Below the pieces are notes generated by a model, which did no database searches, was not told the DNA's origin, and worked only from the letters and a program-made list of their open reading frames with translations. Shown piece by piece: positions 1 through 64,000 of a stretch of DNA of 64,000 bases. The DNA comes from Pseudopedobacter saltans DSM 12145 (lineage in GTDB: Bacteria; Bacteroidota; Bacteroidia; Sphingobacteriales; Sphingobacteriaceae), in NCBI RefSeq assembly GCF_000190735.1, contig NC_015177.1:3782001-3846000 (forward strand), in the 5' to 3' direction. Position 1 is the stretch's first letter. Every line of letters begins with the position of its first letter. A program made the translations under genes and the position numbers.

Positions 1-944
1 GAAAAAAGATAAGAAATATCGCGCGATATATTGTGGCGGCTGCAGCTTCAGTAATTGTGTTTTCTGTAGGTGTCTATAAATATTTTAATTATTGTGCGCC
101 TGAAGAAATAACTCAACAATTAGCCACATACAATACAGATGAGACTAATGAAAAGCAGGTGACTTTAACATTATCTGATGGTACCAAAGTTAATTTAAAC
201 CAGGATAAAACAGGAGTCCTTTCTGAGGAAAGTGTTGAGATTGTGGGTAGTGAAGGTTTATTAGCTTATACGTCCAATTCGTCCGATACTCTATTAAAAT
301 CAAAATTAGTTTATAATACCTTAAAAACACCAAGTGGTGTTCAATATCATTTAATGCTTTCTGATGGCACCAAAATTTGGCTAAATGGTAATTCGGAAAT
401 TAAGTATCCTGTCGCTTTTAGAGCCGGAGAACGCTCGGTAGAGCTTTCCGGTGAAGCTTACTTTGAGGTGGCAAAATCTCAGAAACCTTTTAAAGTTTAT
501 GCAAAAACAACAACTGTTCAGGTATTGGGGACGCATTTTAATGTAATGGCATATAAGGATGATGCTGAAATAAAGACAACGCTTCTAGAGGGATCGGTGA
601 AAGTAAAAAGCCTTACTAAGGAACAGATATTAAGACCAGGACAGCAAGCGATAAGCTCAGAATCAGATTTAACTGTTTATAACACGGATGCAGAACTCGT
701 GGTTGGATGGAGAAAGGGCTTGTTTACATTTAATAATGAACCACTGGAACAAGTTATGAAACAGATTTCCAGATGGTATAATATGGATGTGGTCTACTCT
801 AAATCGAGGACGAAGGTTCTTTTTACGGGAATAATTCCGGTAAGGGATGACGTTAAAAAGGCATTGCTGCCTGTTGAAGAGGCAGCTAATATCAAGTTCG
901 ATGTAAAAGACGGAAAAATTATAATAACGGAGAATAATAACTAA
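1..944 (+). CDS. FecR family anti-sigma factor, 5' end outside the window
   Basis: The frame is already open at base 3, so this is the C-terminal part of a longer protein; the GTG at 33 is not a convincing start. A hydrophobic segment (IARYIVAAAASVIVF and onwards) is the single inner-membrane helix. It is followed by the periplasmic FecR domain (PSGVQYHLMLSDGTKIWLN, then VLGTHFNVMAY and LLEGSVKV) and a C-terminal DUF4974-type region (FTFNNEPLEQVMKQISRWYN). In this family the protein relays a signal from an outer-membrane TonB receptor to an ECF sigma factor. The receptor is the next gene and carries the matching STN domain; the sigma factor is presumably just upstream, off-window. Confidence 0.93.
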   Translation, partial: KKIRNIARYIVAAAASVIVFSVGVYKYFNYCAPEEITQQLATYNTDETNEKQVTLTLSDGTKVNLNQDKTGVLSEESVEIVGSEGLLAYTSNSSDTLLKSKLVYNTLKTPSGVQYHLMLSDGTKIWLNGNSEIKYPVAFRAGERSVELSGEAYFEVAKSQKPFKVYAKTTTVQVLGTHFNVMAYKDDAEIKTTLLEGSVKVKSLTKEQILRPGQQAISSESDLTVYNTDAELVVGWRKGLFTFNNEPLEQVMKQISRWYNMDVVYSKSRTKVLFTGIIPVRDDVKKALLPVEEAANIKFDVKDGKIIITENNN

Positions 945-1102
945 AGATATGGCTATGGAGAAATAGAAAATTTACATAATGGTAGATTAAAACAAAACTA
1001 CCCCGGATAGCGACCAGGGCAGTTGAAAATTTTAGTCTTAACGAATTCAACTCAAGGAATAGAGATAAAAACACGTATTAACCTAAAATAAAAAATAAAT
1101 GT

Positions 1103-4100
1103 ATGAAAGAAAAAGTGCATTTAAAATTCTATTGGCTCTTTTTAGAGCGGATTTTTTTGTCTGTAGGGACAAATAACCAATTGAAAAAAATATCGCAAAT
1201 CATGAGATTAACAGTTGTAGCCCTTCTGTTGGCGACCATTCATGTAAGTGCAGCATCGTATGCGCAAAAAGTTAGCTTGACCAGGAAAAATGCAAGTTTG
1301 GTAGATGTCTTAAAAGAAGTTCGAAACCAGACCGGCTATTATTTTATCTATACAAATGAGGTATTAGAGCATATCAAGCCTATTAATATCGATGTTAAAA
1401 ATAAAGATCTTGAGGAGACGCTTCAGGATCTTTTAACAAATCAGGGGTTGACCTATTCTATCAAAGACCAGTCTGTGGTTATTAAAGTTGCTAGTAGCGT
1501 GAACCAACAAAATAATGTGGTTTCGGTAAAGGGGAAGCTTTTAAGTAAGGAAGATAATGAGCCGATTGCAGGCGCTTCTATAACAGTTACTGGCAATAAA
1601 TCGTTAGGGACAACAGATGTCAATGGAAATTTTAGTTTCAAGATAAATAAAGGAACTGAAGTTACTTTCTCGGGTATCGGTTTTACTCCTTTAAAACGTG
1701 TTTTTTCAAAAGATGAGGCCAACCTGACTTTAAGTTTAAATGTGGATAATAAAGTGTTGAGCGAAGTTGTGGTAACTGCGTTAGGTATAAAAAGAGAAGA
1801 AAAAGCTCTTGGTTATGCTGTTACGCAAGTTTCGGGTGAGCAATTGACCGACGCTTTATCTAACAACTGGACAGACGCCTTATCTGGCAAGGTTGCAGGG
1901 TTAAATTTAGTGAGGTCAAATTCGGGACCAACAGGTTCTAATAAGATCATTCTCCGAGGTGAAAATAATCTTACAGGTGATAATGAAGCGCTTATCGTGG
2001 TCGACGGAGTAGTAGTGAACCAGGGAAGTGGTCGCCGTACAAGTGTAAGCGGAGAATCTGTTTATGCTACTGATGCTGGTAACCTACCTGCTGATTATGG
2101 AAGTGGTATTAACGATATTAATCCGGAAGATATAGAAAGTGTCACGGTGTTAAAAGGGCCAGGTGCAGCAGCACTATATGGGCAGCGTGGTGCAAATGGA
2201 GCTATTATTATCACCACTAAGTCTGGAAAACCAAATAAGAAAGGTTTTGGAGCCACTTTTACGTCAAATGCTTCTTTTGAAAATGTAAATCGTTGGCCAG
2301 ATTTGCAGTTTGAATATGGTATAGGTCTTGATGGACAGCTTGATTATGAATATCGCACTTCTACAAATAGCACAAGCAGTTCTGCATACGGACCAAAATT
2401 CGACGGTCAAATGTTTTATCAATTTGATCCGCTGACTCAGTTAAAGGCAACCTTTAAAACACCTTGGGTCCCTTATACCAATAAATTGAATCAATATTTT
2501 GAAACGGGTGCTACTTATAACAACTCAATTAGTTTAGATGGTGGATCGGATAAAACCACTGCCCGTTTTTCGGTTACTGATGTGCGTAACAAGTGGATCA
2601 TGCCTAATACCGGATATAACAGAAACTCTGTTGCTTTATCGGTTAATTCAAAGATAAATGACAAGTTAACGATCTCTTCGAAAATAAATTATAATAAAAA
2701 ATGGAGTGATAATTTGCCTAGTGCCGGTTATGGAAACCAATCTATTATGTACTGGTATATATTTTGGCAGCCAAATGCCGATTTGGATTGGTTGAAGGAT
2801 TATTGGGTAAGAGGAAAAGAAGGACGGGCTATCTTTTATCCTTTTAGTTCTTTTCCAGAGAATCCATATGCTATTGCTTATGAATTCCTGAACAAATCAA
2901 CCCGAGATGGAGCTACCGGAAATATATCTGCGAACTATAAATTTAGTAAAGATTTAAGCTTGCAAGTAAGAACATCTGTTGATATGAGTTATGAACAACG
3001 TTCTCAACAACGCCCATATGATGCGGGCTCAAAGTTTACAAAGGGGTCTTATCGTACTCAGAACATTTTTTCACAAGAGGTAAGTGCGGATTTCTTACTT
3101 AAGTATACAAAAAAGGTACACAAAGATCTGGATATTACAGGGACACTTGGAGGTAGTATGTTGAAAAATATCTACAACAAAGACGAAGTAAGAGCGGATT
3201 CTTTGGTGGTTCCGGGAGTTTATACTATAGCAAACTCAAAAGGACCACTGGTAACACTTCCAAATAAGTCAAAATATTCAATCAATAGCTTTTATGGAAT
3301 GTTGTCTACAGGTTATAAAGGTTACCTGTATTTAGATATAACAGCAAGAAATGACTGGGCTAGTACTTTGGCTACTCCTCTTCGTACAGATAATGTAGGT
3401 TTTTTCTATCCATCTGTAAGTTTAAGTTTTTTGCCTAGTGAGGTAGTTTCATTACCGAAGAGTATAAATTTTGCGAAACTTAGAGCGTCATGGTCTGAAG
3501 TGGGAAGTGGGTCTACTACACCATACATGACTGCATTTGCTTATACTTCAGCAGGGAGCTTATACTCGGGTGGATTGATAAATCCGTCAGTATTAGCCAA
3601 CCCAGATCTAAAACCGCTTAGAACTAAGACGCTGGAAGTTGGTGCAGAGATGAGAATGTTTAAAAGCAGACTTGGATTTGATTTAGCCCTATATTCAGGA
3701 ATAACGGACGATCAAATTCTGAACAGAATTATAGACCGTTCGTCGGGTTTTGGTCAGATGATTATTAATGCTGGTAGCGTACAAAATCAAGGTATTGAGC
3801 TTGCTTTGAATGGAAAGCCATTTGTTAATAAGAATGGGTTTAACTGGACTGTTAACTATACTTTTTCTGCTAATAGAAATACCATTAAAGCGCTGGCTGA
3901 TAGTTCTGTAGTATTACGGATGGGACCAGTAGGTGGGGGTCAGATTGTAGCCAAAGTTGGAGGCAGTATGGGAGACGTGTATGGAAAGGGTTATGTCCGT
4001 GCTCCAGATGGCCAGATTGTTTACGATCCTAGTACCGGTTTCGCACTACTTTCACAGGAAGTTCAGCATTTAGGTAATACGATTCCAAAATGGAAAATGG

Positions 4101-4621
4101 GAATAGGGAACGAATTTAGATATAAACAGTTTCGCTTAAATGTATTGTTTGATGCACAATATGGTGCGGTTGCACACTCTTTGTCTAATTATAAATTGGC
4201 TGAGCAGGGGAAATTGAAAGTTACGCTTCCTGGTAGATATAGCGGTATTATCGGAAATGGTGTAATACAAAATCCGGATGGAACATATCGTAAAAATGAC
4301 GTCTTAGCTACAGATATTGACAACTATTATCGCTCTCACATGGGACAGGATAATGCAGAGGGAAGTACATTTAGTACCGACTTTATTAAATTTAGAGAGG
4401 CAAGGTTTGATTATACCTTGACACCAAAATTAAGCAAGAAATTAGGTTTGCAAAAAGCCGTAATAGGAGTGTATGGTCGTAACTTGTTTATATGGTCACC
4501 TTGGCCAATATTCGATCCAGAGTTTGGTACTCTGGCAGGAACTGATATCGTACAAGGCTTTGAAACGGCCCAGTTCCCATCAACAAGAACTTTTGGTGTT
4601 AACCTAATTGTTGGATTTTAG
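1103..4621 (+). CDS. SusC/RagA-type TonB-linked outer-membrane receptor with STN domain
   Basis: 1172 aa. A long leader ends in a hydrophobic export signal (MRLTVVALLLATIHVSA, from residue 34), then comes an STN domain (about 57-127), a carboxypeptidase-regulatory-like domain (about 140-215), a TonB plug beginning near SEVVVTALGIKREEK, and a long beta-barrel ending in a terminal Phe. A second in-frame ATG at 1202 could also serve as start, but receptors of this class often have the extra leader. The STN domain is the part that touches FecR, fitting the upstream gene. The receptor would import a bound oligomer or cofactor using TonB energy. The partner SusD-like gene begins 11 bases downstream. 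The substrate cannot be read from the sequence; the phosphoesterases downstream hint at a phosphorylated compound. Confidence 0.95.
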   Translation: MKEKVHLKFYWLFLERIFLSVGTNNQLKKISQIMRLTVVALLLATIHVSAASYAQKVSLTRKNASLVDVLKEVRNQTGYYFIYTNEVLEHIKPINIDVKNKDLEETLQDLLTNQGLTYSIKDQSVVIKVASSVNQQNNVVSVKGKLLSKEDNEPIAGASITVTGNKSLGTTDVNGNFSFKINKGTEVTFSGIGFTPLKRVFSKDEANLTLSLNVDNKVLSEVVVTALGIKREEKALGYAVTQVSGEQLTDALSNNWTDALSGKVAGLNLVRSNSGPTGSNKIILRGENNLTGDNEALIVVDGVVVNQGSGRRTSVSGESVYATDAGNLPADYGSGINDINPEDIESVTVLKGPGAAALYGQRGANGAIIITTKSGKPNKKGFGATFTSNASFENVNRWPDLQFEYGIGLDGQLDYEYRTSTNSTSSSAYGPKFDGQMFYQFDPLTQLKATFKTPWVPYTNKLNQYFETGATYNNSISLDGGSDKTTARFSVTDVRNKWIMPNTGYNRNSVALSVNSKINDKLTISSKINYNKKWSDNLPSAGYGNQSIMYWYIFWQPNADLDWLKDYWVRGKEGRAIFYPFSSFPENPYAIAYEFLNKSTRDGATGNISANYKFSKDLSLQVRTSVDMSYEQRSQQRPYDAGSKFTKGSYRTQNIFSQEVSADFLLKYTKKVHKDLDITGTLGGSMLKNIYNKDEVRADSLVVPGVYTIANSKGPLVTLPNKSKYSINSFYGMLSTGYKGYLYLDITARNDWASTLATPLRTDNVGFFYPSVSLSFLPSEVVSLPKSINFAKLRASWSEVGSGSTTPYMTAFAYTSAGSLYSGGLINPSVLANPDLKPLRTKTLEVGAEMRMFKSRLGFDLALYSGITDDQILNRIIDRSSGFGQMIINAGSVQNQGIELALNGKPFVNKNGFNWTVNYTFSANRNTIKALADSSVVLRMGPVGGGQIVAKVGGSMGDVYGKGYVRAPDGQIVYDPSTGFALLSQEVQHLGNTIPKWKMGIGNEFRYKQFRLNVLFDAQYGAVAHSLSNYKLAEQGKLKVTLPGRYSGIIGNGVIQNPDGTYRKNDVLATDIDNYYRSHMGQDNAEGSTFSTDFIKFREARFDYTLTPKLSKKLGLQKAVIGVYGRNLFIWSPWPIFDPEFGTLAGTDIVQGFETAQFPSTRTFGVNLIVGF

Positions 4622-4632
4622 TTTGCATAGTT

Positions 4633-6159
4633 ATGAAAAAGAATTTTAGAAATATTTTATTCCTGCTACTTGGTTCGTCTGTGACACTTCTACCGTCATG
4701 CAAAGATGGTTTTTCAGACATCAATACAGATCCAAATACTACTACAGACGCATTACCAGAACAATTGCTGGCGCCAGCATTGGTCAATACACTCAATTAT
4801 AATATGATTCGCTCGCGCAACTTTAATAATGAATTGATGCAGGTTACTGTAGACATGAGCGATGCTGAAGGTAGGGTGTTTAGATATGATATTAGAAATA
4901 CGTGGTCTGATTATACGTGGAATGGCTGGTATGCACAATTGACAAATTTTAAAGACTTATATATTACTGCAAAAGACCCTATTAATAATAACAGGTCTTA
5001 TATGGCAATTTCGTTGATTTGTCAGGCATGGATTTATTCGTTGCTGACGGACACTTACGGAGATGTGCCTTTTTCAGAGTCAAATAAGGCCAAGACCGAA
5101 CAGATATATGAAGCAAAATTTGATTCCCAGAAAGATATTTATTTTGGAATGTTTGCGATGCTGGAAGAAGCCAATAGTTTATTGCAAGGGCCTAATTTGC
5201 CAGCAATAAATGCTGCAAGTGATCCTGTATTTTCCGGAAATCTTACCAGATGGCGTAGGTTTGGTAACTCGCTTTATTTACGTATGCTGATGCGTATTTC
5301 TGGGAAATCCGAAGTATCTGGCGAAGTAATAGCAAAGATCAAAGAGATTATAGATACAAAAAATGCTGATTATCCTAAAATGACCAGCCTAGATGATTCG
5401 GCAATTTTAAGGTGGACAGGTATTGCACCTTATACCTCACCTTTTATTGGTGTAAGAACTCAAGACTTTTCATCTCCAGCCATTGCTGATTTCTTTATTT
5501 CGCATTTGGTTGCGTGGGGAGACCCTCGTATCGATATTTCTACTTATGGTTCGAGCGGGATAAATAGGTGGGCTATCGCGCAAGGGCCAGGAGGTTTTGC
5601 AGGTGTTGATAGTGGGTATGAGCCCGGAACACCGGTTGTGAAACAGTCTTATTTCTATTCAACCACTTCAGCCAGATCTTTACAGAATGATCCGCTAACT
5701 GGTATGATTATGAATTATGCGGAGCTGCAATTTATTTATGCTGAGGCAGCTTTTAAAGGATGGATAAACGGTAACCCTGCAACTTTTTATAAAAATGGAG
5801 TCATCAACTCTATTAAACAGTGGATTCCACTTTGGCCTGAAGCAAATATTGATACCTATTTGCTTAATTCAGACATGCAATGGTCTGATAATGACAGTGA
5901 TAACGATAAAATGGAGAAAATACATTTGCAAAAATATTATGCATTATTCTTTAATGACCTTCAGCAATGGTTTGAGTATCGTAGAACAGGACATCCGGTT
6001 TTACCAAAAGGACCTGGGTTGAAGAATGGTAAGGTAATGCCAGCTCGTTTGAATTATCCGGTATATGTGCAATCTACAAATCCTACCAATTATAAAAAAG
6101 CAATAGCAGCACAGGGAGAAGATAAGATTTCTACAGAAGTGTGGTGGCAAAAACCATAA
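4633..6159 (+). CDS. SusD/RagB-like outer-membrane lipoprotein
   Basis: 508 aa. The N-terminus is a lipoprotein signal with Cys23 in LLPSC as the likely lipidated residue. The mature protein starts GFSDINTDPNTTT, typical of the SusD-like_2 branch (starch-binding-associating, TPR-like fold). In the family this lipoprotein sits on the outer face of the SusC barrel as a lid that captures ligand. It follows the SusC-like gene by 11 bases and precedes another lipoprotein gene by 34, so the three are likely cotranscribed. Confidence 0.93.
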   Translation: MKKNFRNILFLLLGSSVTLLPSCKDGFSDINTDPNTTTDALPEQLLAPALVNTLNYNMIRSRNFNNELMQVTVDMSDAEGRVFRYDIRNTWSDYTWNGWYAQLTNFKDLYITAKDPINNNRSYMAISLICQAWIYSLLTDTYGDVPFSESNKAKTEQIYEAKFDSQKDIYFGMFAMLEEANSLLQGPNLPAINAASDPVFSGNLTRWRRFGNSLYLRMLMRISGKSEVSGEVIAKIKEIIDTKNADYPKMTSLDDSAILRWTGIAPYTSPFIGVRTQDFSSPAIADFFISHLVAWGDPRIDISTYGSSGINRWAIAQGPGGFAGVDSGYEPGTPVVKQSYFYSTTSARSLQNDPLTGMIMNYAELQFIYAEAAFKGWINGNPATFYKNGVINSIKQWIPLWPEANIDTYLLNSDMQWSDNDSDNDKMEKIHLQKYYALFFNDLQQWFEYRRTGHPVLPKGPGLKNGKVMPARLNYPVYVQSTNPTNYKKAIAAQGEDKISTEVWWQKP

Positions 6160-6193
6160 ACTAAAATCATGTCTAGGTTAAAAAATATGTAAA

Positions 6194-7777
6194 ATGAAAA
6201 AAAATAATATATATATTCTATTATTGATGCTTGTTGTTTTTGCAACGTCATGCAACAAGTCTGGTAATTACCCAGGTGGTGTAGTTGGAATATTTATCCC
6301 TATTTTGGATTTGAGGGCTCTACATAAAGATGCAGATCTAACACTAACAAAAGACAATTTGGGTGGTTCCGAGAAGATTGCCGCACTTGTGGTTTCCGAT
6401 CACTCTGGGGGAAATTTACCATCCGGTTTACTTGTTGTGCAAGATAAAAGGAGGCTTTCCCGAATAAGAGGTATTTCTATAGATATAGGTGTTGCTGCAG
6501 CTAGCTATGTCCCGGGAGATTCGGTGCATGTCAATCTTATAGGGGGAGTTCTTTCCAGAAAAAATGGGATTTTACAAATTAGCAATTTGCCAGCAACGGC
6601 GATAGAGAAAATAGCTGCTGGAAAACCAGTCCCCGTTAATAGAGTAAATCTTAATACGGTGTTGGCAGATGTAGATGCTTACGAAAGTACTTTTGTTACT
6701 ATTGTAAAAGCAACTTTTAATCCTACACTATCCTCAACAGACGTATTATCAGGAGATAAAGTAATTAATGATGGAACTTCTGACATTCATATGATTACTG
6801 AGGAAAATGCAAAGTTTGCCAATGTTGTGCCTTCTTATGCCGCTAATTACAAGGGAATTATTTTTTCTAAAGAAGAAAATGGAAAATTAGTGCCGATTCA
6901 TAAGGTAAGAACTATAGATGACATTAAAGTGCTTAACATCAGTCTGGATGATTATCCGGATATTATTATTACTGGTTGGTTGAATAATCCTCAAACTACT
7001 GGTTCGCAGTATGAATACATCCAGTTTAGAGCCACTAAAGATGTCGATTTTGCTCAAACGCCTTTTTCAGTAGTAACTTGTAATAATGCTGGGACGGCTA
7101 ACCCAACAGGATTTCCAGCAGCAGGCTGGGCTACGGGACAAGGTAGGACATACAAATTTGAGTTAAACTCTGGGACCGTATCTAAAGGAGAGTTTTTTTA
7201 TGTGGGATCCATAAATAAGAGAATCAACGGGCCTGGTTCTACAGATATTTCCTCTTCTAAATGGATCAAGTCTATAGCCTATAATCAGGCAAGCCCTCGT
7301 TTTAATTCAACACAAACTAATGCGGGTAGTTCAATTACAAATTTATTGGCTAATAGTGGTAATGCTTATGGTATAGCTGTTTTTAGAGGTCTTCAGGTTT
7401 ATAGTACTACTGTCCCTATTGATGTTGTTTTTGTGCACAATGGAGGTTCTTTATATCAGGCTGGCCCTCCGCCTACTTATGGAGTTGGATATAGAATAGG
7501 AAATACTGACGTCTATGATGTAGTGGAGCCAAGTACAGATGTAGTACAGCCTTATTTTACATCTGGAACAAATACTACTCGTTTTCCTTATAATCCAAAT
7601 GCAGCTGATGCAGAATTAGGGCATAGCTATTTTTATATAATTGGAGGTGTATTTGACACTAACCTAAAAAAATGGGTGCAGGCAAGGTCAGCCACAGCGG
7701 CAGATTATATTAGACTTACTCCGAATTCTCAAATAAAAGACATAGAGGAGAATCCGCGAACAACACAAGTTAAATAA
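6194..7777 (+). CDS. DUF5689-containing exported lipoprotein
   Basis: 527 aa with a lipoprotein signal (Cys20). Residues about 35-260 match the DUF5689 pattern: IPILDLRALHKDADLTL, then GLLVVQDKRRLSRIRGISIDI and VHVNLIGGVLSRKNG, an OB-fold-like beta-rich module common next to SusCD pairs. The C-terminal half (about 260-527) is a second beta-rich region without a motif I recognise. The position directly after SusD and before a strong terminator makes it the third member of the uptake operon, likely a surface ligand-binding accessory. The function is inferred from context only. Confidence 0.8.
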   Translation: MKKNNIYILLLMLVVFATSCNKSGNYPGGVVGIFIPILDLRALHKDADLTLTKDNLGGSEKIAALVVSDHSGGNLPSGLLVVQDKRRLSRIRGISIDIGVAAASYVPGDSVHVNLIGGVLSRKNGILQISNLPATAIEKIAAGKPVPVNRVNLNTVLADVDAYESTFVTIVKATFNPTLSSTDVLSGDKVINDGTSDIHMITEENAKFANVVPSYAANYKGIIFSKEENGKLVPIHKVRTIDDIKVLNISLDDYPDIIITGWLNNPQTTGSQYEYIQFRATKDVDFAQTPFSVVTCNNAGTANPTGFPAAGWATGQGRTYKFELNSGTVSKGEFFYVGSINKRINGPGSTDISSSKWIKSIAYNQASPRFNSTQTNAGSSITNLLANSGNAYGIAVFRGLQVYSTTVPIDVVFVHNGGSLYQAGPPPTYGVGYRIGNTDVYDVVEPSTDVVQPYFTSGTNTTRFPYNPNAADAELGHSYFYIIGGVFDTNLKKWVQARSATAADYIRLTPNSQIKDIEENPRTTQVK

Positions 7778-7790
7778 TAAAATTAATAAG

Positions 7791-7828
7791 AACCCTCTGA
7801 TAATGATAACATCAGAGGGTTTTATTTC
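7791..7828 (+). terminator. Rho-independent terminator after the SusCD operon
   Basis: An 11-bp perfect stem (AACCCTCTGAT at 7791-7801 with ATCAGAGGGTT at 7811-7821), 9-nt loop, followed by TTTATTT. It ends the SusC/SusD/DUF5689 transcript, so the phosphoesterases downstream probably have their own promoter. Confidence 0.9.
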
Positions 7829-7958
7829 TCCAGCAATTATAGTCCGCTCCCCATGTTTTTATCCTAAAAGTGTCAGAATATATGTTAGCGAAGCAGTTAG
7901 CATAACAAACTTGCCCTGATAAATTCATGAGAAAGTGCGGAATGTTTAACAAACCATT

Positions 7959-9953
7959 ATGAAAAAAGGTGTAAATAAAGCAAATCTGGGAAAATACTCG
8001 AGAAGAGAATTTATTATTGCCTCGGCTGTTACCGGTGTAAGTATTGCCGTATTGGGTTGCAGTAAATCCAAAGAAGACGGACCCGGAGAAACGCCGAAAA
8101 CCGATGATAATTTTCATCTTACAGGTGTTGTTATACCTAAAAGTATAGCGATTCAATTATCTGCTGATTTTTCCCTTCAAGGTAAAGGCTTTGCTGTTGG
8201 CGACAAAATCTCTTTTACACCCTTATTTGATGGCAAAGCTGTCGTTATTGATGTTAAATCAGTTACCGAAGGAGCATGCCTGTTAAGGATGCCTTCAAGT
8301 TTTGTTTGGGGCAGCTACCGTATTTCTGTTACAAGAGGAGAGAAAAATATGACGCTGGGCGATACGAAGATCGAAATGGATATCCCCGATAAAACAGGGA
8401 TGACTGTTAAAGGAATGGTATATGCTACCGGAGTGGGATTAGCCGGTGTTATAGTGTCAGACGGAATAGAGGTCACCAGGACAGACGAGAATGGTATTTA
8501 TTACCTGCCTTCTAAAAAGACGAAAGACTTTGTTTTTGTATCTATACCCGGAGGATATGAGGTGAATACTTCTAACGGTATATTGCCAGTATTCTACAAA
8601 CATTTTGAATTGGGAAGCAATGCGGCCGAAGCAATCAGTTTTGAGTTAAAAGCGGTAGATAACGACAAACATGTAGTACTTGCATTGGGAGATATGCATC
8701 TGGCCAACAGAAATAATGATGTGTCCCAGTTTCAAAATGGCTTTTTACGCGATGCAGCACAAAGCATAACACAGTACAGAAATGAAGGATATAAGGTTTA
8801 TGGACTTACATTAGGAGATATGACCTGGGATGCCTATTGGTATTCCAATAAGTACAGTTTTTCTGAATATCTGGATCTTGTTAAGAATATGGGCTTGCCG
8901 GTATTCCATACCATGGGCAACCATGATAATGACCCCTATATTAATAGTGACTGGCCTGCCGAAAGCGCTTTTAGAAAAAGTTTGGGTCCCACTTATTATT
9001 CCTTTAACCTGGGAAAAGTTCATTATATCGTTTTAGATAATATACAGTATGTAAATATGGGAGGTGCGCAGGGAACCGTCGGTAGCAGAAATTATAATGC
9101 CGTAATTGTAGCTGAACAAATAGCATGGCTAAAGAAAGATCTGGCCATGATAGCGGATAAATCTACTCCTATAGTTATTGCTATGCATATTCAATTGAAT
9201 AACAGCCCAAAACTCTCCGGTGGGAATGAAACCAGCACTTACCGACTAAATAATGGGGCTGAGTTAGTTGGAGTATTAGATGGTTTTACAGATGTTAATC
9301 TAATTACCGGTCATACGCATGTTTGTTATGCGTACGAGAATAACAATAACATCATGGAACATAACTCTGGTGCCATTTGTGCAACATGGTGGTGGACCGG
9401 AAAAAGTGGCTATGCAGGAAACCATATCTCTAAAGATGGTGCGCCCGGAGGTTATGGCGTTTGGAAGTTTAATGGAAAAAGTTACCAGTGGCGTTATAAA
9501 TCAATCGGATATAAGGAAGAATACCAATTTAGGGCTTATGACTTAAATAAGGTTCATATCACTGCGGCAAAATTTGCTCCTAATTCAACCGATGCCGCTT
9601 TGAAGCCTTATGCTGGAGAATATGCAAACGTTAATTCCAATAACGAGATACTTGTAAATGTTTGGGGATATGATAAGCGCTGGACAATAGAAATGTTTGA
9701 AAATAATGCGCCATTAACAGTAAATAGGATAGAAGTATTAGACCCGTTGCATATTGTGTCTTATGAAGCGCTCCGGCTGAATGCTGCTGCAGAACCAACA
9801 GAAGATTTTGTTACGGGAAAGACAGCACATATGTTTAAAGCCAAAGCATCTAATGCCACCAATCCTATTCTGATAAAGGTAACAGACCGATTCGGTAATG
9901 TTTATTTAGAAACCATGAACAGACCCAAAGATTTTATACTATCGATGAGTTAA
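7959..9953 (+). CDS. Tat-exported calcineurin-like phosphoesterase lipoprotein
   Basis: 664 aa. A Tat signal (S-R-R-E-F-I at residues 14-19) ends in a lipobox with Cys34. After a beta-rich N-terminal region (about 50-145, IPT-like in appearance) comes a MetallophosN-type domain (VKGMVYATGVGLAGVIVSDG), then the metallophosphoesterase core: D245-M-H, LGDMTWD, G-N321-H322-D323, AMHIQLN and G-H452-T-H454, the full set of metal ligands. A C-terminal beta domain (MetallophosC-type, VTDRFGNVY) closes the protein. It would hydrolyse phosphoesters in the periplasm or at the surface. A shorter paralog follows 55 bases downstream. The substrate is unknown. Confidence 0.9.
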   Translation: MKKGVNKANLGKYSRREFIIASAVTGVSIAVLGCSKSKEDGPGETPKTDDNFHLTGVVIPKSIAIQLSADFSLQGKGFAVGDKISFTPLFDGKAVVIDVKSVTEGACLLRMPSSFVWGSYRISVTRGEKNMTLGDTKIEMDIPDKTGMTVKGMVYATGVGLAGVIVSDGIEVTRTDENGIYYLPSKKTKDFVFVSIPGGYEVNTSNGILPVFYKHFELGSNAAEAISFELKAVDNDKHVVLALGDMHLANRNNDVSQFQNGFLRDAAQSITQYRNEGYKVYGLTLGDMTWDAYWYSNKYSFSEYLDLVKNMGLPVFHTMGNHDNDPYINSDWPAESAFRKSLGPTYYSFNLGKVHYIVLDNIQYVNMGGAQGTVGSRNYNAVIVAEQIAWLKKDLAMIADKSTPIVIAMHIQLNNSPKLSGGNETSTYRLNNGAELVGVLDGFTDVNLITGHTHVCYAYENNNNIMEHNSGAICATWWWTGKSGYAGNHISKDGAPGGYGVWKFNGKSYQWRYKSIGYKEEYQFRAYDLNKVHITAAKFAPNSTDAALKPYAGEYANVNSNNEILVNVWGYDKRWTIEMFENNAPLTVNRIEVLDPLHIVSYEALRLNAAAEPTEDFVTGKTAHMFKAKASNATNPILIKVTDRFGNVYLETMNRPKDFILSMS

Positions 9954-10008
9954 TGAAAGATTTATTAGGAGAAGTTTAAAAAAAGAAAATTAGAATTATT
10001 TATATGAT

Positions 10009-11424
10009 ATGGAAAGAAGAAGTTTCTTACAGTCTATAGGAATTATGGCGGGCGGAATGGCCATTAGTTTAAAGTCTAATGCCTTCACCAACCTTAAACA
10101 TAGCAATACTATTTCGGGAAGTGTTACAAGTAATGGAAAGCCCCTAAAAAATGTGGTTATTTCAGACGGCTTTGAAGTGGTAGCGACCGATGCAAAAGGT
10201 AAATACACTTTACCATTAACTGACCGCTCAGAGTTTATCGTTTTGAGTACCCCTTCAGGATATGAGTTTGAAGTAGACAACGGGTATCTGGCAAAACAGC
10301 ATGAGAATCTGGGAGCTAGAAATGAATACAATTTTAAATTGAAGAAGTTGTCCAAAGATGATACAAAACATCAGTTTATCATTTGGGCAGACCCTCAGGT
10401 AAAGACAAAAGGCGATGTAAAGCAAATGCTGGAAACATCTGTACCTGATGTGCAAGAACTGGTAAAAAGCATGGGTAAAGATGTGTTGGTTCATGGAATA
10501 ACAGTTGGAGATATTGTTTGGGACAACCATAAATTGATACCAGATTATACAGAAGCAGTTAAAAGAATGGGAATACCATTTTTTCAAGCTCTGGGCAATC
10601 ATGACATGGATTATAGACAAGGAGGAGATGAAACTTCCGATCGTACCTTTAAATCTAGTTACGGACCAACTTATTACTCTTTTAACAGAGGAAAGGCTCA
10701 CTATGTAATTCTGGATGATGTGAGATATCTTGGAACAGAGCGAGAATATGACGGCTACATCGTACAAGAACAACTTGAATGGCTCAAGAAAGATTTAAAA
10801 TATGTTCCCAAAGATCACCTGATAATAGTTTGTCTTCATATCCCCGTTCATAACTCAGTGAAAAATAACGAGGAATTGTATAATATTTTAGAGGGAAGAA
10901 AGGTACATATCATGTCTGGACATACACATTACAACAATAATTATCAGAAAAATGGAGTGTACGAACATGTCCATGGAACCGTATGCGGTGCCTGGTGGAC
11001 AGGTCCGGTATGTGGAGACGGTGCGCCACGTGGATATGGTGTTTATGAAGTGAATGGGAATGAACTTTCCTGGTATTATAAACCAACAGGATTGGACAAA
11101 AGCTACCAGTATAGTTATGACATACAAGATCTGACTGCACAAAAAAGATTGATTGTAAATGTGTGGAACTGGGATGAGCAATGGAAAGTGGAATGGTGGG
11201 GAAATAATAAGTTTATGGGCATACTGGAACAAACCAAAGGATATGATCCACAGACGGTGCGTTTATATAAAGGTGATAAATTGCCGTCTTCAAGATCCTG
11301 GGTAGAACCTAAAAGAACCGAACATTTGTTTATGGCTCATATTGATCCGGGAGTTACTAGTATTAAAATTAAAGTGACAGACAGGTTCGGAAAAGTTTAC
11401 GAAGGTGCTCATCAGTTATCATAG
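10009..11424 (+). CDS. Tat-exported calcineurin-like phosphoesterase, second paralog
   Basis: 471 aa, a shorter relative of the preceding gene without its extra N-terminal module. Tat signal with R3-R4 (ERRSFLQSIGIMAGG). The MetallophosN-type domain (ISGSVTSNGKPLKNVVISDG) is followed by the core: ADPQV, VGDIVWD, G-N197-H198-D199, CLHIPVHN and G-H305-T-H307, and then the MetallophosC-type tail with VTDRFGKVY. The first motif is D-P-Q in place of D-x-H, unlike the upstream paralog. Unlike it, this protein also has no lipobox, so it is probably soluble in the periplasm. The tandem arrangement suggests duplication followed by a split in location or substrate. Confidence 0.9.
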   Translation: MERRSFLQSIGIMAGGMAISLKSNAFTNLKHSNTISGSVTSNGKPLKNVVISDGFEVVATDAKGKYTLPLTDRSEFIVLSTPSGYEFEVDNGYLAKQHENLGARNEYNFKLKKLSKDDTKHQFIIWADPQVKTKGDVKQMLETSVPDVQELVKSMGKDVLVHGITVGDIVWDNHKLIPDYTEAVKRMGIPFFQALGNHDMDYRQGGDETSDRTFKSSYGPTYYSFNRGKAHYVILDDVRYLGTEREYDGYIVQEQLEWLKKDLKYVPKDHLIIVCLHIPVHNSVKNNEELYNILEGRKVHIMSGHTHYNNNYQKNGVYEHVHGTVCGAWWTGPVCGDGAPRGYGVYEVNGNELSWYYKPTGLDKSYQYSYDIQDLTAQKRLIVNVWNWDEQWKVEWWGNNKFMGILEQTKGYDPQTVRLYKGDKLPSSRSWVEPKRTEHLFMAHIDPGVTSIKIKVTDRFGKVYEGAHQLS

Positions 11425-11504
11425 AGATTTAATATCTGGAATATATTTCTTGGACTTTTATATAATAGGGATGGACGTAAAAGTATAGATATATCAATCT
11501 GGAG

Positions 11505-11558
11505 ATTAAGGTTATCTTTATTTGCAAAGAAATTTGTTGGTAATAACCTTAATTTTTT
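11505..11558 (+). terminator. Terminator-like hairpin after the phosphoesterase pair
   Basis: An 11-bp perfect inverted repeat (ATTAAGGTTAT at 11505-11515, ATAACCTTAAT at 11543-11553) around a 27-nt loop, followed directly by a T tract. The loop is long for a classical terminator but the stem and T run support the call. Confidence 0.6.
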
Positions 11559-11615
11559 GGATTTAGGAAGTTTTTTTAAGATAAATTGCTATTTTCAAAA
11601 ATCAAATTGTAACCA

Positions 11616-13055
11616 ATGGAACATACAGAAAAAGATTCTTCTCGCAGGAAATTTATCAAATCAGGACTTATTGCTGCAGCTACCTTTTCAATCGTTCCCA
11701 GACATGTTCTGGGAGGAAAGAACTTTTTAGCTCCGAGTGACAAATTGTATGTTGCCGGTATTGGTACCGGAGGGAAGGGCTATTCCAATTTAAAAAATAT
11801 TTATAATTCGGAAAAAGCTGTTATTTCTCATTTATGCGATGTGGATGATAGAAGGTCTGCTAAGACAAGAGAAGAGCACCCAAAGGCAAAATATTATCAG
11901 GACTGGCGGGAGCTTTTTGATAAAGACCATAAAAAGTTTGATGCCGTTTGTGTTTCAACACCTGATCATAATCATGCTGTTATTGCGTTAGGAGCAATGC
12001 AGTTGAAAAAACATGTTTTTGTAGAAAAGCCGTTAACACACGACATCTATGAGGCAAGGGTATTGAAAGATGCGGCAAAAAAATATAAAGTAATTACTCA
12101 AATGGGAAACCAGGGCGCATCTAATGATGGGCTTAGAAAAATGCAAGAATGGTTTGAAGCAGGAGTTTTAGGAGATATTCATACTGTTTATTGTTGGACG
12201 GATAGACCTGTTTGGCCACAAGGAATTCCTTGGTCCACAAATAAAGCCCAAATTCCGAAGGAATTAAATTGGGATTTATGGCTGGGAACTGCACAGTACC
12301 GGGATTATGTAGATAAAGTGGTTCCGTTTAATTGGCGCGGTTGGTGGGACTTTGGAACCGGTGCATTGGGAGATATGGGATGTCATTTGCTTGATGCGCC
12401 TTGTTCTGTATTGCATCTGCAAAGTCCATCGCAAGTGGAGGCAAGCGTGGGAACGGTATATGTTGATGAGTTTAAACGAGGATATTTTCCGGAAAGCTGT
12501 CCTCCATCAAGTCATGTTATTCTTACTTTCAACGAAACTCCAAGAAATAAAACAAAGCTAAAGCTTCACTGGATGGATGGTGGTATTAAACCAGAAAGAC
12601 CGGAAGAACTAGATGCTAATGACAATTTTGGAGGAGGAAATGGAGCTTTGTTTATTGGTACAAAGGGTAAGATGATGTGCGGTACCTATAATGAGAACCC
12701 AAGATTAATACCGCTATCCAGAAACGCAGAAGTGAATGTTCCAGAAACTAAGAAGAGAGTTGAAGGCAGTACAGGGGGGCATTATAAACAATGGGTAGAA
12801 GCTTCTATTGCGGGTTTTGGCAAAGGAGAAGTAAGCTCTCCCTTTGAAACAGCGGCAGCGCTTACAGAATCGTTACTTATAGCAAACCTGGCGATAAGAG
12901 CCCATGATGTAGAGGTTCTGCAAAATGGTAAGAAAACATTCCCAGGAAGAAATATTAAATTAATTTGGGATGACGCCAATATGAGGGTAACCAATTTCGA
13001 TGAAGTAAATCAGTTTGTAAAAAGAGAATACCGAGAAGGGTTCAAATTATTATAA
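11616..13055 (+). CDS. Tat-exported Gfo/Idh/MocA family oxidoreductase
   Basis: 479 aa. Twin-arginine signal (S-R10-R11-K-F-I). A Rossmann nucleotide-binding motif follows (VAGIGTGGKGYSN), with the family's catalytic-region motif V-E137-K138-P139-L. The C-terminal substrate domain has PFNWRGWWDFGTGALGDMGCH, characteristic of a large Bacteroidota/Planctomycetota exported subgroup. In the family the tightly bound NAD(P) oxidises or reduces sugar hydroxyls; some relatives are GH109-type hydrolases using a redox-elimination mechanism. Export by Tat implies folding with the cofactor in the cytoplasm. It is first in a tight operon with a gluconate-dehydrogenase-type small subunit, cytochrome c and sugar isomerase. 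Confidence 0.9.
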   Translation: MEHTEKDSSRRKFIKSGLIAAATFSIVPRHVLGGKNFLAPSDKLYVAGIGTGGKGYSNLKNIYNSEKAVISHLCDVDDRRSAKTREEHPKAKYYQDWRELFDKDHKKFDAVCVSTPDHNHAVIALGAMQLKKHVFVEKPLTHDIYEARVLKDAAKKYKVITQMGNQGASNDGLRKMQEWFEAGVLGDIHTVYCWTDRPVWPQGIPWSTNKAQIPKELNWDLWLGTAQYRDYVDKVVPFNWRGWWDFGTGALGDMGCHLLDAPCSVLHLQSPSQVEASVGTVYVDEFKRGYFPESCPPSSHVILTFNETPRNKTKLKLHWMDGGIKPERPEELDANDNFGGGNGALFIGTKGKMMCGTYNENPRLIPLSRNAEVNVPETKKRVEGSTGGHYKQWVEASIAGFGKGEVSSPFETAAALTESLLIANLAIRAHDVEVLQNGKKTFPGRNIKLIWDDANMRVTNFDEVNQFVKREYREGFKLL

Positions 13056-13062
13056 AATAGCA

Positions 13063-13635
13063 ATGAAAATGAATAGACGCGATGCGCTCGCAGCAGTAGG
13101 AGCTTTACTAGGGACAACCTTTATCAGTGAAGAACTATTTGCAGTATCGAAATTTGGCGGACAAACCGCATTAAAAACCAATGATCTTTTTTCTGCGAAA
13201 GATATTCAGCTTTTAGACGAGGTTGCGGATACAATAATTCCCGAAACTAAAACCCCGGGAGCAAAAGCTGCTAAAGTGGGTGAATTTATGGCATTAATGA
13301 TTACCGATTGTTATACGCCAAATGTTAGGGACAATTTTATAAAAGGTCTTACTCAAATAAACGAAGAATCGAATACGATGTTTGGAAAGGCATTTCTTTC
13401 ATGCTCTCCCGAAGAACGAAAAGTATTGTTGATTAAGTTGGACAAAGATCAGAAGGAAAATCAGCGAGCCAAGAAGCCGACTCACTATTTCAGATTGATG
13501 AAAGAATTAACTTTATTAGGCTATTTTACTTCTGAAATTGGAGGTACACAACAATTGACTTATGAGGAAGTTCCTGGAAAATATGAAGGATGTATTTCGT
13601 ATAAAAAAGGAGATCCCGTATATTTAAACCCATAA
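13063..13635 (+). CDS. Gluconate 2-dehydrogenase subunit 3-like protein
   Basis: 190 aa with a Tat-type signal (MNRRDALAAVGALLG). The body matches the subunit-3 family (LDEVADTIIPETKTPGAKAA, then EFMALMITDCYT and YEEVPGKYEGC). In known systems this small subunit accompanies a GMC-type FAD dehydrogenase and helps its export and electron transfer to cytochrome c. No GMC subunit lies here; the neighbour 7 bases upstream is instead a Gfo/Idh/MocA protein. It may serve that protein or an FAD subunit encoded elsewhere. Confidence 0.85.
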   Translation: MKMNRRDALAAVGALLGTTFISEELFAVSKFGGQTALKTNDLFSAKDIQLLDEVADTIIPETKTPGAKAAKVGEFMALMITDCYTPNVRDNFIKGLTQINEESNTMFGKAFLSCSPEERKVLLIKLDKDQKENQRAKKPTHYFRLMKELTLLGYFTSEIGGTQQLTYEEVPGKYEGCISYKKGDPVYLNP

Positions 13636-13646
13636 CCAAATTTTAA

Positions 13647-13973
13647 ATGAACTATAAATTTATTGCTACTGCTTTTTTTATGGGTATTTTTCTATCCGTT
13701 AAGGCACAAGACACAAACGAACCACTGGGCAAACAACTGATATCAAAATCGGATTGTAAATCATGTCACACAGAAAAATCTAAATTAATAGGGCCGTCAT
13801 ATAAAGATATTGCGGCTAAATATCCGTCCAATTCCAAAAATATTTCATTATTAGCCGGAAAAGTAATAAAAGGAGGAGCAGGCGTTTGGGGTCAAATTCC
13901 TATGACACCACATCCGCAAATGAGTAAAAAAGATGCCGAAGAGATGGTGAAATATATTTTAACCATTAAATAG
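13647..13973 (+). CDS. Periplasmic c-type cytochrome (class I)
   Basis: 108 aa, with a signal peptide cleaved near VKA-QDTN. Heme attachment site C37-K-S-C40-H41; Met86 in IPMTPHP is the likely sixth ligand, as in small c551/c552-type cytochromes. It is 11 bases after the subunit-3 gene. It would carry electrons from a periplasmic sugar dehydrogenase to the respiratory chain. Confidence 0.9.
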   Translation: MNYKFIATAFFMGIFLSVKAQDTNEPLGKQLISKSDCKSCHTEKSKLIGPSYKDIAAKYPSNSKNISLLAGKVIKGGAGVWGQIPMTPHPQMSKKDAEEMVKYILTIK

Positions 13974-13981
13974 TTGTAACT

Positions 13982-14848
13982 ATGAATACTTTAAGAAGAA
14001 GTTTTTTGATATGCCTTTCTTTGGTTTTATCGTTAAGTATATTGGCTAATGCAAAAACTCAACCAAGGGCTTATGGATTACAGCTTTATTCGTTAAGAAA
14101 CGAGTTTGGTAAAAGAAGTGTAGAAGATATAATTTCACAAGTTTCCAAAGCAGGTTATTCTTTTGTAGAGCCTTATGGATATTCCAAAAAGAACGGTTTT
14201 TGGGGACTAAGCCCTAAAAACTTCAAGAAACTTCTGGACAAATACAAATTAACTACTCAGGGTGGGCATTACGAGTTTGGATTTTTGGAAAAAGGTACCA
14301 TAGATCATGACGTATTAGAAGATTATATCAGTGTGGCGAAAACCTTAAATCAAAAATATATTATTGTTCCACATATAAATAAGAAGATTTTTGATTCGGA
14401 AGCGAAGGTTAAAGAGTTTGCCGGAAAATTGAAAGTAGTGTCTGAAATCTTCCGAAAAGCAGGATTGAAACTGGCTTATCATAACCACGATTTTGAATTT
14501 AATAATTTAGGTGGAAATACCGGTTATGAAATCTTATTAAAAGAATTGAAGTCTTCTGAAATGGAATTCGAAATAGATTTGTATTGGGCTGTCAGAGCCA
14601 ATCAAAATATTGATGCTTTATTTAAAGAATACCCGGGCAGATTTACCATGTGGCACATAAAAGATATTCGGAAGTCTGATGAGACCAAGAATACCGAAAT
14701 TGGAAATGGGACCATTGACTATAAGAAAATCCTGAAAGAAGCTAAGCTTGCAGGTTTGAAATATGCAATTGTAGAACAGGAAAATTTTGAAATAGATCCG
14801 TTCGAAAGTATCAACAGGAGCATAAAATATTTGAAAAGTATACAATAA
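13982..14848 (+). CDS. Exported sugar phosphate isomerase/epimerase-like TIM barrel
   Basis: 288 aa. A Sec signal (RRSFLICLSLVLSLSILANA) precedes a xylose-isomerase-like TIM barrel: GLQLYSLRNEFGKRSVEDII, LAYHNHDFEFN, EIDLYWAV, WHIKDIRK and YAIVEQEN, with His, Glu and Asp residues where the family binds a divalent metal. An exported version is unlikely to act on sugar phosphates. Together with the oxidoreductase and cytochrome it fits handling of oxidised (3-keto) sugars or glycosides in the periplasm, as isomerase or eliminase. That role is inference. Confidence 0.85.
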   Translation: MNTLRRSFLICLSLVLSLSILANAKTQPRAYGLQLYSLRNEFGKRSVEDIISQVSKAGYSFVEPYGYSKKNGFWGLSPKNFKKLLDKYKLTTQGGHYEFGFLEKGTIDHDVLEDYISVAKTLNQKYIIVPHINKKIFDSEAKVKEFAGKLKVVSEIFRKAGLKLAYHNHDFEFNNLGGNTGYEILLKELKSSEMEFEIDLYWAVRANQNIDALFKEYPGRFTMWHIKDIRKSDETKNTEIGNGTIDYKKILKEAKLAGLKYAIVEQENFEIDPFESINRSIKYLKSIQ

Positions 14849-14856
14849 AAAGTGCC

Positions 14857-14888
14857 AGAGGTTGTTTGAAGACAACCTCTTTTTTTTA
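14857..14888 (+). terminator. Rho-independent terminator after the redox operon
   Basis: A 9-bp perfect stem AGAGGTTGT / ACAACCTCT with a 6-nt loop, followed by eight T. It closes the four-gene oxidoreductase operon. Confidence 0.92.
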
Positions 14889-14900
14889 ACTGGTCTTACG

Positions 14901-14908
14901 TAAATTTG
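14901..14908 (+). promoter_or_regulatory. Candidate -7 box TAnnTTTG abutting a start codon
   Basis: TAAATTTG matches the Bacteroidota -7 consensus exactly and ends 4 bases before the ATG at 14913. No clear TTTG -33 box is seen. If used, transcription would begin at or near the start codon (leaderless). Confidence 0.35.
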
Positions 14909-14912
14909 ATGC

Positions 14913-15947
14913 ATGTTTGTGAAGAAAATCATTTTGCTCATTGCTCCAATACTAATTTTAAGCAAGATTAGCTTTTCTTCAAATATAAATTTACAAAACA
15001 CTATAGACGGAAAGCTTTTTTTAGATTCGCTTTTTAGTCACCAGGATGATGCTGCGTTGCTGGCCGACGAAATTCAAAATCTGCAAATCGATTTATCTTA
15101 CTATCTTAAAAATCCATTGACCTTAAATGCATATCTAAGTTATTTTGGAAGTCTGGAGTATCGCTATAGTTTCCATTCTGTTCCAGAAAGGTTGTCATTT
15201 TATTCTTTACCTATTTTTTTGGATACAAAAGCTAAAATGCTGGAGTATTTGGCAGTTGAAGATTTCTTAAGCGCTAAAATCAGCTTTGCAAAACGGCATA
15301 TTGAAGAAGCTTTGTTTGTGTATCAATTGAAAAGACAAGATCAGCAGGTTGCGGAAATGGCCATGTTTCTGTCGAAAATTTCTTTTTTAAGTAAAGAAGA
15401 AAAAGCGGCCTTTTTTAACAATTCTATTTCAATACGCGCTTATCAGCATGCTGATAATGAACTAATGTTGGTGAAAAGTCTTTTTTGGCAAGCAAACTTG
15501 CTGTATGAGGATAAACAATATAAAGCTGCGGAAGAGCTTCTGTTAAGACGGATTCTGATGAAGGTTTTTCATTTGGGCGATTCCAAATTAGAAATGGAAG
15601 CGTATTATCAACTTGGCAAAAACTATTTCAAGATGTCTAAAAAGACCGAGGCATTATGGTTCTTTTTACAATCACGAGAATTGGCGTTGAAGTTACACAA
15701 TAAAGAAAGCGAGTTGAAAAATCTTTTGATGATTGCAAAATTGAAAGTTAAGGGAGGAAATCTTTCCCTGGCACTTTCCGATCTGAAATCGGCAGAAAAT
15801 ATTATCGTTACCTATCCGGAGTATGTAAATTACGATCTTGATTTATCCAGACAGTTTTCCGAATTATATCGCATTCTGGGGGCGAAAGATCAATCTCAGA
15901 TTTATAGCCTTCGTTTTTCTCAGCTTAGAAAAGAATATATGAATTAA
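14913..15947 (+). CDS. Exported TPR-like helical-repeat protein, function unknown
   Basis: 344 aa. A Sec-type signal (KKIILLIAPILILSKISFSS) is followed by an almost entirely helical protein with tetratricopeptide-like pairs, clearest around residues 190-300 (AELLLRRILMKVFHLGDSKL, YYQLGKNYFKMSKKTEALWF). No enzymatic or membrane domain. It lies between terminators and so is probably a single-gene unit. Comparable proteins are sometimes sensor-like fragments of TPR histidine kinases, but no kinase or DNA-binding part is present here. Confidence 0.65.
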   Translation: MFVKKIILLIAPILILSKISFSSNINLQNTIDGKLFLDSLFSHQDDAALLADEIQNLQIDLSYYLKNPLTLNAYLSYFGSLEYRYSFHSVPERLSFYSLPIFLDTKAKMLEYLAVEDFLSAKISFAKRHIEEALFVYQLKRQDQQVAEMAMFLSKISFLSKEEKAAFFNNSISIRAYQHADNELMLVKSLFWQANLLYEDKQYKAAEELLLRRILMKVFHLGDSKLEMEAYYQLGKNYFKMSKKTEALWFFLQSRELALKLHNKESELKNLLMIAKLKVKGGNLSLALSDLKSAENIIVTYPEYVNYDLDLSRQFSELYRILGAKDQSQIYSLRFSQLRKEYMN

Positions 15948-15953
15948 AGGGGA

Positions 15954-15987
15954 CTTCCAACGGAAGGCATATCTTATTTTTTTATTT
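15954..15987 (+). terminator. Weak terminator-like hairpin
   Basis: A short stem CTTCC/GGAAG with an AAC loop, followed after 8 bases by a TTATTTTTTTATTT tract. Plausible end for the TPR-protein transcript, but the stem is only 5 bp. Confidence 0.4.
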
Positions 15988-16145
15988 CCTGAAAAAGAGT
16001 TTGTTGTGATTTTATTCTTTTATTGGAAATACCGGAAAAAGCATCTGAATGTTATTTTTTCAATAAATTGATAAATCTATTGTATTTAATGAAAATAATA
16101 CGCTCTTTTGCATCTCAAAATCGGCCTTAAGTGTCTGATGGATAA

Positions 16146-16286
16146 ATGAAAATGAAACAACTACTTTTAAATATCTCTAAGGGTTACACCGCTACGAAAA
16201 CGGTGAGCTTTCAGGTGTTGCTTTCTGAAATTTATACATCTATACGCATATTGCGACGAAGACCTCTTTTTGTTACCAGATCTTAA
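16146..16286 (+). CDS. 46-codon small ORF with Arg-rich C-terminus (candidate leader peptide)
   Basis: Open frame ATG at 16146 to TAA at 16286 in an otherwise gene-free 450-base gap upstream of the arginine cluster. Arg occupies codons 34, 37, 38, 39 and 45 (CGC, CGA, CGA, AGA, AGA): five Arg in the last 13 codons and none before. The stop codon falls in the loop of a downstream hairpin. This resembles a transcription-attenuation leader peptide sensing charged Arg-tRNA. No good ribosome binding site is visible, and I recognise no homolog. It could instead be a small protein or a chance frame. Confidence 0.4.
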   Translation: MKMKQLLLNISKGYTATKTVSFQVLLSEIYTSIRILRRRPLFVTRS

Positions 16287-16320
16287 TAGAGATTGGTAAT
16301 ATCTCAATTGTGCTTTTTCT
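16187..16320 (+). promoter_or_regulatory. Structured leader upstream of the arginine cluster
   Basis: Several stems can form: CACCG/CGGTG (16187-16205); TTTCAG/CTGAAA (around 16210-16230); a 10-bp stem with one bulge, TTACCAGATCT (16273-16283) with AGATTGGTAA (16290-16299); and a competing GAGAT/ATCTC stem (16289-16305) followed by GTGCTTTTTCTGTTT. The third and fourth cannot form together because both use bases 16289-16299. This is the layout expected of an antiterminator/terminator pair, though the terminator stem is only 5 bp. No other feature is seen in the rest of the 15948-16398 gap. Confidence 0.4.
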
Positions 16321-16398
16321 GTTTGTTGTAAACAGTTTTTAAATCATTTTTTTATTTACTGATTAAAATCCCTTCGATGGATTTATCGATTTCTAAAA

Positions 16399-17070
16399 AT
16401 GCACATTAACGATTTTAATATTCTTGTTGCCGGAGTTCAACATGTAGGTTTTGCACAAACTATTGTTGATGAAATGGAGGCCTCTGCAAAAGTTAGAGGA
16501 ACCGGAATTGCCAAGCGTTCGCCGGAATATGTCGCCAATAAAATGTTGGAAGGTAAGGCCGTAATTGCTTTGCATAAAGACGGAACATGGGCAGGATTCT
16601 GTTATATTGAAACCTGGAGCCATGGAGAGTTTGTGGCAAATTCGGGTTTAATTGTAAATCCAATCTATAGAAAAGCAGGATTGGCTAAAGCAATTAAATT
16701 TAAGATTTTCGAATTGTCAAGACAAAAATATCCGGATGCAAAGATTTTTGGACTAACTACAGGATTGGCCGTAATGAAGATTAACTCGGAATTAGGGTAC
16801 GAACCGGTGACTTATTCGCAGCTTTCACAGGATGATAACTTTTGGAAAGGATGTCAAAGTTGTGTAAATTACGACATTTTAATGTCTAAGAACAGACAAA
16901 ACTGCATGTGTACTGCGATGCTTTACGATCCTGAAGACAAGAGAATTCAGGAAGAAGAACGCTTAAAAAAAATCACCAAAAAAGCCACTTTATTAGAGCG
17001 TATAGAAGCTAAGCTTCGTAACTCTTTAAAAATGGTAACTGTTAATTTGTTTAGAACCCAAAACGCATAA
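16399..17070 (+). CDS. GNAT acyltransferase, candidate N-acylglutamate synthase
   Basis: 223 aa. The GNAT fold is visible from about 10 to 140: AGFCYIETWSHGEF, then SGLIVNPIYRKAGLAKAIKF, where the R-K-A-G-L-A segment is the acyl-CoA pyrophosphate loop. A C-terminal extension holds four cysteines in C152-x2-C155-x13-C169-x-C171, which could bind a metal, then a basic helical tail. It is first in the arginine cluster, 7 bases before argG, and no classical argA or argJ is present. It is therefore the best candidate for acylating glutamate in the first step, with acetyl- or succinyl-CoA as donor. The role is inferred from position. Confidence 0.75.
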   Translation: MHINDFNILVAGVQHVGFAQTIVDEMEASAKVRGTGIAKRSPEYVANKMLEGKAVIALHKDGTWAGFCYIETWSHGEFVANSGLIVNPIYRKAGLAKAIKFKIFELSRQKYPDAKIFGLTTGLAVMKINSELGYEPVTYSQLSQDDNFWKGCQSCVNYDILMSKNRQNCMCTAMLYDPEDKRIQEEERLKKITKKATLLERIEAKLRNSLKMVTVNLFRTQNA

Positions 17071-17077
17071 TATAAAG

Positions 17078-18274
17078 ATGAAGAAAAAAGTAGTTTTAGC
17101 TTTTAGTGGAGGATTAGATACCTCATTTTGCTGTATCTATTTGTCTAAAGATTTAGATTTAGAAGTACATTCTGTAATTGTAAATACTGGTGGATTTTCT
17201 GATCAGGAATTAAAAGAGATTGAAGAGAGAGCTTATAGCTTAGGTGTTGCTTCTCATCATGCAGTTGATGCGGTTAAAGGGTATTATGACGATTATTTAA
17301 AATATTTGATTTTTGGAAACGTATTGAAAAACAATACTTATCCGCTTTCTGTAAGTGCAGAGCGTGTTACACAAGCCACTGCAATTGCAAATTATGCAAA
17401 AGAAATCAATGCGGATTTTGTAGCACATGGATCCACTGGTGCTGGTAACGATCAGGTGCGTTTTGATATGATATTCAATATCCTGATCCCGAAAGTAGGA
17501 ATCATTACACCTATACGTGATTTAAAATTGAGTCGTGAAGCCGAGATTGAATATTTGCATTCTCATGGTGTGAATATCAATGCGGAAAAAGCGAAATACT
17601 CGATCAATAAGGGTATTTGGGGAACTTCTGTTGGAGGCAAGGAGACTTTATCTTCCAGAGGCGTTTTACCAGAAGAGGCGTGGCCAACACAAGTAACCAA
17701 AACAGGTCAGGAAGAAGTGGAGCTGGAATTTGTGAAGGGGGAATTGGTCGCGGTTAATGGAACAAAATATAGCCATCCGACAGAAGCTATTTCAGTTTTA
17801 CAGGAAATTGTTGCTCCTTATGGAATTGGAAGGGATATCCACGTAGGTGATACGATTATTGGTATAAAAGGTCGCGTTGGATTTGAAGCAGCGGCGCCAG
17901 TGGTGATTATTAAAGCGCACCATGCTTTAGAAAAACATACATTAACCAAATGGCAGCTTTCCTGGAAAGACCAATTGGCGATGTTTTACGGAAACTGGAT
18001 GCATGAAGGGCAATTTCATGATCCGGTAATGAGAGATATCGAAGCTTTTTTCATTAACTCACAAAAAACCGTTTCTGGAAAAGTTTATGTTCAATTATAT
18101 CCATACCGATTTGTGGTAGAGGGAATTGAGTCTGACCATGATTTAATGAGCAGCAAATATGGTACTTACGGAGAAATGAATGAAGGTTATACTGGCGATG
18201 ATGTGAAAGGTTTCTCTAAAATATTTGGTAACCAAGTGTCTATTTGGCACAAAGTGAATGAAGCAAAGGGCTAA
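17078..18274 (+). CDS. argG: Argininosuccinate synthase
   Basis: 398 aa, normal length for the family. The ATP-pyrophosphatase P-loop is at the N-terminus (LAFSGGLDTSFCC), followed by GSTGAGNDQVRFD and YSINKGIWGTSVGGKET. It condenses citrulline and aspartate, using ATP, to argininosuccinate in the cytoplasm. It starts 7 bases after the GNAT gene. The 118-base gap to argC holds no gene, only short complementary words (GCCAAAGGCAT, GAGGCATTGG) of the kind discussed under repeats. Confidence 0.98.
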   Translation: MKKKVVLAFSGGLDTSFCCIYLSKDLDLEVHSVIVNTGGFSDQELKEIEERAYSLGVASHHAVDAVKGYYDDYLKYLIFGNVLKNNTYPLSVSAERVTQATAIANYAKEINADFVAHGSTGAGNDQVRFDMIFNILIPKVGIITPIRDLKLSREAEIEYLHSHGVNINAEKAKYSINKGIWGTSVGGKETLSSRGVLPEEAWPTQVTKTGQEEVELEFVKGELVAVNGTKYSHPTEAISVLQEIVAPYGIGRDIHVGDTIIGIKGRVGFEAAAPVVIIKAHHALEKHTLTKWQLSWKDQLAMFYGNWMHEGQFHDPVMRDIEAFFINSQKTVSGKVYVQLYPYRFVVEGIESDHDLMSSKYGTYGEMNEGYTGDDVKGFSKIFGNQVSIWHKVNEAKG

Positions 18275-18392
18275 AAGTGCCAAAGGCATCCCTTCAGGGC
18301 AAAATGCTTGAGGCATTGGACGTAGAAATATATAGTAGTTTAGGGCGGTAAGTTCTAACCAACGGACAACTATCAACGAACAAACTAAAAAA

Positions 18393-19427
18393 ATGGAAAA
18401 AATTAAAGCTGGAATTATTGGAGGTGCCGGATATACCGGGGGTGAACTTTTAAGAATATTGGTAAACCATGCGAAAGTAGAAATTGCTTTTGTACATAGT
18501 AACAGTAATGCCGGAAATTTAATTTCAGACGTTCATACTGATTTATTTGGGGATACAGATTTAAGATTCACCGATGTGATTTCGCAGGATATAGATGTCT
18601 TGTTCCTTTGCGTTGGTCATGGTGATGCGAGAAAATTCCTGGAAGCTAATCCGATAAATGATGCCATAAAGATTATTGATTTATCTCAGGACTTTCGTTT
18701 AAAGGCTAAAAGCCAAAAGCCAAAAGCGGAAAGCAATGGACAGGAAAATCAGCCTTCAGCTTTAAGTGTTAAGCCTTCGGCCTTTGTGTACGGTTTGCCG
18801 GAGCTGAACAAAGAATCAATAAAGAAGGCTCATAATATCGCTAATCCGGGTTGTTTTGCTACTTGTATACAATTGGCATTATTGCCTTTGGCAAAAGCTG
18901 GGAAACTGAATAATGAAGTGCACATTGCTGCGACAACGGGGTCTACTGGAGCTGGACAAAAGCCCACTGCGACGAGCCATTTTAGCTGGAGAAACAACAA
19001 TCTTTCGGTTTATAAAGCTTTTGAACATCAGCATTTGAATGAAATAGGTGAGAGCTTACATCAGTTACAACCGGATTTCGATAAAGCCGTCAATTTTATC
19101 CCTTACCGGGGAGATTTTGCCCGAGGCATTATGGCCTCTGTTTATTTAGAAACCGATTTGACTCTGGAAGAAGCAGAGAAAATCTACGAAGACTTTTACG
19201 CCGATGCGCCATTTACGCATGTCAGTAAGCAAAATATAGATTTAAAACAAGTCGTAAATACCAATAAATGCTTACTGCATTTAGAGAAACACGGCAACAA
19301 ATTGATGATTTTGTCTATTACAGACAATTTGTTGAAAGGCGCTTCTGGTCAGGCAGTACAAAATATGAACCTGATGTTTGGTTTTGATGAGAAGGAAGGA
19401 TTGAGATTGAAAGCGGTTAATTTTTAA
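18393..19427 (+). CDS. argC: N-acyl-gamma-glutamyl-phosphate reductase with an in-frame repeat insertion
   Basis: 344 aa. N-terminal Rossmann motif GIIGGAGYTGGELLRIL; catalytic Cys154 in NPGCFATC; C-terminal residues HLEKHGNKLMILSITDN close the domain. It reduces N-acylglutamyl phosphate to the semialdehyde with NADPH. Between DLSQDFRL and FVYGLPELN, which from my knowledge of the family are normally only a few residues apart, lies a low-complexity stretch (about residues 103-131) rich in K, A, S, P and Q. It is encoded by word repeats with inverted ends at 18701-18785. The insertion is in frame and sits between domain elements, so the enzyme may stay active. Confidence 0.96.
   Translation: MEKIKAGIIGGAGYTGGELLRILVNHAKVEIAFVHSNSNAGNLISDVHTDLFGDTDLRFTDVISQDIDVLFLCVGHGDARKFLEANPINDAIKIIDLSQDFRLKAKSQKPKAESNGQENQPSALSVKPSAFVYGLPELNKESIKKAHNIANPGCFATCIQLALLPLAKAGKLNNEVHIAATTGSTGAGQKPTATSHFSWRNNNLSVYKAFEHQHLNEIGESLHQLQPDFDKAVNFIPYRGDFARGIMASVYLETDLTLEEAEKIYEDFYADAPFTHVSKQNIDLKQVVNTNKCLLHLEKHGNKLMILSITDNLLKGASGQAVQNMNLMFGFDEKEGLRLKAVNF
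18701..18785. repeat. Word-repeat element inserted in frame in argC
   Basis: The left part repeats AAAAGCC-type words after AAAGGC (18701-18706). The right part has complementary words (CAGCCTTC, TTAAGCCTTC) and ends in GCCTTT (18780-18785), the exact reverse complement of the left end. A short spacer of about 15 bases separates them. The architecture matches the arrays flanking the S23 genes in this window, but without a gene inside. Confidence 0.7.
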
Positions 19428-19836
19428 GTTGAAGGTTTAAAGTTAAAAGTGGAAAGTTGCAAAATTATAAAGACCTTTTAGTTTGGAGTAAATCGCATGA
19501 GCTGGTTCTAGAAGTCTACAGGCTTACAAAAGATTTTCCCAAAGAGGAAACTTTTGGATTAGTAAGTCAGTTGAGACGAGCAGCGGTATCTATCCCAACA
19601 AATATAGCTGAAGGGTCTGGTAGATTCACGCAAAAGGATTTTGCTTCATTTCTGCAAATATCGTTAGGGTCTTGCCAAGAAGTAGAATATCTTGTATTCT
19701 TAGCTATTGAACTTAAACTTATAACTGAAACTGACTTTGAGCTTATTAATAAATTAATTGGCGAAAACAAGGCAATGCTTATTGCATTAATCAAGAAAGT
19801 CAGACTTTAAACTCTGAACTTTCTACTTTAAACTAT
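19428..19836 (+). mobile_element. S23 gene framed by inverted word repeats, between argC and argD
   Basis: Left array: GTTTAAAGT (19435-19443) then GAAAGTT (19452-19458). Right array: AACTTTC (19817-19823) then ACTTTAAAC (19825-19833), the reverse complements in mirrored order; another ACTTTAAAC overlaps the S23 stop at 19804. The arrays fill the space between the argC stop and the argD start almost exactly. Together with the similar unit at 25403 and the remnant at 56387 this suggests a defined inserted unit. No target-site duplication was identified. Mobility is inference. Confidence 0.5.
19457..19810 (+). CDS. Four-helix-bundle protein, S23 (23S rRNA intervening-sequence) family
   Basis: 117 aa, full length for the family. 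Diagnostic motifs: NYKDLLVWSKSHEL at the start and QLRRAAVSIPTNIAEGSGR at residues about 35-53, then a helical second half. The start is TTG at 19457, chosen because the conserved MxNYKDLxVW opening begins there and no ATG is available. The family is related to proteins found in rRNA intervening sequences and to the Avd accessory protein of diversity-generating retroelements; solo copies have no established function. It interrupts the arg cluster on the same strand between argC and argD. Confidence 0.92.
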   Translation: MQNYKDLLVWSKSHELVLEVYRLTKDFPKEETFGLVSQLRRAAVSIPTNIAEGSGRFTQKDFASFLQISLGSCQEVEYLVFLAIELKLITETDFELINKLIGENKAMLIALIKKVRL

Positions 19837-19843
19837 TAAAAAA

Positions 19844-20974
19844 ATGAAACTATTCGACGTATACCCAATAAATGATATAGAAATTGTAAAAGGCCAGGGA
19901 AGCCTTGTTTGGGACAATAATGGTCAGGAATATTTAGATTTATACGGTGGTCACGCTGTAATATCTATTGGACATACTCATCCTCATTATGTATCGAGGA
20001 TTACAGAACAATTGAATAAAATCGGATTTTATTCAAACTCTATCAGAATTCCTTTGCAAGAACAATTGGCAGAGAAATTAGGAAAGGTTTCCGGAAAAGA
20101 AGATTATCAGCTTTTCTTGTGTAATTCGGGAGCAGAAGCGAATGAGAATGCATTTAAATTAGCCTCTTTTGCTAATGAAAGAAAGAAAATCATAGCATTT
20201 TCCAAAGCATTTCACGGACGTACATCTTTGGCGGTTTCTGCAACGGATAATCCAAAAATTATAGCTCCTGTTAATGAAACAGATAATGTAGTTTTCTTGC
20301 CTCATAATGATATTGAAGCATTGAATAAAGCTTTCGCTGATTTTGGAAATGAGATTTCTTCAGTTGTTATTGAAGGCATACAAGGTGTAGGCGGAATAAG
20401 AGTCGCTGATGTTGAGTTCTTGAAAACCATCCGTTCTTTGTGCGACGAGTATGGCGCTTATTATATCGCCGATTCTATACAGTGTGGATATGGAAGGAGC
20501 GGAAAGTTCTTTTCACATGATTATGCAGGGGTAGATGCAGATATTTATACTATGGCAAAAGGAATGGGAAATGGTTTTCCTATAGGTGGAATAATCATTT
20601 CGCCAAAACTGAAACCTTGGCATGGCATGTTAGGTACAACTTTCGGCGGAAATCACCTGGCATGTGCGGCGGCGTTGGCGGTATTAGAGGTTTTCGAGAA
20701 GAATCAATTGATAAAAAATGCCGAAGAGGTAGGTAATTATCTGATCACAGAATTAAGGAAAATCGACAAGATAAAAGAAGTGCGTGGTTTAGGTTTAATG
20801 ATTGGTGTTGAACTCCCTGAAGAATTAAGCGAGGCAAGAAAGAAACTGCTTTTTGAAGAGCATATATTTACAGGGGAAGCCAAACCAAATGTAATCAGAC
20901 TATTGCCGGCGCTTAATTTGACAAAAGAACATGCCGACAGATTCTTAACCGCATTAAAAAAAGTAATTGAATAA
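19844..20974 (+). CDS. argD: N-acylornithine aminotransferase
   Basis: 376 aa class-III PLP aminotransferase: YGGHAVISIGHTHPHYV at the N-terminus, CNSGAEANENAFKLA phosphate-binding region, and K239 in YTMAKGMGNGFP as the Schiff-base lysine. It converts N-acylglutamate semialdehyde to N-acylornithine with glutamate as donor. The family acts on acetyl- and succinyl-ornithine, so the acyl group is not fixed by this gene. It is 33 bases after the S23 stop. Confidence 0.96.
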   Translation: MKLFDVYPINDIEIVKGQGSLVWDNNGQEYLDLYGGHAVISIGHTHPHYVSRITEQLNKIGFYSNSIRIPLQEQLAEKLGKVSGKEDYQLFLCNSGAEANENAFKLASFANERKKIIAFSKAFHGRTSLAVSATDNPKIIAPVNETDNVVFLPHNDIEALNKAFADFGNEISSVVIEGIQGVGGIRVADVEFLKTIRSLCDEYGAYYIADSIQCGYGRSGKFFSHDYAGVDADIYTMAKGMGNGFPIGGIIISPKLKPWHGMLGTTFGGNHLACAAALAVLEVFEKNQLIKNAEEVGNYLITELRKIDKIKEVRGLGLMIGVELPEELSEARKKLLFEEHIFTGEAKPNVIRLLPALNLTKEHADRFLTALKKVIE

Positions 20975-20994
20975 AATATAAATATAAAAAAATG

Positions 20995-21048
20995 GCAAAG
21001 CTAGTTTTTATCAGCTCATAAAATATGGAAGATAAAAACTAGCTTTGT
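20995..21048. promoter_or_regulatory. Long perfect hairpin between argD and the transcarbamylase gene
   Basis: A 16-bp perfect inverted repeat (arms 20997-21012 and 21031-21046, core AAAGCTAGTTTTTATC) with an 18-nt loop; one further C-G pair extends it at each end. No T run follows on the plus strand, so it is not a standard terminator. It could be an RNA processing or stability element inside the operon, or a palindromic repeat. Confidence 0.6.
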
Positions 21049-21106
21049 TCGTAAATATTAATACCAAATTTTGATTATATAGATCATACCAAAAATTTTA
21101 AAGACC

Positions 21107-22054
21107 ATGAAACTATTCTCTTCTGTACACGATGTTAATGATTTAAATCAACTGGTATCAGAAGCTATCCAGCTTAAAGCATCTCCGTTCGCATTCGAAA
21201 ATCTGGGAAAACATAAAACCATCGGTTTGATTTTCCTGAATCCTAGTTTAAGAACCCGGTTAAGTACTCAAAAAGCCGCAATGAATTTAGGAATGCAGGT
21301 AATGGTGATGAATATGGATAAAGAAGGTTGGGCTTTGGAAACTAGAGACGGTGTGATTATGAACGGCACCACTGTTGAACATATTCGCGAAGCTGCGGGT
21401 GTAATGGGGGAATATTGTGATATCATCGGTATTCGTTCTTTCCCGGGGCTAAAAGACAGAGAAGAAGATTATTCAGAGCTGATTTTTAATAAGTTCGTTC
21501 AGTTTGCAGGCTGTCCGATTGTAAGTTTGGAATCAGCTACCAGGCATCCTTTGCAAAGTTTGGCTGACGTGATCACGATAGAAGAGTTGAAAAAGACGAC
21601 AAAACCAAAAGTCGTTTTAACATGGGCTCCGCATGTGAAGCCTTTGCCTCAAGCGGTAGCGAACTCATTTGCCGAGTGGATGAATAAAGCCGATTACGAA
21701 TTTGTGATTACCCATCCGGAAGGATACGATTTGGCACCAGAATTTGTTGGAAATGCTATGGTTACCAATAATCAGGACGAAGCTTTGGCCGGAGCCGATT
21801 TTGTTTATGTGAAAAACTGGTCGTCTTATAACGATTACGGTAAGATATTGACTGAAGGTGAGGGATGGATGCTGACTAACGAAAAATTAAAGCTGACGAA
21901 TAATGCAGGTGTAATGCATTGTTTACCCGTAAGAAGAGGGTTGGAGCTTTCGCATGAAATCCTTGATGGACCAAATTCATTGGTGCTTAATCAGGCCAAT
22001 AACCGAGTTTGGGCTGCTCAGGCTGTTTTAAAACAAATGCTGGAGGGGAAATAA
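21107..22054 (+). CDS. argF': N-acylornithine carbamoyltransferase (likely succinyl type)
   Basis: 315 aa. Carbamoyl-phosphate binding loop SLRTRLST (residues 47-54) and the C-terminal HCLPVRRG, where ordinary ornithine transcarbamylases have HCLPA; this and Trp75 place it with the N-acylornithine enzymes of Bacteroidota and Xanthomonas. In those enzymes a single residue near position 90-92 is reported to decide between acetyl (Glu) and succinyl (Pro) substrates. Here the aligned residue is Val90 (TTV90EHI), so the acetyl-determining Glu is absent. It carbamoylates acyl-ornithine to acyl-citrulline, so deacylation comes later. Its last base overlaps the first of argB. Confidence 0.93.
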   Translation: MKLFSSVHDVNDLNQLVSEAIQLKASPFAFENLGKHKTIGLIFLNPSLRTRLSTQKAAMNLGMQVMVMNMDKEGWALETRDGVIMNGTTVEHIREAAGVMGEYCDIIGIRSFPGLKDREEDYSELIFNKFVQFAGCPIVSLESATRHPLQSLADVITIEELKKTTKPKVVLTWAPHVKPLPQAVANSFAEWMNKADYEFVITHPEGYDLAPEFVGNAMVTNNQDEALAGADFVYVKNWSSYNDYGKILTEGEGWMLTNEKLKLTNNAGVMHCLPVRRGLELSHEILDGPNSLVLNQANNRVWAAQAVLKQMLEGK

Positions 22055-22845
22055 TGAAACCACTTTGGATTATCAAAATCGGTGGAAATGTCATCGATAA
22101 CCCAGAAGCATTAGATTCTTTTTTAAAAGACTTTTCTGCGTTGGATGGTGCAAAAGTACTCATCCACGGAGGCGGTAAAATAGCCACACAAATAGCTAAA
22201 GGTTTAGGTGTGGAAACCCAAATGGTAAATGGCCGTAGAATCACAGACGCAGAAATGCTGAAAATTGTGACTATGGTTTATGGTGGTTTGGTAAATAAAA
22301 ATGTGGTAGCTAAGCTTCAGGCAAACGGGACCAATGCAATTGGGATGACGGGAGCAGATGGAAATGTCATTAAAGCCATAAAACGTCCGGTAAAAGAAGT
22401 GGACTTTGGATTTGTTGGAGATTTAACAGAAACTTCAATTAACGATACTACTTTGTCGCAGATTTTAGAAGCAGGTTTAATCCCTGTTTTTGCAGCGTTA
22501 ACGCATGATGGAAATGGACAGATATTAAATACAAATGCAGATACTATTGCTTCTGCACTAGCTGTTGGCCTTTCTTCCCGATATGAAACTAAGTTAATTT
22601 ACTGTTTCGAAAAAAATGGAGTGCTAACCGATATAAACAATGACGATTCGGTAATTGCCAAGATAAATCCAGCTTATTTTGAAGAGCTAACTCAACAAGG
22701 AATAATAGCTGATGGCATGCTACCAAAGCTCCAAAATGCATTCGCTGCAATTTCTAATGGTGTAAAAGAGGTTTATATTGGAAATGCAGGCAAATTATCG
22801 GATATTAATCAGGGCAAGGACTTTGGAACTTGTTTGTCTTTATAA
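22054..22845 (+). CDS. argB: N-acylglutamate kinase
   Basis: 263 aa. The start is ATG at 22054, overlapping the previous stop by one base (TAATG) and preceded by GGAGGGG, an unusually good ribosome binding site here; the protein then begins MKPLWIIKIGGNVID. Amino-acid kinase motifs: KIGGNVID, LIHGGGKIATQ, GRRITD, GMTGADG, LNTNADTIASALA and DGMLPKL. It phosphorylates N-acetyl- or N-succinylglutamate. One-base coupling with the transcarbamylase gene implies translational coupling. Confidence 0.95.
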   Translation: MKPLWIIKIGGNVIDNPEALDSFLKDFSALDGAKVLIHGGGKIATQIAKGLGVETQMVNGRRITDAEMLKIVTMVYGGLVNKNVVAKLQANGTNAIGMTGADGNVIKAIKRPVKEVDFGFVGDLTETSINDTTLSQILEAGLIPVFAALTHDGNGQILNTNADTIASALAVGLSSRYETKLIYCFEKNGVLTDINNDDSVIAKINPAYFEELTQQGIIADGMLPKLQNAFAAISNGVKEVYIGNAGKLSDINQGKDFGTCLSL

Positions 22846-22852
22846 TGATAAT

Positions 22853-23509
22853 ATGGCACGGAATATTTTTATTGTATTTTTAGTACTGCTGGGTATAGAT
22901 CTAAGTGCTCAAACAAAATTATCTGACATCAAGGATATCCGTCTGGTTTTTCCTGTAACCTACATTTCGGAAATTCAGAAAGGAAATAAAGCGCAATATA
23001 ATGATTCCTTATCCTTAATTTCGGCACAATTGATTGATAGTATTATTGAGAATTACAATATCGATATCACAGAAAAAAGTAACTTATTAGAAGGTAAGAC
23101 AAGGGTTCAGTATGAAAAAGATGTTGTTGATTTATCGAAGGCTAGTTCTAAATTAAAAAATTTAGAAGAAATTTTAATCCCAGAAAGCCTTTTGGCTGAA
23201 CTACGAAAAAGCACCAAAAAACATCATTTACTAATATTTTCTTCCGGAGTTACAAGGGCTAAGGGAAATTATGGAAAAGAAGTTGGAAAGGGCGTTGCTA
23301 TGGGGATCTTGACAATGGGAATGTATTATCAGGTTCCTATAAAAGGGAATTCGAACGTTCATGCTTTTTTAATAGATAGTGAAAGCGGGAAAGTGCTTTT
23401 TTATAAAAAATCTTTTATTCAGGACAGGGATCCATTAGAACCCAAAGTACTGGAGAAACAATTTAAAGCTTTGTTGAAAGAAAATGCTTCTCTAAAACAA
23501 AACAGTTAA
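22853..23509 (+). CDS. Exported protein of unknown function
   Basis: 218 aa from ATG at 22853, chosen because it begins a clean signal peptide (ARNIFIVFLVLLGIDLSAQ); an upstream extension would overlap argB. The mature part has a glycine-rich hydrophobic stretch (GKEVGKGVAMGILTMGMYY) and a beta segment AFLIDSESGKVLFYKKSF. I do not recognise a family. It is wedged between argB and proC, 7 and 2 bases from its neighbours, so it is cotranscribed with arginine genes without an obvious link to the pathway. Confidence 0.75.
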   Translation: MARNIFIVFLVLLGIDLSAQTKLSDIKDIRLVFPVTYISEIQKGNKAQYNDSLSLISAQLIDSIIENYNIDITEKSNLLEGKTRVQYEKDVVDLSKASSKLKNLEEILIPESLLAELRKSTKKHHLLIFSSGVTRAKGNYGKEVGKGVAMGILTMGMYYQVPIKGNSNVHAFLIDSESGKVLFYKKSFIQDRDPLEPKVLEKQFKALLKENASLKQNS

Positions 23510-23511
23510 TC

Positions 23512-24330
23512 ATGTCAAACAAAAGTTCAATAGCCATTTTAGGCACCGGAAATATGGGAGCGTATATTGCGCTTGGTTTATCCAAATCGGGAATGTGCGA
23601 TCCTGCATCCATTACCCTAACCAGAAGGAATTTGGATGCTTTGGCAGAATATAAATCTCAAGGATTTAATATCAGCAACGATAATGTCGCAGCAGCTAAA
23701 GAAGCGAATATTATTATTTTAGGCGTATTACCTCAGCAATTGAATGAAGTTTTGGATCAGATTGCTCCGGTAGTTGATGAATCAAAGCATTTGATTGTCT
23801 CAATTATTAGCGGAGTATCTTCGGTTGATATTCAAAAAAAGCTGAACAAAAATATAGAAGTCATCAGGGTGATGCCTAATACTGCGATTGCAATAAATCA
23901 GTCTATGACATGTATCGCGGGAGACCATGCAAGCAAGGAAAACATAGAATTGGTAAAAAACATATTTAGTACAGTTGGTGTGGCTATGGTAATCAAAGAA
24001 GATTTAATGCCGGCCGCGACAGCACTTTGTTCCAGTGGGATTGCTTTTTTCTTAAGAACAATAAGAGCAGCAACTGAAGCTGGTGTTCAGATGGGGTTTC
24101 ATTCTCATGAGGCGTTGGAAATGGCATCTCAAACGGTTAAAGGAGCTGCTGATTTACTGATCCAATTAGGAGGACATCCGGAAGTTCAGATAGATAGGGT
24201 TACTTCTCCTAAAGGCTGTACAATAGCAGGATTAAATGAAATGGAACATAATGGATTTAGTTCTGCTTTGATAAAAGGAATAACATTAGCGGGGCAAAAA
24301 GCGGGAAACTTATTAAGTCAAGATAAATAA
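23512..24330 (+). CDS. proC: Pyrroline-5-carboxylate reductase
   Basis: 272 aa. N-terminal Rossmann motif AILGTGNMGAYIALGL, then VIRVMPNTAIAINQSMTCI and the C-terminal signature region SPKGCTIAGLNEME. It reduces pyrroline-5-carboxylate to proline. Placement inside an arginine cluster, 6 bases before the argE-like gene, ties glutamate-semialdehyde use for proline to arginine synthesis. Some relatives in this position could act on pathway side products, but sequence alone supports proC. Confidence 0.93.
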   Translation: MSNKSSIAILGTGNMGAYIALGLSKSGMCDPASITLTRRNLDALAEYKSQGFNISNDNVAAAKEANIIILGVLPQQLNEVLDQIAPVVDESKHLIVSIISGVSSVDIQKKLNKNIEVIRVMPNTAIAINQSMTCIAGDHASKENIELVKNIFSTVGVAMVIKEDLMPAATALCSSGIAFFLRTIRAATEAGVQMGFHSHEALEMASQTVKGAADLLIQLGGHPEVQIDRVTSPKGCTIAGLNEMEHNGFSSALIKGITLAGQKAGNLLSQDK

Positions 24331-24336
24331 TTAGAA

Positions 24337-25404
24337 ATGTCTGTAGATAATTTGTTCGAAGATGCGTTTCAGCTGTTAAAGCAGATGATCGCAATACCTT
24401 CATTTAGCAAAGAAGAAGATAAAACGGCTGACTTGATTCAGGCTTTTTTAATCGAAAGAGGAATTACACCGCATAGAAAAGGAAATAATCTGTGGGTTTT
24501 CAATAGGTATTTTGATGCTTCTAAACCTACTATTCTTTTAAATTCGCATCACGATACAGTAAAACCAAATAAAGGGTATACGAAAGATCCATTCAATCCC
24601 GAAGTTTCGGAAGACGGAAAGTTATATGGTTTGGGAAGTAACGATGCGGGAGGCTGTTTGGTTTCATTAATTGCTACTTTCAGGCATTTTTATGATAGAG
24701 AAGATCTGAAATACAATTTTGTTTTGGCCGCTACGGCTGAAGAAGAAAACTCGGGTAAAGGTGGTTTGGAATCTATTATTCCAGATTTAGGAGAGTGCAG
24801 TTTTGCCATTGTAGGCGAACCAACTCAGATGCACCTGGCAGTAGCCGAAAAGGGTTTGATGGTTTTGGATTGTCATGCAAGAGGAAAAGCCGGGCATGCC
24901 GCCAGAGATGAAGGAGAAAATGCTTTGTATAAAGCTCTGAAAGATATTCATTGGTTTAAAGACTATCAGTTTGAAAAGGTGTCTCCTACCTTAGGACCTA
25001 TAAAAATGTCGGTAACTGTAATCAATACAGGGACTCAGCAACATAATGTCGTGCCAGATCTTTGTTCTTTTGTAGTTGATGTAAGGGTTACAGATACTTA
25101 TACCAACGAAGAGGTTTTGGATGTTATTGAACAACATGTAGATTGCGAGGTAGTGCCAAGATCTATTCGCTTAAAGCCATCGTCAATTCCGATGGATCAT
25201 CCGATAGTTCAGTACGGAATTTCTTTAGGAAGACAAACTTATGGTTCTCCAACAACCTCAGATCAGTCTTTATTAAATATCCCATCCTTAAAATGTGGAC
25301 CTGGTGATTCAGCCAGATCTCATACCGCAGATGAGTTTATTTATGTGGATGAAATTAGAGATGGAATAGAGATGTATATCAAGTTATTGGAAGGAATTAA
25401 TTGA
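24337..25404 (+). CDS. argE: M20-family N-acylornithine/N-acylcitrulline deacylase
   Basis: 355 aa metallopeptidase-like hydrolase. Metal-binding motif SHHDTVKPN (H71 and D73), then GLGSNDAGGC, the catalytic EE pair in TAEEENSGKGG, IVGEPTQ, and SDQSLLN near the C-terminus. It removes the acyl group. Because the transcarbamylase here uses acylated ornithine, the physiological substrate is more likely acyl-citrulline than acyl-ornithine; this is inference from the pathway. Confidence 0.92.
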   Translation: MSVDNLFEDAFQLLKQMIAIPSFSKEEDKTADLIQAFLIERGITPHRKGNNLWVFNRYFDASKPTILLNSHHDTVKPNKGYTKDPFNPEVSEDGKLYGLGSNDAGGCLVSLIATFRHFYDREDLKYNFVLAATAEEENSGKGGLESIIPDLGECSFAIVGEPTQMHLAVAEKGLMVLDCHARGKAGHAARDEGENALYKALKDIHWFKDYQFEKVSPTLGPIKMSVTVINTGTQQHNVVPDLCSFVVDVRVTDTYTNEEVLDVIEQHVDCEVVPRSIRLKPSSIPMDHPIVQYGISLGRQTYGSPTTSDQSLLNIPSLKCGPGDSARSHTADEFIYVDEIRDGIEMYIKLLEGIN

Positions 25405-25483
25405 TTTACGAAGGACAAATTACGATTTTAGAATTGGATTTGCATGATGTCCTTGCTAATCTTGATTCTGAGATCTAAATAAA

Positions 25484-25843
25484 ATGACAAAAGAAGAATT
25501 AATATCAAGATTTAGAGATTTTGCAATAGCAAATGCAGAACTGATAGCTTCTTTGCCATTTAATATTATTAATAAAAACTACAGCAATCAATTAATTAGA
25601 TGCAGTAGCTCTTCCAGTGCAAATTACAGGGCGGCTTGTAGAGCAAAATCAACAGCTGATTTTATCAATAAATTAAAAATTGTTGAAGAGGAATTAGATG
25701 AAACACTTCATTTTCTGGATTTATTGAAGCATTTTAATAATGACTTATCTAGAGAAATAGCCGAATTAGAAAAGGAAGGAAATGAACTGTTATCTATTAT
25801 AGTGTCGGCAATTAATACAATCAGAAATAAAATAAAAACATAA
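25484..25843 (+). CDS. Four-helix-bundle protein, S23 family, second subfamily
   Basis: 119 aa, full length. Recognised by RFRDFAIANAELIASLP, then SNQLIRCSSSSSANYRAACRA at about 44-64 and the acidic ELDETLHFLDLL. This is the ANYRAACRA subfamily, distinct from the NIAEG type at 19457. No catalytic residues are expected; solo members are of unknown function. It sits on the same strand inside the arginine cluster, with about 79 bases upstream and 89 downstream made of repeat words. Confidence 0.92.
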   Translation: MTKEELISRFRDFAIANAELIASLPFNIINKNYSNQLIRCSSSSSANYRAACRAKSTADFINKLKIVEEELDETLHFLDLLKHFNNDLSREIAELEKEGNELLSIIVSAINTIRNKIKT

Positions 25844-25893
25844 CGAATTTTTATACTAAAGATTTGAGGTTTAGATTTGCCCTTTGAAGAATG

Positions 25894-25928
25894 CGTAAAT
25901 CGTAAATCGTAAATCGTAAATCGTAATT
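25894..25928 (+). repeat. 7-bp tandem repeat, five units
   Basis: CGTAAAT repeated four times and a fifth unit CGTAATT, directly before argH. It is the right flank of the S23 unit at 25403-25928. Confidence 0.95.
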
Positions 25929-25932
25929 AAGC

Positions 25933-27264
25933 ATGAAACTGTGGCAAAAAAACACATCGGTAAATAATCAGGTAGAAGTATTCACGGTTGGTCAGGACAG
26001 GGAAATGGACTTGTTTTTGGCTGCTTTTGATGTACTTGGTTCTTTAGCCCATACGAGAATGTTAAATAGCATTGGTCTTTTAGACGATGCGGATTTAGCA
26101 TTGGTACAAAGGGAACTGAAGAATATTTATCAGCAAATTGCCGATGGAAAATTTATCATAGAAGAAGGGGTAGAAGATGTGCACTCTCAAGTGGAGCTAT
26201 TGTTGACTCAGAGAGTAGGAGATGCAGGAAAGAAAATACATAGCGGGCGTTCCAGAAACGATCAAGTGCTGGTGGATTTGAAATTGTTTTTCAGACATCA
26301 GATCGAAGAATTGGTTAAATCTTCAAAAGAACTTTTTGATCTTTTGATAGAGTTAGCGGAAATACACAAAGACAAATTATTGCCAGGTTACACACATTTG
26401 CAGATTGCTATGCCATCATCTTTTGGACTTTGGTTTGGTGCTTACGCAGAAAGTTTAATAGATGATCTGGAGCTTATGCTAGGCGCTTTTAAAGTGACCA
26501 ATAAAAATCCATTAGGTTCGGCTGCAGGTTATGGTTCATCGTTTCCTTTAAACCGTCAAATGACAACGGATTTATTAGGTTTCGAATGTTTAAACTATAA
26601 TGTGGTTTATGCGCAAATGGGACGTGGTAAAACAGAAAGAATTTTGGCACAAGCAATGTCTTCTATCGCGGCAACGCTTAATAGAATGGCTATGGATGCT
26701 TGTCTGTTCATGAATCAAAACTTTGGCTTTATTAGTTTTCCTGATGAACTGACAACGGGTTCAAGCATTATGCCACACAAGAAAAATCCTGATGTTTGGG
26801 AGTTGATCAGAGGAAGAAGTAACCAGTTGCAAGCTTTGCCGAACACAATTTCTATGTTAACAACGAATCTTCCATCAGGTTACCATAGAGATATGCAACT
26901 TTTGAAAGAGAATCTTTTCCCTGCTTTCCAAAGTTTAATGAGTTGTTTAGATATGGCCAAATTGATGTTGAAGAATATCAAAATCAAGGAAAATATCTTA
27001 GATGATGAAAAATACACTTATTTATTTAGCGTTGAAGTTGTGAATAACCTCGTGTTAGAAGGTCTGCCTTTCCGTGAAGCTTATAAAAAGGTAGGTTTGG
27101 ACATTGAGGCAGGACAGTTTAAGACAGACAGAAAAGTAAATCATACTCACGAAGGAAGTATAGGAAATTTGAATTTGAAAGAAGTGAAAACAGCAATGGA
27201 AAAACTTCAGGCGCAATTCAACTTTAATAAAATAGAAAAAGCAATTCAGAATTTAGTTCGTTAG
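25933..27264 (+). CDS. argH: Argininosuccinate lyase
   Basis: 443 aa. Fumarase/aspartase superfamily: VEDVHSQVE, the HSGRSRNDQV segment and signature GSSIMPHKKNPD (catalytic Ser loop). It splits argininosuccinate to arginine and fumarate, the final step. The start follows the 7-bp repeat array by only 4 bases, so the ribosome binding region is made of repeat sequence. A REP palindrome follows the stop. Confidence 0.97.
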   Translation: MKLWQKNTSVNNQVEVFTVGQDREMDLFLAAFDVLGSLAHTRMLNSIGLLDDADLALVQRELKNIYQQIADGKFIIEEGVEDVHSQVELLLTQRVGDAGKKIHSGRSRNDQVLVDLKLFFRHQIEELVKSSKELFDLLIELAEIHKDKLLPGYTHLQIAMPSSFGLWFGAYAESLIDDLELMLGAFKVTNKNPLGSAAGYGSSFPLNRQMTTDLLGFECLNYNVVYAQMGRGKTERILAQAMSSIAATLNRMAMDACLFMNQNFGFISFPDELTTGSSIMPHKKNPDVWELIRGRSNQLQALPNTISMLTTNLPSGYHRDMQLLKENLFPAFQSLMSCLDMAKLMLKNIKIKENILDDEKYTYLFSVEVVNNLVLEGLPFREAYKKVGLDIEAGQFKTDRKVNHTHEGSIGNLNLKEVKTAMEKLQAQFNFNKIEKAIQNLVR

Positions 27265-27342
27265 TTGTCATTGCGAACAAAGTGAAGCAATCTTTTCTAG
27301 GGTTGCCTAATTAAAAGATTGCTTCGTACCTCGCAATGACAA
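27265..27342. repeat. REP-like palindrome
   Basis: Imperfect inverted repeat: TTGTCATTGCGA...GAAGCAATCTTTT on the left, AAAAGATTGCTTCG...TCGCAATGACAA on the right, loop about 17 bases. The same core recurs at 58008, 60661, 60980 and in related form at 62.6-63.4 kb. It may also act as a terminator after argH. Confidence 0.85.
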
Positions 27343-27368
27343 AGTGAGTTATTATATAAAAAATTAGA

Positions 27369-28625
27369 ATGAAAGTATCCGTATTAGCATCAACCTTAAT
27401 TGGTTCAGAAATTATAAAAATTGCAGGTGAAGTAAATGAGATGAAAAGCAAAGGAGTACAAGTTGCCAATTTAACTATTGGTGATTTTGATTCTAATGTT
27501 TATCCAATTCCTCAGGAACTAAAGCAATATATAGTTGATGCTTATGCAGAAAATCAAACAAATTATCCTCCCGCCGATGGTGTAATGGCTTTACGCGAAA
27601 GTGTATCCCGTTTCCTAAAAGACAGAATGGGATTGGATTATGCTGCAAAAAACGAAATCCTGATTTCCGGAGGATCAAGGCCGTTGATTTACGGTACTTT
27701 TTTATCAATTGTAGACCCGGGAGATAAGGTGATTTTTCCAATACCATCCTGGAATAATAATCACTATGCACATTTGCTTTCCGCAGATGCCGTTGCTTTA
27801 CCCGTAAGTGCGGAAAATAATTTTTTGCCTACAGCAGCAGACCTGACTCCTCATGTAAAAGGAGCAACTTTGATTGCAGTTTGTTCTCCATTAAATCCGA
27901 CGGGGACGATGTTCAGCGAACCTGCTTTGAAGGAAATCTGTCAGCTTATAGTTGACGAGAATAAATCTCGTAAGGAAGGTGAGAAACCGCTTTATTTGAT
28001 GTATGATCAAATGTACGCACATTTGACCTACGGAGAGCATGAACATGTGAATCCGGTCTCATTAATGCCGGAAATGAGAGATTATACCATTTTTATAGAT
28101 GGCAGTTCTAAATGTTTTGCCGCAACCGGAGTAAGGGTTGGCTGGGGATTTGGGCCGGCAGAGGTAATGGATAAAATGAAAGCGATTATAGGGCATATGG
28201 GAGCTTGGGCGCCAAAGGCAGAGCAAGTTGCTATGGCTAAATATCTTGACCAAAAGGACGCAGTAAATACTTTTCTGGCGTCTTTCAAAGCTAAAATTAA
28301 ATTAAGTTTAGATGCACTTTATGAAGGTATTATAAGCTTAAAAAACGAAGGTTTTGCTGTGGATGCTATTGAACCAATGGGTGCCTTATACCTAAGTCTG
28401 AAAATAGACTATTTAGGGAAAACTACCCCAGATGGGCAGTTACTTCAAAAATCAACCGACTTGAATTTTTATTTAATCAGAGAGGCTAACGTGGCTTTAG
28501 TTCCGTTTTCTTCTTTCGGTACTAATGATATGTGTTGGTTTAGAGCGTCGGTAGGTGCCTGTTCCAGGGAGGAAATTGTCTCTAAGTTGCCTGCTTTGAG
28601 GGAGGCTTTGAGTAAGTTGGCTTAG
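27369..28625 (+). CDS. Class I/II pyridoxal-phosphate aminotransferase
   Basis: 418 aa, fold type I. Motifs: NLTIGDFDSNVYPIP, YPPADG, substrate-binding SPLNPTGT, the conserved YDQMYAHL, and K248 in DGSSKCFAATGVRVGW as the PLP lysine; a C-terminal Arg lies in WFRASVG. It is probably an aspartate or broad-specificity amino-acid aminotransferase. It lies after the arg cluster but is separated by a REP palindrome, so membership in the operon is doubtful. Confidence 0.88.
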   Translation: MKVSVLASTLIGSEIIKIAGEVNEMKSKGVQVANLTIGDFDSNVYPIPQELKQYIVDAYAENQTNYPPADGVMALRESVSRFLKDRMGLDYAAKNEILISGGSRPLIYGTFLSIVDPGDKVIFPIPSWNNNHYAHLLSADAVALPVSAENNFLPTAADLTPHVKGATLIAVCSPLNPTGTMFSEPALKEICQLIVDENKSRKEGEKPLYLMYDQMYAHLTYGEHEHVNPVSLMPEMRDYTIFIDGSSKCFAATGVRVGWGFGPAEVMDKMKAIIGHMGAWAPKAEQVAMAKYLDQKDAVNTFLASFKAKIKLSLDALYEGIISLKNEGFAVDAIEPMGALYLSLKIDYLGKTTPDGQLLQKSTDLNFYLIREANVALVPFSSFGTNDMCWFRASVGACSREEIVSKLPALREALSKLA

Positions 28626-29019
28626 AAAGTAAGTTAGTCTTTTATTAAACGATGAAATAGTGACTCTCCTATTTTTATATAATCAATAATAAGCCTTTTT
28701 TGGTTATTATCTTGGGAGAAGGTCTCAATTTATCGAGAAATGAATAATCGATGTAAGCCTAGGAATATTGAAGTTCTCAATATTTAGTTTGTTGATGGCA
28801 CCATGTTTTTGAATTGATTATCAATGCTTATTGGATGTCTATGGAAGGTTAGTCTAAGGAAAGCCTCTTAAATAATTTAACTCCTCTCTCAGTTAGATGA
28901 GTATGGTTCATATCATACAAATTGCAGATATGAGGGGTAATAAAAAGATTCAATCTTGAGATATACTGTTTAAAATAAATCCACTTTCTTTTTTAGATAT
29001 TTGAACTAAAATACGTTTC
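28626..29019. other. Gene-free gap before the polysaccharide genes
   Basis: No credible ORF. It contains an 8-bp perfect hairpin AATATTGA/TCAATATT with a 5-nt loop (28764-28784) and an imperfect AT-rich hairpin near 28688-28710 (ATAATAAGCC...GGTTATTAT). It may hold the promoter and leader of the flippase operon; no clear TAnnTTTG box (TACGTTTC abuts the start codon). Confidence 0.5.
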
Positions 29020-30360
29020 ATGAAATTTCCCGTTATTCCAGGATTTGATGCTAATGCCTTCCAGAAATATTTAAAAAACACAGGTTTTCTTTTGGTTGGA
29101 AAGGTAGGGAGCCTTATAATAAAAATGTTGGTTGGTTTTGCGGTTGCCAACTATTTGGGAAAAGCACAAAATGGTATCTTGAACTATGCCAATTCCTTTG
29201 TAATCGTTTTTCTTGCAATTGCAGCTTTGGGGTTGGACCAATTTGTAGTTAGAGAATTTGTTAAAAATGAAGAAAAAAAGGAGACGATATTAGGAACCTC
29301 CGTAAGGCTCAAATTATTAGGAGTTTTATTGATTTTGCCTTTAATTTATTGTATTTACCCACTATACAGTAATCCTCAAACTCCTGTGGAATATGTTTTG
29401 ATCGTCGCATTAACGGGTTTCTTCCAAGCTTTTAATGTGTTGGATTCATTTTACCAGGCTCAGGTTAAAGCAAAGAATATTATGATAGTGAATATTGTAG
29501 CAAATATACTTTCTGCTATTTTAAAACTATTATTTATATTCTTACACCTACCCATTATATGGTTTATATGGGCGTTTGTTATTGATGCAGCATTGTTAAG
29601 TATTGGTTATTGTTCAATTTACCGAAAAAAAGAAGGAAGCATTTTTGACTGGCACTTTAATAAGAAACTGGCCAGAAATCTACTAAGTAAATCATGGCCG
29701 TTAATGTTCTCTGCCGTTTTGGTTAGTATTTATATGAAAATAGATCAGCTGATGATTGGAAGAATGCTTGGAGAGGATTCGTTGGGTATTTATTCAACCG
29801 TAGTACCACTGAGTGAAGCCTGGTATTTTGTTCCAATTGCTATTGTGTCATCCGTTTTTCCAGCTATTATAACTGCTAAGAAACAAAATGAGCAACGTTA
29901 TCAAAAGCGTTTACAGAATCTTTATGATCTTATGGTGCTGATTTCGGTATTAATAGCATTGATGGTTTCTATTTTAGCGCCTTATATTTATAAAATAGCT
30001 TATAAACCGGAGTATTTTTCTGGAGCTAGTGTTTTGTCTATTCACGTGTGGGCAGGTGTTTTTGTTTTTTTAGGTTCTGCAAGTGGACAATTCTTAATCA
30101 ACGAAGGCTATACTAATATTTCACTGTACAGAACAGCAATTGGGGCTGCGGTTAACATCTGTTTGAATTTGTTGCTATTGCCTTTAATAGGAATTAAAGG
30201 CGCTGCTTGGGCAAGTTTGATCGCATATGCCTGTGCGACCTTTACAATCTTCCTCTTTAGGAATTCTAGAAAACAAGGTTTGATGATGTTGAAATCTCTA
30301 TTTTTTATTTCTTTATTCCAACAGGCTATAAATTGGAGAAGAAATAAAATAAATTCTTAG
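29020..30360 (+). CDS. Polysaccharide flippase (Wzx/MOP superfamily)
   Basis: 446 aa, about 12 hydrophobic segments. The opening NTGFLLVGKVGSLIIKMLVG and the mid-protein KSWPLMFSAVLVSIYMKIDQ are typical of the Wzx/PST branch of the MOP flippases. It moves lipid-linked sugar repeat units across the inner membrane. It leads the 29.0-35.8 kb glycan cluster. Confidence 0.9.
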   Translation: MKFPVIPGFDANAFQKYLKNTGFLLVGKVGSLIIKMLVGFAVANYLGKAQNGILNYANSFVIVFLAIAALGLDQFVVREFVKNEEKKETILGTSVRLKLLGVLLILPLIYCIYPLYSNPQTPVEYVLIVALTGFFQAFNVLDSFYQAQVKAKNIMIVNIVANILSAILKLLFIFLHLPIIWFIWAFVIDAALLSIGYCSIYRKKEGSIFDWHFNKKLARNLLSKSWPLMFSAVLVSIYMKIDQLMIGRMLGEDSLGIYSTVVPLSEAWYFVPIAIVSSVFPAIITAKKQNEQRYQKRLQNLYDLMVLISVLIALMVSILAPYIYKIAYKPEYFSGASVLSIHVWAGVFVFLGSASGQFLINEGYTNISLYRTAIGAAVNICLNLLLLPLIGIKGAAWASLIAYACATFTIFLFRNSRKQGLMMLKSLFFISLFQQAINWRRNKINS

Positions 30361-30391
30361 TTTTATTCGTTAGTTATTTGATTTTAAGAAT

Positions 30392-31036
30392 TTGGAAAGG
30401 TCACTATCTCGTTTATCTCTTCTTAATCCTGGGAAACTTAAAGTACTTTTATCTTTGGGATTTAAAGGCTATTTAGCACAAAAAAATTGGTTCAGAGCTT
30501 ATGAAACTAAAACATCTATAGATGAAAATAATACTCCCGTACCTTGGGTGACTTATTCATTTATCGATTTTATAAAATCACGAATCAATACTACACATAG
30601 TATTTTTGAATATGGGTCAGGAAATTCAACCATATTTTACGCCGGCAAGGCAAAATCTGTTACGTCTGTTGAACACGATAAGTCCTGGTACGAAACGGTA
30701 ACTAACCTGAAGTTGCCCAACGCTGAAATTTTGTTTTGTGCGCTTAAAGAAAATGGAGAATATTGTCGAAAGGCAGTATCAACAAATAGAAAATATCATA
30801 TCATTATTGTTGATGGAAGAGATCGTGTGAATTGTTGTAAGTATGCTTTACAAGCTCTCACTGAAGATGGTGTACTCATTTTAGATGATTCAGAACGGCC
30901 ATATTACGAAGAAGCTATAGATTTTTTAAAACAATCAGGTTTTAAGCATATTCCATTTTCGGGCATGGCACCTGGAACAATCCAAAGTAAATGCACTTCT
31001 GTGTTTTATAAAACTCATAATTGTCTGGATATATAA
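30392..31036 (+). CDS. Class I SAM-dependent methyltransferase-like protein
   Basis: 214 aa. A Rossmann SAM-binding motif (SIFEYGSGNSTIFYAGKAK, then VTSVEHD) and the post-motif IIIVDGRDR and GVLILDDSE. The start is TTG at 30392; no ATG exists before the conserved region. It probably modifies a sugar or acts in glycan synthesis, judged from the cluster. Its stop overlaps the next start (TAATG). Confidence 0.7.
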   Translation: MERSLSRLSLLNPGKLKVLLSLGFKGYLAQKNWFRAYETKTSIDENNTPVPWVTYSFIDFIKSRINTTHSIFEYGSGNSTIFYAGKAKSVTSVEHDKSWYETVTNLKLPNAEILFCALKENGEYCRKAVSTNRKYHIIIVDGRDRVNCCKYALQALTEDGVLILDDSERPYYEEAIDFLKQSGFKHIPFSGMAPGTIQSKCTSVFYKTHNCLDI

Positions 31037-31935
31037 TGGAATCTCTTGCTCCAATAGCTCTTTTTGTATATAATAGACCTGAACACACGCTAAAAACGCT
31101 CAATAGTTTAAGAGAAAACAGATTAGCATCAAAGTCTAGACTATATATTTTTGCGGATGGCCCCAAAAATGACTTGGTAAAGGAAGGAGTCGAACAAGTC
31201 AGACAAATTGTCAGCAAAATCGAAGGTTTTTTAGAAGTTACAATTAAAGAAAATGAGCATAATTTAGGCTTAGCCAATTCCGTAATATCAGGAGTGAGTT
31301 CAATTTTAGCTAATCATGATAACATCATCGTTCTTGAAGATGATCTGGTTACTTCACCGGATTTTTTGAATTTCATGAATGAAGCGTTAAATTTTTATAA
31401 AAAGAAAGAAGAAGTATTCTCTATCTCCGGATATAGTTACCCATTAGCTTCCTTAAAAAAAGCGAATTATAGCGCTTATTTCTCTCACCGGGGTTCTTCA
31501 TGGAGCTGGGGGATTTGGAGTGATCGGTGGAAAAGTATTGATTGGGACATTGAGGATCGAGATATCCTGATAAAGGATAAACAACTTCAGAATCAATTTA
31601 ACAAAACTTGTGGGCCGGATATGAGCGGGATGTTAATAAGACAGTTGGATGGGCGTATCGATTCATGGGCAATACGTTTTGCATATAGCTCTTTTAAGCA
31701 AAGAAAGCTACATGTTTTAGCGACAAAGAATAAAGTTAATAATATCGGTCATGATAATTCCGGTACTCATTCCCCTAAAACAACAAAATATAATGTGAAG
31801 TTGGTTAGTGAAGATGTTTATTTATTCCCGGACAATCCCATTGTAAATAGTAAAATACATAATGAACTAATTGAATTTCATAAAAAGCCGTTTTTGATTA
31901 GATTATTAAGGAAATTTATTCCTGTAAAAAAATAA
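31036..31935 (+). CDS. GT2-like glycosyltransferase
   Basis: 299 aa from ATG at 31036, which overlaps the previous stop by one base. GT-A fold features: APIALFVYNRPEHTLKTLNSL, FADGPKND and the metal-binding IVLEDDLVTSPDFL, followed by SWGIWSDRW. Predicted cytoplasmic or membrane-associated transferase adding one sugar to the growing unit; donor unknown. Confidence 0.82.
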   Translation: MESLAPIALFVYNRPEHTLKTLNSLRENRLASKSRLYIFADGPKNDLVKEGVEQVRQIVSKIEGFLEVTIKENEHNLGLANSVISGVSSILANHDNIIVLEDDLVTSPDFLNFMNEALNFYKKKEEVFSISGYSYPLASLKKANYSAYFSHRGSSWSWGIWSDRWKSIDWDIEDRDILIKDKQLQNQFNKTCGPDMSGMLIRQLDGRIDSWAIRFAYSSFKQRKLHVLATKNKVNNIGHDNSGTHSPKTTKYNVKLVSEDVYLFPDNPIVNSKIHNELIEFHKKPFLIRLLRKFIPVKK

Positions 31936-31970
31936 AATCATTCTTAACTTAGTGCCTTCAGCAATTAGAT

Positions 31971-33071
31971 ATGAGTTATAAATATCCGGTTTATCAGCCG
32001 TCTTTAAACGGAAATGAAAAAAAATATGTTCTGGACTGTTTAGATTCTACATGGATTTCTTCCAAAGGGAAATATATTACTGAGTTTGAAAATAAGTTTG
32101 CGGAATATATTAATATCGAACATGCGTTGGGAGCCAGTAATGGCACAGTCGCATTGCATTTAGCGTTGCTCACTTTGGGAATAACTAGTGAAGACGAAGT
32201 TATAGTACCTACGTTGACTTATATTGCTTCTGTAAATGCGATAGCTTATACTGGAGCTACTCCCGTTTTTGTAGATTCATTACAGGATACCTGGCAAATG
32301 GATTATAATGACGTGAGAAAAAAGATAACTCCTAAAACTAAAGCAATAATGGCCGTTCACTTATATGGCCATCCTTGTGATATGGATGAGTTGGTAGCTA
32401 TTTGTAAAGAATACAATATTTTTCTGATAGAAGATGCAGCAGAAGCCTTCGGAACTTATTATAAAGGAAAACACGCCGGTACCTTTGGGGATATTTCTAT
32501 ATTCAGCTTTTTTGGAAACAAAACCATTACTACGGGAGAAGGCGGTATAGTGGTAATGAATGATGAGACGCTTTACAAAAGAGCGTTACATTTGCGGGGT
32601 CAGGGATTAGCTCAATACAGAGAGTATTGGCATGATATCATTGGCTATAATTACCGGATGACAAATATCTGTGCTGCAATTGGTCTTGCTCAGTTAGAGC
32701 AGGCGGATAGATTTATTGAAAGAAAAAGAGAAATAGCTGAAAAATATAAAGCGGAGCTTTCCGGACTTCCTGTAGTTGTACATCAGGAGCAACAAGATTG
32801 TACACACTCATATTGGATGGTTTCCATTTTGGTGGATAATCTCAAAGATAGAGATCCGTTAAGAGAAGCTTTGAAAAATAACGGAATAGAAACCCGGCCG
32901 GTATTTTATCCTGTACATACCATGCCTATGTACTCCAGGTACTATCAAAAACATGCCGTGGCAGAAAATATAGGTTGGCGTGGAATTAATTTACCGAGTT
33001 ATCCGGGATTGAGTGGTACGGATGTTGAGTCTATCTGTACTGAAATAAGAAAATATTTTGAATCCCGATAA
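31971..33071 (+). CDS. DegT/DnrJ/EryC1/StrS sugar aminotransferase
   Basis: 366 aa. Opening YPVYQPSLNGNEKKYVLDCL, GASNGTVALHLAL, VHLYGHPCDMDELV, and K184 in FFGNKTITTGEGG as the PLP lysine. It aminates a keto-sugar nucleotide. The overlapping next gene is an NeuD/PglD-like acyltransferase, the pair that makes 4-acylamino-4,6-dideoxy sugars in other bacteria; the 4,6-dehydratase is not adjacent. Confidence 0.9.
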   Translation: MSYKYPVYQPSLNGNEKKYVLDCLDSTWISSKGKYITEFENKFAEYINIEHALGASNGTVALHLALLTLGITSEDEVIVPTLTYIASVNAIAYTGATPVFVDSLQDTWQMDYNDVRKKITPKTKAIMAVHLYGHPCDMDELVAICKEYNIFLIEDAAEAFGTYYKGKHAGTFGDISIFSFFGNKTITTGEGGIVVMNDETLYKRALHLRGQGLAQYREYWHDIIGYNYRMTNICAAIGLAQLEQADRFIERKREIAEKYKAELSGLPVVVHQEQQDCTHSYWMVSILVDNLKDRDPLREALKNNGIETRPVFYPVHTMPMYSRYYQKHAVAENIGWRGINLPSYPGLSGTDVESICTEIRKYFESR

Positions 33072-33678
33072 GAAGCTACATATTATAGGCTGTGGAGGAC
33101 ATGCCCGAAGTGTTGCAGATGTATATCTGAGTTTAGATTCTGTTCATGCTATTGTTTTTTTAGACGAGAATGCTCGAAAAGGAGAGAAAATATTCGGATA
33201 TGATGTTTTGAAACTTTCGTATTCCAATCAGAATACAGGAGTAGATTACTTCGTTGCACTTGGAGACAATGAGAAAAGAGAAGAGCTGTTTAAAAAATAC
33301 GAAAGTAATGGACACATAGTTTCTATACTATCTAATTCAGCCTATATAAGTGAGTTTGCCAAGCTTGGAAAAGGGGTCTTCATTGGGAATTTTACGCATG
33401 TGGGACCCGAGGTAGAGATTGGAGATAATACGATTATAAATACAGCGTCAATCATAGAACACGGGGTGAAAATAGGAGCTCATTCTCATATTGCCCCTAA
33501 CGTAGCCATATCGGGAAATACAGTTATTGGAAAAAGAAATTTTGTAGGTGTTGGCGCTAGTATAAAGGATTGTGTTAACATTTGTGACAATGTAATAATT
33601 GGTGCGGGAGCTGTTGTAATAACCGATATTTATGAAGCGGGAACATATGTGGGCGTTCCAGCCAAAAGAATTAAGTAG
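33058..33678 (+). CDS. NeuD/PglD-type sugar O/N-acyltransferase
   Basis: 206 aa. The N-terminal domain begins KLHIIGCGGHARSVADV, the PglD-type nucleotide-sugar binding domain, followed by a left-handed beta-helix of hexapeptide repeats (IGDNTIINTASIIEHGVKIG onward) ending GVPAKRIK. The start is TTG at 33058, overlapping the aminotransferase by 14 bases; no ATG precedes the conserved part. It likely acylates the amino sugar made by the upstream gene. Confidence 0.9.
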   Translation: MNPDKKLHIIGCGGHARSVADVYLSLDSVHAIVFLDENARKGEKIFGYDVLKLSYSNQNTGVDYFVALGDNEKREELFKKYESNGHIVSILSNSAYISEFAKLGKGVFIGNFTHVGPEVEIGDNTIINTASIIEHGVKIGAHSHIAPNVAISGNTVIGKRNFVGVGASIKDCVNICDNVIIGAGAVVITDIYEAGTYVGVPAKRIK

Positions 33679-34893
33679 TTGGAAAATCAAAAGAAAATTG
33701 CTGTTTGGGGATCATATCTTACCTGGGATGGGGGGATAGATTTTTTATGTTATTTAGTAAAAGGCCTTTCCGTTGTTAGTGAAACCCATCATCTCAAGTT
33801 TTATCTTATACTCCCTTATGATAACATTACAGCCTTGAAAACATTAACACTTTCACTGATAAATAAAGTAAAAAAAGGTGGAGAAATTAAGTTAGGCGGA
33901 CCAAATGTGAACGATAAGATAAGAGCAGCATTTAAACATTATGAGATACCAGTAGAGATTGTATACTACAATTATCTACAATATGATGTGAAAATAAAAT
34001 TAAAAAAAATAGGTGCAGATGTAGTTTTTCCGGTAATTAAGCGATTTGATTCCCATATTCCTTCCGTCTCTTATATTCCCGATATACAGCATAAACATTT
34101 ACCTCACTTCTTTACAGAAGAAGAAATAAAATTCCGGGACCAACGTTTTTCTGAACTTCTGAAGACAAGTAAAGCAGTTATTGTAAATGCCGCTTCCGTT
34201 AAAAAGGATATTGAGAAATTCTACGGAAATAGTGACAACGTTTTCAATTTACCATTTTGCCCTCCAGGCCCTTTTAAAGAATGGAATCCTGCTGAGACAG
34301 CATCTCTATTATGTAAAATAAACCCGCCTAAAAACTATTTTTTGATTTCAAATCAATTTTGGAAGCATAAAGATCATATCACTGCGTTTAAAGCTTTTTA
34401 TCTTTTATCTCAGAAACAAGAATTTTCAGGAGTAAAGCTTTTTTGTACAGGTTTATTGAAAGATACCAGATTCCCAGAGTATATAGAAGAAATCCAGCAA
34501 TTTATTAGCTCAAATAATTTAGGGAATAAAATAATCTTATTGGGTTATATAAAGAAGGAAGAACAAATGGCACTGATGGACAGTGCTACAGCACTAATAC
34601 AGCCAACTTTATTTGAAGGTGGCCCAGGTGGAGGAGCCGTTTATAATGCCATTTCCATAGGTACACGGTGTATAGTTTCTGATATTGAAGTAAACAGAGA
34701 AATAGAAAATCCACTCGTAAAATTTTTTAAAGCGCAATCTCCAGAAGATTTAGCAGAGAAGATGGAACAGATTTTAAATGAAAATTATCAAAAACAATCA
34801 AGAGAGATATTGATTGAGCAAGGACAAACCAGAATGAAAAGGTTAGGTGAAACACTTGTTAGCGTTTTTAGAGAGGTAAATCCAATTTTTTGA
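33679..34893 (+). CDS. GT4-type glycosyltransferase
   Basis: 404 aa. GT-B fold: KKIAVWGSYLTWDGGIDFL at the start, VNAASVKKDIEKFYG in the linker, FWKHKDHITAFKAF and IQPTLFEGGPGGGAVYNAIS in the C-terminal donor-binding half (the E-G-G-P-G replaces the usual E-G-F-G). TTG start directly after the previous stop; the first internal ATG is far inside the domain. It is a retaining sugar transferase of the surface glycan. Confidence 0.87.
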   Translation: MENQKKIAVWGSYLTWDGGIDFLCYLVKGLSVVSETHHLKFYLILPYDNITALKTLTLSLINKVKKGGEIKLGGPNVNDKIRAAFKHYEIPVEIVYYNYLQYDVKIKLKKIGADVVFPVIKRFDSHIPSVSYIPDIQHKHLPHFFTEEEIKFRDQRFSELLKTSKAVIVNAASVKKDIEKFYGNSDNVFNLPFCPPGPFKEWNPAETASLLCKINPPKNYFLISNQFWKHKDHITAFKAFYLLSQKQEFSGVKLFCTGLLKDTRFPEYIEEIQQFISSNNLGNKIILLGYIKKEEQMALMDSATALIQPTLFEGGPGGGAVYNAISIGTRCIVSDIEVNREIENPLVKFFKAQSPEDLAEKMEQILNENYQKQSREILIEQGQTRMKRLGETLVSVFREVNPIF

Positions 34894-35011
34894 TACATCG
34901 AACATAACTACTAGATAAATACTTATCGACCTTGGGCTTCGATAAATAGAGTCAGTTGCGTTTAAAGCAATGATTTTTTTAAGTTTGTATGTATTTCTTA
35001 ATAAAAAACTC

Positions 35012-35773
35012 ATGTCCAAAAATAGTCCTCTACTGTCCGTAATCACGGTGGTTTATAATGACGAAAAAAACATCGAACGTACTATAAAATCCGTTGTCAA
35101 TCAGACGTATCCGTATGTGGAATATATCGTTATTGATGGCGCCTCAAAAGACGGAACAATCAATATTGTCAATAAATATAGAGATCAAATAACAAAAATA
35201 GTATCCGAACCTGATAAAGGAATTTATGATGCTATGAATAAAGCGATGAAAATCGCTACGGGAGATTACCTTTTATTCATGAATTCGGGAGATGAGATCT
35301 ACAGATCTGATACGGTTGAGAAATTATTTTCATTAAGTCCAGATGCCGACATTTATTACGGTGAAACGGAAATGATAAATGATAACCTGGAAAGTTTGGG
35401 CAGACGTAGACACCAGGCACCAGAAAATTTTTCGTGGAAGAGTTTTAAATACGGGATGAGTATTTGCCATCAGGCTATTTATGTAAAGCGGACTTTGGCG
35501 GAGCCTTATAATAATAAATCTTATCAGCTAAGTGCGGATATTGATTGGATATTGAATATTGCCAAGAAATCCAGGAAGATTATAAACGGGCACAGCTACG
35601 TTGCAAAGTATTTGGTGGGAGGAATGTCAAAGAAGAAACACTGGCAAAGTTTAAAAGAAAGGTATCTAATACTAAAAAAATATTACGGCTTTATTCCAAA
35701 CTTATTCAATCATATAATAATTGCTTTTAACCTGGCGTTTTATTGGTTGAAAAATAAAAGAACAAATGACTAA
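35012..35773 (+). CDS. GT2 family glycosyltransferase
   Basis: 253 aa from ATG at 35012; an in-frame ATG at 34970 would add 14 residues. Classical GT2 opening PLLSVITVVYNDEKNIERTI, then VIDGASKDGTINIV, EPDKGIYDAMNKA and MNSGDEIY. Similar to WcaA-type enzymes that add hexoses to exopolysaccharide units. Last gene on this strand before a terminator and a convergent gene. Confidence 0.9.
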   Translation: MSKNSPLLSVITVVYNDEKNIERTIKSVVNQTYPYVEYIVIDGASKDGTINIVNKYRDQITKIVSEPDKGIYDAMNKAMKIATGDYLLFMNSGDEIYRSDTVEKLFSLSPDADIYYGETEMINDNLESLGRRRHQAPENFSWKSFKYGMSICHQAIYVKRTLAEPYNNKSYQLSADIDWILNIAKKSRKIINGHSYVAKYLVGGMSKKKHWQSLKERYLILKKYYGFIPNLFNHIIIAFNLAFYWLKNKRTND

Positions 35774-35781
35774 AAATAAAG

Positions 35782-35812
35782 AATCCCAGCCTTGGTCAAA
35801 GCCGGGATTTAG
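35782..35812 (+). terminator. Hairpin between convergent genes
   Basis: Stem AATCCC(A)GC / GC(C)GGGATT with one mismatch and a 10-nt loop (35782-35809), followed by a short T-rich stretch. It serves the glycosyltransferase on the plus strand and perhaps the YfhO gene on the minus strand. Confidence 0.6.
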
Positions 35813-35827
35813 GTTCTTTTGGTCGGT

Positions 35828-38314
35828 TTAAGCTTTCTGCCCTTGCGATTTTTGTCTAAAAATTGCAAAAGCAAGAACTAAAGATAATAATACCGAACCA
35901 ATTAAAGAAATATTTTCTCCAAAAAAATATGATTTTGGTTGAAATTTCCATTCGATAATATGATTTCCTGCAGGTAGTTCTGCCGCCCTTAAAATATAGT
36001 TTGCCCTAATATATGGTTGTTCTTCCCCATCTATAAACATTTTCCATCCTTTTGGATACCAAATTTCCGAAAATACTGCTATTGCTTTTTTTCCTATAGA
36101 ATATTCATATTTTAAATTATCTGGATGATAATCCACCAAATCGATTTTTCCTCCAGAGCTCGTACCGATGTGATTTAAATCTAAGTCTTTTTTGAATTCG
36201 TCATTGATAATAGCCTCTTTCTTTGGATCAAACGAGCTAATTGCAACCATCTCCTCGTCATTGTTTTTTACGAATTGTACGTTGTCAACAAACCACGCAT
36301 GTCCACATGCTGTTTGGTTAATTTTCATAGAAACATTTTGTCCGTCCTGTCCTGATGTAATGAAATACTTAGTATTTAACATATCTAATACATCCTGATT
36401 TAGACTACCAGAAAATTGTTTCTCAATCACTTCCTGAAAACGTTTTAATTTTGCTGCATGATATCCTCCTACAGTTTTATGAAAGTATGTAGCATTGGCG
36501 CTGCTAAATGTTGGGATAGTAAGATCTAATACCCTAAAATCCGGATCTTTGTCTCTTAAGATAAAATCATCTACCTCTCTGGCCTGCCATTGCTGGCTCA
36601 TTACAGATTTCGATACAAACTTTTCATCATTCAAGTACCTTTTATCAACCGTCCATAAATCCGCTAAAATGAAGATGCACAATACTGTTAAAACTATATT
36701 TATACTTAGTTTTCTTGAGATTAATAGCCAAATCATAGCGAAACCGCAGATGACAAAACCGAGAGAACGTAATGTATCGGCCTTAAACATCGCTGTTCTA
36801 TCTTCAATTAAAGCTTGAGCAATAGAGTTAGCAAAACCAGAATCCCCAGTTACCTGATTTAATTGGGTTATAAAGTCTTGATGATTTTCAGCCCTAAAGC
36901 TGAAAAATAAGCTAGGAACAATCCAAAGCAATACCAAAATCCCACCAACAATGTATCCGGATAGTTTAAGTTTACTCAATAGCCATTGTTTGTCATTTTG
37001 TGGTTTCAGAGCTTCGACGATAGCCATGATTGCCAAAATAGGGAAACATAAAGAAGCAATAACTAAAATAGATTCAACTGCTCTAAACTTGTTGTAAAGC
37101 GGGAAATAATCGAAGAACAAATTAGAAATTAAATCGAAATGCTTACCAAATGAAAGCAAGAGACTAAGAACTGTTGCTGCAATCAACCACCATTTTAGTT
37201 TTGATTTGACAATAAACAAACCAAATACAAATAAGAAAAAGACAATTGCTCCAAAATACCACGGGCCAGATGTAAATGGCTTTGGACCCCAGTAAGTCGG
37301 CATCTGTTGCGCAAACCCAGCAGCCTGATTGGCATCTATTCCCTTAGATATTAATGATTTTGCAACATGAGAATCCCCGGTTAGAGATGGTGTAGAAGCT
37401 CCTCCATAAGCATTAGGAATTAAAAACGTTATGATTTCTCCTACGCCCTGGCTCCATTGATATGCATATTCTTTGTCTAAACCATTTGAATTAGGATCAG
37501 TACTTTCAGATTTTAAATTTGATTTCCCTCTAATAGACAACTGCCCATATTCATAGGTTGTCCAAAGCATACTGGCATTTACTGTTACGGAAATAAGAAC
37601 AGCTATGCTTAAAAAGCCGATAGCTTTACCAAATGAAGGCAGGGTCTTATTTTTATAAGCGCAGTAGAGTTCTACAATTACCAGTAAAAGTAATGCTATC
37701 GCCAGGTAATAAGTCATTTGAATATGATTTGCTCTTATAGCAAGGGAAAGTGCGAGAGCAGTAATTCCTGTTCCTAACCAATAATTTCCTCTGAAAGCTA
37801 ATAATACACCGGCGAGGATCGGCGCAAAAAAACTAATTACCATTGCCTTATTGCTATGCCCTGCTTCTATGATAATAAAATTGTACGAGGAAAAAGCGAA
37901 AGCTATTGCTCCTATAGTTGATAGTAAAGCTATAGTTACTTTGTTAAGATTTTTAATTCGTGACAATAATACATTAAAAAAGAAATAGGCGCCTAGTAGA
38001 TAAAGCATTATAGTGTCTACCGGGTTAGGGAAAAGGGTTTTAAATCCTGATAAAATATACGTGGTAATATTTTTAGGGTAGGTTGTCCAAATTTGATAAG
38101 CCGGCATACCACCAAACATGGCATTTGTCCATAAAGGGGCTTTTCCGTCTTTCTCTTTAAAAGCCATAATTTCCTTTTGCATGGCCTGTGCTTGCGAAAC
38201 ATCGTGTTGTACCAACAATTTGCCTTGAAATGCGGGCATGAAATAAACGAAGCAAAGCGCTACAAAAAAAAGTATAATGGCGATATGAATGCCGTTTCTC
38301 TTAAACCAGTTCAT
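35828..38314 (-). CDS. YfhO family membrane protein
   Basis: 828 aa with about a dozen transmembrane segments in the first 560 residues and a soluble, beta-rich C-terminal part before a last helix. The opening (FVYFMPAFQGKLLVQHDVSQ, then PLWTNAMFGGMPAYQIW) is characteristic of Bacteroidota YfhO proteins. In Bacillus, YfhO is needed for glycosylation of lipoteichoic acid; the family resembles GT-C transferases, which fits a location beside a glycan cluster. The role here is not established. Confidence 0.88.
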   Translation of the reverse strand: MNWFKRNGIHIAIILFFVALCFVYFMPAFQGKLLVQHDVSQAQAMQKEIMAFKEKDGKAPLWTNAMFGGMPAYQIWTTYPKNITTYILSGFKTLFPNPVDTIMLYLLGAYFFFNVLLSRIKNLNKVTIALLSTIGAIAFAFSSYNFIIIEAGHSNKAMVISFFAPILAGVLLAFRGNYWLGTGITALALSLAIRANHIQMTYYLAIALLLLVIVELYCAYKNKTLPSFGKAIGFLSIAVLISVTVNASMLWTTYEYGQLSIRGKSNLKSESTDPNSNGLDKEYAYQWSQGVGEIITFLIPNAYGGASTPSLTGDSHVAKSLISKGIDANQAAGFAQQMPTYWGPKPFTSGPWYFGAIVFFLFVFGLFIVKSKLKWWLIAATVLSLLLSFGKHFDLISNLFFDYFPLYNKFRAVESILVIASLCFPILAIMAIVEALKPQNDKQWLLSKLKLSGYIVGGILVLLWIVPSLFFSFRAENHQDFITQLNQVTGDSGFANSIAQALIEDRTAMFKADTLRSLGFVICGFAMIWLLISRKLSINIVLTVLCIFILADLWTVDKRYLNDEKFVSKSVMSQQWQAREVDDFILRDKDPDFRVLDLTIPTFSSANATYFHKTVGGYHAAKLKRFQEVIEKQFSGSLNQDVLDMLNTKYFITSGQDGQNVSMKINQTACGHAWFVDNVQFVKNNDEEMVAISSFDPKKEAIINDEFKKDLDLNHIGTSSGGKIDLVDYHPDNLKYEYSIGKKAIAVFSEIWYPKGWKMFIDGEEQPYIRANYILRAAELPAGNHIIEWKFQPKSYFFGENISLIGSVLLSLVLAFAIFRQKSQGQKA

Positions 38315-38375
38315 TATGTTTTTAATAATTGAACATCAAAAATAGAAAAATAGGTGATATATCCACTTTTTAGGA

Positions 38376-38413
38376 AATAAAAAAGGTTTCTCTGTCTGAA
38401 ACAAAGAAACCTT
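38376..38413 (-). terminator. Terminator after the DUF4834 gene (minus strand)
   Basis: On the minus strand a 9-bp stem AAGGTTTCT / AGAAACCTT (38413-38405 with 38391-38383), 13-nt loop, followed by TTTTATTT. It ends the uvrB/DUF4834 direction of transcription before YfhO. Confidence 0.8.
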
Positions 38414-38440
38414 CAAATTTATGAGGTAAGCCTTAATGTC

Positions 38441-38749
38441 CTATTTGACTTCTTCAAAATCTACAAACTCGCCACCTTTGTCTAAGTTGGGGTTTTTATT
38501 TTGTGAAGGAGGGATATAATCAACAGTTATTTTCCCCTCAGGTTTAGATTGCGAATTATTAGGTCCTCCAAAATGATATTCTCTATATTGAAATCCTCCG
38601 CCTCCGTTACCTTCATATTGTTTATTCATTTTTTCCTGCATTTTGTTCATAGCCTTTTTGAACAAGAAAGGCAAGAAGATTCTAGCTAGCACTCTTATTA
38701 GATAAAGAATGGAAATAACTATCAGTAAAAACTTTAATAATCCGCCCAT
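38441..38749 (-). CDS. DUF4834 family small membrane protein
   Basis: 102 aa. One N-terminal transmembrane helix (LLKFLLIVISILYLIRVL), a basic juxtamembrane stretch (KKAMNKMQEKMNKQ), a glycine-rich linker and a C-terminal KGGEFVDFEEVK. This pattern is the Bacteroidota family DUF4834, with no known function. It lies between uvrB and yfhO on the minus strand. Confidence 0.85.
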   Translation of the reverse strand: MGGLLKFLLIVISILYLIRVLARIFLPFLFKKAMNKMQEKMNKQYEGNGGGGFQYREYHFGGPNNSQSKPEGKITVDYIPPSQNKNPNLDKGGEFVDFEEVK

Positions 38750-38840
38750 ATATCACAAATATAATTTTTTCACACTAATTAGAATGTAATTCTAACGTAA
38801 TGTTACACTTTAGTATTGCCATTTTTATAGTTTCAATTAT

Positions 38841-40871
38841 TTACGAACTGAACTTTTCCTCCATAATTTTTTCCAAAGCATACATCTCGTCCCTTAGTTT
38901 TGCTGCTAAAAGAAAGTCTAGATTTTTAGAAGCTGCAAGCATTTCCTTTTTAGTGTTATCAATAGATTTTTTCAATTGCGCTTTTGTCATGTATTGAACA
39001 ACCGGGTCTGCAGCAATTGTAGGTTCACTATTGTCAATATAAGCTTGTTGGATACCTCCTTTAAAATCTACTACAGAGGTTTGCTCAATTATTGCTTCTC
39101 TGGATTTTCCAACAGTTTTTGGTATAATACCGTGTTCCTCATTGTATTTAATTTGTTTTTCTCTGCGTCGGTTTGTTTCATCGATGGTAACACGCATGGA
39201 ATCGGTGATGGAATCCGCATACATAATTACCCGGCCACGGTCATTTCTTGCAGCGCGGCCTATAGTCTGTATTAAAGAGCGCTCAGATCTTAAAAAACCT
39301 TCTTTATCAGCATCTAAAATAGCTACCAAAGAAACCTCGGGTAAATCCAGACCCTCCCGCAATAGGTTAATACCTATAAGAACATCAAATTCCCCAAGTC
39401 TAAGGCCTCTTAAAATTTCTACACGTTCCAGCGTTTTTATTTCAGAATGGATATATCGGACTTTGATATTTAAGCGATCCATATACTTTGCCAGTTCTTC
39501 TGCCATTCTTTTGGTAAGTGTGGTCACCAAAATCCGATCGCCCTGTTTAATTGTTTTATCTATTTCATCCAATAAATCATCCACCTGATTAATTATCGGG
39601 CGTACTTCTATGATCGGATCTAAAAGTCCCGTCGGGCGGATCACTTGTTCTACAAATACACCTTCGGTTTGCTGAAGTTCATAATCTCCAGGAGTTGCAC
39701 TAACATAAATCGTTTGAGGAGCCAGATTTTCAAACTCCTGAAAGTTCAATGGCCGATTATCTAATGCTGCAGGTAGTCTAAATCCATATTCAACTAAAGA
39801 AACCTTTCTGGATCTGTCTCCGCCATACATTGCTCTAATTTGTGGCACAGTGACGTGGCTTTCATCAATTACCATTAAATAATCGTCAGGGAAATAATCT
39901 AAAAGACAGAAGGGACGCATTCCAGGACGCCTACCGTCAAAATATCTGGAATAATTTTCAATCCCCGAACAATAGCCTAATTCACGCATCATCTCCATGT
40001 CATAATTGGTACGCTCTTCCAATCTTTTTGCCTCGAGAAATCGGCCTTCGGATTCAAATTGCTTTTTACGAGCTTCCATATCTTCACCAATTTCATGCAG
40101 CACACTGATGAACTTTTCTTTTGGTGTAACGAACAAGTTCGCAGGAAAGATGGTTATTGCCTGAGTTTTTTCTATACTCTTTCCCGTAATTGGGTCTATA
40201 GCGGCAATTTCTTCAATATCATCGCCAAAAAAAGAAACACGATATGCAAAATCCAGATAAGCCGGATAGATATCTACAGTATCTCCTTTCACCCTAAAAG
40301 TTCCTCGTTTAAATTCTGCGGTAGTTCTGGAATATAGAATTTCCACCAGTCTATGTAAGAAAGCGTTTCTGCTAATTCTTGTTCCCACACCAAATCTAAA
40401 GACCGAGTTTGAAAAATCTTCCGGATTACCCATACCATAAATACAGGAAATAGAAGATACGACAATAATATCCCTGCGTCCAGACATTAGCGCAGATGTT
40501 GTCCTTAGGCGAAGCTTTTCTATCTCATCATTAATTTGAAGGTCTTTTTCTATATAAGTATTCGTGGTAGGTAAAAAAGCTTCCGGCTGATAATAGTCGT
40601 AGTAAGAAACGAAATAATTTACAGCATTATCAGGGAAAAACTGTTTGAATTCACCATAAAGTTGCGCCGCCAATGTTTTATTGTGGCTTAGAATTAAAGT
40701 AGGTTTTTGAGTTTGCTCAATAACATTGGCTATGGTAAATGTTTTTCCAGAGCCAGTTACCCCTAAGAGTGTTTGATAATGATCGCCACTGTTAACACCT
40801 TCAACCAATTGTTTAATGGCATTTGGTTGATCACCAGTGGGTTTGTATTGAGAAGATAAGTTGAAATTCAT
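38841..40871 (-). CDS. uvrB: UvrABC excinuclease subunit B
   Basis: 676 aa. Walker A GVTGSGKTFT near residue 40, beta-hairpin region YYDYYQPEAFLPTT, helicase motifs VIDESHVTVPQ and IGRAARN, and a C-terminal UVR domain (KSIDNTKKEMLAASKNLDF). It loads on damaged DNA with UvrA and recruits UvrC. A TATCTTTG promoter box lies 5 bases upstream of the start. Confidence 0.98.
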   Translation of the reverse strand: MNFNLSSQYKPTGDQPNAIKQLVEGVNSGDHYQTLLGVTGSGKTFTIANVIEQTQKPTLILSHNKTLAAQLYGEFKQFFPDNAVNYFVSYYDYYQPEAFLPTTNTYIEKDLQINDEIEKLRLRTTSALMSGRRDIIVVSSISCIYGMGNPEDFSNSVFRFGVGTRISRNAFLHRLVEILYSRTTAEFKRGTFRVKGDTVDIYPAYLDFAYRVSFFGDDIEEIAAIDPITGKSIEKTQAITIFPANLFVTPKEKFISVLHEIGEDMEARKKQFESEGRFLEAKRLEERTNYDMEMMRELGYCSGIENYSRYFDGRRPGMRPFCLLDYFPDDYLMVIDESHVTVPQIRAMYGGDRSRKVSLVEYGFRLPAALDNRPLNFQEFENLAPQTIYVSATPGDYELQQTEGVFVEQVIRPTGLLDPIIEVRPIINQVDDLLDEIDKTIKQGDRILVTTLTKRMAEELAKYMDRLNIKVRYIHSEIKTLERVEILRGLRLGEFDVLIGINLLREGLDLPEVSLVAILDADKEGFLRSERSLIQTIGRAARNDRGRVIMYADSITDSMRVTIDETNRRREKQIKYNEEHGIIPKTVGKSREAIIEQTSVVDFKGGIQQAYIDNSEPTIAADPVVQYMTKAQLKKSIDNTKKEMLAASKNLDFLLAAKLRDEMYALEKIMEEKFSS

Positions 40872-40876
40872 TAATA

Positions 40877-40884
40877 CAAAGATA
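40877..40884 (-). promoter_or_regulatory. Candidate -7 box of uvrB
   Basis: TATCTTTG on the minus strand fits TAnnTTTG exactly and ends 5 bases before the uvrB ATG, so the transcript would be nearly leaderless. No convincing -33 TTTG was seen. Confidence 0.4.
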
Positions 40885-41077
40885 CGTTTTATTAAATTTA
40901 TGCCTTAAAATATAAAGGGATTTGCCACGGTAGACAAACCCCCATTGTTGAACCTTATGATATGCGGTTGCATAGTTAACTAGCAAGCTATTAACAAGTT
41001 GTAGGTGTTTTTGTTTTGTGAGCCCAATTTGCGATGCTTAAAAATTATTTGAGAGTAATAACTATCTTCGTGAGAAG

Positions 41078-42358
41078 ATGAGTCTTTTAATCTATACCAA
41101 TAATATTAATCCTAGAAAAGCTTACCTGTTTCAATTTTTTTTTGAAGAGATATTAGGCGTTGATTTTGAGTGTACTGCGGAAGAGTCAGTATTTGTTAAT
41201 AGTGACCGACCCAAATTGAATTATAGTGAGAGAGATTTGGGATGCGGCTTATGGATTAAAGAGTATGGATTGTTACAACAGTTTCAGGAAATTAGTGAAC
41301 AAGATATTCGTGTAGTAGCGTTTGATACCTATAAGGCTCCGTTTGCAGTTGGTGAAGGAGACCTTCCTTTCGATCTTTTCTCAGCCTCCTTTTATTTGTT
41401 AAGCCGTTATGAAGAATATCTTTCTAAGGAAAAGGATCAATACGGAAGGTTTCACGGGAAACAATCTTTAGCCTATAAATCTGGTTTTCTTAGAAAGCCT
41501 GTTGTAGATGAATGGGCTTTTCAGTTACTGAATCTATTGAAGAAAAAGTATCCTTTATTAGAAAATAAAAAGCGAAGCTTTAGGTTTCAACCAACGCTGG
41601 ATATCGATATGCCGTATTATTTGCGTTCAGAGGGTTTGATAAGACGATTGTTAAAATCTGTAAAACTGTTGTTGAAGGGGAATCTGAAATTTATTTACCG
41701 CGATCCGTTTAATGTGTATGCAGATGTGAAAGAATGGGACGAAAAATACAGAATCCAAACACTGTATTTTTTATTGATGGGTAATAAGCATCAATTAGAT
41801 AATCCAACACATCTTAATAAACAACCTTTTATAAAACTAATCTCTCAGCTGGATCCGGAAAGTATTGGCTTACATCCATCCTTTCAATCTAATTCAGACA
41901 TTTCTGAATTAGAAAAGGAAAAACAAATATTGGAGTCGTTAGTGGGGGAGAAAATCACGAGATCCAGACAGCATTATCTGATGCTGACTTTGCCCGCAAG
42001 CTATAGAAATCTCCTTGATAACGGTATAAAAGAAGATTATACAATGGCTTTCGCAGATGAGGCCGGTTTTAGAGCTGGAACATGTAGCCCATTTTTTTGG
42101 TATGATTTAAGCAGAGAAAAAATTACAGATTTGAAAGTCTACCCAACAGCTGTTATGGACCAAACGCTAAAAAGGTACCAGAAGTTTAGTGTTGAGGACG
42201 CAAAAAGAGGAATTTTTAGCCTGATTGACAGCGTAAAGAATGTGAACGGAACGTTTATTAGTTTATGGCATAACGAGTCGATAGGAGATTTTGGGCAATG
42301 GAAAGACTGGAAAATTGTGTATATTGAGCTGTTGGAGTATGCAAGCACTCTGGATTAA
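41078..42358 (+). CDS. Polysaccharide-deacetylase-like protein with N-terminal DUF7033-type region
   Basis: 426 aa. The first 130 residues (LPFDLFSASFYLLSRYEEY) match the DUF7033-type module. The NodB-like part follows: FQPTLDIDMPYYLR carries the Asp motif, IGLHPSFQSN a His motif, AGFRAGTCSPFFWYDL the Arg, and SLWHNESIGDFG a late His. No signal peptide, so cytoplasmic. Likely a carbohydrate esterase or deacetylase acting on a glycan precursor; the substrate is unknown. upp follows after 9 bases. Confidence 0.8.
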   Translation: MSLLIYTNNINPRKAYLFQFFFEEILGVDFECTAEESVFVNSDRPKLNYSERDLGCGLWIKEYGLLQQFQEISEQDIRVVAFDTYKAPFAVGEGDLPFDLFSASFYLLSRYEEYLSKEKDQYGRFHGKQSLAYKSGFLRKPVVDEWAFQLLNLLKKKYPLLENKKRSFRFQPTLDIDMPYYLRSEGLIRRLLKSVKLLLKGNLKFIYRDPFNVYADVKEWDEKYRIQTLYFLLMGNKHQLDNPTHLNKQPFIKLISQLDPESIGLHPSFQSNSDISELEKEKQILESLVGEKITRSRQHYLMLTLPASYRNLLDNGIKEDYTMAFADEAGFRAGTCSPFFWYDLSREKITDLKVYPTAVMDQTLKRYQKFSVEDAKRGIFSLIDSVKNVNGTFISLWHNESIGDFGQWKDWKIVYIELLEYASTLD

Positions 42359-42367
42359 ATTGTAGCC

Positions 42368-43009
42368 ATGTTCGTTTTAACAGAGAAAAATAGTATAGCC
42401 AATCATTTTCTCTCTGAGATGAGAAATATCGAAACTCAGAAAGATAGAATGCGTTTTCGTAGGAATATGGAACGTTTAGGCGAAATCTTTGCTTATGAGA
42501 TTAGTAAAACCTTAGTTTACAAAAACTGCGAAATAGACACTCCTTTAGGAGTAAGCCCCATAAACATAATGAAAGATCAGCCAGTTTTAGCAACGATTTT
42601 ACGAGCTGGTTTACCTTTTCATCAGGGGTTTCTTAACTATTTTGATCATGCGAGCAGTGCCTTTGTTTCTTCCTACAGAAAAGTGAGAAAGAAAGGCGAT
42701 TTCATTATTAAAACCGAATATATCTCTTCTCAAGATTTAAATAATAAGATTCTTATTATCTCCGATCCGATGCTGGCAACGGGCAGAAGCATGGTTTCAT
42801 CCTGTAAAGAGCTATTAGGTGATTATAAAATCAAAGAAATGCATATTGCTACTATAATTGCAAGCCAGGAAGGTATTGCTCATGTCAAGGCCAATTTGCC
42901 TCACGCGAGATTGTGGATAGGAGCAATAGATGAAGAGTTGACATCGAAGGCATATATTGTTCCTGGGTTAGGTGATGCCGGCGATTTAGCTTTTGGCGAA
43001 AAGATATAA
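42368..43009 (+). CDS. upp: Uracil phosphoribosyltransferase
   Basis: 213 aa. PRPP-binding loop IISDPMLATGRSM, the flexible-loop region ATILRAGLPFHQGFLNYF and a C-terminal uracil-binding YIVPGLGDAGDLAFG. It makes UMP from uracil and PRPP in pyrimidine salvage. It is close behind the deacetylase-like gene and upstream of a pyrimidine nucleotidase-like gene. Confidence 0.95.
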   Translation: MFVLTEKNSIANHFLSEMRNIETQKDRMRFRRNMERLGEIFAYEISKTLVYKNCEIDTPLGVSPINIMKDQPVLATILRAGLPFHQGFLNYFDHASSAFVSSYRKVRKKGDFIIKTEYISSQDLNNKILIISDPMLATGRSMVSSCKELLGDYKIKEMHIATIIASQEGIAHVKANLPHARLWIGAIDEELTSKAYIVPGLGDAGDLAFGEKI

Positions 43010-43126
43010 TCTTTTTCGCAGTAATCAATTCTGAAAGGTATCTTCAAAAATTGACGCTGGTATTAAACGGTTTAGCGAACTATTGTGTAAACTTGTCGAG
43101 ATCATAGATAGAACTGATAAGTGGAA

Positions 43127-43825
43127 ATGAAATTAGGATACAGGCATGTGTTTTTCGATTTAGACCATACATTGTGGGATTTCGATAAAAATGCTGAAGA
43201 AACAATAGTTGAATTATACCAAACCTATCGCTTAGCCGATTTGGGGCTTCTCTCTGCAGATATTTTTATAGAGACTTATACTGAAAATAACCACAAATTG
43301 TGGCGCGAATATCATTTGGGAAATATCTCTAAAGACGAGTTAAGAGCAACACGTTTTAAAAAAACATTTACGGAATTAGGAATCGATGAACATAAAATAC
43401 CAATAACTTTCGAAGAAGACTATGTCCGGATTTGTCCAACAAAGACCAATTTGTTTCCAAATGTCCATGAAGTGCTTGGCTACCTTTCTGAAAAATATAA
43501 TCTGCATCTTATATCCAATGGATTTAAAGAATCTACGGAGTATAAATTGAAAAATACGGGAATTGGAGATTATTTTAAAAATATAATCATATCAGAAGTT
43601 GTTGGGGTAAATAAGCCGCATAAAGCAATTTTTAATCATGCTTTGGGACTCGCCAATGGAGTGGTAGATGAGAGCATAATGATTGGTGATAGTATAGAAG
43701 CTGATATCCGTGGAGCCAAAAGCCTGGGTATGGATGCTATTTATTTTAATCCTAATAATTTGGCAATTCCGGAAGATATAAAGATTCATATAAAGGATTT
43801 AGTTGAGCTAAAACATATGCTGTAA
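43127..43825 (+). CDS. yjjG: YjjG-family noncanonical pyrimidine nucleotidase (HAD)
   Basis: 232 aa from ATG at 43127; a GTG six bases upstream is an alternative. HAD motifs: FFDLDHTLWDFDKN (catalytic Asp pair), LISNGFKE (motif II), K in VNKPHKAIF (motif III) and MIGDSIEADIRGAKS (motif IV). The family hydrolyses damaged or noncanonical pyrimidine nucleotides. The position downstream of upp is consistent with pyrimidine metabolism. Confidence 0.88.
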   Translation: MKLGYRHVFFDLDHTLWDFDKNAEETIVELYQTYRLADLGLLSADIFIETYTENNHKLWREYHLGNISKDELRATRFKKTFTELGIDEHKIPITFEEDYVRICPTKTNLFPNVHEVLGYLSEKYNLHLISNGFKESTEYKLKNTGIGDYFKNIIISEVVGVNKPHKAIFNHALGLANGVVDESIMIGDSIEADIRGAKSLGMDAIYFNPNNLAIPEDIKIHIKDLVELKHML

Positions 43826-43857
43826 TAAAGTTCATTGTTCCTTAACTTATACTTTAT

Positions 43858-43924
43858 CTTGCTTGGTTATTTTCGAGAAAAATAATGTGAATTCCTTTAA
43901 GGAATTTTCACATAGCCAAGTAAG
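43858..43924 (+). promoter_or_regulatory. Structured 5' leader of the LpxH-like gene
   Basis: Outer inverted repeat CTTGCTTGGTTAT (43858-43870) with ATAGCCAAGTAAG (43912-43924), 11 of 13 pairs. Inside lies GTGAATTCC-TTTA-AGGAATT-TTCAC with a near-perfect palindrome. The structure ends 5 bases before the start codon and could hide the ribosome binding region. Confidence 0.45.
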
Positions 43925-43929
43925 AAAGA

Positions 43930-44763
43930 ATGGCTAAGAAAGAATTAGATGTTTTAGTGATATCAGATGTACATTTAGGAACGTACGGCTGTCACGCGAA
44001 AGAACTGCTTAATTATTTAAGTAGCGTTGCTCCAAAGCAGATTGTCTTAAATGGGGATATTATAGACATGTGGCAATTTAGCAAGTCTTATTTCCCCGAT
44101 ACCCATGTCAAAATTTTAAGAAAAATCTTGAAGTTCGTCTCAGAAGGCATTCCAGTTCATTACCTGACAGGAAACCATGACGAGGTTTTGCGAAAATTTG
44201 CAGATTCGAGTATGGGAAATCTGCATTTGGCTAATAAACTTTTGCTGGAATTGGAAGGGAAAAAAGCATGGTTTTTTCATGGAGATGTATTTGATGTTAC
44301 CATGCAGCACTCAAAATGGCTGGCAAAATTAGGTGCAATTGGTTACGATTCATTGATCCTTTTAAATAGTTTGGTGAACTGGTTTTTAGTAAAAATGGGG
44401 AAACGGAAATATAGTTTCTCCCGAAAAATAAAAGCCAGCGTAAAAGAGGCCGTAAAATTTATCAATAAATTTGAGCAAACGGCAGCAGATATAGCTATTG
44501 AAAAAGGCTATGATTATGTTATTTGCGGACATATTCATCATGCGGAAAAAAGAGAAGTTCAAACTGCGTTAGGAATCGTAACTTATCTGAATTCCGGTGA
44601 TTGGGTTGAAAGCCTTACCGCTTTAGAATATCAAAATGGCAATTGGAGTGTTTATAATTACAATTCGAAGGATTTTCAAGATCAACCTGAAGAAGAACAA
44701 GAAAATTTAAAAGACAAAATGGACGTAGTGAGCCTATTGCACAAACTCGTTCATGCAGTATAA
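43930..44763 (+). CDS. LpxH-like UDP-2,3-diacylglucosamine diphosphatase family metallophosphoesterase
   Basis: 277 aa. Calcineurin-like motifs: VISDVHLGT, LNGDIIDMW, LTGNHDE, FFHGDVFD and CGHIHHAEK. Classical LpxH has GNRDF; here GNHDE, so the call to lipid A synthesis is by broader family (COG2908 type). If correct it releases UMP to make lipid X at the inner-membrane face. It is followed by a glycosyltransferase gene, an arrangement I associate with Bacteroidota genomes. Confidence 0.8.
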   Translation: MAKKELDVLVISDVHLGTYGCHAKELLNYLSSVAPKQIVLNGDIIDMWQFSKSYFPDTHVKILRKILKFVSEGIPVHYLTGNHDEVLRKFADSSMGNLHLANKLLLELEGKKAWFFHGDVFDVTMQHSKWLAKLGAIGYDSLILLNSLVNWFLVKMGKRKYSFSRKIKASVKEAVKFINKFEQTAADIAIEKGYDYVICGHIHHAEKREVQTALGIVTYLNSGDWVESLTALEYQNGNWSVYNYNSKDFQDQPEEEQENLKDKMDVVSLLHKLVHAV

Positions 44764-44782
44764 TTAAATTTTCTTAGCAAAC

Positions 44783-44814
44783 TTTGATTGGCTAAAAATG
44801 ATTTTATAAAATTG
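44783..44814 (+). promoter_or_regulatory. Candidate Bacteroidota promoter (TTTG-N20-TAAAATTG)
   Basis: TTTG at 44783-44786, 20-base spacer and TAAAATTG at 44807-44814, one mismatch from TAnnTTTG. It would drive the glycosyltransferase gene starting at 44836, which also has AAGGAAA before its ATG. Confidence 0.45.
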
Positions 44815-44835
44815 TAAAGCTTAAGGAAACAAAGA

Positions 44836-45825
44836 ATGAAAATACTTTATGCCATACAGGGAACCGGAAACGGACATGTAAGCAGAGCAAAAGAAATTAT
44901 CCCCATTTTACAGCAGCATGGAGAATTGGATATTCTGGTTAGCGGAACGCAAGCCGATATTGAATTGCCACAAAAACTTGCCTATAAATTTCATGGATTC
45001 AGTTATATATTCGGTAAAAACGGTGGTATAAACTATTGGAAGACCTTTAAACAGATGGACCTGATTCGGTTTTGGAAAGATATGAGATCAATTCCATTGG
45101 AAAAATATGATTTAATAATTAATGATTTTGAACCGCTGACAGCATGGGCATGTAAAATGCGAAAAAAGGAAAGTGTGGCCCTAAGTCATCAGGCCTCCTT
45201 TGTTTCCACAAAAACTCCCAGACCTAGAAAGAAGCGTTTTTTAGCTGAGCAAATTTTAAAGTACTATGCTCCTGCAACTCATCATATAGGATTTCATTTT
45301 AAGAGTTATGATGAATTTATACATACGCCGGTAATCAGGAATGAAATTAGAGAACTTAATCCTACAAACAAAGGGCATTACACTGTTTATCTGCCTGCGG
45401 TTGACGATAAATTTTTATTAAAATATTTTCACCAAATAAAGGATGTTCAATGGGAAGTTTTTAGTAAACACCAAAGAACACCATATAAATATGGTAACGT
45501 TTGGGTTCGTCCGATTGAAAATGAAACCTATAATAAAAGTTTGGAAGGCTGTGCTGGCTTATTAACCGGAGGCGGATTTGAGGGGCCGGCAGAAGCGTTG
45601 TATTTAGGCAAAAAGGTTCTTTTAGTTCCGATGTGGGATCAGTTTGAGCAGATTTGTAATGCCGAGGCTGCCAACAGACTTGGAGTAACTGTTGTGGAAG
45701 ATTTGAAAAAGGATTTTTTTGAAAAATTGAAAAACTGGGTATATCATGGTGAGGCCATACAGCTAAACTTTCCTGACGAAACAAGTACCATAGTTTCTGA
45801 CATCGTTTCGAAGTTTAAGAAATAG
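44836..45825 (+). CDS. MJ1255/VC2487-type glycosyltransferase
   Basis: 329 aa GT-B protein. N-terminus MKILYAIQGTGNGHVSRA (glycine-rich acceptor loop as in MurG-like enzymes) and a donor-binding region LTGGGFEGPAEALYLGKK with VPMWDQFEQ. No membrane segment. It probably transfers a sugar to a lipid or cell-envelope acceptor. The role is not assignable more closely. Confidence 0.83.
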   Translation: MKILYAIQGTGNGHVSRAKEIIPILQQHGELDILVSGTQADIELPQKLAYKFHGFSYIFGKNGGINYWKTFKQMDLIRFWKDMRSIPLEKYDLIINDFEPLTAWACKMRKKESVALSHQASFVSTKTPRPRKKRFLAEQILKYYAPATHHIGFHFKSYDEFIHTPVIRNEIRELNPTNKGHYTVYLPAVDDKFLLKYFHQIKDVQWEVFSKHQRTPYKYGNVWVRPIENETYNKSLEGCAGLLTGGGFEGPAEALYLGKKVLLVPMWDQFEQICNAEAANRLGVTVVEDLKKDFFEKLKNWVYHGEAIQLNFPDETSTIVSDIVSKFKK

Positions 45826-45896
45826 ACATCGCGAAATTCTTTTAAAAGGACAGTAATATGCTTATTATTGTCCCTTTAAGTTATCAAGTCTACAAC

Positions 45897-46877
45897 ATGA
45901 TTCAACAGTTTAGAAGTCTAAACTTTTTAAATGTAATTGTCCTTTTTCTTATAGTTTATTTGCTAAGGATAGGATTGATTCTTGACTTTCCCGAGGGAAT
46001 CAATACCGGGTTTTCAGAAACAGGTAATAGGCTTTTGCTAAGCTATACCGACCAATCTCTTTTATCTCCACTTGCAAATATCTTTTTAGCCGGAATAATT
46101 CTGTTTTTACAGGCATTAATTTTCAACCGTATTCTAAATGAATATAATATTCTAGGGAAACCTACATTTATACCTGCATTGATTTACGTTGTGGTTTCAT
46201 CGGTATTTACCCCGTTTCTTTTTCTTTCACCACCTTTAATCTGCAATTTCCTACTATTATTTCTGTTATTTCGAATTTTGTCATCGTCTAAAGATGGAAG
46301 TCAAATTTCAACGATGTTTGATCTGGGGATGGTCATCGCCATTGCAACCATTGTTTATTTTCCCTCGGTACTTTTTCTTTTATCACTTTGGGTTGCCTTA
46401 ATTATCTTCAGACCATTCAATTGGAGAGAATGGGTTGCTGTTTTGATAGGTTATTTGGTGATAACCTTCTTTTTAGCAGTTTATTACTTTTGGAACGATC
46501 AGTTATTACACTTTATAGCAATTTGGAAACCATTAACTGAAGTTCTTCCGGTTTTTGTAAAAGTTCAGCCGCTGGATTATATTGTCCTCTTTCCGATCGC
46601 TATTGCTGTGATACTTGGAACTGTTCAGTTGCGTGAAAACTTTTTCAAAAGCTATATCCATGTTCGTAAGACATTTATATTCCTTTTTAATTTTTTTGTT
46701 ATCGGGGTATTGGCATTTTATTTAAAGTCTGATCTCAGATTAAATCATTTCCTGATTTGTGTGATCCCTATGGCAACTATTCTCTCGTATTACTTTGTGG
46801 TGGCCAGCAAAAGGTGGTTTTACGAATCGCTGTTCTTTTTAATCATTGTTTTCGTTATCTATTTTCAGTTTGTGTAG
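45897..46877 (+). CDS. DUF6427 family integral membrane protein
   Basis: 326 aa from ATG at 45897; an upstream in-frame ATG at 45858 would add 13 residues, but the family opening (MIQQFRSLNFLNVIVLF) begins here. About ten hydrophobic segments, with FRPFNWREW between two of them and YYFWNDQ later. The family is widespread in Bacteroidota without known function. Possibly GT-C-like or O-antigen-ligase-like in topology; that is speculation. Confidence 0.8.
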   Translation: MIQQFRSLNFLNVIVLFLIVYLLRIGLILDFPEGINTGFSETGNRLLLSYTDQSLLSPLANIFLAGIILFLQALIFNRILNEYNILGKPTFIPALIYVVVSSVFTPFLFLSPPLICNFLLLFLLFRILSSSKDGSQISTMFDLGMVIAIATIVYFPSVLFLLSLWVALIIFRPFNWREWVAVLIGYLVITFFLAVYYFWNDQLLHFIAIWKPLTEVLPVFVKVQPLDYIVLFPIAIAVILGTVQLRENFFKSYIHVRKTFIFLFNFFVIGVLAFYLKSDLRLNHFLICVIPMATILSYYFVVASKRWFYESLFFLIIVFVIYFQFV

Positions 46878-46933
46878 ATTTTTCTTTAACTTTTTTTAAC
46901 GCTTACAATATTAAAAAGCATTTAAAAGTTTAA

Positions 46934-46941
46934 TAGTTTTG
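46934..46941 (+). promoter_or_regulatory. Candidate -7 box upstream of coaX
   Basis: TAGTTTTG fits TAnnTTTG exactly and lies 29 bases before the coaX ATG. No clear TTTG at the expected -33 position. Confidence 0.35.
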
Positions 46942-46970
46942 TTTGATAGGCATAGTCCTAAAACTTATTA

Positions 46971-47732
46971 ATGGCAAATCTGATAGTAGATATAGGAAAT
47001 ACATTCACAAAAATTTTGGTTTTTTCAGGAAATCAAATCGTTTTTAGTGATAGAAAGGAAACCTTTTCTATTTCAGAGCTGGAAAGCACAGTTGAAAAAT
47101 TCAGGATAAATCAAGTTATTATATCGTCTGTAAGGAGCGATGCCGATTTTGGTGGACTCCGGCATATTTCTAATGCGGTCGTAATACAATTCAACAACAA
47201 TACGCCCGTACCCATTTCGAATCTGTACGAAACCCCCGAGACATTGGGAGTTGACCGATTGGCAGGGGTAATCGGTGCAAAAGAGATTTTTCCTGATAAA
47301 GCAGTTTTAGCGATAGATTTTGGAAGTTGTATTACTTTTGATTTTATTGATGAAAAAGGAGTGTATTATGGCGGTTCGATTTCTCCAGGTTTAAAAATGC
47401 GTTTCAAGGCAATGCATCATTTTACTGGAAAGCTTCCCGAAGTTGATGATGCAAAGTCTACGAAAGACTTCAGTGCTACATTCGGTAAAAACACAAAAGA
47501 GTCTTTACAAGCCGGAGTGGTGAATGGCATTTTATTTGAAATAGAGGGCTATATTAAAAAATATAACGAAATAAGTGGCGATTTAAAGGTGATTCTTTGC
47601 GGAGGAGACTCATCATTTTTTGATAGTAGATTGAAAAATAGCATCTTTGCGCACCAAATCCTTGTAGAACCCAATTTGGTTCCAATAGGACTAAATACAG
47701 TTGTAAAATATCAGTATGATCAAACAAACTAA
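46971..47732 (+). CDS. coaX: Type III pantothenate kinase
   Basis: 253 aa. ASKHA-fold motifs: IVDIGNTFTKI (phosphate 1), ETLGVDRLAGV, LAIDFGSCITFDF (phosphate 2) and GGSISPGLKMRFKAMHHFT. It phosphorylates pantothenate with ATP, the first step of CoA synthesis. Its last 17 bases overlap the next gene, an outer-membrane protein. Confidence 0.95.
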   Translation: MANLIVDIGNTFTKILVFSGNQIVFSDRKETFSISELESTVEKFRINQVIISSVRSDADFGGLRHISNAVVIQFNNNTPVPISNLYETPETLGVDRLAGVIGAKEIFPDKAVLAIDFGSCITFDFIDEKGVYYGGSISPGLKMRFKAMHHFTGKLPEVDDAKSTKDFSATFGKNTKESLQAGVVNGILFEIEGYIKKYNEISGDLKVILCGGDSSFFDSRLKNSIFAHQILVEPNLVPIGLNTVVKYQYDQTN

Positions 47733-49014
47733 GAAATACATTTTGTCTGCGGCCTTGCTTGCGGTATCTGTGATAAGTGTTAGCGCTCAGGGGACAATAA
47801 ATTCTCCATATTCTAAATACGGGATCGGGAATTTACAGGGAACATATTTGCCGCAGAATACATCAATGGGTAATTTGGCATATGGCATAAGTACAACTGG
47901 AGTTTACAATAATATCAATATCGCCAACCCTGCTTCATACTCTCAACTTAGGTTAACGGCGTTTGATATCGGTTTTGGAGCTAATATAGAAAACCTAAAA
48001 AGAGATAACCTAGACCAAAATAGCTTTAACGCAAATCTTGCTCACATTGCTATAGCCGTTCCTGTTTCCAAGAAATCTGCTTTAAGCTTTGGATTATTAC
48101 CATACAGTATTCTTGGATATTCTTATAGACAAGAAGTTAAGATGGATACATTAACAGCGGATCATGTTTATAAAGGCGAAGGCGGTTTGTCCAGAGCTTT
48201 TATAGGTTATGGATTTGGTATAGGTAAAAACTTCAATTTCGGATTTAATGCATCATACCTTTTTGGTAATCTGAAAGAAACCAATGCAGTTGAGTTTCAC
48301 AACAGATATGTCGGGTTTTACAATTCGAAGAAAGATATCAACAACAGTATTGGTGGTTTAGTGTTCGATTTAGGCTTTCAGTATGTTGCTAATATTGGAG
48401 AAAAATCCAGGTTAACTGTAGGGTATACAACAGGATTAAAATCAAAATTAACCAACGATTATAATACCCTAACCAGCGAATACGTGGTAACCAGTTCATC
48501 AGATTACAGGACGGATACCGTACGATATGTAGAAGATAATGCGCATAAAGCAAATCTTCCGATGAATCATAATTTCGGGATAAGTTTCGGTAAAATAAAC
48601 AAATGGTTAATTGGAGCCGACTTTAGGATGGCAGACTGGTCTGGTTTTAGTATTACCCATTCACCAGAAAATTTAGGAAAAACTACAGGGTTTTCTTTTG
48701 GAGGACAGATAGTTCCGAATATTAATGCAGTAACAAACTATTTCGCATTGATAGATTACAGACTAGGTGTCAATTACGACAAAACCTATGTAAAAGTTAA
48801 TGGAACGGATATCGATAAAAAAAGTATAAACTTTGGATTAGGATTCCCGTTAATAGCGTCCACCAACAGATCTGCTTTTTATAAGATCAATTTTGCTGCA
48901 GAGATAGGAAACAGAGGGGTTTTGAAACCAGGATTAGTTAAGGAAAACTTTTATAATTTTAGTCTGGGATTCACCATTAACGACAGGTGGTTTCAAAAAT
49001 ATAAATATGATTAA
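47716..49014 (+). CDS. Outer-membrane beta-barrel protein (FadL/OmpP1-like appearance)
   Basis: 432 aa. Signal peptide (YILSAALLAVSVISVSAQ), then NSPYSKYGIGNLQGTYLPQN, a conserved opening in Bacteroidota envelope proteins, and alternating beta strands through to a C-terminal aromatic region (INDRWFQKYKYD). Probably a 14-stranded-type barrel. It lies between coaX and lptC, 2 bases from the latter. The function is unknown; context suggests envelope biogenesis. Confidence 0.82.
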   Translation: MIKQTKKYILSAALLAVSVISVSAQGTINSPYSKYGIGNLQGTYLPQNTSMGNLAYGISTTGVYNNINIANPASYSQLRLTAFDIGFGANIENLKRDNLDQNSFNANLAHIAIAVPVSKKSALSFGLLPYSILGYSYRQEVKMDTLTADHVYKGEGGLSRAFIGYGFGIGKNFNFGFNASYLFGNLKETNAVEFHNRYVGFYNSKKDINNSIGGLVFDLGFQYVANIGEKSRLTVGYTTGLKSKLTNDYNTLTSEYVVTSSSDYRTDTVRYVEDNAHKANLPMNHNFGISFGKINKWLIGADFRMADWSGFSITHSPENLGKTTGFSFGGQIVPNINAVTNYFALIDYRLGVNYDKTYVKVNGTDIDKKSINFGLGFPLIASTNRSAFYKINFAAEIGNRGVLKPGLVKENFYNFSLGFTINDRWFQKYKYD

Positions 49015-49016
49015 TT

Positions 49017-49586
49017 ATGTTTAGGCTCCTAAAGCTCTCAGTGTTGGGCGTATCTTTTTACGCTATGTTTGCGTGTGGAAGCGGAGATTTAAAAAAAGTC
49101 GAACAGATTAATTTGCAGGATACGATACAGGTTGACACTACAAAGGGAGCGGAAATCATTTATAGTGATTCTGCGAAGGTAAAAGCTAAATTGAAAGCTC
49201 CTGTTTTATTGTATTTTAAAACTAAAAATCCTTATTACGAAATGCCTAAGGGAATAGATGTCGTCTTTTATGATGAAAATCTAAAACCCACAAGTACAGT
49301 CGTTTCAGACTATGCGATAAGGAGGGAGAATGAAAAGACAGTTGAGTTAAGAAAGAACGTCGTAGCAAAAAACTCTGAAGGTAAGACCTTTAAGTCTGAA
49401 GAGTTAATTTGGGACGAGAACACGAAAAAGTTTTACTCAAATACATTAGTGACTATTATAACCGATCAGGCAACAATTTCCGGAACAAGTTTTTGGGCAT
49501 TGGAAGACTTTAGTTATTATGAAATAAAGCAAGGCGCGGGGCCAATACAGTTTAATACCGATATGGATACCACTGCCTCTAAATAA
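49017..49586 (+). CDS. lptC: LPS export protein LptC (lipoprotein form)
   Basis: 189 aa. A lipobox ends at Cys20 (MFACGSG), unlike the membrane-anchored enterobacterial form. The OstA-like beta fold is visible in MPKGIDVVFYDENLKPTSTV, SDYAIRRENEKTVELRKNVV and KTFKSEELIWDENTKKFYSN. It carries LPS from the inner-membrane LptBFG complex toward LptA. It follows the barrel gene by 2 bases. Confidence 0.9.
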   Translation: MFRLLKLSVLGVSFYAMFACGSGDLKKVEQINLQDTIQVDTTKGAEIIYSDSAKVKAKLKAPVLLYFKTKNPYYEMPKGIDVVFYDENLKPTSTVVSDYAIRRENEKTVELRKNVVAKNSEGKTFKSEELIWDENTKKFYSNTLVTIITDQATISGTSFWALEDFSYYEIKQGAGPIQFNTDMDTTASK

Positions 49587-49730
49587 TAAACCAAGTGGGT
49601 TTTTAGGTGCTCTATCAGCTTGAAGATGTACATGTTAAATTTATAGTTAAGTTTTAAAATGTACTTTTTACTTTCAACTTTGATTTTGTATCTTGCGCCC
49701 TCTAAAAAAATAAAATAATAGAAGAATCAT

Positions 49731-51830
49731 ATGGGAATTATGAGTTTTTTGCGTAACCGAGCTGGAGCTATCATTATTATAGCTATCGGTTTAGCAATTG
49801 TAGCGTTTCTTTTAAGTGATGCTATCAGAAGCGGAAGCGGTTTTATAGCTGATGCGAATAGCAAGATCGGTGAAGTTGATGGTGAGAAAATTTCTTATCA
49901 GGATTTTAACACCAGGGTAGATCAAAATTCTCAACAATTTAGAGCGCAAATGGGCAATTTAAATGCACAAATGCAGTCATATATTGTGGAAAATACCTGG
50001 AATCAAATGACTTCTAGTATTATTTTAGAAAAACAAACCGAGAAATTAGGACTTACTGTTGGTACAGCAGAACTGTTTGATTTGATGTTCGATAATCCAT
50101 CTCCACAGATGCAGCAAATTTTTGCGGATCCTAATACCGGAGCTTTCAACAGAGCGAACGCTATTTCTTCCAGAAAAAGTGCCGATACCGAACCTTCAGG
50201 TCAATTAAAGGCACAGTGGGTTTCTCTGGAAGATAACATCCTACACGAGCGTAGTAACCAAAAATATCTTGCATTGGTTAGAAACGGTGTTTATGCAAAT
50301 TCTTTAGATGCCAAAGATGATTATACCAATAAAAACAAATTGGTGAATTTCGATTATTTGGTCTTGGATTTGGCTAGTATCAAAGATGCTGATGTTAAAT
50401 TAACAGATGCTGACTATAAAGAGTATTACGAAAAAAATAAATACAGATTCAAAAACCAAACTGAGACCAGAACATTTGAATATGTGGTTTTCGATGCATC
50501 TCCATCTAAACAAGATACTTTAGAAGCAAAAGCTAAAATAGATAAGATTGCTGAAGGTTTTAGAACAACAGATAACGATTCTTTATATGTGGCAATTAAT
50601 GCAGATACAAAAGAGCCTATTGCTTATCAGAAAAAAGGGACTTTAGAACCAGCTTTGGATTCCGTGATGTTTAATGCATCAAAAGGATATGTGTATGGAC
50701 CCTACATTGCTGATGGCGCTTATAAAGTTGCAAAATTAGTGGATTCCAGAATTAGTCCTGATTCTGTTAAAGCGCGTCATATTTTGTTAAATCCAGCTAC
50801 AGAAGGTGGAATGGATAAAGCGAAGTCTAAAGCAGATTCTATTAAAAATTTAATACAGAAAGGGGCTAGCTTTGCGGAATTAGCGAAAGAGTTTGGGACT
50901 GACGGATCTAAAGATTCCGGGGGCGACTTAGGAACTTTTGCTCGTGGATCTATGGTGCCTAAATTCGAAGATGCAGTTTTTAATGGTCCTGTAGGACAAG
51001 TATTTACTTTGGAGACGCAATTTGGAGTACATGTTATAGAAATTCAAAAACAAATTGGCTCTTCGAAAGTGGTAAAAGTGGCTGTAGTGGATAAGCAAAT
51101 TGCTCCAAGTTCTCAAACAGAACAGGCTGCTTATCAAAAAGCACAGGCATTTATTGCTGCGGTAAAAGATCAAAAGCAGTTTGAAGAAAATGCACAAAAA
51201 CAAGGTATAGTAAAACTAGTTGCCGATGATGTGACTCCATTGCAAGGAGGTTTGCCAGGTTTGGATGATGCAAGAAGCATCGTTCGTTGGGCTTATCAGG
51301 CTGATAAAGGAGATATTTCAAATGAGATCTTCACCGTGGGAAGCAAATATGTAGTTGCGGTTTTAACGAATGTTAAACCAGAAGGAACTTTACCTTTAGA
51401 GCAGGTTAAGAAACAAATAGAGCCTTCTGTAATGCATTTGGTGAAAGGAAGAATGCTAAAAGAAAAAGCAGATAAAGCTTTATCTGGAGCGTCAAACTTA
51501 GCGCAGGTTGCTCAAAAACTAGGTGTAACAACTTCCAGTGTTGAAAATATCGTATTCGCGAATCCGATTATTCCGGGATATTCTCAGGAAAATATAGTTG
51601 TAGGGTCTATATTTGGCTCTCAGCCAAATAAACTGTCTAAAGCTATCGTTGGAGACAGAGGAGTTTATGTGTATACAGTTAAATCTTTCATAGAGCCTGC
51701 GGCATTTACAAATGCAGCGAAGTCTAAAGAATCTTTAGTACAAACTATGTCTTCGCAAGCAGATGGCGCAGTTTTCCAAGTATTAAAGGAAAATGCTAAA
51801 ATCAAGGATTTAAGAGCTAAATTCTACTAA
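49731..51830 (+). CDS. PpiD/SurA-like peptidyl-prolyl isomerase
   Basis: 699 aa. One N-terminal transmembrane anchor (AGAIIIIAIGLAIVAFLL), a SurA_N-type chaperone region (DGEKISYQDFNTRVDQ onward), a parvulin domain at about 345-440 (ARHILLNP, FAELAKEFGTDGSKDSGGDL, FGVHVIEIQ) and a C-terminal helical region. It folds outer-membrane proteins on the periplasmic side. The gene is bounded by a strong terminator. Confidence 0.93.
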   Translation: MGIMSFLRNRAGAIIIIAIGLAIVAFLLSDAIRSGSGFIADANSKIGEVDGEKISYQDFNTRVDQNSQQFRAQMGNLNAQMQSYIVENTWNQMTSSIILEKQTEKLGLTVGTAELFDLMFDNPSPQMQQIFADPNTGAFNRANAISSRKSADTEPSGQLKAQWVSLEDNILHERSNQKYLALVRNGVYANSLDAKDDYTNKNKLVNFDYLVLDLASIKDADVKLTDADYKEYYEKNKYRFKNQTETRTFEYVVFDASPSKQDTLEAKAKIDKIAEGFRTTDNDSLYVAINADTKEPIAYQKKGTLEPALDSVMFNASKGYVYGPYIADGAYKVAKLVDSRISPDSVKARHILLNPATEGGMDKAKSKADSIKNLIQKGASFAELAKEFGTDGSKDSGGDLGTFARGSMVPKFEDAVFNGPVGQVFTLETQFGVHVIEIQKQIGSSKVVKVAVVDKQIAPSSQTEQAAYQKAQAFIAAVKDQKQFEENAQKQGIVKLVADDVTPLQGGLPGLDDARSIVRWAYQADKGDISNEIFTVGSKYVVAVLTNVKPEGTLPLEQVKKQIEPSVMHLVKGRMLKEKADKALSGASNLAQVAQKLGVTTSSVENIVFANPIIPGYSQENIVVGSIFGSQPNKLSKAIVGDRGVYVYTVKSFIEPAAFTNAAKSKESLVQTMSSQADGAVFQVLKENAKIKDLRAKFY

Positions 51831-51851
51831 ACAGAAAAAATATAAAATATG

Positions 51852-51890
51852 ACCGGAGTCTGGTGAAAACCAACTCCGGTTTTTTTATTT
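51852..51890 (+). terminator. Rho-independent terminator after the PpiD-like gene
   Basis: An 8-bp perfect stem ACCGGAGT / ACTCCGGT, 13-nt loop, followed by TTTTTTTATTTT. Confidence 0.93.
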
Positions 51891-51899
51891 TAGTGTATT

Positions 51900-52415
51900 A
51901 TGGATATTCAAGAAAATATTGTCAATAAGGTAGCTCTCAGCGGACTTGTGTCTTATGATCTGGCATCTATCAGGCCGGAAGGAGATCGTGTGTTATACGA
52001 TATTAAAGACAATCTTTTTCATGGTCTGATGCTCAGGGAAAAAGATTTCAGAGCTTTCATAAAAGAACATAACTGGGAGCAATATAAGGGAAAACATATA
52101 GCAATTATATGTTCTACAGATGCTATTGTTCCAACCTGGGCCTACATGCTATTGGCTACTAAATTTTCAGAGTTTGCAGAAACAGTACATTTTGGGAACC
52201 TGGAAGAATTAGAGAGTTTTTTATTTAATCAGGCGATAAATAAGTTGGATGTCGAGCAATTCAAAGATCAGAAAATCGTTATAAAAGGGTGCGGTGATGT
52301 TTTTGTTCCAACTTCGGCGTTTGTTTCGCTGACATCTAAAATAAAGCCGGTAGCGAAAAGTATCATGTATGGCGAGCCATGTTCAACAGTTCCTTTATAT
52401 AAGCGAAAAGATTGA
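51900..52415 (+). CDS. DUF2480 family protein
   Basis: 171 aa, soluble. Matches the Bacteroidota family DUF2480 through NKVALSGLVSYDLASIRPEG, CSTDAIVPTWAYMLLA and VIKGCGDVFVPTSAFV. No enzymatic motif known. The start lies 9 bases after the preceding terminator's T tract, so the 5' leader must be very short or transcription enters by readthrough. Confidence 0.88.
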   Translation: MDIQENIVNKVALSGLVSYDLASIRPEGDRVLYDIKDNLFHGLMLREKDFRAFIKEHNWEQYKGKHIAIICSTDAIVPTWAYMLLATKFSEFAETVHFGNLEELESFLFNQAINKLDVEQFKDQKIVIKGCGDVFVPTSAFVSLTSKIKPVAKSIMYGEPCSTVPLYKRKD

Positions 52416-52442
52416 TTTTGGTTTGTTTTTTGTATAAGTTTG
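52412..52442 (+). promoter_or_regulatory. Candidate promoter TTG-N20-TAAGTTTG
   Basis: TTG at 52412-52414, 20-base spacer, and TAAGTTTG at 52435-52442, an exact TAnnTTTG. Only 4 bases separate the box from the ATG at 52447, implying a leaderless transcript. Confidence 0.45.
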
Positions 52443-52446
52443 ATTT

Positions 52447-53226
52447 ATGAAGAAATCGTTTGTTTTTACTCTAATAGCGTTTTTGGCCTGTTTTAATGCT
52501 TTCTCGCAGTCATTACCTTATATAAAAAGTTCATCCTTTGAAACCGGAGAAACCTTGGTTTATAAATTAAAGTATGGCTTTATTACTGCTGCTGAAGCGA
52601 CGTTGCAGGTTCTGGATTCTGATATAAAGTATAATGGAAAGCCTACTTATCATCTGTTAGCTCAGGGAAAGACAAATGGTACTTTCGACATATTTTTTAA
52701 GGTCAGAAATAAATACGAATCCTTTATAGATAAAACAACTTATACCCCTTACTTCTACGCAGAGGACATAAAGGAAGATAATTACACGAGGACAGATAAA
52801 GTACGCTTTTATCAAAGCGAGAAAAAGATTGTAGGGAGCAAAGGAACTTACACTTCTCCAGTAGCCCAAACATTTGATTTAGTGTCCGCTTATTATTTCG
52901 CCAGAAATCTTGATCTTTCGAGTGTCAGAATAGGCGATAAGCTAACCCTGCGCTATTTTCTAAAAGATGAGGTAACACCTTTAACAATAGAATATATGGG
53001 TAAAGAAGTTGTGAAAACAAGTCAGGGGAGAGTCAACTGCTTGAAGTTTAGCCCCTCTATTTCTCCAGGTCGTATTTTTAAGAAAAATAGCCGTTTGTAT
53101 CTTTGGATAACAGATGACGAAAATAGAATTCCGGTAAAAGCACAAGGCGATGTAATTGTTGGAAGTATTACAATGGAATTGGCTAGTGTTAGCGGGCTAA
53201 AGGAACCGTTGAAAATAATTAAATAA
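52447..53226 (+). CDS. DUF3108 family exported protein
   Basis: 259 aa with a Sec signal (FVFTLIAFLACFNAFSQ). DUF3108 features: FETGETLVYKLKYGFITAAE, FFKVRNKYESFID, FYQSEKKI and FSPSISPGRIFKKNSRLYLW. Beta-rich periplasmic or outer-membrane-associated fold of unknown function, related in shape to lipoprotein carriers. Common in Bacteroidota downstream of DUF2480. Confidence 0.88.
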   Translation: MKKSFVFTLIAFLACFNAFSQSLPYIKSSSFETGETLVYKLKYGFITAAEATLQVLDSDIKYNGKPTYHLLAQGKTNGTFDIFFKVRNKYESFIDKTTYTPYFYAEDIKEDNYTRTDKVRFYQSEKKIVGSKGTYTSPVAQTFDLVSAYYFARNLDLSSVRIGDKLTLRYFLKDEVTPLTIEYMGKEVVKTSQGRVNCLKFSPSISPGRIFKKNSRLYLWITDDENRIPVKAQGDVIVGSITMELASVSGLKEPLKIIK

Positions 53227-53265
53227 ACACTGCTTTTTACTATAATCTAAACCCTATAAACCTCA

Positions 53266-54384
53266 TTGATTCAGGAAATCAAAAAGATTGAAATGATTGA
53301 CTTGCCTTTGGAATACGAAGCGCAAAAGTCTGAAATTGATACAGCCATACATCAGGTATTAGCCAAAGGTGATTTTATAAAAGGGCAGGCAGTAATAGAA
53401 TTCGAGAAATCATTCGGAGAATATCTGAACGTATCGTCTGTTGTTTCCTGTGCCAACGGAACAGATGCTTTACAAATAGCATTAATGTCTTTGGGCATTG
53501 GCAGAGAAGACGAAGTTATCCTGCCTGCGTTCAGTTATGCAGCAGCAATAGAAATGGTTTTATTGCTTGGAGCTAAGCCTGTTTTGGTGGATGTAGATCC
53601 TATCTATTTTCAGATACAAACAGAAGAACTATCAAAATTAATAAACTCAAAAACAAAAGCCATTATTGCAGTCCATCTTTATGGACAGTCAGCAGATATT
53701 GCTGTTATTGCTGAAATTGCAGAAAAAAACAACCTGTTTCTTATTGAGGATTGTGCGCAGTCAATAGGTGCTACTTTTACAGGAAAACATCTGGGTACAT
53801 TTGGAGATATTGCCTGTACTTCCTTTTTCCCAACAAAAAATCTCGGATGCTATGGCGATGGAGGAGCATTATTTACTAACAACATCGAATTAGCCAGTCG
53901 AGCCAGAATGGTTGCTTCTCATGGTCAGCAAAAAAAGTACGACCATCAGATATTGGGAATTAATTCCAGATTGGATACTTTACAGGCGGCTATATTAAAC
54001 GTTAAACTGACTTATTTACAGGCCACAATCGATAAAAAGATATCAATTGCCGGAATTTATCACAGCCTTTTGCAAAATCTTGAAGATATTATAATACCAG
54101 AAGAATTTTCCGGTATAAAGCATTCATGGCACCAATACACCATAAAAATAAAAAATGGTAGAAGGGATGAGCTTAAAGCATATTTACTGGCTAAGGGCGT
54201 AACTTCTATGATTCATTATCCCAAAGTATTAAATGAACATCCGGCATTCAAGTATATAGAGGGGGAATTTCCTGTGTCGCGAGCGCTCACACAAGAGATT
54301 TTATGTTTACCAATACATCCTGGTTTGACAAACGAGGATATAGTGTATATTTGTGACGCTATAAAAAGTTTTTATGTCGCTTGA
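53266..54384 (+). CDS. WbpE/WlbC-like sugar nucleotide aminotransferase (DegT family)
   Basis: 372 aa from TTG at 53266; ATG at 53293 is an alternative that would remove nine residues. Motifs: VVSCANGTDALQIALMSLG, VHLYGQSADIAVI, and K191 in SFFPTKNLGCYGDGG as the PLP lysine. That segment closely resembles WbpE, which makes the 3-amino group of UDP-2-acetamido-3-amino-glucuronate. The overlapping next gene resembles WbpD, the partner acetyltransferase. The required 3-dehydrogenase (WbpB type) is not in view. Confidence 0.88.
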   Translation: MIQEIKKIEMIDLPLEYEAQKSEIDTAIHQVLAKGDFIKGQAVIEFEKSFGEYLNVSSVVSCANGTDALQIALMSLGIGREDEVILPAFSYAAAIEMVLLLGAKPVLVDVDPIYFQIQTEELSKLINSKTKAIIAVHLYGQSADIAVIAEIAEKNNLFLIEDCAQSIGATFTGKHLGTFGDIACTSFFPTKNLGCYGDGGALFTNNIELASRARMVASHGQQKKYDHQILGINSRLDTLQAAILNVKLTYLQATIDKKISIAGIYHSLLQNLEDIIIPEEFSGIKHSWHQYTIKIKNGRRDELKAYLLAKGVTSMIHYPKVLNEHPAFKYIEGEFPVSRALTQEILCLPIHPGLTNEDIVYICDAIKSFYVA

Positions 54385-54874
54385 TAATCAATGCTATATT
54401 CATGAAACAGCCGTTGTAGACAAAGGAGCCAGTATTGGTAAAGGGACTAAAATATGGCATTTTGTACATGTATGTTCAACCGCAGTTATCGGAAGAAACT
54501 GTACCATTGGTCAAAATGTGTTTATTGGCGAAAATGTTGTTATTGGAGATGGCGTTAAGATTCAGAACAATGTTTCTGTGTACGAAGGGGTGATTTTAAA
54601 AGATAATGTTTTTATTGGCCCTTCCGTTGTATTTACGAATGTAATTAATCCAAGGGCTTTCATAAACAGAAAGGACGAGTTTAAGAAGACTATAATTTGC
54701 GAAGGAGTATCGATCGGTGCGAATTCAACGATAGTTTGTGGTAATTCTATTGGAGAATATGCATTTATTGGAGCGGGTTCAGTATTAACGAAGAATGTTG
54801 GACCATATGAATTATGGTACGGCAATCCTGCTGAATACAGGAGGAAAGTAAATAAAGAAGGAGAGCTTTTATAA
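54374..54874 (+). CDS. WbpD/WlbB-like N-acetyltransferase
   Basis: 166 aa left-handed beta-helix with hexapeptide repeats. The segments KIWHFVHVC, IGQNVFIGENVVIGDGVKIQ, SVVFTNVINPRAF and SIGANSTIVCGNSIGEYAF are strongly like WlbB/WbpD, which acetylate the 3-amino group of UDP-GlcNAc3N-uronate. It overlaps the aminotransferase gene by 11 bases, so the two are translationally linked. Confidence 0.9.
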   Translation: MSLDNQCYIHETAVVDKGASIGKGTKIWHFVHVCSTAVIGRNCTIGQNVFIGENVVIGDGVKIQNNVSVYEGVILKDNVFIGPSVVFTNVINPRAFINRKDEFKKTIICEGVSIGANSTIVCGNSIGEYAFIGAGSVLTKNVGPYELWYGNPAEYRRKVNKEGELL

Positions 54875-54901
54875 CGCTCCCGGACTGATATAGATTTGGA
54901 T

Positions 54902-55471
54902 ATGTTAGAGGTGAAAGAGACTTTGGTTCACGAAGATGTGCTGAAGGAAAATTTTGTGTGTCATTTAGAAAAATGTAAGGGTGCTTGTTGTATCGAAGGC
55001 GACTCGGGAGCTCCTTTAGAAGAGAGTGAGTTGGAGATACTCAAAGAAATTTATCCGCTGGTAAAGCCGTATATGACAGAAAAAGGAATCCAGGCGATTG
55101 AGGCGGATGGTGAGTATGTTATAGATGACGATGGCGATTATACCACCACTTGTGTAGATAAAAATAAGGAATGTGCTTACGTAACCTGGGAGAATGGTAT
55201 TACGAAATGTGCAATAGAAAAAGCTTATGAAGATGGTATTATCGATTGGAAAAAACCGATATCATGTCATCTTTACCCTATAAGAATAACTGCATATCCT
55301 GAATTTGACGTATTGCACTATGACAGATGGGGAATTTGTTCATCAGCTTGTAGCTTTGGCAATCAATTAAACGTAAAAGTATATGAGTTCTTAAAACAGC
55401 CCTTAATCCGAAAATATGGAGCCGAGTGGTACGCTGAATTAATAGAAAAAATAAATAAAACTGAATTGTAA
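54902..55471 (+). CDS. DUF3109 family cysteine-rich protein
   Basis: 189 aa from ATG at 54902; TTG at 54896 is also possible. Cysteines form a metal-site-like pattern: [11 protein letters not shown] near residues 20-30, then [27 protein letters not shown] and CSSACSFG. The CHLYP motif is shared with YkgJ-type Fe-S/zinc proteins. Function unknown. It sits among sugar-nucleotide genes but is probably an unrelated housekeeping gene. Confidence 0.85.
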
Positions 55472-55515
55472 CTGGAAGTTTATAAATTTGCAAGCTTAAA
55501 ATAAATTCTGCCAAT

Positions 55516-56388
55516 TTGAAAGGAATAATACTAGCCGGAGGATCAGGAACCAGGTTGCATCCTCTTACTTTAGCCGTTAGCAAACAAATGATGCCGGTTT
55601 ACGATAAACCGATGATCTATTACCCCTTATCAACACTGATGCTGGCTGGTATAAGGGAAATACTTATTATTTCTACACCACATGATTTACCAGGTTTTCA
55701 AAAATTATTAGGAGAGGGTGAACACTTAGGATGTAAATTCACCTACGCTGTACAACCTTCGCCAGATGGTTTGGCTCAGGCGTTTATTATAGGCGAAGAA
55801 TTTATTGGGAAAGATAAAGTTGCGCTTATCCTTGGAGATAATATTTTCTACGGTGACGGTATGGCAAAATTACTGCAATCCAATACTGATATTGAAGGTG
55901 GTGTGGTATATGCCTATCCTGTACATGATCCTGAAAGATACGGCGTAGTGGAGTTTGATGAAGATAAGAATGTTGTTTCAATAGAGGAAAAGCCTCAAAA
56001 TCCAAAGTCGAATTATGCAGTTCCTGGATTGTATTTTTATGATAATGATGTTGTTGAGATAGCGAAAAATATTAAGCCTTCTCCGCGTGGTGAACTGGAA
56101 ATCACAGATGTGAATAAAGTATATTTGGAGAAAGGAAGATTAAAAGTCGGTGTATTAAGCAGGGGGACAGCCTGGCTAGATACCGGAACTTTTGATTCCC
56201 TAATGCAGGCCGGACAATTCGTTCAGGTTATAGAAGAAAGACAATCTTTAAAAATTGGATGTATAGAAGAGATTGCTTTCCGGATGAAATATATTGATGT
56301 GCAGCAGTTAAGAAAAATTGCCGAGCCACTGGTAAAAAGTGGTTATGGTAAGTACTTACTGGATATCGCAGATAAGAGGATATTGTAG
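55516..56388 (+). CDS. rfbA: Glucose-1-phosphate thymidylyltransferase
   Basis: 290 aa. The start is TTG at 55516, fixed by the invariant opening [18 protein letters not shown], with the nucleotide-binding GGSGTRL. Further motifs: [45 protein letters not shown] and [16 protein letters not shown]. It makes dTDP-glucose, the entry to rhamnose and amino-deoxy sugars. rfbB, C and D are not in this window. Confidence 0.96.
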
Positions 56389-56752
56389 AAGTTGGAATAA
56401 TGGAATGATGGGGTGTTGGAATAGTTTTAAAAAATGGAAAGGAAGAACATTAATAGGGGGTACAAACAACTACGTGTCTGGAATGATGCGGTTGATTTAT
56501 ATGTCCTTTCCTGCAAATTGTTTCTCAACTTTCCTTTTGAATCAATTAGACTCACTTCATTATAAAACAGAAAATGTGTTGATTCAACTGATAAAATCGT
56601 TACAACAAAAAATGAAAGAAGGCAGTTGGAATGATAACTTTATAAAAGAAAGATAAATAAAATGCAAAAGAAAAAGGTGATGTGAAAATATTTGTTGGGA
56701 CGGCAATAAAAGCCCAAATTATCCAACATTCCATACTCCATCAACACCTAAA
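56387..56752 (+). mobile_element. Decayed S23 unit framed by complementary word repeats
   Basis: Left: TGGAATG-rich words (56391-56424, including TGGAATG at 56401 and GGTGTTG at 56412). Right: complementary words (CATTCCA at 56727, CAACACC at 56742). The best inverted alignment is 12 of 15 bases (56396-56410 with the complement of 56722-56736). The space between holds an S23 gene remnant. It fills the rfbA-gmd gap. Each S23 locus in the window has its own word set. Confidence 0.45.
56434..56656 (+). pseudogene. Frameshifted S23 four-helix-bundle gene remnant
   Basis: Frame from ATG 56434 to TAA 56565 reads 43 aa beginning MERKNINR, then GYKQLRVWNDAVDLYVLSCK and LFLNFPFESIRLTSL. This is the canonical N-terminus of the S23 family. 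The following part continues in another frame (LHYKTENVLIQLIKSLQQKM to the stop at 56656). The central NIAEG-type segment is missing, so a deletion and frameshift have inactivated it. It is the third S23 locus in the window. Confidence 0.7.
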
Positions 56753-56765
56753 GCGACATAAAGAA

Positions 56766-57902
56766 ATGAAAGTAGCGTTAATAACAGGTATTACAGGACA
56801 AGACGGAGCATATCTTGCCGAATTTTTGTTAAAAAAAGGATACGAAGTTCACGGTCTGAAAAGAAGATCTTCGCTGTTCAATACAGATAGGATAGATCAT
56901 CTTTACCAGGATCCGCATGAAGAAGGTGTGAAATTGAAATTGCATTTCGGAGATTTAACAGATTCAACCAATCTTATCCGTTTAATTCAGGAAATCCAAC
57001 CGGATGAAATCTATAATCTGGCAGCGATGAGCCATGTGAAGGTGAGTTTTGATACTCCTGAATATACCGCCAACGCTGACGGAATAGGGACTTTGAGAAT
57101 CCTGGAAGCAGTGAGACTTTTAGGCCTGACAAAGAAAACCAGAGTTTATCAGGCTTCTACCTCTGAATTATATGGTTTAGTTCAGGCTGTACCGCAATCT
57201 GAGACAACTCCTTTTTACCCGCGTTCTCCATACGCAGTAGCGAAAATGTATGCCTACTGGATTACTGTAAATTACCGCGAAGCTTATGACATGTATGCTT
57301 GTAACGGTATTTTATTTAATCATGAAAGCCCAATCAGAGGGGAAACTTTTGTGACCAGAAAAATTACCAGAGCTGCGGCTAAAATAGCTTTAGGGCTTCA
57401 AAATTGTTTATATCTGGGAAATCTGTCTGCTCAGCGCGACTGGGGACATGCCAAAGATTATGTAGAAGCCATGTGGTTAATTCTTCAACAAGAAAAACCG
57501 GAAGATTTCGTAATTGCTACCGGCATCACAACAACGGTGAGAGATTTCGTAAGAATGACCTTTGCAGAATTGGGTATTGAAGTGGAATTTAGCGGAAAAG
57601 ATGAACACGAAAAAGGTGTTATTATCGATATTGATACTGAAAAAGTAGCGGAATTAGGCCTTGATCTGGATTCACTAAAAATAGGTCAGACCATTGTGAA
57701 AGTCGATCCTAAATATTTCAGACCAACGGAAGTGGAATTGTTATTGGGAGATCCTACAAAAGCAAAAACGAAGTTGGGATGGGAATTAAAATACGATTTA
57801 CCTGCTTTGGTTAAAGATATGGTTCATTCTGACTTACATTTGATGAAAAAGGACCAGTATTTGAAAAAAGGTGGTTATCAGACCATGAATTATTTTGAGT
57901 AG
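56766..57902 (+). CDS. gmd: GDP-mannose 4,6-dehydratase
   Basis: 378 aa from ATG at 56766, where the conserved [20 protein letters not shown] begins; upstream codons belong to the decayed repeat unit. SDR motifs: [10 protein letters not shown] in [19 protein letters not shown] (Tyr and Lys of the active site) and [16 protein letters not shown]. It makes GDP-4-keto-6-deoxymannose, precursor of GDP-fucose, colitose or perosamine-type sugars. The partner reductase (fcl) is not in view. Confidence 0.96.
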
Positions 57903-58007
57903 GAGTGGTGAACTATACTCTGGGTGGAGTTGAAAAATGTCTGTGTTGGAAAGAGAGCGGAGGCGAGCTGTTTTTATATTGTAAATAAACAAATATAGGT
58001 GGTGTTA

Positions 58008-58079
58008 AGAGATTGCCACGTCGTACCTCCTCGCCAAGACAAAAATGGGGTGTCATTACGAGGAATCGAAGCAATCTCA
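58008..58079. repeat. REP-like palindrome before the export gene
   Basis: Imperfect inverted repeat: AGAGATTGCC...CCTC...AAGACA with TGTCATTACGAGG...GAAGCAATCTC, spacer about 10 bases. Same family as 27265-27342. Confidence 0.8.
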
Positions 58080-58132
58080 TTATCAGAAAACTGTACAGTA
58101 CGAAGATTGTCAAAAGATAATATAATAGATTA

Positions 58133-60652
58133 ATGAATATTCAAAAAGTTGTTTTATTACTAAATGTGTTTATAGCGTTGCAGATTGTAGTTCCGGCAAA
58201 AGCACAGAATATCAACCAACAAAATTTCAGTAATATTCGTGTAGACGAATTAAGTGACGATCAGATTCGCCAGTTTGTAAAGCAAGTTGAATCTTCTGGA
58301 ATGTCAGAAGCACAGCTCGAACAGGTTGCTACGGCAAGAGGGATGTCTTCTTCTGAAATACAAAAGCTGAGACAGCGCGTAGAGAAGATTAAGACACAGG
58401 GAGGTGGAGCAGCATCTGGCACAGCTGGAAAAAAAGAGGCTACCCTAAAAAGTAAAGACGGTAGCAGAAGCCGTTCTTTCGAAGGTGAGGTAGATTCATT
58501 AAGTAAATCCGATAGTAAAAAATCGGAATCCGAAGCGGAAATTGCTTTGGCTTCTTTAAGATCTAAAATCTTTGGCAAAGACCTTTTTGCCAATTCATCT
58601 ACCACATTTGAACCAAATTTAAGATTAGCAACTCCCCTGAATTACGTTATTGGTACCGGAGACCAGATCCTGATTGATATATATGGCTATTCGGAAGTCA
58701 GCTATCAGCTGGAGGTCAGTCCCGAAGGTAATATCAATATCCCTTATGCTGGGATTGTTCCAGTTTCCGGCTTAACTGTAGAGGCAGCAACATCAAGAAT
58801 TAAAGCGAAGCTATCACCTATTTATACCGGCTTGAAATCCGGAAATACGAAATTAAGCGTGGCCATAGGCGATATCCGCAGTATCAAAGTTATTTTAACA
58901 GGAGAAGTAACAAAACCAGGAACCTATACACTTCCTTCTTTGGCGACGGTATTCAATGCCTTGTATTCTTCTGGCGGGCCCACAGAAAATGGTTCATTCA
59001 GGGCTATCGAAATTATCAGAAATGGCAAGAAAATAGCTACACTGGATGTTTATGACTTCCTGTTGAAAGGAGATTTAAAAAATAATATCCGGCTTCAAGA
59101 TCAGGATATTGTCAGAATACCTACCTATATTAACCGGGTAGAAATAGTTGGTGAAGTTAAACGACCAGCTATTTTCGAAATGAAATCAGGTGAAAATTTG
59201 CAGGATCTGTTAAATTTTGCAGGAGGGTTTACAGAAAGAGCTTATCAGGCCAGGATAAAAGTCTTGAAAAACACATCAACTGAAAGAAAAATTTCTGATG
59301 TTGTTGCTGATGCTTTTTCTACTTATAAACCGCAATCCGGGGATAAATTTTTTGTAACGGAAATTTTGGACAGATTTGAAAATCGGGTTTCTGTAGAGGG
59401 AGCCGTTTTTAGGCCAGGCCAGTATGAATTAACTCCCGGACTAACGGTTAAGCAGCTATTGCAAAATGCGGAGGGACTGAAGGAAGACGCCTTTAAAACA
59501 AGAGCGTATATTACCAGACTGACTCCTAAAAATGATACAGAGATCTTGTCGGTGAATCTGGATAGAATATTAAACGGAGCTGATCCCGATGTGACTTTAA
59601 AAAGAGAGGATGTTCTTTATGTATCTTCAATATTTGATTTAAGAGAACAATATAACCTGACTATCGAAGGAGAAGTGCGGAATCCGGGTACCTTTGATTA
59701 TGCAAAAAATACCAGTCTGGAGGATTTAATCATCCAGGCGGGAGGTTTTAAGGAATCGGCTACACCGAAAAGAATTGAGATATCACGGAGAGTGATTAAT
59801 CAGGACAGTGTTGCTGCTTCAGCGACTGCGAAAACAGCTGATGTATTTCAGATCGATGTAAACAGAGATTTAAGTAGTGTAGCTTCTAAATTTATATTAA
59901 AACCATATGATATTGTTGTGGTAAGAAGTGCTCCCGGTTACGAAGTTCAAAAAATGGTTAGGGTGGAAGGCGAAGTGCTCTATCCGGGTACTTACAGTAT
60001 CACAAGAAAGGATGAGCGTATTTCTGATCTGATAAGAAGAGCAGGTGGCCTGACTCAGTTGGCTTATCCTAAAGGGGCATCATTGAAAAGAGAGGGTATT
60101 ATTCAAAATCAACTGGATAAAGAAAAGGAAGAAATTAAGGTTGAGCAATTTAAAAAGTCACAGAAAGATGCTAAGGATACCCTGAACATGGAGCTGAATA
60201 ATAAGGTTCTTAGAAATAGTTTTGTGGGAATAGATTTAGAGTCTATATTGGATAAACCAGGAAAACGTACCGATTTATTTTTGGAAGAAGGGGATATCAT
60301 CTCGATACCAAAAGAACTCCAGACCGTTAAGGTGAGCGGCGAAGTGCTTTCTCCAAATACCGTATTATATAAGAAATCAAAAAACTTTAAACAATATATC
60401 AATCAGGCGGGAGGATTCTCTCAGAAGGCTTTACGTTCCAGGTCTTATATTATGTATGCGAATGGATCAGTAAGGAGTACCAAGAAATTTTTATTTTTTA
60501 ACAATTATCCGGTAGTAACTACAGGTTCGGAGATTTTTGTGCCTAAAGAAGAAGAGAAGAGAAAAATGACTGCAGGGGAAACTGCAGCTTTAATTTCAGG
60601 AATGGCCTCTGTTGGAGCAATTCTTCTGGGGGTTATGAATCTGATAAAGTAG
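58133..60652 (+). CDS. Wza-type polysaccharide export protein with multiple SLBB domains
   Basis: 839 aa. Signal peptide (VVLLLNVFIALQIVVPAKA), a long charged linker, a polysaccharide-export domain (about 165-245, YVIGTGDQILIDIYGYSE) and six SLBB-type repeats recognisable by VxxxGEVxxPGTY variants (GEVTKPGTY, GEVKRPAIF, GAVFRPGQY, GEVRNPGTF, GEVLYPGTY, GEVLSPNTV). It ends in a hydrophobic helix (AALISGMASVGAILLGVMNL). Such proteins form the outer-membrane channel for capsule or exopolysaccharide. More SLBB repeats than in Wza, as usual in Bacteroidota. Confidence 0.93.
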   Translation: MNIQKVVLLLNVFIALQIVVPAKAQNINQQNFSNIRVDELSDDQIRQFVKQVESSGMSEAQLEQVATARGMSSSEIQKLRQRVEKIKTQGGGAASGTAGKKEATLKSKDGSRSRSFEGEVDSLSKSDSKKSESEAEIALASLRSKIFGKDLFANSSTTFEPNLRLATPLNYVIGTGDQILIDIYGYSEVSYQLEVSPEGNINIPYAGIVPVSGLTVEAATSRIKAKLSPIYTGLKSGNTKLSVAIGDIRSIKVILTGEVTKPGTYTLPSLATVFNALYSSGGPTENGSFRAIEIIRNGKKIATLDVYDFLLKGDLKNNIRLQDQDIVRIPTYINRVEIVGEVKRPAIFEMKSGENLQDLLNFAGGFTERAYQARIKVLKNTSTERKISDVVADAFSTYKPQSGDKFFVTEILDRFENRVSVEGAVFRPGQYELTPGLTVKQLLQNAEGLKEDAFKTRAYITRLTPKNDTEILSVNLDRILNGADPDVTLKREDVLYVSSIFDLREQYNLTIEGEVRNPGTFDYAKNTSLEDLIIQAGGFKESATPKRIEISRRVINQDSVAASATAKTADVFQIDVNRDLSSVASKFILKPYDIVVVRSAPGYEVQKMVRVEGEVLYPGTYSITRKDERISDLIRRAGGLTQLAYPKGASLKREGIIQNQLDKEKEEIKVEQFKKSQKDAKDTLNMELNNKVLRNSFVGIDLESILDKPGKRTDLFLEEGDIISIPKELQTVKVSGEVLSPNTVLYKKSKNFKQYINQAGGFSQKALRSRSYIMYANGSVRSTKKFLFFNNYPVVTTGSEIFVPKEEEKRKMTAGETAALISGMASVGAILLGVMNLIK

Positions 60653-61210
60653 GTTTTTTTGAGATTGCTTCGTTCCTCGCAATGACAAAAATCGGGGGGT
60701 ATTGCGATGAGCGAAGGGATAGTTTGTGTGTAAGAGCGAAGTGGCAATCTCCATTGTCAATTATCAATTGTTTGTAGTCTTTCGTTCGCCGAGTAACGAA
60801 TAACAAGAAGGGACCAACGACTAAGGGGATCGCGTCAGGCTGGTTAGGATAATAGGATTTTTGGACTAGTGGTCACATTGAGGTTCTCGAAATGTAGTGC
60901 GTTAGAGAATAGGGGCTATTTAAAGATTTTATTAGTAACCTGAGTCCGATTATAAAAAGGCTATGAGAGTTTGTCAAAAGAGATTGCTTCGTTCCTCGCA
61001 ATGACAAAAATCGGAGGTCATTGCGATGAGCGAAGTGATAGTTGGTGTGTAAGAGCGAAGTGGCAATCTCCACTGTCAATTATCAATTGTTTGTAGTCTT
61101 TCGTTCGCCGAGTAACGAATAACAAGAAACGCCAACGACTAACAGGATTCTGTCAGGCTGGTTAGGATAATAGGATTTTCGAAACAGCTTTAAAATTTAA
61201 TCATATAAAG
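60653..61210. repeat. Duplicated repeat region between export gene and UDP-sugar dehydrogenase
   Basis: No gene. A block of about 200 bases at 60661-60859 is repeated at 60980-61178 (offset 318-319). Each copy holds a single REP arm (GATTGCTTCGTTCCTCGCAA), a second conserved unit starting ATTGCGATGAGCGAAG and ending GAGCGAAGTGGCAATCT, the words CTTTCGTTCGCC / AACGAATAAC, and GGCTGGTTAGGATAATAGGA. About 120 bases of unrelated sequence lie between the copies. Confidence 0.85.
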
Positions 61211-62509
61211 ATGTTAGACCATCAAACAGATAAAAGAATAGCAGTACTGGGTTTAGGTTATGTTGGCTTACCTTTGGCTTGCCTTTTTGCTACTAAATAT
61301 CCTGTAGTGGGGTTTGATATTGATGAAGAGCGTATCGCTGCACTCCGAGGAGGGTATGACCGAACGGGAGAAGTTGAGAAAAAGCGTTTACTGGACCTTA
61401 CCTTAAGTGAAACACCGTTCTTTTCTGAACATGAAGGTATCTATTTCTCTGCAGATATAGAGTCTATCAGGAGTGCGAATGTTTATATCATAACTGTACC
61501 AACCCCTGTTGATAAAAATAATCATCCGGATATGAGACTACTTTTCAAAGCCTCTGAAATAGTAGGAAAGGTGATCTCGAATGGGGATGTTGTAATTTAT
61601 GAGTCGACAGTTTATCCTGGAGCCACAGAAGAAGATTGTGTCCCTATTATAGAGTCTGTTTCCGGTTTAAATTATAATAAAGATTTTTTTGTCGGTTATT
61701 CACCAGAGCGTATTAATCCGGGCGATAGGGAACGAACTGTTGAAAAAATCCGAAAAATTACATCCGGGTCTAATCCCCAAACTGCTTTAACAGTAGACGA
61801 ATTGTACAAATCCGTTATCGTTGCCGGAACTTATTTAGCACCAACTATCAAAGTTGCGGAAGCAGCAAAAGTTATCGAAAATTCACAAAGAGATATTAAC
61901 ATAGCTTTTGTTAACGAACTGGCAATTATGTTCAACCTAATGGGGATAGATACGCAGGAAGTACTGGCTGCTGCCGGTACAAAATGGAATTTTTTACCTT
62001 TTAAACCGGGTCTGGTTGGGGGGCATTGTATAGGTGTTGACCCTTATTACCTTGCACAAAAGGCCCAACAATATGGCTATCATCCTGAAATATTGTTAGC
62101 CGGACGGAGACTAAATGATGCCATGGGAGAGTATGTTGCTTCTCAGATTGTAAAATGCATGGTTAAGAAAGATATTAATATCAAGGGTGCCGAAGTGTTG
62201 ATGCTGGGCTTTACTTTTAAAGAGAATTGCTCTGATGTGAGAAATACCAAGGTTATTGATATTGTCGAAAATCTGATGGACTATGGCCTTGATGTAGTTG
62301 TTTATGACCCCTATGCAGATCACGCTGAAGTGGAAAAACAGTATGGGGTGAAGTGTCAAAGTAGTTTAGATACGAAGAAATACGATGCTTTGGTTTTAGC
62401 AGTAGCCCATCAGGAGTTTGAGACTATCAGATTTGGTGATCTTAAAAAAGACAAATCAATTATTTATGATGTAAAAGGACTTCTTCCCTACGCTGATGGC
62501 AGATTGTAA
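61211..62509 (+). CDS. TviB/WbpO-like UDP-N-acetylhexosamine 6-dehydrogenase
   Basis: 432 aa. UDP-glucose/GDP-mannose dehydrogenase family: [14 protein letters not shown] (NAD binding), [45 protein letters not shown], and catalytic Cys273 in [14 protein letters not shown]. The whole pattern is TviB-like. It oxidises UDP-GlcNAc or UDP-GalNAc to the uronic acid, which fits the WbpE/WbpD-like pair at 53.3-54.9 kb. Confidence 0.94.
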
Positions 62510-62580
62510 TTCCTATCGTTCATAGTTGTTCGTCTTTCGTCTTTCGTTTGTCGTTCCTCTCTTTCGAGTAGCACACAACC

Positions 62581-62992
62581 TTTCGCGTCATTGGGATGAG
62601 CGAAGCGTTAGCTTGTGTACAGGAGCGAAGTGGCAATCTTCATTGTCAATTGTCCACTGACCATCGTCAATTGTTTGCCGTCTGAATCACGGATTATGTT
62701 GATTAAAAGATTTCACGGAAACTGTTGTTTGTCGTCTTTTGGGTAGCGCACAACCTTTCGCGTCATTGGGATGAGCGAAGCATTAGCTTGTGCATCGGAG
62801 CGAAGTGGCAATCTTCATTGTCAATTGTCCACTGACCATCGTCAATTGTTTGCCGTCTGAATCACGGATTATGTTGATTAAAAGATTTCACGGAAACTGT
62901 TGTTTGTCGTCTTTCGGGTAGCACACAACCTTTCCCGTCATTGCGATGAGCGAAGCGTTAGCTTGTGCACAGGAGCGAAGAGGCAATCTCTT
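62581..62992. repeat. 175-bp tandem repeat, two full copies and a partial third
   Basis: Copy starts at 62581, 62756 and 62931, each with TTTC(G/C)CGTCATTG. Each contains the unit ending GGAGCGAAG(T/A)GGCAATCT. The period is 175 bases exactly and the copies are nearly identical, so the amplification is recent. The third copy stops after the first 62 bases. Confidence 0.92.
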
Positions 62993-63320
62993 TCGTTCAT
63001 CGTTTACCGTCTTTCGTCCATCGACCAACGAAAAACGAATATCGAAAGACGATCCCGGTCCCCGGACATTAAAACAAACTATTTCAATCCCCATAAAAAT
63101 TATGTAGTTTTGCCAGCGATTAATTTCGTCGTATGTCGTTCATCGTTTGCCGTCTTTCGTTTATCGACCGACGAATATCGGATATCGAAAAACGACCGAC
63201 GAATATCGATCCGCTAACAACGAAAAACAAACACGATCAACGAAGAACCAAAAAGATTGGAGACATGAAAATAAACGAGTGTAACGATCAACGAATATCG
63301 ATAAGCCAAGCCCTCTTTTC

Positions 63321-63377
63321 TTGTCATTGCGATGAGCGAAGCGTTGGTTTTTGTAGAGGAGCGAAGTGGCAGTCTCT
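63321..63377. repeat. REP-type unit
   Basis: TTGTCATTGCGATGAGCGAA to GGAGCGAAGTGGCAGTCTCT, the same unit as at 60701, 61017, 62587, 62762 and 62937. Confidence 0.85.
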
Positions 63378-63468
63378 TATAATAGAAATTGAGAGATAGG
63401 ACGTGAAACGAGAGGATAAGTAAGTGATGACCAACGATCAACGATAATTAAATAACGAGCATCGATCA

Positions 63469-64000
63469 ATGAGCAATAGTCAATCGAATAACGAACAACG
63501 AATAACGAACAACGAAGACGAAATCTCTTTAAAGGAACTCATCCTTAAAATTAAAGAATGGATTTCCTATTTATGGTCTAAGAAATGGACTATCATCATT
63601 GCAGGTATTATAGGCGGTGCTTTGGGACTGGCTTATTCCTTTATTAAAAAGCCAATATATACAGCAACTACAACATTTGTTTTAGAATCGGGCGAAAAAG
63701 GCGGAGGCCTGGGAGCTTATGCAGGTCTGGCTGCAATGGCAGGTATAGACCTGGGCGGCGGCGGAGGCGGTATCTTTCAGGGCGACAATATTCTGGAATT
63801 ATACAAATCCCGCTCTATGGTGGAGAAAGCTCTTCTGGATACAGTAGATATTGGCGGTAAAAAAACATCACTTATAGACCATTATGTTGAGGTTAACAAG
63901 CTAAGGGAGAAATGGAATCAAAAGCCGGAAACTAAAGATGTGGTGTTTAACGCAGAGCCTAATCGCATTAAAGATTCCCTGATGACGGATATTATTTATG
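63469..64000 (+). CDS. Polysaccharide chain-length determinant (Wzz/Wzc-type), 3' end outside the window
   Basis: Open from ATG at 63469 to the window end (177 codons). After a polar N-terminus comes ELILKIKEWISYLWSKKW, then a transmembrane helix TIIIAGIIGGALGLAYSF and the periplasmic start PIYTATTTFVLESG, the usual Wzz layout, with a Gly-rich loop (GIDLGGGGGG). It would control glycan length together with the Wza-type exporter. The first 16 or so residues (SNSQSNNEQRITNNED) are encoded by the word repeat itself, so an internal or later start is conceivable. Confidence 0.85.
   Translation, partial: MSNSQSNNEQRITNNEDEISLKELILKIKEWISYLWSKKWTIIIAGIIGGALGLAYSFIKKPIYTATTTFVLESGEKGGGLGAYAGLAAMAGIDLGGGGGGIFQGDNILELYKSRSMVEKALLDTVDIGGKKTSLIDHYVEVNKLREKWNQKPETKDVVFNAEPNRIKDSLMTDIIY

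Follow-up and report, generated by a model that had tools for sequence, protein, structure and literature searches.

Two small genes for S23 four-helix-bundle proteins lie among the arg genes of Pseudopedobacter saltans DSM 12145, each framed by short words that mirror each other. What are these units, and what does the protein have to do with the words? To our knowledge, S23 has no known function and no known catalytic site. We consider it probable that each unit is a minimal mobile-type element, in which a pentameric S23 would read its own heptad array and a putative enzyme would move the unit.

The two S23 units of the arg cluster

The window is the whole 64,000-nucleotide stretch analysed. 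An earlier note had described mirrored words framing both arg-cluster S23 genes, and the letters at both loci were as described (Table 1). Inverted alignments joined 19436-19472 with 19805-19840 for element 1 (score 42), and 25397-25435 with 25890-25930 for element 2 (score 40). Read as its reverse complement, the word AATTACGATTT (25418-25428) recurs without mismatch at 25918-25928, on the other side of the second S23 gene. The arrays, said to fill the arg gaps exactly, nearly do so between argC and argD and occupy only part of the argE-argH gaps.

Table 1 Features of the two S23 units and their neighbours in the window.
Feature	Coordinates	Strand	Remarks
argC, upstream neighbour of element 1	18393..19427	+	stop abuts left array; putative name, from the earlier note and reading of the protein
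Left heptad array, element 1	19428..19456	+	GTTGAAG GTTTAAA GTTAAAA GTGGAAA GTT; directly 3' of argC stop
S23 four-helix-bundle gene 1	19457..19810	+	117 aa, TTG start
Right heptad array, element 1	19804..19834	+	AACTCTG AACTTTC TACTTTA AAC; inverted relative to left; overlaps S23 stop codon
argD-type aminotransferase, 3' neighbour of element 1	19844..20974	+	putative name; marker for orthologous gaps
Left arm, element 2	25398..25432	+	TTACGA/TTACGATTT words
S23 gene 2	25484..25843	+	119 aa, divergent subfamily
Right heptad array, element 2	25893..25930	+	(TAAATCG)n, reverse complement of left words
argH, 3' neighbour of element 2	25933..27264	+	putative name

Between the arms in the window, S23 was the sole ORF of at least 80 aa. 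Both proteins passed the curated cut-off of Pfam PF05635 (134.3 and 40.9 bits, cut-off 33.8) and scored 129.7 and 65.6 bits with TIGR02436, and the first matched structure 2gsc (E 4e-20). Apart from S23, the models listed for the two proteins were Avd-type, PRK12275 ‘hypothetical protein’, or weak ones that stayed below cut-off, and there was no transposase among them. On its own, the first locus showed modest complementarity (z 2.0 over dinucleotide shuffles); of the eight S23 loci of the P. saltans genome, only three reached z of at least 3.

Inverted arms at S23 loci and control genes

The framing of S23 by inverted short-word arrays is real and general, and extends far beyond this genus. 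The comparison of S23 flanks with shuffled and non-S23 controls, suggested earlier, showed an excess over both: by local alignment against shuffles, z was at least 3 at 58 of 106 S23 loci and at 2 of 361 control genes from the same genome as the S23 loci, with none among the 53 controls of similar size. The other 48 S23 loci stayed below z 3. A second set, fetched separately, gave 41 of 71 loci (71 of the 80 named loci were testable). Half of its tested loci with titles outside Bacteroidia (7/14) were positive, from Ignavibacteriae, Acidobacteriaceae, Anaerolineaceae, Clostridia, two Desulfo- groups and Fibrobacter; many of the loci outside Bacteroidia come from metagenome bins and may have been binned wrongly. 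Complementary arms were also found at 8 of 14 S23 loci from cyanobacterial plasmids (14 fetched of 34 records with S23), and a search of phage records with a single S23 query found nothing at E 1e-5. Left and right arms were alike in inverted rather than direct orientation in 47 of 58 cases, while a direct-orientation match with z of at least 3 occurred at 21 of the 106 loci.

Two other measures were discarded. Exact 8-mer sharing between flanks placed 50 of 361 controls above its threshold; it was too noisy, and local alignment against shuffles took its place. An unguided scan for inverted pairs over 464 kb of this genome gave 87 matches against 83 in the mirror control, so that only word-array matches picked by eye were kept.

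Inverted framing as such is not peculiar to S23; the period of 7 is. Within the genus, z of at least 3 was also reached at GIY-YIG (11/25), PDDEXK_3 (8/23) and DUF559 (2/8) loci, the testable part of 30, 30 and 22, with other repeats. As carriers of the same arms these genes were rejected: they have their own repeats, and none of their 112 flanks held a period-7 array. The S23 arm words are mainly heptads, about four to five per arm. Mean scores at period 7 were 9.3/9.8, compared with about 4-6 at other periods and 4.5/5.1 in controls; the second set gave 14.4/12.8, and about 4-7 at other periods. Period-7 arrays clustered close to S23, with 29 (69 loci) and 33 (71 loci) in the nearest 200-nt bins of its two flanks, 0-8 in each other bin and two inside S23. 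The count of five heptads per arm depends on the method: consensus extension gave five (27/84 and 26/85) and periodicity length four (30/84 and 23/85). The period of 7 is absent from the earlier note's description.

Words, S23 type and co-change of the arms

The words varied from locus to locus, and with S23 type and species, and matched within a locus. Each S23 subfamily had been credited with its own word set, and word likeness indeed tracked S23 identity, also across unshared sites (111 of 177 loci, those with a heptad array). For loci without a common neighbour gene, word similarity of at least 0.7 was lowest at 20/1029 and rose with S23 identity, reaching 33/212 at 55-65% and 9/18 at 65% or more (17 loci). 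With shared-neighbour pairs removed, the Mantel r was 0.193 (0/300 permutations), host phylogeny being only partly controlled. A looser different-site rule, which admitted adjacent gaps of one operon and pairs sharing an upstream gene, gave 0.213 (0/300 permutations); the trend thus persisted after removal of shared neighbours.

At the same site, the two arms change together. For same-site pairs with S23 identity below 0.6, the match of the arms within a locus exceeded both like-arm matches in 58 of 75 pairs (75 of 106 S23 loci, with both arms intergenic).

An RNA stem could produce such arms: they would pair in the operon transcript, S23 would be looped out for processing by RNase III, compensatory change would keep the stem, and S23 would be carried along as a selfish gene, like the ORF of 23S rRNA intervening sequences. 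The inverted arms at over half of the loci fit this, as does the fact that both units of the window, and several on plasmids, run in the same direction as their two neighbours. Passages in PMC4990558 describe the Coxiella intervening sequence, whose S23 ORF lies in a stem of 28-bp terminal repeats that RNase III cuts. However, in-register pairing was barely above that with heptad order shuffled (7.69 vs 6.63; 19/32 loci; Wilcoxon p 0.02), so that arm likeness is mainly at the level of words, which weakens the case for strict stem pairing as the only cause. Moreover, some loci have arms in direct orientation and two armed S23 units are antisense to both flanking genes. We regard the RNA stem as an unlikely, though conceivable, explanation.

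Gain, loss and inheritance

Mobility, which the earlier note offered as an inference, found partial support. In Nostocales plasmids, S23 and both arms were present or absent as a unit between related operons. A 5-bp target duplication was found at two of six compared empty sites (GTAAT and TTCTA, both in one S23 subfamily), and a third matched in four of the five letters; at the remaining three, where the best relatives were 86-92% identical, it was not readable. In Bacteroidota, by contrast, the S23 sites look mostly inherited vertically. S23 trees (101 of 106 proteins) follow site, and the argC-argD S23s form nearly one clade, so the argC-argD insertion is not a recent jump, and mobility in this lineage is old or rare. 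Comparing arg clusters with and without the insert, another step proposed earlier, yielded an empty argC-argD gap in a congener (G014) and no readable target duplication.

Broken S23 copies exist, as do word-only copies without S23, including some in congener gaps, which share words with the S23 units. Together with the inverted ends and the two duplications, such copies would suit an ordinary MITE or IS remnant, with S23 as a passenger on non-autonomous copies whose arms a conventional transposase recognises in trans. Terminal inverted repeats are indeed common to IS/MITEs and S23 units. Yet the full-length elements of the window have no transposase ORF, a conventional family has a single end sequence whereas S23 words vary, and S23 is the gene common to units in widely separated bacteria. 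We consider a remnant of this kind very unlikely.

Away from S23, 14 period-7 arrays were found in 464 kb of this genome. They resembled its own S23 words (six of eight loci usable) at 0.740, against 0.657 for foreign sets (sd 0.036; 2/200 as good). S23 was present in 232 of 296 sampled Bacteroidota genomes; the AACT heptad family occurred in 117 of these and in 6 of the 64 genomes lacking S23 (Fisher 3.5e-10), and was absent from the other 115 with S23, this being one word family counted.

Solitary arrays and arms that change together would also be expected from slippage with template switching. Short inverted repeats close to a weak spot would then grow by heptads during replication, each correcting the other, and S23 genes would merely be tolerated in such hypermutable spots. 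A passage of PMC4679880 cites the idea that 7-nt units reflect the footprint of a polymerase. Slippage leaves unexplained the preference for S23 over size-matched genes and framed nucleases, the word-protein correlation, the target duplications and the co-occurrence of S23 with heptads, and we judge it quite improbable.

Comparison with known systems

In REPIN-RAYT systems, one protein goes with a dispersed family of palindromic repeats of its own, and protein and repeat co-diverge. The S23 units are similar in that the dispersed solo arrays match the flanks of the resident S23. Their protein is a helical bundle and not a Y1 transposase, and their repeats are heptad arrays; the RAYT/REP-like pairing once proposed is an analogy only, because S23 is no transposase. 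Avd of diversity-generating retroelements forms a pentameric bundle of helices and acts together with nucleic acid. Its sequence relation to S23 is distant, and Avd models stayed far below cut-off (26 vs 80 bits for S23 protein 1; bAvd 19.7 vs 40).

A close description in the literature concerns 23S rRNA intervening sequences of Coxiella and Leptospira, which in passages of PMC4990558 likewise have an S23 ORF, a unit of some 430 nt and terminal inverted repeats, are proposed as selfish elements, and have an ORF already suggested to play a role in mobility. Units of the window type lie outside rRNA, both window units being located between protein-coding arg genes and not in a 23S rRNA gene. They differ further in having tandem heptads with locus-specific words as arms, solo word copies, and 5-bp duplications at two sites. 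On a cautious view, the S23 heptad unit could be a variant of the intervening sequence.

STRR are tandem heptamer repeats. Known heptamers include TAACTGA in Beggiatoaceae, Cyanobacteria and Bacteroidetes (PMC4679880), and GGGAATC in Xanthomonas and GGGGA(T/C)T in Nostoc (PMC4692102). As far as these accounts go, they are tandem 7-nt units, mainly intergenic and with varied words, like the S23 arms, and inverted heptamer pairs are reported in Xanthomonas (PMC4692102). Their origin is left unexplained there, and neither main text contains the terms S23 or four helix. A literature search apparently returned no paper linking S23 with heptamers.

A proposed minimal element and its meaning

In the minimal element that we favour, the S23 gene would be the single-gene core of a unit of about 400-530 bp, made of a heptad array, S23 and an inverted heptad array, and placed between genes, often inside operons. 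The solved Xanthomonas S23 protein is a homopentamer according to a passage of PMC4990558. Such a ring may bind its own array, perhaps with one heptad per subunit, and may pair the two arms as an RNA hairpin or a DNA synapse; the net charge of S23 averages only +1.8. A putative enzyme supplied in trans would copy or paste the unit, and S23 would be its specificity factor, not its catalyst. In the lineage of the window, most copies would have been resident and inherited for a long time, with arms that still turn over.

A wider reading is offered tentatively, as a possibility that we rate somewhat below even. S23 rings may read a heptad code, with one subunit per 7-nt word and five words per arm, and code and protein would co-evolve. 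The orphan heptamers of cyanobacteria, Xanthomonas, Beggiatoaceae and Bacteroidota might then be footprints of this code, rRNA intervening sequences a branch of the same element, and Avd an S23 that retroelements recruited from this element.

The link between S23 and heptamers ties together two old puzzles, the very common S23 proteins that lack a known function and the heptamer repeats described so far without a factor. Since it is drawn from position, period, word-protein correlation and joint gain and loss, it gives both a testable function. No element class known to us combines a ring protein that is not an enzyme with tandem-heptad ends specific to each locus, and for this reason we regard the S23 unit as a new one. 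If this holds, this mobile-type element would end in a tandem code that diversifies and matches the protein, in place of a fixed sequence, and rRNA intervening sequences, possibly also Avd, could join one family with it.

S23 genes and their flanking heptads

The S23 genes of the window, which code for small four-helix-bundle proteins, lie in the argC-argD gap (first locus) and the argE-argH gap (second locus). The earlier note had described repeats on both sides of each gene, and the sequence bore this out. The host genome (one contig, 4.6 Mb) had eight S23 matches. All 18 genomes searched in the genus, this one included, were positive, with 1–10 matches each, and S23 was present in 232 of 296 sampled Bacteroidota genomes.

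Features of the window
Feature	Position	Remark
S23 gene, first locus	19457-19810	passes Pfam PF05635
S23 gene, second locus	25484-25843	passes Pfam PF05635
AAAAGCC heptad array	18700-18734	within the argC reading frame
CGTTCGT / CGAACAA-type heptad arrays and TCATTGCGA-type repeats	62515-63516	about 1 kb, no S23
Hairpins of the TGTCATTGCGA...GAAGCAATCT repeat family	27265-27342; 57900-58140; 60640-60900	
Control gene with z of at least 3	58133-60652	

Self-similarity at lags 4–12 had a single main peak at 7 and a small one at 8. At lag 7 it was 9.3 (left) and 9.8 (right) in the first locus set, versus about 4–6 at other lags, and 14.4 and 12.8 in the second set, versus about 4–7. Around the 71 loci of the second set, the first 200 nt held 29 period-7 arrays upstream and 33 downstream, all other 200-nt bins 0–8 each, and S23 itself two. 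The number of heptads per arm, the array on one side of S23, is method-dependent: the mode was four by periodic-stretch length (left 30/84, right 23/85) and five by consensus extension (27/84 and 26/85), with a steep drop at six (5 and 6 loci).

Arm complementarity against controls

We aligned 130 nt upstream of each gene to the reverse complement of 170 nt downstream and scored the match against dinucleotide shuffles (z). Complementary flanks, for which the earlier note had proposed shuffled and non-S23 controls, were indeed commoner at S23 loci. Among 106 distinct loci, z was at least 3 in 3/8 of the host genome, 41/68 congeneric and 14/30 from the phylum, versus 2/361 control genes of the host genome and 0/53 size-matched controls (80–170 aa). 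Hairpins of the TGTCATTGCGA...GAAGCAATCT family appear to account for one of the two positive control genes. Taken singly, the first window locus had a z of 2.0. Arms aligned in direct orientation reached 3 at 21/106 loci.

A second, separately fetched set of 80 named loci gave 41 positives among 71 tested. Seven of the 14 tested loci titled outside Bacteroidia were positive, from Ignavibacteriae (L267), Acidobacteriaceae (L294), Anaerolineaceae (L295), Clostridia (L307), Desulfosoma (L314), Desulfobacteraceae (L315) and Fibrobacter (L317). On cyanobacterial plasmids 8/14 were positive; in four of the six below 3 (L324, L325, L327, L330) the right array already includes the S23 stop codon, and the downstream alignment stretch therefore begins too late there.

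Genes of the window's genus encoding GIY-YIG, PDDEXK_3 and DUF559 proteins were also repeat-framed (z of at least 3 in 11/25, 8/23 and 2/8), and none of their 112 flanks had period-7 arrays. Several families thus share the inverted framing but not the period of seven. By eye (L158–L187, L188–L217, L218–L239), these small nuclease families were framed by directly repeated tRNA-like 3' ends or GCGGAGTCGAAG (GIY-YIG), CTCTGTGACCTC and GATTTCACAGA (PDDEXK_3/GxxExxY), and CCCTCTCC/GGAGAGGG (DUF559). In congener G001 (contig 1, about 2472620–2476509) several equal-scoring GIY-YIG matches stood in tandem, with the same tRNA-like 3' end in both flank sets read.

Words, arms and the S23 protein

The pattern of three AACTNNN followed by AACT occurred in 117/232 S23-bearing versus 6/64 S23-lacking Bacteroidota genomes (Fisher 3.5e-10), and within one family (f17) in 21/50 versus 1/14 (p 0.013). 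Away from S23, 464 kb of the host genome held 14 period-7 arrays, versus 0, 2, 0 and 4 at periods 5, 6, 8 and 9. These solo arrays fitted the genome's own S23 words, taken from the six usable of eight loci, better than they fitted foreign sets (2/200 as good). Since one array lies within argC, word arrays can lie in frame in a conserved gene.

Heptad profiles of the two arms agreed at 0.71 inverted, 0.41 direct and 0.35 between loci, the inverted reading exceeding the direct in 47/58 loci. Shuffling the heptad order lowered the in-register match from 7.69 to 6.63 (observed higher in 19/32 loci, Wilcoxon p 0.02). Arm likeness is mainly at the word level, less so in an exact stem.

Among locus pairs without a common neighbour gene, word similarity of at least 0.7 was found, by rising S23 identity, in 20/1029, 132/2349, 194/1779, 33/212 (55–65%) and 9/18 pairs (at least 65%, drawn from 17 loci). 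Word and protein similarity correlated (Mantel r 0.193, 0/300 permutations as good, host phylogeny only partly controlled), also after removal of pairs inside the window's genus (r = 0.189).

Same-site comparisons and the window's genus

At the same site, we compared the fit of a left arm to its own right arm with that to like arms of other species. The own arm fitted better in 58/75 pairs below 60% S23 identity, 7/23 at 60–75% and 4/46 above 75%.

In the genus, nine of 17 argD loci had an S23 unit (S23 with both arms) in the argC-argD gap, with three word types (G000, G002; G001, G005, G007; G008, G009, G016, G017). G003, G004 and G006 had a non-S23 CCTCACCC hairpin, the gap was empty in G014, and argD did not adjoin argC in G010–G013. 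A tenth argC-argD S23 (L156) came from another genus of the family. Among 14 argH loci, G000 and G017 had S23, G016 had a word-only hairpin, and G001, G003, G004, G005, G008 and G014 had other ORFs (read directly at five loci, the rest assigned by sequence likeness); at five, the argE-type gene did not adjoin. Named by eye, the argE-argH contents by species (L055–L062) were Fic-type proteins, an ORF6N-like protein, S23 and a word-only hairpin.

In a third gap, from thiolase to acyl-CoA dehydrogenase (names by eye; 13 congeners), S23 with GAACAAGG-type words occurred in G001, G005 and G006, and such words without S23 in G000. G003, G004, G007, G014 and G017 had other word-only hairpins, G002 and G016 the CCTCACCC type, and G008 nothing; in G009 the contig ended.

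The S23 tree (few columns, quick method, midpoint root) followed site, with the argC-argD S23s within a group of 13 holding only three others. Units in the genus therefore look mainly inherited, with arms turning over in place and occasional jumps and losses. At an agmatine deiminase-type site (L005), the right array appears to extend into the start of the downstream coding sequence, so that part of that protein's N-terminus may be encoded by the element.

Gain and loss on cyanobacterial plasmids

The Nostoc plasmids pC052_D and pNsp_a had S23 with GAGTCAG-type arrays in one gene junction (broken copy in pNPM1), and this unit was missing there in five relatives. A different S23, with GGGAAAA arrays, was found in the next junction along in pNsp_c and was missing in all six relatives read there. 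The first junction of pNsp_a read GG[TTCTA]-element-[TTCTA]GTTATG versus GGTTCTAGGTTATG. A conjugation-gene junction had AAAAA[GTAAT]-element-[GTAAT]TAAC in Trichormus and Scytonema versus AAAAAGTAATTAAC in N. linckia, whose flanks there were 98.8% identical to Scytonema. The pNsp_c junction had 4/5 letters of such a duplication; at the Aulosira, Calothrix and N. edaphicum sites the unit was missing in relatives and no duplication could be read. The same plasmids carried word-only hairpins and, by eye, a truncated S23. Plasmid units split CRISPR operons between cas6 and cas4 twice and cmr2 and cmr3 once (L320, L322, L326).

Possible mechanism

Heptamer repeats are already known, without an assigned factor: TAACTGA in Beggiatoaceae, 15 Cyanobacteria and 5 Bacteroidetes (PMC4679880), and GGGAATC in Xanthomonas campestris, where 70 inverted pairs are reported (PMC4692102). 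The terms S23 and four helix are absent from both main texts, and passages of PMC4907049 do not mention S23. Among the matches listed, titles and abstract beginnings of the open-licence literature gave no S23-heptamer link. According to PMC4990558, S23 occurs within rRNA intervening sequences, and the Xanthomonas S23 structure is a toroidal homopentamer of four-helix bundles (citing Lin 2006). The two matched solved S23 entries have five chains each. Set beside arms of four to five heptads, the five-fold ring suggests that each subunit would read one heptad, in RNA or in single- or double-stranded DNA. Because S23 has no known catalytic function, the cutting or copying enzyme would be supplied from elsewhere.
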